From contig NC_135218.1 in assembly GCF_052324685.1 (NCBI RefSeq), forward strand, positions 13,741,858 to 13,805,857: a stretch of DNA of 64,000 bases, read 5' to 3'. The notes below the pieces were generated by a model, which did not search any database, was not told the origin of the DNA, and saw only the letters and a list, made by a program, of their open reading frames with translations. A program made the position numbers and the translations under genes. Positions 1-64,000 of the stretch are shown here, piece after piece. Position 1 is the stretch's first letter. Every line of letters starts with the position of its first letter. This stretch comes from Brachyhypopomus gauderio. Taxonomy: Eukaryota > Chordata > Actinopteri > Gymnotiformes > Hypopomidae.

Positions 1-170
1 AACACTACAAGAAGCTGTCTTGTTTTCACACTAAAATATCTCCAAACAAATGACATTTTAGTCAAACCAACAGCTAATGTTAATTGTTCACTCAGTTACA
101 CACTGAAGTTGCAGCAGGTTCTTGGTAAGACGTGGAGTGGAATGTAGATCACTGATGCGTCTCATGTTAC

Positions 171-420
171 AATATTTACATTTATGGCATTTGGCTGACG
201 CTTTTATCTAAAGTGACTTGCAAATATGACCAAATATACTTAGATTGCAACATAGACCACAGCTGAGAGCCAAGGGCTTTACTCAAGGCCCAACAATGGC
301 TACCTGGCAGTGATGGATCTTGATCTGGCAACTATCTGACTGGTAGCTCAGTGGATAAAGTACCCAACCTGTACTCATAGTTTTGATATGTTACATTACA
401 GGGGTTCATGGTGCAGCACA
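171..420. repeat. Dispersed repeat in HERC2 intron (teleost ~TTTGGC(T/A)GACGCTTTTATC family)
   Basis: The segment contains the hallmark GGCATTTGGCTGACGCTTTT and, further on, a stretch about activity filler AAGGGCTTTACTCAAGGCCC that I recognise from very abundant fish repeats. A tRNA A-box-like stretch (TAGCTCAGTGG) occurs near 346. The rest of 1-604 is HERC2 intron with no exon seen. Family name is not assigned. Confidence 0.5.
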
Positions 421-604
421 AGCTGTGTACAAGAATCTGGCAGCTTTGTCTGTCCAGTATCCAATGAGTGAATGACATCAAAATCAGACCTGATACCAAT
501 ACGTCAGACTAATATCTAAGAAAACCCTTTACCCTCTTCTAAGGCAGCTCTGTGGGTAAATCAATGGGAGGGAAAAATAAGAGACAGATTCTATTAAGTC
601 GTAC

Positions 605-3600
605 CGTTTTCAGTGACTGAGAGGGTCTGTGCATCTCCACTACCACAGGCCACATCGATCACCTTCAGCCCCTTCAGTGCGGTCACCAGCATGGGCGTGG
701 TCTGGTCCTCGCTGGAACCTGCACGAAGGCATCAAACACAATGAAGCCAGTGCCGCCAGTCACCCAGGCGGGCTGCTGAGGGGGCGGGGCCTGAGGGGGC
801 GGGGCCTCACCGTGGCCCAGGCGGCCGTAGTTGCCTCGGCCCCAGGTGTACAGCTCCCCGTCGGCCGTGATGGCGGCGCTGTAGGTGCTGCCACAGGCCA
901 CGTGCACCACGTGCTTCCCCACCTGCCTCCCGGAGAAGGTGGCGATCATGGTCGGTTCCTCCAGGTACCTGCACAGGAGCACAGCTGGAGTTCCACGCTG
1001 GCCTTGGATAACGAGAGCGTGAGCCTTCTGCACCGGTGCGAGCGTGTCCTTAGAGCTCATCAGTGCTCACATAAAAATAACATTGTATGACGGCGGGCGG
1101 GCGATTTGAATGCGTTATGTGAAGATGTTGATTTATGCAAATATGTTTATTTTAATGGGTTATGCTAAATATTCACTTCTTAAATAGACAATGCAATCTC
1201 AAATATGTGCAAATCTGCAAACATATGACTGCCGAATTGTAGTAAGCAATTCCCAGAATGTTTACATTCCCCACCTACTGTGGTGTGTGAGGGCAGGGTC
1301 GACGTGCTGGTGAGGTGCTCTTACGTGGTGTCTCCGTGGCCCAGACGACCTCCATCTCCGCAGCCCCAGGAGAAGACCTCGCCGTTGTTGGACAGTGCCA
1401 GGTAGTGCTGTCCTTCTGGGTGAGCTGCCAGCTTCACAATCTTCCTGGACGACAGCCCGTGGACCAGCATAGGGGACTGAGGGACCAGACAGGTCAAGCG
1501 AAGGGAATTGGACCTCGTACACAAGAGAACCGTGAACGCTACAGAGGAACCGGGACACTCACCAGCGTGGTGCCTTTGTAGTTTTGGGTGTAGACAGAGC
1601 CAGAAATGGAGAGGATGAGAAAACCCTTCTCGGCACACACGACCTGGGTGACGCCCAGGCTGGACATGGCCTTGCACTGGACCGGCCCGTTCACGTTGGC
1701 GTACACCTTCCATCCCAGCAGACCCCACCCAATGACCTCCTGCAGGGTTCCCTGCAAAACACAGCAAAACCAGCACTGGAGACCAGAGTGTGGAGACCAG
1801 CCTGCTGCTGGGAGCAGATGTTGAAGTTCTGGAGAGATCTGGAGCTCTGATATGGCAAGATTTACTCATCCCGTGTACCGCGTGGAGGTATTGGTGCCGT
1901 ACTGTTACAACACTGCATTCATGGGTGTCACAAGATAACAGGAAATCAAAACACAGCACAGACAGGAATGCATAATGAATCCAGTTACCTGCACAGGGCC
2001 ATGGTCCTCCAGCAGCACAGGCACAGAGAAAACACAGTTAGTCATACAACACTGTTTAAGTAACTGTATGTGGAAATCGTCAGTGAGACTATAAAGGCAT
2101 TCGGGTCAGCTAGGAGGGATGCATAAATTCACTGTATCAGTTCTGTACACTTCTGACCTTTCGATGACCCCTGCTTTAACTATTGGCTGATGTGGCATTT
2201 ATGAGGCTTATGAGGATTAGCAGGAGCAGAAAGGGAAGCGTTAGGTCACGTCCGAGCAAAGGGGGCGTGGCCTCCCCAGGCCGGCAGGTGCAGTACCTTG
2301 CTGGACATGGGGGAGCTGCACTGTGGGGGGCTGCACGGCACCGCCAGGCGGTCCAGGTGGGCCATGATGACCACGGCCGTCTGCCGCAGGTCGATGGCCA
2401 GATCGTTGTCCTGGGGGAGGGTCAGGTAGCGCAGGAAACACTCGTTGGGGCTCAGCGGGGCTGACAGGATCTGCGGGACGAGATGAGGGGGGGGATAGAT
2501 GCATCGGCCTTATTTTCACAAAGCCACAGTGGCTTCCCAGCATGGCTGCCCAACAAGAGGGCGGGGCTCCCACCTGAAGCTCCTCCTCCGGGACGGGCTC
2601 CTCCTTGCTGCCCTGGATGCTCTGCAGGCGCTGCAGGAGGGGCAGCAGGGGGGCGCTGGTGCCCTGGCTGGAGCGCTCGTTATCCATCTCCCTGGTGCCC
2701 CGCTCCCACAGACGCAGCAGCAGCAGCACGGCCGACAGCAGCTGACTGCAGCCGCCGGGCAGCAGGGGGCGACAGAGGGCACAGAAAGAGTCGTCAGCAC
2801 AGCGCTCGGCTACCGTGAGCCACGCCGGAGGAGTGTGGAGACGTGGAGGTGTGTGTACCTGAGCGTGCCCCTCTGGACGGCCAGCTCCAGCAGGATGGCG
2901 AGTACCAGGTGTTGGTCCTGCAGTGGGATGTTGCTGGGGGTTTTACCGCTGCCCCCTCCGTGAACGTCACTGCCCCGCAAACAAAAACACAGCTTGACCG
3001 CCAGCAGCGCCGGAGAACCTCAACGCTGGACGCCAGCGCAATAGGTGAACTTCATCGCACTCTCACTGTACGAGTCTTCGAGGGTGAAGTGACTAACCTG
3101 AGGAATTTGGTGGCCCTCTCGACAACCTCCAGCCAGACGGACGACACGGTGCCCTCGTCGAACAGAGTGGCTTCTGGGAGAGTGCGCAGGGCGTCCAGAG
3201 ACTCCTGCAGCAGCTCGCTGCACAGGTCTGCATCATCGCCTGCACACATTACAACGTTGAGTTGGGGAGGATCTGGCAACCCACACTCAAACACATTCAT
3301 TTCAGAACTTCGGAACTTTGAATTCCTTCCCACCCATCTGTGGAACCTACACGTTGTTGCCAGATAAAATAAATGCACCCTGGCATTACACCACTCCCAT
3401 TTCCATTTCACAGTTAATCTCTTCCTTTCGCACCGAGGATGTTCTGGCCGTCGGACAGGACCCAGGGGTGTGGCTCAGGTTACAGCTCTCCATCCGGAGC
3501 CAGAAAGATTGGGCCCAACATTTCCCAGAGGACACCGCTGCATGGTGCGACCCACAAGAACATCGCTCCCCCCCCGCCCCCTTGCTTGGAGGCAATTGCT

Positions 3601-4477
3601 TGTAGTTCATGCAAAAGGACAAAAGAACATTAGAGGTTGGTCACGTTGGACGCTGTAGCTTCAGGCGCGGAAATTATTTTAGGACGGTCACAGGGTGAGC
3701 CCTACGTACATCACGCTGAAACTCCACAGCCACGTTCTTTCAGACTTTCATGGCCCAACGAGCACCGGTGATGAATGAAAACTCATCACAAGAACACAAA
3801 AGAGTCCATTACATTTTCATTAAAGGCCACCTTAACGCATTCAGAATCAATAGTTGAGCCAATAAAAGCCAGTGAGGGTTTTCCACTGCTGCATGTTAAA
3901 CAGCTCACATGGCTTCATGATGCAGGTTTTCACTTTGTGCTTTTTTGGAAGAAACATGGGCACCTTCAGTCTTTCTGCTTGGTGTGGCCTTTCAAACGGA
4001 CCATGTACAGCACACTCGCCCCATAACTACGTGTGGATTATACAGCAAGAGTCAAGTTACGCAACACAGAACGACAAAGCTGCTTTGTCCTGTCACAGGA
4101 AAGGATCAGGAGCAGGTGAGCAGCGTTATCCACGTCCCTGTCAGACAGCCATCGGTCAATCCCGCTCTCAGGTTAAATGCCTTCGAGGGCACACGTTCCA
4201 AGCATTAGCATTCCCGGGAAGAGTATATAGGTCAGACGGCGAAAGAGATTTATTGGAAATACCTTCTTTAAAGGGTTCATAAAATAGAGACGCTGACAAC
4301 AGGCCTTTTAATTGCCTGCAGTGATAAAACACTGAAGGCGTCCAGCGTGAAAGCCGGCAGGCACTCACCGGACCTCCAGGCTCGGCGGAGAAAGGCAAAG
4401 GCAAAGGAAAGAGCAGCTCTGGACCCGACTCGAGCCAAGCCTTCCACTCCCTTACTGACAGGACGGGCACTGCAGAG

Positions 4478-4538
<61 letters not shown>

Positions 4539-6604
4539 TTTGCTTGTGAATCAACAGGGTGAGGGCACACAGAAGGGCAGTGGAGTAATGGGCACGTGTG
4601 CCCTGGTACCTCTTGTTGTCGGCGGTGGGCAGCGGGGGGGTGGGCGGGCTCTTCCAGCGGGCTCGGTACTTCTCCTCCATCATGCTGTGGGTGAGGGAGA
4701 TGAGGTAGCGCTCCAGAATGAGCAGGCGCTGGCTGAGGCGCCGGGCCGACAGCGTGCTCTTGGACGCCTGCGACGCCATCCTCTGCTGCTCTGCCACCAG
4801 CACCATCAGACAGTCCTTCAGCTCCACCTCATCTGAGCACACACGCACACAAACACACACGCACACACACACACACACACACAGCCACCATCAGGCCACT
4901 CCGCATACAAAACTACAGCAACTGAAATACATTTAAAAAGAACCCAGACGGTCGGTAGCTTGAAGGGAGCATATCCCAGAAGCACTTGGGGAGGAGCCCT
5001 GCCAACATTTCCGCCCCATCCCACCTCCGAGCAGACCCGTCAGGCTTCTTGATAGCTTGGTCCAGGCATGTGTGCAGCTGGGACACAGATTTACCTCAAA
5101 CAGTGTTACGGGTTTATGGCAGTTCAGTGTCTACATTTTACACCACATCTTAGTCCTAGGAAATTATGAGAGCAGTTTCACTCCACGACAAATACAGCTA
5201 CAAGAAGCAGATTTTATATTTGGGATATAAATATTAGGTGTCGTCCCCAAAGCTGGAGTGGTGGCTAACGCTGTCGCCTCCCAGCAAGGTGGTCTGGGTT
5301 CGATTCTCAGAGGAGAGAGAAAGGCAGACAGTCAAAACTCCAGACTGCCTGTTTGTCTTTACAGAGTCCCCTTAGGTTCTAATCCATCAAGCACATATAT
5401 CTCACTGCAATAGCTGGACTGGACTTGTACAACAGAAGACAGACAGACACTGGGAGTTAAAATAGCCATTCTGAAATCCACTAAAGCTTTCTGCAAGCCA
5501 GCTAGTCTCCCACCGGGAGGCACGGACGTCTACACCACATCTACTGGGGCACTGCACTTAACACGTGGAGGTCAGGGGTGAGGGAGCGAGTGAGGGAGAA
5601 GGAGCAAGTGGAGGAGAGAGTAAGAAGGAGCAAAGAGACAGAGGGAGGGAGGGAGAGAACAAGGGAGACAGTGAACGAGAGAGAGAGAGAGCGAGAGAGA
5701 GAGGGAGGGAGAGAGAAACCAAGAGTCAATGTGTACCTTTGAAATTTGGCTATATCACAATGGTCATTACTAAAAACATGACCTCCCAAAGGAGGTCACA
5801 TCAGCTTAGATGGCTGATCAGACCCACTATACGACCCTCACACGTGCGACCTCAGATTGCATAAACAGCCTAGACTGAGTGAAATGTTGAGGCAACAAAG
5901 AATCCCTACGAGATCTTCCTCCCTGTGAAAAAGGTTTTTAGTATTTTTAGAACATTGTGATGCTACGGGTTTGGCTGGACCTTCCCCACGCTTCATCATA
6001 CACACACAGCAGCCCAACATTCACAGGCCTCCGGTGCCAAGCAGCAAGAACCTCCAGCAGTCCAATCGAGACCTTTCACTCCATAAAAACACTGGCATCG
6101 GCTTGACTGCATACTCGAAACAACGTTCATGCAATGCAGGGCACAAATCCACCGTCAAGAAGCAATCAATTCCTTCGATTTCCAATCTGAGTTTCATATT
6201 TCAATTTCAATTGCGGACATAAAAAAGGATGGTCAAAAGATTATAGGAAGAAAGGTGACAAGACCGTCGTCGTTAATGCAGTTCCCAGATCCACTATTTT
6301 ATGTAAATTAAGATATTCAAATGAATGTAGTTTGCTAGCAAGTACAGGACGAGGAGGTTACAAGCGTGCGGCATTTATGGAACGTTGTACCACGTGTTGT
6401 GTGCGGATCTCGCTGGGGGAGCAGTGCTTTTCCATCAGCGTGTTCTTATCGGTACCCACCAGAAGATCAAGGCACCCCACCCAGAGCTGGCTGTAAACAC
6501 AACGGTAAAAATAACTACCCGTCACAGACTGTTTGTACAGTCACCCGAGCTGCCCAACTCTTCACGTGCCTGATGCCAAAAGCCCTCTCTCACTTTCACG
6601 CACG

Positions 6605-6635
<31 letters not shown>

Positions 6636-9600
6636 GTCGTTGTGAGAGGGAGGAGGTGACCCATGTTGTAATAGCACTGAATACTGGGACACATTTAGAC
6701 ATTGCAAATCCATCCAATCTCCTCCACTACTGCTCTATAATGCTGAGAGTAGGAAACACATCAGCGTGAAAGAGGGGGTGGTGAGATGTGTCGGGGGGTG
6801 GGGGGGGGGGGGGGGGGGGGGGTGAGGGTGTGTCGGGGGGTGGGGGGCGTGGGGGGGGGGTGAGGTGTGTCGGGGGGTGGGGGGCGTGGGGGGGTGGTGG
6901 TGAGGTGTGTCGGGGGGTGGGGGGTGAGGTGTGTCGGGGGGTGGGGGGCGTGGGGGGAGTGAGGTGTGTCGGGGGTGGGGGGCGTGGGGGGGGTGGTGGT
7001 GAGGTGTGTCGGGGGGTAGGGGGGTGAGGTGTGTCGGGGGGTGGGGGGCGTGGGGGGGGTGAGGTGTGTCGGGGGGTGGGGGGCGTGGGGGGGGGGGTGA
7101 GGTGTGTCGGGGGGTGGGGGGGTGAGGTGTGTCGGGGGGTGGGGGGCGTGGGGGGGTGGTGGTGAGGTGTGTCGGGGGGTGGGGGGGTGAGGTGTGTCGG
7201 GGGGTGGGGGGCATGGGGGGGGGGTGAGGTGTGTCGGGGGTGGGGGGCGTGGGGGGGGGTGAGGTGTGTCGGGGGTGGGGGGCGTGGGGGGGGGTGAGGT
7301 GTGTCGGGGGTGGGGGGCGTGGGGGGGGGGGGGTGAGGTGTGTCGGGGGTGGGGGGCGTGGGGGGGTGGTGGTGAGGTGTGTCGGGGGGTGGGGGGCGTG
7401 GGGGGGGGGGGGGGGGGGGGTGAGGTGTGTCGGGGGTGGGGGGCGTGGGGGGGGTGGTGGTGAGGTGTGTCGGGGGGTGGGGGGCGTGGGGGGGGTGGTG
7501 GTGAGGTGTGTCGGGGGGTGGGGGGCGTGGGGGGGGTCCTGAGGGGACCAGTTCTTAAGCAGAGAGTGACTGTTGCCAGGGAAGCTCCAACTACCCATCG
7601 TACAAGACACCACAAAACCTGAGAGAGCTCTATCTTTAAGTCAGAGATTAAACTTATCCTGCAGGCCTGAAATTAGTGCTGGCTTGTCAAAGCAAGTTTT
7701 GTTCTTTCGAACGGCCCGGGGGGAGTGAGGGGTCACGATAAACCGCCTTCCCTCAGCTACTCAGCAAGGAATGTAGCATGTGCTCCTTAATTCTGCATAC
7801 AGCGAGGCCTGGTGAGAAACGAGTGGGATGATCGTGCACTATACGTGTAGGTGGAAGTGCCCAGCACGCCGAGTTCAGGACTCCAAGAGCCAGACTCCCC
7901 GTCCGCCGCTACACAACGGGATTATTCTACAGCTCCGCCCACCTGGCTGCCTGCCCCAATCCCAGGTCTCGATGATAGAATGGTGGATAGATGACGAAGA
8001 CACCTCCTCCTCTTCTTTCTTCTCTTTATCGCTGGACTCGTCTTTCTTCTGCACACCAGCACAATCTGCAGAGTCCTCTGAGAGTGGATTTAAAAAAAGT
8101 TATTTTAGTTTACAAATAACTATAAAACCTGAAAACAAGAAGACTACATCAACGTGCTTTACATCATACGCAAGAACGTGATATGCCCATGTTGAGATGA
8201 TGCCGTTTGCTTGTTTACCTGGATAGGCAGATTCCTCTCTGTTGAAGACAATTTCCTCATCCTTCACCATTTCATTCCACATCTCACTCAGTCCCTCGGC
8301 GGAAAACGCACGCTGCAACAGCAGAAACGTCCAGATATCATTCACAAACCCAGATTTCAAAATTCTATGGTAAATCTTCATCCAAGAACAAAACTCCCAT
8401 AGAACCTTCTATTTAGGACCATAAAGAATACTCCAAAACCATTCGATACCACGACTGCAGTATGTCACCCGGTAGGATGCCAAGAAGTCAACATCAGAAA
8501 GACAAAAAGAGCTGCAGTCCTCATAGTGTACGACTAGTCCCCACCACAAAGACAAAGTAAAAAATATCCTGAAATCTGACAGTGTTTCCAAAACATAACT
8601 AAAAGGTGTATTTGAGTGCAATATTTGCAAAACAAATCTGTGGCGTTATAACACAAAAACCTCCACAGACCTGCATTTCCCCATATAAATAATAAACAAG
8701 GGTTTAGTTAGACACGGGTTTAGTTTTGTTGTTTCCCATGGGAAGTCATAAGGCCTTAATCGGTCACCTCAGGTCACTGTTCAGAGTTGCAGAACCGTAC
8801 CGCCAGGCTTGGGGGCATTTATGGCAGCGTTGGCCAGTTTGAATCACACTGTTCCCGTCTCACTGAAGATGCAGCCTGCAATTGTCATTTTGTCTTGTTA
8901 AATGTTTAATTGAACAGACTTGTTAATGTCTTGAGACAGATGCAGGAAATCACTACACAACTTCCACTAGCAAAATGAACAAATACTGACTGCATAAGTA
9001 TGATTAATCAAGCTGTGAAACAGCAATGTACCTTTAACAGAGCAGATCACTGACAGCTGACCTTTTGTCAAGCCCCTAGATTCCACATATTAACACTCAA
9101 GCAGCATTACAGACAATAAGCACTTAAGGATGAAAAGGAAAACCAGCATTCTTGGGTTGCACTGTGGCTGGGAGGAGGAGTAATCTTAGAGTTCAAAGTG
9201 CATAGACTGTGGCCCACTGAACTATCTTGAAGTTCAGAAGTGCTTCTCAAACCAGTCCTTGGAACCCACCAGAAGGTCTGCATTTCTACTTCAACACGGC
9301 AACACACGGGGCAACACGGTGGCTTGGTGGTTAGCACGTTTGCCTCTCAGCACTGGGGTCTTGGGTTCAAGTCTCTATCTGAGTGGAGTTTCCATGTTCT
9401 CCCCGTGTCTGCGTGGGTTTCCTCCGGGCTCTCCGGTTTCCTCCCACAGTCCAAAGACATTTTCAATAAAAAGCAGTTGTCTGAGTGTGTGTGCATGAAT
9501 GTGTGTGTGCTTGTATGCCCAGTGGTGGATGGTTCTCCGTCACTGGGGTCTGTTCTCTCTCTACCCCCTTCCTGCACCCCAATCAGTCCTCCAGGGAGGC

Positions 9601-11459
9601 TGTGGATCCTGATAGAGAGTACGCTGTGCGCTGTGTGATTGGTTGTGTAAGAGTTGTACCTGTGTTAACATTGTAATGCGACCTTGGGTATTTTGAAAGG
9701 CGCTATATAAATCGAACATTCATTCATTCATACTTATGAGTCTTTACTCCAAGTTCCCAACTCAGCTCAACCAAGCAGTGTTACATGGTTTGGCCAACAA
9801 AATTAAATAAATAAATAAAAGACTAAAATTTCAATCTGAATGCACGTGTGTTTCAAGTCCAGTGCCAATCACGCCCATACGATACATGCAGCTACACACA
9901 TCTCATTCACTTTGCACATGTTAGCGATTCATAATAGAACATCATACTACAAAAACAAAATCCCTAAAAATAATTAAATCTTTCCCACCCCATTGGTAAA
10001 TATCTCGGGAAACAGTCTATGTGGATTGGTTAATCTCTGCTAGGATAATGTTTAATCACACAAGTCATCCAGAAAACTCTTCACATACATCCATTTTGCT
10101 GACTGACCAAATGTATTTACCTTTTTTTTTGCTGTGTGGAGTAAAAATGTTTTCTATGTGAATGCCAATTTAGTTGTTATGGAGGAAGAGATTATAAACG
10201 GATATAAAATGAAGATGTACATTTTGCTGCTGTGCCACATTTTAGAGTTGATGTCATGAACTCACTGCAAGCAATTCTCATCTTTGTATAATTTAAATAC
10301 ACGTTGCCTTTTTATGTAACTGGCAGTTTTCAGCATGCCACTGTTCACGCGAGGTTAATCGGTCATCAGTTGCTTGGGATGGGCCTTCTCAATTATTTGT
10401 TGATTTAACTAGCTTTCAACCAAGGGCACAGGTGAATTTAGCACTGTGGGACAGACTTAATTGTGGCAACTCATTGTGACAAGTATCTTAATGAACAGGA
10501 ATGAAACACAGTACAAAACATTCAGTATTGCATAGCGAGGTTAGTGTTAAGTTCATGAATCTGACCCACTGTGTGTAAACACCAACAAGAAACTAAAATA
10601 TAAATTTTGGCTAAGCAACACTGAGGCAGCATCACTCAAGCATTACTAAAGAGAGTGGAAACTGACATCAGTGTCGTCATGCCCCCCCCCCCCCCCCCCC
10701 CCACCCAATTTTGAAAAATCATGCTGAGTGAGGAACCCACCTAGTTAGATCTGATGCTAATTATGGCAGTGGAACTCCTTGTGCAATATACAATCAAATG
10801 TTGGCCAACACAGACCCAAAAGGGGACGATGTATTATGGTCACCACTAGATCACTACCAGGAATCTCTTCTAAATCCATTCAGTGCCATCACTCACATGA
10901 AGCAGACTAACTCCGACAGCAATATACACATATCATCCATCCATGCAGACACATGAAAGTGAACCTTTCCTGATACAATAAACATGAGTTTTCCTGACCT
11001 CCCCCAACCCACCACCAGCCACACCTGCTGTAATCCATGGAAATAAAACGTGTTCAGAACAAGATTCTGTTCTGTTCAGAACAATTCACCTTTGAAATAA
11101 TCGAACTAAAAAAACAACTAAAAACTAAAAACCTGACCTCAATCATGATATCTGATATAATCTGATATAGTTCATAATGGGTGCTGTCTGCAGCAGCACA
11201 AGAAATGGACCTTGTAGGAATTAATATTGCATTTACTGACCAGAGTAACCGTGTATTGTTTCCTAAATGTCAGAAAACAGGGTTAGCATGCTTTTAAAAG
11301 GCTAGCCTACATCTCTGCAATACTCTGCATTCTGCAACACTTACAACAAAACAAACTAGGTTAGAGTTTGCCCCTCTCTGAGCACTGACAATCCTTAATT
11401 AAGGTCCCACAATAACCATGTATAAGAGGAGACACAGAAACTGCATCATCACAAATAAC

Positions 11460-11493
<34 letters not shown>

Positions 11494-11778
11494 ACAGTTG
11501 GATGATTATGCATGCTGACATTGAGCAATTCCTGAAATGTGTGCTTTACATGTCTAAGCAGCTATACACATTGACTGGAAACTTGCACAAAACTTCATAA
11601 GTGAAAATGTCTTGCAAGAAAGCCGTGAACGCATAACCCGCACAATCTCATCTGGATGAAGCAACAAACACACAACACTTTTGAGCCTTGAACTGATGGT
11701 GTTTACCTGCAAATCGATCTTCAACCATTTGTCATGGAAACGCAGTTGGGCATCCAGAGAGAAAGATGGAGATGGCAT
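605..11778 (-). CDS. HERC2: HERC2 E3 ubiquitin ligase, 5' part only (13 coding exons, codons 1 to ~612)
   Basis: HERC2 is a giant (~4,800 aa) HECT-type ubiquitin ligase with three RCC1-like beta-propellers, acting in DNA-damage signalling and centrosome control. Coding exons in transcription order: 11778-11707 (start ATG), 8312-8219, 8077-7943, 4832-4610, 4469-4369, 3239-3098, 2969-2859, 2745-2574, 2470-2297, 1751-1563, 1476-1325, 968-811, 718-605. All junctions are GT-AG and phases chain without a stop, giving 612 codons. The first 24 residues, ending KWLKIDLQ, match the vertebrate HERC2 N-terminus; the exon at 4469-4369 is nearly invariant. From about residue 409 the exons encode the first RCC1-like domain, with blade motifs such as [12 protein letters not shown] and [12 protein letters not shown]. 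The final donor at 604 leads out of the window, so the other propellers and HECT domain are not seen. Exon boundaries are inferred by eye. Confidence 0.95.
4479..4534. repeat. (CA)28 microsatellite abutting a HERC2 3' splice site
   Basis: Pure CA on the plus strand reads as (UG)28 in HERC2 pre-mRNA. It ends about 9 nt before the acceptor AG of the exon that starts at 4469, so it lies within the polypyrimidine tract region. Confidence 0.95.
4838..4883. repeat. CA-rich microsatellite abutting a second HERC2 3' splice site
   Basis: Imperfect (CA)n with G and A interruptions; read as UG-rich RNA it ends a few bases before the acceptor of the HERC2 exon starting at 4832. Confidence 0.9.
5255..5440 (+). 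repeat. Truncated tRNA-derived SINE in HERC2 intron
   Basis: An A-box-like block (GTGGTGGCTAACGC) is followed ~35 nt later by a B-box (GGTTCGATTC), the layout of a tRNA-headed SINE. The 3' end is unclear. It lies in the 4833-7942 intron. The body after the head differs from the copy at 9309, so this is another or decayed family. Confidence 0.55.
5575..5715. repeat. GA-rich low-complexity tract
   Basis: Polypurine (GAG/GGGA/GA)n stretch in the HERC2 intron; reading frames across it are artefacts of composition. Confidence 0.85.
6601..6634. repeat. (CA)n microsatellite
   Basis: CA repeat in the HERC2 intron between the exons at 7943 and 4832. Confidence 0.9.
6780..7537. repeat. G-rich minisatellite, ~35-bp unit, about 20 copies
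   Basis: Tandem units of TGAGGTGTGTC followed by long G-runs broken by T or CGT, with variable G-run length. The whole ~760 bp is strongly G-rich on the plus strand and C-rich in HERC2 RNA. It gives long proline/threonine/histidine-rich frames on the minus strand that are composition artefacts. Homopolymer lengths may be assembly-sensitive. Confidence 0.95.
9309..9735 (+). mobile_element. tRNA-derived SINE, near full length
   Basis: Head with A box (GGTGGTTAGCACG region) and B box (GGGTTCAAGTC), then a conserved body (GTTCTCCCCGTGTCTGCG and TTTCCTCCCACAGTCC blocks) that I know from many fish genomes, and a tail GGCGCTATATAAATCG followed by (ATTC)n. The tail resembles LINE-2-type 3' ends, which fits mobilisation by such a LINE. 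A CTGTGTGTGTG segment interrupts the body. Confidence 0.75.
10682..10702. repeat. Poly-C tract
   Basis: Run of about 20 C followed by ACCC in the HERC2 intron. Confidence 0.9.
11463..11492. repeat. Poly-C tract (~30)
   Basis: Homopolymeric C run in the HERC2 intron, 200 bp from the first coding exon. Confidence 0.9.
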
Positions 11779-12760
11779 CCTTTCCTCTTTTTCTGGGCTG
11801 CAAAAGCAGCCTTCCCTACATTCAGATACACACGAGTCAAACCCGCTCATTTTTTAACAGATATTGCAACACTCACCATGTAACCTGTTTTCATAGGTTA
11901 CTCTTTATACTGAGCAGTTAATATTAGTAATAATATGCATACTACTAAGCACAATATTTATAATAAATGCATCTAATGAGACACTACACGACTATAACAT
12001 ATCCTCTTAAGATTGGAGACATGGTAAATAAATTAAGCTTTTAAAAGATGCCAATGTTCTCCCTGTGTATTAATATTAGAACAACAAAAAGCAACAGTTA
12101 ATCCTTAAAATGTGGTTTAGTAACCAAGGTCCTGCAGACAGAATCGGTCTTAAATATGTAGCTGGAATACTAATAGGGTAAAATAAGCTGGCTAAGGCTG
12201 GTTAGATGAAATGACATTTCTGCTAAAGATGTATCAGATGATCAAAGCACATCATGGTGGGAAAGGAAATCTGTGGAACTATGACTAAGAAATTATTTAT
12301 TAAAATAAACTGGGTGTTGGTGTGACCTGGTCGCAAATCCTTGACGCCGATTTAAAATGAGCTGACGGAACTGTTAATAAATCATATAAATAATTGTTGA
12401 CCACAACGCTATGGCAATATTACTTGCATCTGGTTGATGTTGATGTGCTGCGAGTATCTATTAGTCTGCATCAGTGTGCATCAGTCTTCTAGCTAGCAGC
12501 TAAGGTTAGTTAGCTGTATGGCTAGCCCAGCTGAGAAGAGGATATTCTCTAAACGCTGACAGTTAGGTTCTCTTTAGTACCTTCCAAGCTACACCTCACA
12601 TTTTTTTCAGAAACAACGTTGTCTTTCTCTCCCTGACATTTATTACATTCACTAGAGCATAATCAGTGGGTTTTACCTCAGTACTTCTCTTAGTATTCCT
12701 ATTTCTTCGGTCCCCTCACAAGCTCTGCTGCAATTTAAGGTCGGCCATGTTGTGTAATGA
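11779..12760 (-). promoter_or_regulatory. HERC2: HERC2 5' UTR exons, first intron and probable promoter
   Basis: The first coding exon begins at an acceptor next to 11797, so 11779-11797 is 5' UTR. A good donor (GAG then GTAAAA on the minus strand) ends an upstream noncoding exon at 12677. The presumed transcription start lies near 12755. A YY1-like motif, CAACATGGCCGA, reads on the minus strand at 12742-12753; its ATG opens a short uORF of 10 codons. A CCAAT/ATTGG box lies at about 12777-12783. The start site is inferred, not observed. Confidence 0.55.
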
Positions 12761-12892
12761 TTGACATCACTCGCAGCCAATCAAATCCAGCTCGGAAAAG
12801 CGGTCCTACGTCAGTTGTTTTTTATCCTTTAGGGCGGAGCATTCCAGTAGCCAACTAGATATTCCTCCTGAGAACTGCAGCAAACTGTGAAA

Positions 12893-13414
12893 ATGATCAA
12901 CAATACCAATAATACTACTAATACCACTACTACTACTAATACCAATACTACTACTAATACCACTACTACTGCTAATACCAATACTACTACTAATACCACT
13001 ACTACTACTACTAATACCAATAATACTACTAATACCAATACTACTAATACCAATAATACTACTAATACCACTACTAAGATAAGATAAGATAATCCTTTAT
13101 TAATCCCTCAGCGGGGAAATTTGCAACTACTACTAATACCAATAATATTACTAATACCACTACTACTACTACTAATACCAATACTACTACTAATACCACT
13201 ACTACTGCTAATACCAATACTACTACTAATACCACTACTACTACTAATACCAATAATACTACTAATACCAATACTACTACTAATACCAATAATATTACTA
13301 ATACCACTACTACTACTACTAATACCAATACTACTACTAATACCACTACTACTGCTAATACCAATACTACTACTAATACCACTACTACTAATACCAATAC
13401 TACTACTAATACTT

Positions 13415-13415
<1 letters not shown>
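12893..13415. repeat. Degenerate (AAT/ACT/ACC) trinucleotide arrays
   Basis: Two arrays (12893-13077 and 13128-13415) of ACT, AAT and ACC triplets arranged in higher-order blocks such as ACTACTACTAATACCAAT. They are separated by a 50-bp piece (13078-13127, TTTATTAATCCC and GGGGAAATT) typical of a fish repeat tail often seen beside microsatellites. Frames read N/T, L/I or V/L runs only. Confidence 0.9.

Positions 13416-13416
<1 letters not shown>

Positions 13417-13467
<51 letters not shown>
13417..13467. repeat. (GATA)n microsatellite
   Basis: About 12 perfect GATA units upstream of NIPA1. Confidence 0.95.
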
Positions 13468-13470
<3 letters not shown>

Positions 13471-14496
13471 CTTTAGACCATAACATTAATTAAGGTCGTG
13501 CTGCCCACTATGTCTAGTTGTGATGTAAACTGCACCTATTCCACCTGATTGGGGTCACCTTCTTCACGTGTACAACGCCACCTGCTGGGAAAGTATGAAC
13601 TAGCTCTTCGTTCGTTGACATTTCTTTGGAAAACTCGTTTTATGGGATTTGTGCATTGCGCCATTATTCTCAGCAGCACTTGTGTGTGATTGTAAAAGCG
13701 TACTCTAAAGTACGGACCTAGCTGTTTCCCCATACATATCTAGACCAACTTCCGGGTTCTCCAACTGTTGGTCATCCCGGTCATCCCATCACGCCTATGG
13801 GGCGGTCATCGCTTGTTTTTTATGGATGGCGTTCCATGTTTCCTGTTTTATGTTGAGATTTTAAAATAATTTGTTTTTAGATTCGACTCCAAATGAAAAT
13901 ACGGAACTACAATAAAAGACGAGCTTATGGAGGACTCGTCTTTGTCCGTTGGTGTTTTAATAGCGATAGTGTCTAGTTTCATCAATGGCTCCACGTTTGT
14001 GCTCCAGAAAAAGGGTATACTCCGTGCTCGCAGATCAGGTAGCAAACTAGCTCTTATATTGTAGTTGGTCACACTATTGTTTTACTTGATTTGTACACGT
14101 TGCCGAGTTGTACATGGGGGCTGAAGGGTTTTATAAAACTGTTAACCATGGTGAATGGTTGAATGTGCATGTCTGCCTCACCGTCGTGCACTATTGTACC
14201 GGTTTACAGGTAGGACGTACCTGTCTGACTCTGTGTGGTGGTGTGGGACACTTGCAAGTGAGTGAATCTGCTTCATTACGGTTGTGGTTCTCTATGACTG
14301 CATTAAAACATTTCCATTCTCAACAGTGATAGTGGGCCAGATTGGGAACTTCCTGGCCCACAATGCCGCATCAGCAATACTGGTAACTCCTCTTGGAGCT
14401 TTGGGTGTTCTGTTTGGGTGAGTTACAGTTTATCCTTAGAAAATTGATATTGAAATAAATTCTTACTTTAATTTTTTTATTAGAATTATAAATATA

Positions 14497-14505
14497 TAAA
14501 TATAA

Positions 14506-14560
<55 letters not shown>
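14497..14560. repeat. (TA)n microsatellite in NIPA1 intron 3
   Basis: AT-rich tract of TA and ATAAATA units between exons 3 and 4. Confidence 0.9.
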
Positions 14561-14562
<2 letters not shown>

Positions 14563-15381
14563 GTGTGTGTGCTATATTTTTAATTTTTTTTTATTATGAC
14601 TACTTACTATATTATAGCTGCACCTATTACTGTATATTTTACTGTACAATATTTCTTCACTGATGATATGTAATTTGCAACCCAGAGCTCTCCTGGCCTC
14701 CTGGCTACTACAGGAACATCTAAATATCCTGGGAAAACTTGGATCTGTGTTGTGTTGCTGTGGATCAGTTGTGCTTATAATGCATTCACCAAAGACTGAG
14801 AGTGTGGCATCAAGAACTGAATTACAGGAGCGACTATTTGATCCAAGTATGAACATACACCACATCACTTGCGTTGTAATGATTTTACAGTCATTTTTAC
14901 AGATGAGATTTGGCTTATAAGCACCTACTTATGATCTGATTCAAAACTGCCCAAATAGTGCAATGGATGTGCCAGGACTTGTTCAGAAGCAGGGTAAACA
15001 TGTTTAATATAATTTAATAGATTTAGCCTGAAGTGATATTGTAATTGTGGCTCTGTTTCTGACTGGTGCACACCTGATCCTGCCGGTATTGTTTCAGTGT
15101 TCCTGAGCTACGTCGCCCTGGTGGTCCTGCTGCTGGCTGTACTGATTGTGTGGCTCTCTCCAGCGTATGGAAAGTCCAACATCATGGTGTACGTTAGCAT
15201 CTGCTCCCTCCTGGGGAGTTTCACAGTTCCCAGTTGCAAAGGCCTGGGCCTGACTGCAAAGGAAGCCTTCAGTGAAGACTTCAGCCCAGATAACAGAGCC
15301 CTCCAACTCTTCCTGTGCTTACTGGGCATTCTAATCAGCAGTATTCTCATCCAGTTTGTTTTCATCAACAAAGCCTTAGAG

Positions 15382-15754
15382 CAGGGGTACTCAACTGGCG
15401 GACCGCGGTCCGGATCCGGACCCGAACGCAGTCCTGTCCGGACCCAATCTCATTCCTGATTAACTGGATACGGACCAAAACAAAACCGTAGCATTTATTT
15501 CAGGGCTATTGAAAAAAATACTCCGTCACGAGTGTTACGTTCGCACCGCTCACAACAACTTACGTTCGCCGCCAACATCACCCCCCCCGCGCTCAACAAT
15601 TTACGTTCGCCACATCCCCCCCCCCACCCCCCCCCCCCCCCCCCCCCCACCCCCGCTCAACAACTTACGTTCGCCACCCCCCGCCCGCACCGGACCTCGG
15701 GTCACAGGTATCTGCCAAAATTGGACCGCGGACAAATTTAGTTGAGTACGCCTG
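15382..15754 (+). mobile_element. Non-autonomous hAT element (MITE) inside NIPA1 exon 5
   Basis: The 373-bp element begins CAGGGGTACTCAAC and ends with the inverted copy GTTGAGTACGCCTG (one mismatch). It is flanked by a perfect 8-bp target duplication CCTTAGAG at 15374-15381 and 15755-15762, the hallmark of hAT transposition. The arms also share CCGCGGTCC just inside the ends. The interior holds several ACGTTCGCC-containing short repeats and a long C-rich run (15615-15655), and no transposase. Deleting the element plus one duplication restores the conserved NKALE-SFSSNMFEAIYY reading. Confidence 0.93.
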
Positions 15755-15987
15755 CCTTAGAGAGTTTTAGCTCCAACATGTTTGAGGCCATTTATTATGT
15801 AGTTTTCACATCCTCTGTCATTGTTGCCTCTGCCATTCTTTTTAGAGAGTGGGAAACATTAAGCTTTTTTGACTGTTTAGGTATTCTGTGTGGATTCATC
15901 ACAGTTTCAGTGGGTGTTACCTTGTTGCGTATATCACAAGGAGCTGTACTGACGTGGAATCATGCTAAAGCTAAAAAGAGTAATTAA

Positions 15988-17230
15988 CTCATTATTTATT
16001 TCTGTTATTACATTTTGTACAAACAGCATATAGTATTAACAATATCAAGAACAAGATCTTGGATAAACTCCTAATATGTTGTATTTCTTGATTGCTTAAT
16101 TCTATTTCAAACCATTTATCTGTGAAGGTTCAATTGGACTGGCTTTATTAAGGATACTTATACATTATAATGATAAATAGATTTTTTATTGTTCATTCTG
16201 TTTTAATAAATTAATTGAGAATATTGGGTCAGTAGAAAAGTTCCTAGGCTGTGTGTAAAACAGGTTCTGTTCACTCACTTTGCACTGTTCAGATTCATAA
16301 TTATTCAGATGAGAAATTATGGCATACGTAATGCAACCATAACTAACTAGTTGTAACCTGTTGACCAAAGTACTATACAATTCATCAATTTCATAGAAGC
16401 TACAACATACAATATAGATCCAGTTGAACTAGTCATACTAGTACCCACTATACATAACTAAAATACTGTGTAAAAAAAAAAAACCCCACAAAAGTATAAA
16501 GTATTTTAAGTCTTGTTAAGCTTTTTTGTGATAAACTATTCAATAGCCTCAGCACAGGGGCTGCAAAGGCATGATCACCATTGAGCTTCAGCTGAGATTG
16601 TGGAACAGCCAAAATGATCTGACCTGAAGACCTCAGTAACCTGGGTCCCAAAGGTGGAGCAGATTTGCAGTACAGGATAAAGTGGTTCTCTTGGTTCTCT
16701 TCCATTAAGAGAGCTAAATATAAAATAACTTTGCATCCTGTAATGGACAGGAAGCCAGTTATAAATATAGTTATACAATTGTGAGGTCATGTAGTTTGTA
16801 GAAGCCTATCAGGACAGTCAAGAATCAAGACACTCATTGGGTGCATCAGGCATTTTTGTTGAAAAATGTGAACTTGACACATTTCTGAAGTAAATACAAT
16901 AAATGAAGTAAAAACCATGAAAGCTGCAAGCTTTAGACCACATAAATTAAAAGGGCACCATGGACCACACAAACAACAAATATGTGGCACTACACATAAT
17001 TAAAACGAAAAATGCAAGCTATTTTATACAAAAGCACAAAGCTCTTTATTACTCACAAACCACTATACATTTGAACAAGTGTTCTTTTAATCTCATTAAC
17101 AGTGGACATCTTATTAGTTAGTTATTCTACTAGTTATTGAACGCAAAAGACAATTCGCATGTAGCGTTAATGTGTCCAAAGCAACGAAAGACAATGTTTA
17201 CAAAATGCGTAATATATCGGACCTATCAGG
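15988..17230. other. NIPA1-NIPA2 intergenic region
   Basis: Contains the NIPA1 3' UTR with AATAAA at 16205-16210 and the LINE remnant listed separately. No gene otherwise seen. Confidence 0.5.
16490..16790 (-). mobile_element. LINE (L2/Rex-like) reverse-transcriptase C-terminal fossil
   Basis: On the minus strand two frames carry pieces of the conserved LINE ORF2 C-terminus: NWLPVHYRMQ (around 16740) in one frame and LRSSGQIILAVPQSQLK with GDHAFAAPVLRLLNSL (around 16560-16650) in another. A frameshift separates them, so it is a dead fragment. Clade is inferred from the motif pattern only. Confidence 0.75.
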
Positions 17231-17240
17231 CGAATCCCAC

Positions 17241-17252
17241 TGCGCATGCGCA
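17241..17252. promoter_or_regulatory. Perfect NRF1 palindrome at NIPA2 promoter
   Basis: TGCGCATGCGCA, the consensus NRF1 (alpha-Pal) site, stands alone ~150 bp upstream of the NIPA2 first-exon donor (17401) in otherwise AT-rich DNA. It marks the likely core promoter. Confidence 0.7.
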
Positions 17253-17269
17253 GACGGTCGCCCTTTCAC

Positions 17270-17401
17270 CGTGTGGGTGGATTTGAAAGGTTAGCTAGCT
17301 AGCCGTTGTCCGTTCCTAGCTGCGACGAGCGGACTAAAACCTCAACGATGACACTTTTGCCTTCTGAGCTCTTTTCTTGTTGACAACTGGAAGACAAGCA
17401 G
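17270..17401 (+). other. NIPA2: NIPA2 noncoding first exon (probable)
   Basis: A donor (CAG then GTATTG) follows 17401. The 5' edge is unknown. The exon holds an 11-codon uORF starting at 17348. Intron 1 (17402-18398) contains GA/GT repeats at 18223-18276 and no other gene that I can support. Confidence 0.5.
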
Positions 17402-18364
17402 GTATTGTTTGGAGCTGATATTTCATGTAAAACCTCTGAAAAACATAAAGGCAGAGAGAGAGTTTCCCGTCCCTTAGCTAGCTAGCCGACAGGCTGAATA
17501 ACTCTTGGGTTAAAGGACGGGTTAGCATGTAGCCAGCTAGCTAACTTACTATCAGACGGATCTCCCACTGAGCGAGCTAGCATCAGCACAGCTATAGTGA
17601 TTAACACACGATTAAGAAGGTGATGAGTCGAGAAATGTTTATTAACCTGCAATGTCGTGAATGCCACTGCTCTGTTGGCTGCCTATTAAATATATCCCAC
17701 TTGGGGCTAGCTAACTCGCTAATGTGGATCATGTATTTGCATGTCGGCCGGTGTATTTCTACCTGTTTACTCATCTCTCTTCTGGAACATGGTCTCGTAA
17801 AGATGCTTGTGTTTGATCACCTGAACTTGGAGATTAAACGTGCAGCTACCGACCTAACAAACAAACCTTGAGCCATCACCATCACGTCCCGGTGTTGGAC
17901 AGTCCGGACGGGTTCGTTTCGCGAGTGTCTTGTGTTTAATTGTTTTTGAGGCGTTGAGGAGTGTGTGAGGTTGATTGTTTTTGAGGCGTTGAGGAGTGTG
18001 TGAGTTTGACTGCTGGCAGCGTGTCACGTCCATGTTGGTCGTGCTCCTCTAGTGTGTTAAACACGCTGTGTGTGGTGTGTGTGGAGACACTTCCTGGATC
18101 CCTCAGATCTCCGATCGCCTGTGCGCACCGTGCATGCTCTCTGACAGGGCGTCGTGCTTGATCTGACATGAACGACACACTAGAACATATCAAATGTGTG
18201 TGTGAGGCTTCTGCTAGAAATGGTAAGTGTGTGTGTGAGAGAGAGAGAGAGTGTGTGTGTGTGTGAGAGAGAGAGAGTGATTGTGAGTGTCGCACATTGC
18301 TTGCCAGTCAGCAAAGCGAATTGGTCGTAAACGGCATGATTATTATTTTGTTAAATGAAATTAA

Positions 18365-21049
<2,685 letters not shown>

Positions 21050-21324
21050 GGCCAAAGAGGAACACAGCTGGATCAGTGAATCAGATATAGTAGTATTGTT
21101 CCGCTGTGTGGACATTCAACACCCCACGTGACCCACAACGAACACTGACAATCACACCGGCAGAAGTGACTGATGGACCAGCTGATTGTATGAAAGTGTT
21201 TTTTGTTTCTCCCTTTCTGCCTTACTTCCAGGGTTGGGCCGCAATTACAGTGTAAGGCTTTGTCTCAATCCTCATTCCTCTGATTTCCTTTCTGCCAACT
21301 CTAATGATCAGTTGCTTCCTTTTT

Positions 21325-21330
21325 AATAAA
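21325..21330 (+). terminator. NIPA2: NIPA2 poly(A) signal
   Basis: AATAAA 276 bp after the stop codon, in TTTTTAATAAAGC context. Confidence 0.7.
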
Positions 21331-21416
21331 GCAAACCCCCCCTGTGAAGTATCTGATTAATGTATAGACATACTGAACTAACTACATCAGTCAGATGTGT
21401 TACATATTTATTGAAT

Positions 21417-21422
21417 TAATCA
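21417..21422 (-). terminator. CYFIP1: CYFIP1 poly(A) signal
   Basis: AATAAA on the minus strand, ~620 bp after the CYFIP1 stop (22038). It faces the NIPA2 signal across about 90 bp. Other weaker candidates exist further upstream. Confidence 0.55.
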
Positions 21423-22037
21423 GATTACAGTTATTCCAAAAAGCAAATGTTTAACAGGATTAAGAACCTCGTTATTAAACTTTATTTTAAGAATATAAGC
21501 CTCATGCATGCAGTCATTCCAACAAACAGGAAAGAACAAACCTCTCACCACAGCAAAATGTTTAAATAATCTCTCGTTAAAATTGTCTGCGCACTTCCCC
21601 CACCCTTGGCTATAACTTTCAATGAGTATAAAATGAGAAAATGAATAGCATTGTACTAGATGAGAGAGAAAGGTAAGTCATTCATTTAATAAGGCACATT
21701 TGTGTATACAAAAACAACAAAAAAAGATCATCACCTTGTACTGCCTCGGAAGGTAGTCTTAAAAACTGGGTCATAAGTCCAAAATCTCAGGGCTTGTCTT
21801 AGCAAAGATAGTCTTGCTCAATCATTACTGCTAATTTACTGGCTCCATGAACACTAGACAGAAAACAAATACTCCGATAAAGTGAAATGGTGAATGTGGC
21901 CCTAATAAAGGAACTGGTCAAGGTCCTTCACCATTCGCTGTACTGGTTTGTTGGTGATTTGCTACCACATATATAACCTCAAATAGCCTCGCTAAGGTAC
22001 AATTGAATGTAGAACTGGTTAAAAGTCTAAGACGGTC

Positions 22038-47990
<25,953 letters not shown>

Positions 47991-48130
47991 GTTTTATTTA
48001 CAATAAAACTTTACGCAGCACAATAAATTCCTGCCTTCGCCCGTCCGGTTTGAGGCAGGCGAACAGCTCACACTGGGAGTTCCCGTTTGTCTGCAGGAAA
48101 ACTCAACAGGAAACTCCGACTACACACACG

Positions 48131-48150
48131 ACCACCGCTGGGGGCGCTCA
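48131..48150. promoter_or_regulatory. CTCF-like motif upstream of CYFIP1
   Basis: CCACCGCTGGGGGCGCTC resembles the CTCF core with two mismatches. It lies in the ~0.5-kb spacer between the TUBGCP5 3' end and the CYFIP1 promoter. Motif match only. Confidence 0.3.
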
Positions 48151-48199
48151 TGAGCACGCAGATTCACACGCCCCCGTTTGACAATACAACTACTTTACA

Positions 48200-48201
<2 letters not shown>

Positions 48202-48250
<49 letters not shown>
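48202..48250. repeat. (GT)n microsatellite
   Basis: About 24 GT units between CYFIP1 and TUBGCP5. Confidence 0.95.
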
Positions 48251-48253
<3 letters not shown>

Positions 48254-48898
48254 CTCATAGAAAAAACATAAATTTTGTATTCGCCTATAAAGTGAGCAAT
48301 TTTACATTCAGTTAAAAACATCCGAGAAGACGTTATAATCACGTTATTACATTTAAACAGATTTGCCAATACATTATTTTGGTCTAGGATTTACTAAATG
48401 CATTTTACTAAAAACCAATATACAGTACATTTATGAGAAACTGTTTGATAAAAGTCTCTGTTGAGAAAAACTATAGGACCATGAAATATTTATACCAAGG
48501 ATAAATTAGTATATTTTATTATGCACAAATTGCCAATGAACAAAACTCAACAAAACATACAATAATGAGATGATCTACATATATACAAATATTTAACATA
48601 CTTCAGTTTCACTGAATAATGCACCAGAAATGTTATATTGTGACAATGTTTTTGTCTTTTACAGGACTTAAATTGATCATGAAAAACATCAAAGAGCAAA
48701 ATGACAGAAGCGTGAAAACGTACCTAAGTTTCACACATCCTAAATAAACATAAATGTAGCCAATTATAGAATGACGTGTACTCCATGAAGTCAGACGTCT
48801 TGTTTGAGACAAAAGAACAAAAACCACAGATGCAGTCAAACTGCAAGATAGCTGGGCTGCAGGCAGGAGAACACACAGTGCCTGTGGTCAAGAGTCTT

Positions 48899-51800
48899 CT
48901 AGCACTGCTCAAAACCAGCCATCAGAGATAAAGCCAGGGACTCCACTAGGGGAACAGAAAGAACAGCATTAATGACCTGCACTGACCAAGCCTGTCTGCC
49001 CTCCCCTTGCCCTGGGCTCTCCTGGGGTTAGAAACACTCTGTACGTCATGTATCGTACAGTTTCCACATTTTGCCATTGTCATCAGAACCTAAAGAGAGC
49101 CAGCTATATCAAATATTTGATCAATAAAGGACGTTCTCACTCAGTGTTAATAGATTAATACATGTGTTTGGTGAACTTATTATATTCAAGTGAGATCTGT
49201 TTGAACAAAGGATGAACTTTGATTAAAGCTATTTGAGTGACCTCAGTGTATGAAAGATGCTACCTAAATCTACTGACATTGCCTTACCCAAACACAGGTA
49301 CAATCCCTGACACCTGAGCTTATGAGGCAGACCCAACCATTTATTATTTTGAATTTTATAATTCCCAAGTGTTCCACAAAAAAAAAACACACAGTCTCTT
49401 GACTATGTTTTTGTTTCTCTACACAACTGCTGGTCTTTGTTTTTTCTGTCAGTGTACCCACAATCCCTTCATTTGGTGAGAAAAACAATTGTAATGTAAA
49501 GCACTGAATGTAGCTCACTTAAAGACACAGGACTGGTGCCAAATAGGAAGCAGTTAAAACACAGCGGTACAGAAGTACACTTACAATGAGGAAATGAACC
49601 CCTGCAGACAGCTTTATTCAAGATAGTCACCAAGAACATGTGACAGTTCTTGAAATCTGACTCCATTTTGTCGATAGATTCAATTCTGAGACAAACAAAA
49701 AAGACATTCTTTGAGCACAGGACACTGTTCAAATTGATACAGGTTTGTGGAATATAAAATGTAATACATCACAAACAAACTCATTTTCTCTTTCTGCTCT
49801 TGTCTGTGTTGTTGTTGTGTGCAAATGTTCAGTATTCCCTATGTGTTCTGAATTGCATGCCCATGTTATTGTCTTCAGAAAAGCGCTATGATGATATCAT
49901 CATCATCATCATCATCATCATTATTATTATTATGTAGGTAATTTTATTGTATGCAATATGCTTATGGTTTGAATTATATATAATTAAATTATTTTCAGGA
50001 AAACATTTTTACAAAAAATCCTGTACATTTGAGATGTGTAACATAACTTACTTCCACGCTCCAAAACCAGCCTGCCACCGGTCAGAGAAGATGAGAACCA
50101 AATTAAGGACCTTCATGATGGCTTCTTTGACAAAACTGACCTGCAAGGACAGGACAGCCGTAATTCTATAGTCAAGAGTTATGCAAACACACTTAGGAGA
50201 GAGGAATACTACTGGAGAGCGTGTGAGAGAGTCTGACCTTCTCCCGGAGCAGACAGCGGTCATGGATGGTGGACAGATATCTGTAGTGGATCTTGATGAG
50301 TTGGTCCAGGTCCTTTGCCTCCTGTACTTGATGCTGAAATTCCAAACCTGTACTGTGCAGAATCTAAAAATAAAAAAGGCAAAGACAATCTAATATTCAT
50401 GAATTTGATCATTTACACCTGCTGGGCATTTGCCAGGACTATGGATACAATAAGCACAAATGTCACAGAACAACAATGTGAATCTCCACAAATCCACTCC
50501 AACATGAAACACCAACCCGGGTCATGATGTAATTGTGCAGACTGTTAACAAAGTGCATTAGCTTGACCCTCAGCAGCACCATCCTGTGAATCTGCTGCTT
50601 TATAGGGTCTTTGGCAGTGCACTCTTCAGAGGGGCCTCCTTCATGGCTTTTAGCCGCTACTGTCAAGTCTGTGGAGAAATAACATTTTTAGCAGAAAATC
50701 AGGTGACCTAAAATCAAAAGCTATTTCTGCTAGATGTATCTCCACCCAACTTTCCAAAGTGAATTTAAAATGCAGTGCCTCTGACAATCCAATTTGACCT
50801 ACAGCTGAGAAAATGGCATCTAAAACCAAGATGTGTGTGTGGGGGTGGGGGATGAAAGTCTGTTTAGTAGAGCAGCACTTTACTATTACACTTTATTATT
50901 ACTTACCACTGAATCTCAATGTGTCCAGACTATATTTAGCCCATTTTATTTGCAAAAGTAGAAGGAAGACTTGATTGTAGATTTTCTGACACTCAGAACT
51001 AATCACAATATCTACAGGCCATGGAACCTGGTAGGAAAATATAGTTGTTATATAAATTGCAATGCATAAAAGACAAATAACAAATTAGGTGAAACTAATT
51101 CTAGAAACTAGAACTTCACACCTTAAGACAACCAAAAATTAGGTTATGTTACCTTGTAACTCAATGTAAGGCCATCAAGGTTATTGACTGGCTGTTTCTT
51201 CCTTGTGGGATCAATTGTCTCCAGAAAAATTGATAATCTGTGATATCCACCACAAGACATACCATTACGCACAAAAGTTGATTATAGTTGCATTTTATAC
51301 TGCAAAATGTCTAAAGGCATCAAACCGGTCACTACTGCAGTACCGATTGCTGTCCTCTGGGTGGCGCTGTCCCACAGCCTCCTGTAGCTGTACATTGAGG
51401 AACGCCAGCTGCTGCCAGCTCTCCTTCTCCAGTACCTTGTCAAAGATCGCCACGTAGAAATCATACATTGTATCACCAGCCTCCATCAAAAAATAGTTTC
51501 TCATAGCCTGAAGGTATCCCAGTAGCCTGGAAAAAATATATATTGACCACATGAAAACATGAAATAGCCTGTGACGGCCTGTGCTCCCAGAACAATCAAC
51601 ATCATGAACTCAGCCAGGCTGGGTCAGTGCTTCAGACCCGAGTGTAACCCAGAGCCACGCGGCAGGCGCTGGGGGCTCACCTGTAGTCTTTCTTGAGGGT
51701 CCGCATGAGGTTCCCACAGCACTCCACGTACCTCCTCTCAATGTGTGGGTAGAGGCAGGAGCGCAGTGTGAGCTCAAACGTTTGGCACGTCACCGACTCG

Positions 51801-54800
51801 GACGAGCGATCCACGATCACCTCGCCGCCCGAGAAGTTCTCGTGAAAGTCTTTCTGCTCCAAATACAACCTGAGGAGGATCAAGACGATATCTGAAGGGT
51901 CGCGATGCGATGCCTTCGTCCTAACCAAGACATTTAGTTCAGGATTTGTGCAGAATTTTTTCCATTCTTAATTACATTGTGACTGAGGGGTTCAGTCTCA
52001 AATGCTTTCGTTTTTCACAGCATGAATTGAAATCCTAGAACATGAATTAAACTCCTAGAATATGGTGTGGTGTGATCTCCTGGGGTTCTCTGGGTTGGAT
52101 GAGATCATCACCTGGCGAAGTTGATAGCCAGCAGAGGGTCATGGATGTCATCCAGCTCCAGGTGACGTGCTACAATGGACTGCATCTTAATAAGGCTCCT
52201 TTTGGTAGCTTGTTGCTCGGTTACCGTGTCCGTAGGGGACTCCTCACCGCGGCGCAGACGTGTCTGCACCGACTCCAGAAAGAGCGTATAAATACTTTTC
52301 CTTTCAGCGTCTGAGAGTGGGGAGCACACACACATGGATGCACAAACAAAAACTCAGCATCGTACAAATGTTCAACAATTCCATATCAACACTGATAGTG
52401 TAGTAGAAATGTTTACTACGGTTGAACAAATTATGAATTATTCTGCTCCGTTTAGGACCACTAATCCAAATCCTATCTCCATGCTAAACCTAATAGTAAA
52501 ACCTTAGAACACCTAAGGCAAACTGATCTGGGGTCTGGGTGTCTTACCCTAATCACCTTACGCATGATTATAGCGTCCGAGCACACGGACAATGTACAGA
52601 ATGCAGACGGCGTGAAACATAATGTGATCAAGCCCAGCTGTCGCCCGTGGGCCCCGAGGCTGACCTCTGGAGGAGCCGTCGGCCGCCTCCACCTCCTTGC
52701 AGTCCAGGTTCTTCAGGAGCTGCATGGACTTGCCGGCCATGATGATCTGCTTGAGGACGGGCTTGAGGAAGGACACCATGGTGTGCTGCCTGGAGCTCTG
52801 CTCTCCCCCCGAGCTCCCGCTAGCCGCATCGCTCAGCCTCTCCTCGCTCTCCACCGTCTCAGACACGCTGTACAGCGTGTAGGTGGCGTACCAGAAGTCC
52901 CTGTGGTTCACGGGGACGTCCTTGTTCCTGACGGACATGCCTCAGAAGCTTAGGTGTATGAAGTTAGTTTAGTGGGTAATGGCTGACTAACTGAATTTGG
53001 ACGGCGTCTACAAAAAGCTCTGGAACTGTAAACTATTTTTAACAAAATCATGAACTGGAACTCATAAAAAAGTGTTGCTTGAGTATATTTCCACAGATGT
53101 CAGTATTTCTAGAGTTCTAGGGACCTTTATGAAGAGGAAGTTGTGGCAACACTATTGGCAAATGTTTCCTGCGGTCTTTCAGATTTATATCTTTAGGCTG
53201 GTGCTCTTATGTGTAAAAAAAATAAAAAAAAATAAAACAACTTAAAATGTAGAGTGCACATCAGTATGACATGTTCTAGTATCCTTCCAGAGATTATTTT
53301 ACCTCTGAATTATGAATTCTTTGGCTGGGTCAAACAAATGACCATGAACAATCCATTCATCCACTATCTCGAGATATGGCCTGACTGTTTCCACCCAGAG
53401 GGAGAAGAGGAGCGCCACCTGGTGAAAGAAAGGGGAGTTGGGCATCAACCATCCTTTTGTTTGTAAAGTAGTAATACATGCGCTATGCTAGTAAAATGCC
53501 AAATCAGTACAGGACAAGGGTGCCAAGCATAAAGAACCAGTTCACAAAAATGTACCCAAACCAACACAGCCATATTAGTGTCTTCCCCAAACACAGAATC
53601 AGAAATTTGTTCACAAGGATTAATTCAAACGTTAAAAGGCACACATGGTCATTTGCTTAGTCATTTGCACGAGTAAACTTACAGACTGCTCGGAAGCTTC
53701 CCCCACACTGTCGTACTCAATGATGGCCTTGTAGAGGGTGTTGAGCAGGTGGGAGGCTCGTACCACGTTTGGTGTGGCGGGGGGGACTTCCGCCACCCCC
53801 GTGCAGAAAACCCTGTGCAGCACCGTGATCTGAGACAGGTGCAGGCTGAGGCGCTCCAGCACAGACGACAAAGTTACCGTTTCATCTACATCCAGGGCAA
53901 CAGGAACCACCAATCAGCAACACACTGGGAAACGCCATTGTTAAGGGGCGAACCCTTGACATAACATATTACTCACCGATATCATTTTACAAATGAAAAC
54001 GTGCATTACCTTTGCCAATGATCTCTCTCTCAATGGCAGTGAGCTCCTCCTTAAAGGTGGTAAAGTATTTGTACAGTGCCCATACAAAGGCTTGATATGT
54101 TCTGAATGGAGGCTCTGCGCTCTTCCGGGAGGAAGAGGAAGAGGAGGAGGAAGAGTTGAGGCCAGGAGGACATGGCTCTGCACTGTGGCCCGTCACCTCA
54201 TCGATGAACCTCTGGAGGCGGAAAACCGCTTGGCCATAGGCTGCTATATGTTCCAGCACCGAACGCAGACAATTCTGCATTGTAGTGAGAAAGATAGACA
54301 TGCACACACACAATAATAGCACATGAATCCATCTCAGCCTACATATAAACAAAAAAAAGCATTTAAGTGCCCTAGTGTTTAACCACAGACAAGAATACTG
54401 TAATGTCTAGGAAAACGGTCACTAGTCACTCTGTATTCTCCATTCCCATTAAATGAATATAATGACATTTCTGAGATATTTCACACTGACATTTTAGATT
54501 CTCCAAGAGGCTTGAAAAAAAGGTTTTGAGCATCACACAGAAGAATTAATAAAACACGGGGAAAAAAACGCATTCGCTCACATTGGTCAAGTGGGTGACA
54601 ACCACATCATTCCTCACGCTCACTTTACCATCGTGGTGATGAAATATGAAAAGCTTCTTAACACCTGACAAGAGCCTCAAAAGACAAACGAAAGCAAAAA
54701 AGGTTAATAGTGACACTCTCACTTCTCCATATGGTAAGCAGAAAAAAAGCTACGAACTACTACTGGGATTCAGAAACCAACTACCATGAAACTGACAAAC

Positions 54801-57110
54801 CGGTATGGTATCAATCACCCGCTTAATGTGAGCTTAATGTGGCTGTACTACACTAAGATTTAGTACAAGACAGATGGCTGTTTAGTAAAGAATAAATGGA
54901 TTCATTAAACATTTATAAATGAATTAATACATTCTAAGAACCTCTTCCAGACTTACCATAAAGTCTCCCGAATGACTTGAGATTCAGTGACAAAAGCCTT
55001 TTCTTCAGGCTGGTAGAGGGGGTCTGTGTTGTACAGATGCTGGTCCCTGCAGAGACAGACAGGGCAACATTCTTCTCAGTATACACAAACCCAGCCTGAA
55101 ACATGAATCAAATGAATCGTCCCAACAGATTAGAGATTCAATTTGCATTTGCTCTCTTTGTGTGTTTTAGAATACTTGGTCATAAAAACATTGTTCCCCA
55201 AATCACTAAACAAAGCTAACTGTTCAAACAGAAGACAGCTCAAACAGAAGAGCATAAATGATCTTATACCAAGATAGATCAGATTATCCATTTCTCTAAA
55301 AAGTATTAAGATATATTTCTTAAAGCGATCAAAGTATATGACTGAAAGTCAAAAGAATAGTAGAATAATTGTGGCTAGGGTTTGTCTCACCAAACATTGA
55401 GCAGGTTGGAGTGGAGATGGAGGCTGTGTGGGAATCGGGGTGAGTGGGGAACCCAGTACGGGGTCACCACATGCAGCTCTAGCCAAGCCCTGGAGTCCGG
55501 CTCACCCACTACAAAAACAAGCCCAGTCAATTACATCAACAACACAAAGACACAGATTGTTTCAACTGTACAGGTTATTATAATTTAAATAAAACAGTTT
55601 GTGGGTCTCTTATTAAAATGTGCTTCATTAAAGCCTTTCTGGAGCATGCAAGACGTTTTATGTGATCTATAATTAGAGTGTCTAATGTAATTACTGCTGT
55701 TAATATAGTGTGCTTACCAGTCCAGGACACTTGCACAGTCTTACTGGTCTGCTCTTGTTCTTCTTGTGGTGTTCTGTCCACCTGTATCCCAGAATCCTCT
55801 CTGCTGATGAGCTGCTGACCTTCATCTTCTTCACTCTCATCTTCTGACCACTCCTTTAATGCCACCATATGCAAATTACAATTTTGTCAGTTATTTCAGG
55901 CAAATATGTGCACCAGGATATGCATCTGGCCAATACGCATTCAGCACACACTAAACACATGTGACATTTAAAACTTATTTTAAGATCATTTGGGTAAAAG
56001 GGACCTTTCATCAAGTGTAACAATGATATTAAATAAAGCTATTATTGATATCAGCACTATGTAAGATCAGGCACATCCGATTCAGTGCATGCAAATGTAT
56101 GATTAGCATATAAGCCACAGGGGAAACAAAAGAAAACATTTGTACTCACTGGAGTGTCTGGGAAAGGACCAATGTCAAGCTCTTCACCTTCCATTAAGTA
56201 TTTAGCCCAGTCAAAATCATCTTCTTTTTCTGCATTAAAAATAATTTTACTCAAGGGTTTAAAATCTTGCTCCTCCTGTTGTCTGTCCGTGCTGAAAGAA
56301 AATATGTGCATGAAAACTCACCTGATTCTTTTAGCCTGGGCCTTTCACTGTAGTTTGTATTAGATGGTGAATCAGACAAACAGAGTAATAAGGCCAGGAT
56401 ACTGTAGTGGATATCAGTCTGTATTAATCAGAGAGAAAAGGCAACTTTCAGTACATATACTAAGTAGTATAACATAGTGGAATAATATGGTCTTTCATTA
56501 TCTTACCATGGAGCCCTCAGTATTAGGTAGAGGTGAGTTCAGGAATTCCTTAGTTAGTCTCATCCAGCTGTCTGCTTTACACACGTCTGAGTGCACCATG
56601 AGTTTCTCATAGATCCTGAGTAGCAATGAGCAGTTAACCAAACGTTAATATTAGAAATTATCAAATAAAACCAGAATACTTGTATATAAATATGGGGAGC
56701 GGAGCTAAAATCAAGTTCTTACCCATTTATTGAGTGCTGAACTTTGTGGCTGCTCGCATCTAGAAAATGGTGAAACCTGCCCAGTATTGGGAGAATAAAG
56801 ACACGAGTTATACATGTAGTACAAACGTAGTAACAGCTGACAGAACTGCAGAGGAATGCAGCTTTGGAGGGAAAAGTACAAAGTGCCATGAGATCCCAGT
56901 GTGTGTGTCTATATATATATATATGGTACATGCATTATATATATATAAGTACATGTATATTTACAAATATCCTTACCGGAAATTTGACCAAGCGAATTTG
57001 AGAGCCGTTTGGAAGTTGTGGTCGTCTTCGTGTGTGATGCCACTCAGGTGCATCACGAGTCTCCTCACCTCTTTATCTTGTTCTTTTTCGAACTTAGTCC
57101 AGTGTGCCAT
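48899..57110 (-). CDS. TUBGCP5: TUBGCP5, gamma-tubulin complex component 5, complete
   Basis: GCP5 is one of the GRIP-domain proteins of the gamma-tubulin ring complex that nucleates microtubules at centrosomes. Coding exons: 57110-56977, 56776-56723, 56615-56507, 56418-56322, 56229-56150, 55853-55718, 55508-55391, 55046-54957, 54675-54582, 54274-54010, 53885-53683, 53418-53303, 52927-52665, 52310-52112, 51869-51681, 51526-51344, 51237-51153, 51027-50907, 50668-50517, 50363-50238, 50140-50052, 49685-49585, 48945-48899. They chain in phase to 1016 aa (human 1024). Landmarks: N-terminal FDWAKYLMEGEELDIGPF, SREDSGIQVDRTP, the GRIP1 part from about residue 270 (CLRSVLEHIAAYGQAVFRLQ, YQAFVWALYKYF), and the GRIP2 part with SFLNVQLQEAVGQR, MKVLNL and FKNCHMFLVTILNKAVCRGS, ending GFEQC. 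A serine run follows in the exon at 54274. The intron at 56230-56321 is only 92 nt. Poly(A) signal candidate on the minus strand at 48515-48520. Confidence 0.97.
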
Positions 57111-58250
57111 TATTATCTGAGGGCTTTAGCACAAGCTACCGCTGGGGTACTAGGCTACTTCAACCACTAGTCATGCAAAATTGTTCTTCAAAAGCCACTT
57201 CACTCAAATGCAAAATAAACGAGCTCTATTACTGCCCTGTCACACATATGACGCCCATATCTGTTTAAACTAGGCAGCTAGCTACTCAAGCTAACACACC
57301 ACAGCTAGCTGTCCTAGCTACCAGCAGTCTCGTTTTAGCTTTAGTCATCTCGTTTGCAAATGTAGCCGCTCCTTGGAGATGTAGCTAGACGTTGCGGACA
57401 ATTTCAACACAGTGTCCGGTTCGGCGGACCCCACTGAACCGATACGGGGAGCTCAGCAGGCAGCCGGAGCCTGTGGTGTGTGTGTTAACGGGACGCCTGC
57501 TAGCTCCCCAGCCCAGTCCACTTTTACCGCTCGAGTGTTATGATGCTACTTCTGTGGTGGAACACAACGAGGGTTGGCAGCTCTTTACCGCCACCTACAG
57601 TCCGCACTCGGACTCGCCCTCAACTCGAATGTGATGCACATGCAGCTACAGCATCAAGAGGAACGTTTGTATTTATTATTACAGTACGTGTGCTGCCCGT
57701 GTCATCGGAACCATGAGCTTCGTGGTACTAACACCTTGCTCAGGTGAGCATGAACGTGTTCACGTATTACTACACGGTTACTGTGCCATGCTAATGTGTA
57801 CCCTGAACCAAATATAAATGGAGGTATGTTGTAAAGTTGTAAGGCCTATTGATTTACTAAAGAATATAGCGGAATTTAGAAAATCAGGAAACGTATCTGG
57901 AAGTGAGGGCATAGAATATTATTTCAACCATAGATTTCATTTGAATAAGTTTTTTAGTAGACCATAGAGTAGAACAGAGTTGAAATGAAGCATATTGTGT
58001 TTACATATATTTACACCTAATATAATTATATTTTTCTATAAATCCTAATCTGGAGCCCGGTGTTTACATGTATAATTACTGGTTATGTGTGGTGAGAGCA
58101 TCAAATTTAACGCATTATTTTTCTGCGCTGATATTCGCCCATTCATACAGCTTTTAAGTATTTTTGGCAGACTTTCCCTCCAATCTGACGAATGCAGCGG
58201 TTATTGTGCGGACATGTGACATGAGCTCTTATTTTGGTGGTGGGTAGTCC

Positions 58251-58284
<34 letters not shown>

Positions 58285-58402
58285 ACCCCCCCTCCCCCCC
58301 CCCCTCCTCCAAATGCTGCTGAAGGTGTCGTAGATGTTCATACAGGGGCGCCAGATCTCGTTGAACACACATCGTCGGGACGAGGCGTCGTTCTCTGGAG
58401 AA
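57111..58402. other. TUBGCP5-CHST7 head-to-head spacer
   Basis: Holds the TUBGCP5 promoter (57111-57650, moderately GC, no motif I would assert), an AT-rich middle, and C-rich/CA tracts at 58248-58310 just before CHST7. No other gene is supported. Confidence 0.5.
57712..57744 (+). other. Exon-like segment: ATG in good context followed by a strong donor
   Basis: The plus strand reads ACCATGAGCTTCG..., open for ten codons up to TCAG followed by GTGAGC. It could be a noncoding/uORF-bearing first exon of the CHST7 transcript (acceptor candidates precede 58334 and 58346), or chance. Joining to the second acceptor does not keep the CHST7 frame. Confidence 0.2.
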
Positions 58403-59719
58403 ATGAAGAGGAAGCTCCATAAGAAGTACATCATCCTAATAATCGGATACTCCGTAGTCTTACTCCTCATCCCGTACGTGCTGGACTACCGCAGCAGATC
58501 GGCTCACGTCAAACACGGACTGCAACAGCAGAGATGTCCCGATCTGGAGAACACGATGGCACTGTGGAATAACGGAGACAGACCGGGCGGCTCCAACGAC
58601 ACCGCGGAGGAGATCGGCAACAGGAGTCGGTCCAGATCGCACATATACGTGCACGCCACATGGAGGACGGGCTCGTCGTTTCTGGGCGAGTTGTTCAACC
58701 AGCACCCGGACGTGTTCTACCTGTACGAGCCCATGTGGACCATGTGGCAGGCTCTCTACCCGGGGGACGCCGGCAGCCTCCAGGGAGCCGTCCGTGACAT
58801 GATGAACTCACTTTTCCGCTGTGATTTCTCGGTTTTAAAACTCTACGCTGGTTCGGCCAATATAAGCACGTCTTTTATATTCGGCTGGAAGACCAATAAG
58901 GTGATTTGTTCCGAACCTCTTTGCGGTGCGTATAAAAAGCAGGACGTGGGGCTGGTACAGGGGGACGTGTGTGGCAAGTGTAAGGCGAGAGATATTAAAG
59001 AGCTGGAGAGGGAGTGTAAGAAGTATCCGGTGGTGGTGATCAAGGACGTGAGGGTTCTGGACCTCGGGGTTCTGGTGCCGTTGATGCGAGACCCCACCAT
59101 CAATCTGCAGATCGTACAGTTATTCCGAGATCCACGGGCGGTTCACAACTCGAGGTTGAAATCCAAGCTGGCACTGGTCAAGGAGAGCATACAGGTGATC
59201 AGGAGCAAGAAGCAGAGTGATAAATACAAGCGCCTTCTGGTGCCCAACAGCAGGGTGAACCGAGCCGAGAACTACGTGGCCAGCGCCATGGAGCTGATCT
59301 GCGACAACTGGCTAAACGACATGTTGCTGGTCATGAACGCTCCTCCTTGGGTCAAGCGGAATTACATGCGGATACGGTACGAAGATCTGGTTTTGCGTCC
59401 CGTGGAGGAGTTACAGAGGCTGTATCGTTTCTCAAACCTCACGGTATCTCCAGCTCTGCAGAAGTTTGTGCTGAACATGACCCACGGGCAGGGCTATTCT
59501 TCAGACAAACCCTTTCTCATATCTTCGAGAGACGCGAAAGAAGCCATATTTGCATGGAGAGAACGACTGAATGTTGAGCAGATCAATCAAGTTGAAGCCT
59601 ACTGTAGTGAGGTGATGCGCCAGTTGGGCTACCAGAGAAGAAATATGGATCAGACATACAGTAAGAACCTCACTACCACACCAGACTTACCTACAGATAA
59701 ATACCAACCTTTCAAATAA
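58403..59719 (+). CDS. CHST7: CHST7-like carbohydrate (GlcNAc/GalNAc 6-O) sulfotransferase
   Basis: An intronless 438-aa type II Golgi enzyme that moves sulfate from PAPS to the C6 hydroxyl of N-acetylhexosamines in glycans. Residues 9-27 (YIILIIGYSVVLLLIPYVL) form the signal anchor after a short basic tail. The 5'-phosphosulfate loop WRTGSSF is at 87-93 and the 3'-phosphate motif FRDPRAVHNSR at 241-251; IYVHATWRTGSSFLGELF and VVVIKDVRVLDLGVLVPLMR match CHST7 better than CHST2/4/5. Human CHST7 is 486 aa. I chose the ATG at 58403 because it precedes the basic-hydrophobic anchor; an in-frame ATG at 58334 would add 23 residues. The stop TAA overlaps an AATAAA at 59715. Assignment among GST paralogues rests on recalled motifs. 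Confidence 0.88.
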   Translation: MKRKLHKKYIILIIGYSVVLLLIPYVLDYRSRSAHVKHGLQQQRCPDLENTMALWNNGDRPGGSNDTAEEIGNRSRSRSHIYVHATWRTGSSFLGELFNQHPDVFYLYEPMWTMWQALYPGDAGSLQGAVRDMMNSLFRCDFSVLKLYAGSANISTSFIFGWKTNKVICSEPLCGAYKKQDVGLVQGDVCGKCKARDIKELERECKKYPVVVIKDVRVLDLGVLVPLMRDPTINLQIVQLFRDPRAVHNSRLKSKLALVKESIQVIRSKKQSDKYKRLLVPNSRVNRAENYVASAMELICDNWLNDMLLVMNAPPWVKRNYMRIRYEDLVLRPVEELQRLYRFSNLTVSPALQKFVLNMTHGQGYSSDKPFLISSRDAKEAIFAWRERLNVEQINQVEAYCSEVMRQLGYQRRNMDQTYSKNLTTTPDLPTDKYQPFK

Positions 59720-60553
59720 AAATCTTACAAAATAAATAAGCAAAACCTACTGGGGGACTAACAGTTTAAATTGGACTTTGACTGTATAATACCGTAATCT
59801 AATAAGAATATATTAGATTGATGTTCTACCGGCATAGTTACATGGTCCAACTGGACTGCACGTCACACTTAAACCAGATTAGTAGGCAAAAACTTACACT
59901 GATCACAGCTTGGTTTCACAGTCAGTTTATTATTGGGGGGGAACAGTATGAACATTATCTCAAGCATAGCACTGTTAGTGTCATGGTTTTGTAAGTCCTT
60001 AAGAACAGACTCTCCTTTCTCACTTTTTAGAATATAGTTATATATTTATGTAAATTTCCAGGCCACAACCAAAAAGAGCAGGACAGAGGTAACAGTGACG
60101 AACCACTTGTAGATAGAAAAAAGGAAGTAACTTGTAGGAACTGAGACAAAAATAGATTCTATCTTGTTCTTATATATGTGTATATGTAAAATGTCTCGCC
60201 TGGAACTGGAAAGGTGTACTTGGCAATTTTCATTTTATTTTACTAGATTATTATTTTTTTAATAATGTAATAGGAAGTAGTGAACTCTTTACAAAAGATG
60301 TAGACAACATAATTGTATGTTAAATTAAAGTAGGGTAAGTAAGTTAAATATATAATCTTTAGAACAGATTATGCATCTAATGATTGTGTTCATCATTGGT
60401 ATATAATTTGAGCATGTCAAAGTGACGTGACTGCAAAATGGGCAATGTAGACCACAGAACAGCTGGTTCTGTCAACAGTGCCACAGTCACCATTTATTGA
60501 GTTCATAACACAGCAGTGAGATTTTTATGTTGTTTACAAGCTTTAGAAGTGGA

Positions 60554-60589
<36 letters not shown>

Positions 60590-61789
60590 CCTGCTCAGTT
60601 CTCTTAACTCCACGAAAACCACTAGAATCAGGTGACAAACTTTGTGCTACTTAGCAAAGTAAACAGTTCATCTACTTTCCTTTTCCATCAAGCCGGGTTG
60701 AGGAAAACTGCAACTACATTTGCCATGACATACAGTTCCCTTAGAGTTAGTGGGGGCATATTGAACATGGAACAGTCTATCGCAAGGCAATAAACGTACA
60801 ACCCACAGTGAATTGCAGGTCAGCCTGGTGAAACTGGGTCATAACTGGGTTAGTCTAGTGTAAGCTTGGACTCCTGGCCTAACTGGTTTTTGTTTGTTTG
60901 TTTGGTAGAGAAAATACAATCATGTTGTTATTTTATATTTTTAATGTGCCTTTAATTTCAAAATGCTTAGTTGCTGACACAGTGATATTTTCTTAGCTGT
61001 TATGGACGCAAGTAGCCATTTAATTTACCTAAAGACTGATTAGCCATTACCCACCTTTTAAAACTTAGCTGTGATTGTTAGCCCAGCTGCCGAGGTTGCA
61101 AATGTAACTGTAGCCGTCTTGGGTTGTGAATGGCCAAGTTCTCAGAAGGGTCTGAATAGGGCCTCATTTTCACTGCCGGCCCCAAGTATCCCAACGGAAT
61201 CAGGAAATGGCAAGAACTCACACATTCCTGTGATGACACGTGGCTGAACCACGCTCATTCAGGACAGATCAGAGTAGTGCTCCACTTCTGAAGGGGAGTG
61301 ACACTCGTAACATCAAACACTTGGGCAGTTTCCTTCTTAATGTGACTTTGTTTAATTAACAGTCTCTGCAGTGCGTTTGGACCCGATGACAAACTGAGCA
61401 GCAAGTAGTTCTACTCGCCAAACAGAAATAACATTTATTTTTCTGCTGCTCTGCTAAACATCTCCACAATTACACCAATTTTATGTTAGAGGAAATCTTA
61501 AAGCAACCATAGCGTGGCAGTCATCTTTACAAGTGCGTTGCACCTCTGGTACTGTGAGAAACAAAGATTGTGATTCAGGAGTCAGTACAGCAGCAGACTA
61601 ATAACAGTAATAATGAGAACATTATCTTCAATTTGTCTTGCTTCGTTCCAGGGGCTTGAAGAGGAGGAGGAGGATGGGGAGAGCAAAGGCCAGGGAGGTG
61701 GAGCTGAAGCTGCAGATGTAGGTGTGAAGACCAACACAGCTCCAGAAGACTCATGTGCATTTCCTTTGTGGGACAGGCCTCCATTGCTG

Positions 61790-61935
61790 TGGAGGTGGAA
61801 CCAGAGAGTAAGGGCCTACCACAGTTGTAGGGATGGAGTCAGAGACAAAGGGCTACCACAGCTGTGGGGGTGGAGTCAGAGACTAAGGGCCAACCACAGC
61901 TGTGGGGGTGGAGTCAGAGACTAAGGGCCTATCAC
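61790..61935. repeat. ~36/37-bp tandem repeat, about 4 copies
   Basis: Units of CCACAGCTGTGGGGGTGGAG plus TCAGAGACTAAGGGCCAA with divergence in the first copies. Each unit carries the palindrome CCACAGCTGTGG. Confidence 0.9.
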
Positions 61936-62136
61936 AGAGAGACCCGGCAGCCTCCGTAGCTCCAAGTGGTGTGGTCAGTGAAACGGAACCATTGTGTGGG
62001 TCAAGACACCCCCAGGTCTCAGATGATGCTGACCAAAAACCCCTATAAGAATAAAAAAACACTAAGAGTGATGTTGAGATTGAACACAAGGTTCTATAAA
62101 GGAAGGACCGATAACAGCATGTTAGCGAGGGCCAAA

Positions 62137-62140
<4 letters not shown>

Positions 62141-62168
<28 letters not shown>
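62141..62168. repeat. (GT)n microsatellite
   Basis: Fourteen GT units, then ATGTGTGTG. Confidence 0.95.
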
Positions 62169-62175
<7 letters not shown>

Positions 62176-62830
62176 TGCACTCATTCTGGACTGTGCGTTT
62201 AGCTATCCTTTTATCCATGACACACTATTTTGAGTGTCCCAAGAACTGTAAGAGTAACCTACCTAACCTAATGTAAGAGTAACCTACATTCCTAGAAACC
62301 GTTCCAAAAGCATACAGAAACACTTCTGTTCCAGTGTAGCAGTGTGCGTGGACACTGCAAAGCCACTAATGGGGAGTCACGTGCACAAACGCAACTAAAG
62401 AGACACACTGTTCCCTTCTGACTCCAGTCAACCGGAGTCTTCCCCTTGCCGGTGTGGAACTGTTTTGTAGCCAAATGAAATGCCTTAGTGATCACAAACT
62501 CCTCCACCAGTCCAGCCTGCAGCGTGTGCAACAAGCACACAGTGCATGTTGGTTTTTGAGGCTTGGAGGTTGTAACAGACAGTAGTCAGAACATTGCAGA
62601 AATGTGATTGCTATTTAGAGCATCAATGTAGTGCTGACCTCTGTTGGCAGGCTGCCCTTTTGATCAACAGTAACAATATTACCATTTCATGTTACTTTCA
62701 CAATAAGCCATGGTTACCATCTTAGAATGACTAACATCTATTTTATTGACAAATTCTGTTGCATCTTCTGTGAATGATGATATTTATGAATACACCTTGT
62801 AAATAAAGACATTTGTAGTAAACACTGTGA

Positions 62831-64000
62831 CTGTTTTTATTTGATAACATAAAGCAAATCCCACATATTATATATTGCTTATGTAAACCAGTTCAATACA
62901 CTGAATATTTTCAAAATGCACAATTGTCATACTACAATGCATACCACGGTTTTGTCAGACAGGCCAAGTGCTTTTTTTTTTTAAATAATCTATAATAAGG
63001 GATACTATCAGAGCAATACAGGACATTTGGTATATAGGTACATCACATATTCAAAATATTACCCTGCTTACAGATCTTTGTTTTAAATTAAACAGAGACC
63101 CACATGCGGAACAAGGCAGGTAAGATATGGCAGCTACAGGAGACTGGGAGCATAATCTCAACATATGTACAGATCCGTCGCGTAATGGTCAGGGACACCA
63201 GCCATCAAACGATGAGTCAGTAGACCTCACAGCAGTAAAACCCCATGGGCCTGCAGCAGCTGTATATAGTCACCAAAGTCTCAGGCTGCAGCTGGGTCCT
63301 GATCCCCATTAAAGCGGCGGGGCTGACTCATTCCACCCCAGGAAATTCACTAGCCGAGTCGCCAATTACAAAGTGCAATTATCTGCGACGACCTTTCGGG
63401 CCCCTGGCCGTGACGGCCTTCCTCTGCTGGGGCGCGACTGTGGTTGTAATGTGCAATGCAGGGCCTTTCACTACCATCCTTTCAAAATGGCTTCCTTCAG
63501 CAAACGGGTGGGGGAAGGGGCAGTTCATGGCCGACGTGTGGTCATTTTTCACAGTTTACGTCCAGGTGTGCAGTAGTTCAGCCAGGTGTGATCCAGGAAA
63601 CCAGCCAAGAAGTCTCTCCCATGTTTTATAAAGATTTGCTAATAAAAATCAGAAGGAGTGCAATCCAGTCCCTTTGTGACTGTTAATCATAAAGTATTTG
63701 AAGCAATAGTCATATTCAGCGAAACAAGATGAAGCATAATGCATCAATGACAAAAATAATGATCACATGGGGAGGAAAGTGAGAAACACTGAATCATCTT
63801 AAACTAGGATAATCTGATCATAATGCCAGGATGGGTGGTTCGAACTGTAAATTGATAGGACTTCAAAAGATGGATTACTGTAAATGTTTCCTTTGATACT
63901 GAATCTGTTTAGATTCATCATTGAACTGAAAACGTCCCTACCCCAGACTGTAATCTCGAGTTATACGTCTTAAGGATGTGTTTTTGATAGGTATACAGAG
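62831..64000. other. Right-end intergenic region with a GC-richer island
   Basis: Mostly AT-rich, but about 63160-63640 is GC-richer, non-repetitive and lacks long conserved-looking frames. It may be a noncoding regulatory element or an exon of a gene outside the window. I do not recognise a protein in it. Confidence 0.3.

Follow-up and report, generated by a model that had tools for sequence, protein, structure and literature searches.

Results

The NIPA1 gene and its truncated reading

We analysed a window of 64,000 nucleotides from Brachyhypopomus gauderio. By the sequence of its product, the gene described here is NIPA1, and its last coding exon is interrupted by an insert. This insert is confirmed, and its description holds to the base. 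The parts of the gene are given below (P0001 is a public B. gauderio NIPA1 protein, discussed further on).

13927..14038, plus strand: NIPA1 coding exon 1, from the ATG to the donor; protein identical to P0001
14210..14257, plus strand: NIPA1 coding exon 2, 48 nt, missing from NCBI isoform X2
14327..14417, plus strand: NIPA1 coding exon 3
14686..14846, plus strand: NIPA1 coding exon 4
15098..15381, plus strand: NIPA1 last coding exon, part before the insert, ending in ...NKALE at residue 232
15457..15459, plus strand: first in-frame stop, TGA, after a 25-residue tail
15739..15741, plus strand: second in-frame stop, TAG, within the insert
15763..15987, plus strand: NIPA1 last coding exon, part after the insert, 74 codons and the native TAA at 15985; open, beyond the reach of translation

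Each of the four introns begins with a GT donor and ends with an AG acceptor, and apart from the insert no stop interrupts the frame before the native one. The first poly-A-like signal downstream of that stop is at 16205. As sequenced, NIPA1 encodes 257 amino acids, made up of 232 native residues and 25 residues encoded by the element. With the insert taken out (the empty-site reading) the product has 306 amino acids, and 74 of these are lost when the insert is present. The Pfam family PF05653 (Mg_trans_NIPA) matched the empty-site reading at residues 8-288 with E = 3.7e-80, and its match in the truncated protein covered residues 8-233 only. An earlier sequence-only reading of this DNA had named the gene NIPA1, had placed the stops at 15457 (TGA) and 15739 (TAG) and had predicted the loss of the last 74 residues. 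The Pfam match and the mostly NIPA1-named relatives agree with the name, both stops are in frame, and the loss follows from 306 residues in the empty-site reading against 232 native ones as sequenced.

The lost 74 residues include two of the eight hydrophobic stretches of the protein (239-260 and 264-291). Two long helices past the insertion point were also seen in an AlphaFold model of an Electrophorus relative, a low-confidence model (mean pLDDT 59, worst in the relevant part) that was used for the number of helices only; the alignment for this model comprised 32 of the 120 listed proteins. The 25-residue tail that takes the place of the lost part is hydrophilic, with a mean hydropathy of -1.49.

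Within the 64-kb window, a NIPA1 probe detected a single NIPA1 and a single NIPA2. Other features of the window include a G-rich minisatellite at 6774-7536 (35-bp unit, 19.1 copies), another minisatellite at 41147-41713 (29-bp unit, 19.6 copies, 92% matches) and a single open frame of 461 codons at 58334-59719, which resembles that of a carbohydrate sulfotransferase.

Anatomy of the insert

The insert has the following parts.

15374..15381, plus strand: left target-site duplication (TSD) CCTTAGAG, native exon sequence
15382..15754, plus strand: 373-bp non-autonomous hAT-like element
15382..15396, plus strand: left terminal inverted repeat (TIR) CAGGGGTACTCAACT
15740..15754, minus strand: right terminal inverted repeat, 14/15 against the left
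15755..15762, plus strand: right target-site duplication CCTTAGAG
15546..15690, plus strand: internal repeats, the CAACTTACGTTCGCC module three times (one copy mismatched), with C-rich runs between

The duplicated word is identical at all eight positions on both flanks, and one further matching base (G at 15373 and 15754) extends it to a 9-bp repeat around the insert. The element ends, CAGGGGTACTCAACT and CAGGCGTACTCAACT, match as inverted repeats at 14 of 15 positions. The description of a 373-bp element with hAT-type ends and a perfect 8-bp duplication, as first proposed from the letters of the sequence, was reproduced, and so was the count of 381 nt for insert plus duplication, which keeps the downstream NIPA1 frame. 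Both the exact length of the element and the 381-nt count carry some uncertainty because the C run at 15616-15654 is prone to sequencing error.

We scanned the window for perfect 8-bp duplications just outside inverted ends that matched at at least 12 of 15 positions and lay 60-2000 bp apart, the simplest words being excluded. The scan returned two structures, the NIPA1 insert and 42712-43865, and none in any of 40 random windows that shared its first-order composition. The structure of the NIPA1 insert is not a product of chance.

The structure at 42712-43865 is a second complete hAT-like structure of about 1.14 kb, with a perfect TSD, CTCTCAAC, and inverted ends, TAGGGCTGAACGATT, that match at 15/15 positions. 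Its TSD has no central TA, unlike that of the NIPA1 insert. The minus-strand frames on its flanks resemble CYFIP1. Nested within it is a stretch of 209 bp (43529-43737) whose 12-bp inverted ends, CAGGGTTGCCAA, are perfect; no clear TSD is visible by eye. This nested stretch and the NIPA1 insert have a 37-bp internal piece in common (84%), and their ends are different.

Classification of the element

The NIPA1 insert shows the 8-bp TSD (CCTTAGAG on both flanks) and the short TIRs (15 bp, 14/15) of hAT transposons. According to PMC3517528, hAT inverted repeats span 5-27 bp and the Buster family has the TSD consensus nnnTAnnn. The duplicated word carries TA at positions 4-5 and so fits this pattern, a weak test because only one insertion is at hand. 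It is by its ends and by the length and pattern of its TSD, and not by a transposase, that we class it as a hAT-type element, probably one of the Buster type. At 373 bp it is short, lacks coding capacity and has TIRs, as a MITE does. The largest listed frames wholly inside it are two of 93 amino acids, read from stop to stop and proline-rich by eye, and residues 1-46 of one of them gave no candidate in the protein search.

We found the element only once within the 64-kb window. Its CAACTTACGTTCGCC module, allowing up to 3 mismatches, occurs five times in the window, where 1.05 occurrences are expected. Three of these lie inside the element itself, and the others are at 43668 (1 mismatch) and 46204 (3 mismatches). 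Around the former, a partly C-rich 37-bp piece at 43650-43686 matches the element interior at 31 of 37 positions (84%). This recurrence is the sole sign in these data of a repeated family that includes the element, and it is a weak one. An exact 23-mer of the element had no match in viral contigs or in genome contigs, and the element had none in phage and plasmid collections; these misses say little about its distribution because the collections were viral, prokaryotic, phage and plasmid rather than fish. A 17-mer did match two viral contigs, which we took as chance since BLAST of the element there returned those 17 bases and nothing longer. A literature search with the end sequence listed one paper, on cancer. 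Rfam gave no match within the window.

Comparison with other NIPA1 proteins

A collection of 5.8 billion proteins was searched for relatives; 7999 candidates were scored and 366 had E <= 0.001. The codons on either side of the insert had been said to be contiguous in other NIPA1 proteins, and residues 232 and 233 indeed align without a gap in 120 of the 120 best-scoring proteins of the 366, a set that contains P0001, a few isoforms and repeated species. The informatively named proteins among these 120 are mostly NIPA1; 12 are nameless and others are called 'hypothetical' or 'unnamed'. The second-ranked relative, from Electrophorus voltai, has 89% identity over 97% of the query. Across the same best 120 of 366, the mean identity of aligned residues to the empty-site reading was 0.73 before the insertion site and 0.66 after it. 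By this sequence comparison the lost 74 residues are conserved, somewhat less than the remainder.

One of the relatives, the Clarias magur 'NIPA-like protein 2, partial' (P0017, 483 aa), appears to join NIPA1 to a NIPA2-like stretch and is perhaps an annotation merger of neighbouring genes.

The 46 C-terminal residues of the truncated NIPA1 also served as a query, and no tail-bearing protein was found. Of 13 candidates only P0001 matched, and its alignment covered 46% of these residues, as much as the native part accounts for. This bears on the idea that the truncated NIPA1 is retained for a function, either through its new C-terminus or as a dominant regulator of NIPA1 and NIPA2. With the stop in the last exon the mRNA could be stable, and the tail is open for 25 residues. 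However, no tail-bearing protein came up among the 13 candidates, an insert-free form is present in the species and the tail is hydrophilic (mean hydropathy -1.49), so that we regard retention for function as extremely improbable.

An insert-free NIPA1 protein from the same species

The top-scoring relative was the NCBI record 'magnesium transporter NIPA1 isoform X2 [Brachyhypopomus gauderio]' (P0001, 290 aa). All 290 of its residues agree with the product predicted from this locus when the insert and the 48-nt exon 2 are both left out. Skipping of exon 2 (14210-14257) in this isoform takes out 16 residues, in frame.

We asked which single 381-nt cut would give the empty-site protein. There are ten placements and all ten have non-canonical ends (GC/CT, CC/TG, CT/GC, TT/CC, TA/CT, AG/TT, GA/TA, AG/AG, GC/GA and CA/AG); GT-AG, GC-AG or AT-AC ends were not found among them. 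One canonical intron therefore cannot yield P0001 from the allele that carries the insert, and exact splicing-out of the insert was rejected for these single cuts. The sequence-only reading had called the insertion probably young and possibly polymorphic, and had named efficient splicing that removes exactly the inserted bases as one finding that would refute its account of a disrupted NIPA1. The former is strengthened by a B. gauderio protein that one canonical intron cannot produce, and no single canonical intron achieves the latter.

A looser form of splicing rescue, in which splicing at cryptic sites takes out the stops, keeps the frame and yields a protein that is close to normal or shorter, has frame-keeping GT-AG pairs to draw on. 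The best-scoring pair uses the exon 4 donor and the acceptor at 15881 (8.7). The left end of the element supplies a donor at 15387, and the frame is kept if the next exon starts at 15846 or, going by the listed phases, at 15765. Two acceptors, 15846 (9.7) and 15881 (8.7), even beat the four real NIPA1 acceptors (2.6-7.7), all scores coming from rough matrices. The donors, on the other hand, are poor: the 23 that lie in the exon ahead of the stop reach at most 2.8, against 4.4-9.1 for the four real ones. Moreover, exact removal by a single canonical intron is impossible, and the pairs with strong acceptors also remove native coding sequence; the exon 4 donor to 15881 would delete native sequence 15098-15880. 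We consider such a rescue very unlikely.

Judged by its sequence, P0001 places an insert-free NIPA1 in the species, whether its source is a genomic allele, transcripts or, with less probability, a second copy of very recent origin. NCBI marks corrected models with the label 'low quality protein'. The name of P0001 is without this label, which is in line with an empty genomic site. Being a protein record, it could also derive from another gene copy or from transcript evidence, and not from an empty chromosome.

Two explanations other than polymorphism take up these points. The insert could be fixed and the NIPA1 seen here a dying copy, with the intact protein made from a second, duplicated NIPA1 elsewhere. 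P0001 is a protein record only, which leaves room for such a copy; however, its identity at 290/290 residues to exons 1, 3, 4 and 5 of the locus means that the duplication would have to be very recent, the remaining NIPA1 coding sequence has no other stop and no splice-site damage, and by the probe the window contains a single NIPA1 beside a single NIPA2. We think a second copy unlikely. The insert could otherwise be absent from the fish and arise in the assembly, as the public protein without it and the C run, a difficult sequence, would allow. A misjoin, however, is not expected to produce a perfect TSD outside matching TIRs in the order left by transposition, and an artefact is in our view highly improbable.

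Discussion

We consider it probable that the locus records a recent, most likely polymorphic hAT-type insertion that truncates NIPA1. A short non-autonomous hAT-type transposon, probably of the Buster type, would have entered codon 232 of NIPA1 in one B. gauderio lineage, mobilised by a transposase encoded elsewhere in the genome. The insert-free B. gauderio protein makes polymorphism the most likely reading: the window would represent the filled allele and the public protein would come from the empty one.

On the filled allele translation would halt at the TGA at 15457. A stop in the last exon is, under the exon-junction rule, not expected to trigger nonsense-mediated decay, and since this TGA lies there, the filled-allele mRNA should escape it. 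The product would be a 257-residue protein without the last two membrane segments and with a hydrophilic 25-residue tail. Such a truncated NIPA1 would most likely be inactive as a Mg2+ transporter or kept in the ER.

With its duplication intact, its place in a conserved coding exon and an insert-free sequence known from the same species, the insertion would capture gene breakage before selection or drift has settled it. If the insertion is segregating, it points to recent hAT activity in B. gauderio and offers a natural way to see whether a fish with intact NIPA2 can do without NIPA1. More speculative, and less likely than not, is the reading that B. gauderio segregates a natural, transposon-made NIPA1 truncation whose carriers are viable and which acts as a loss-of-function or dominant-negative allele. 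If true, this would give an electric fish, an animal whose motor and electromotor neurons are specialised, a natural allele of a gene linked to spastic paraplegia in humans. A caution for annotation also arises: a reference with the filled allele would give a truncated NIPA1 that may be atypical of the species.

Comparison with known systems

The allele was not reported in the titles and opening lines of abstracts that we retrieved on transposable-element insertions in NIPA1, teleost hAT or MITE coding-exon cases, the B. gauderio genome and, for 20 of 121 records, fish NIPA1 and NIPA2. For the protein, the closest structural reference is NIPA2, a member of the same family with solved structures (9z6n and 9z7s), and its sequence can be aligned over both the insertion point and the lost residues. 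These structures are of NIPA2 and not NIPA1, and the comparison was made by sequence; we found no cryo-EM paper on NIPA2 in the literature. The SPG6 alleles of human NIPA1 damage the same transporter. SPG6 alleles are dominant missense changes, whereas the B. gauderio allele is a truncation, and a review states that loss of one human NIPA1 copy does not cause SPG6 disease.

For the element, two systems come closest. The short, non-autonomous Mar elements, a hAT (Buster) MITE family of Drosophila, resemble the NIPA1 insert in having TIRs and an 8-bp nnnTAnnn TSD, as given in PMC3517528. Mar is multi-copy and has relic full-length relatives, and its host and sequence are unlike those of the NIPA1 insert. 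The second system is from fish. Its element, like the one in NIPA1, sits within a protein-coding gene: PMC8151067 describes Tol2 in the medaka tyrosinase gene as a mutant allele, Tol2-tyr. Since gene-breaking transposons of this sort are known in fish, the kind of mutation proposed here is not new. Tol2 is itself a hAT element. It differs from the NIPA1 insert in being about 4.7 kb long and in having been found through an albino phenotype, whereas the insert in NIPA1 measures 373 bp, has no transposase and is known from sequence alone.
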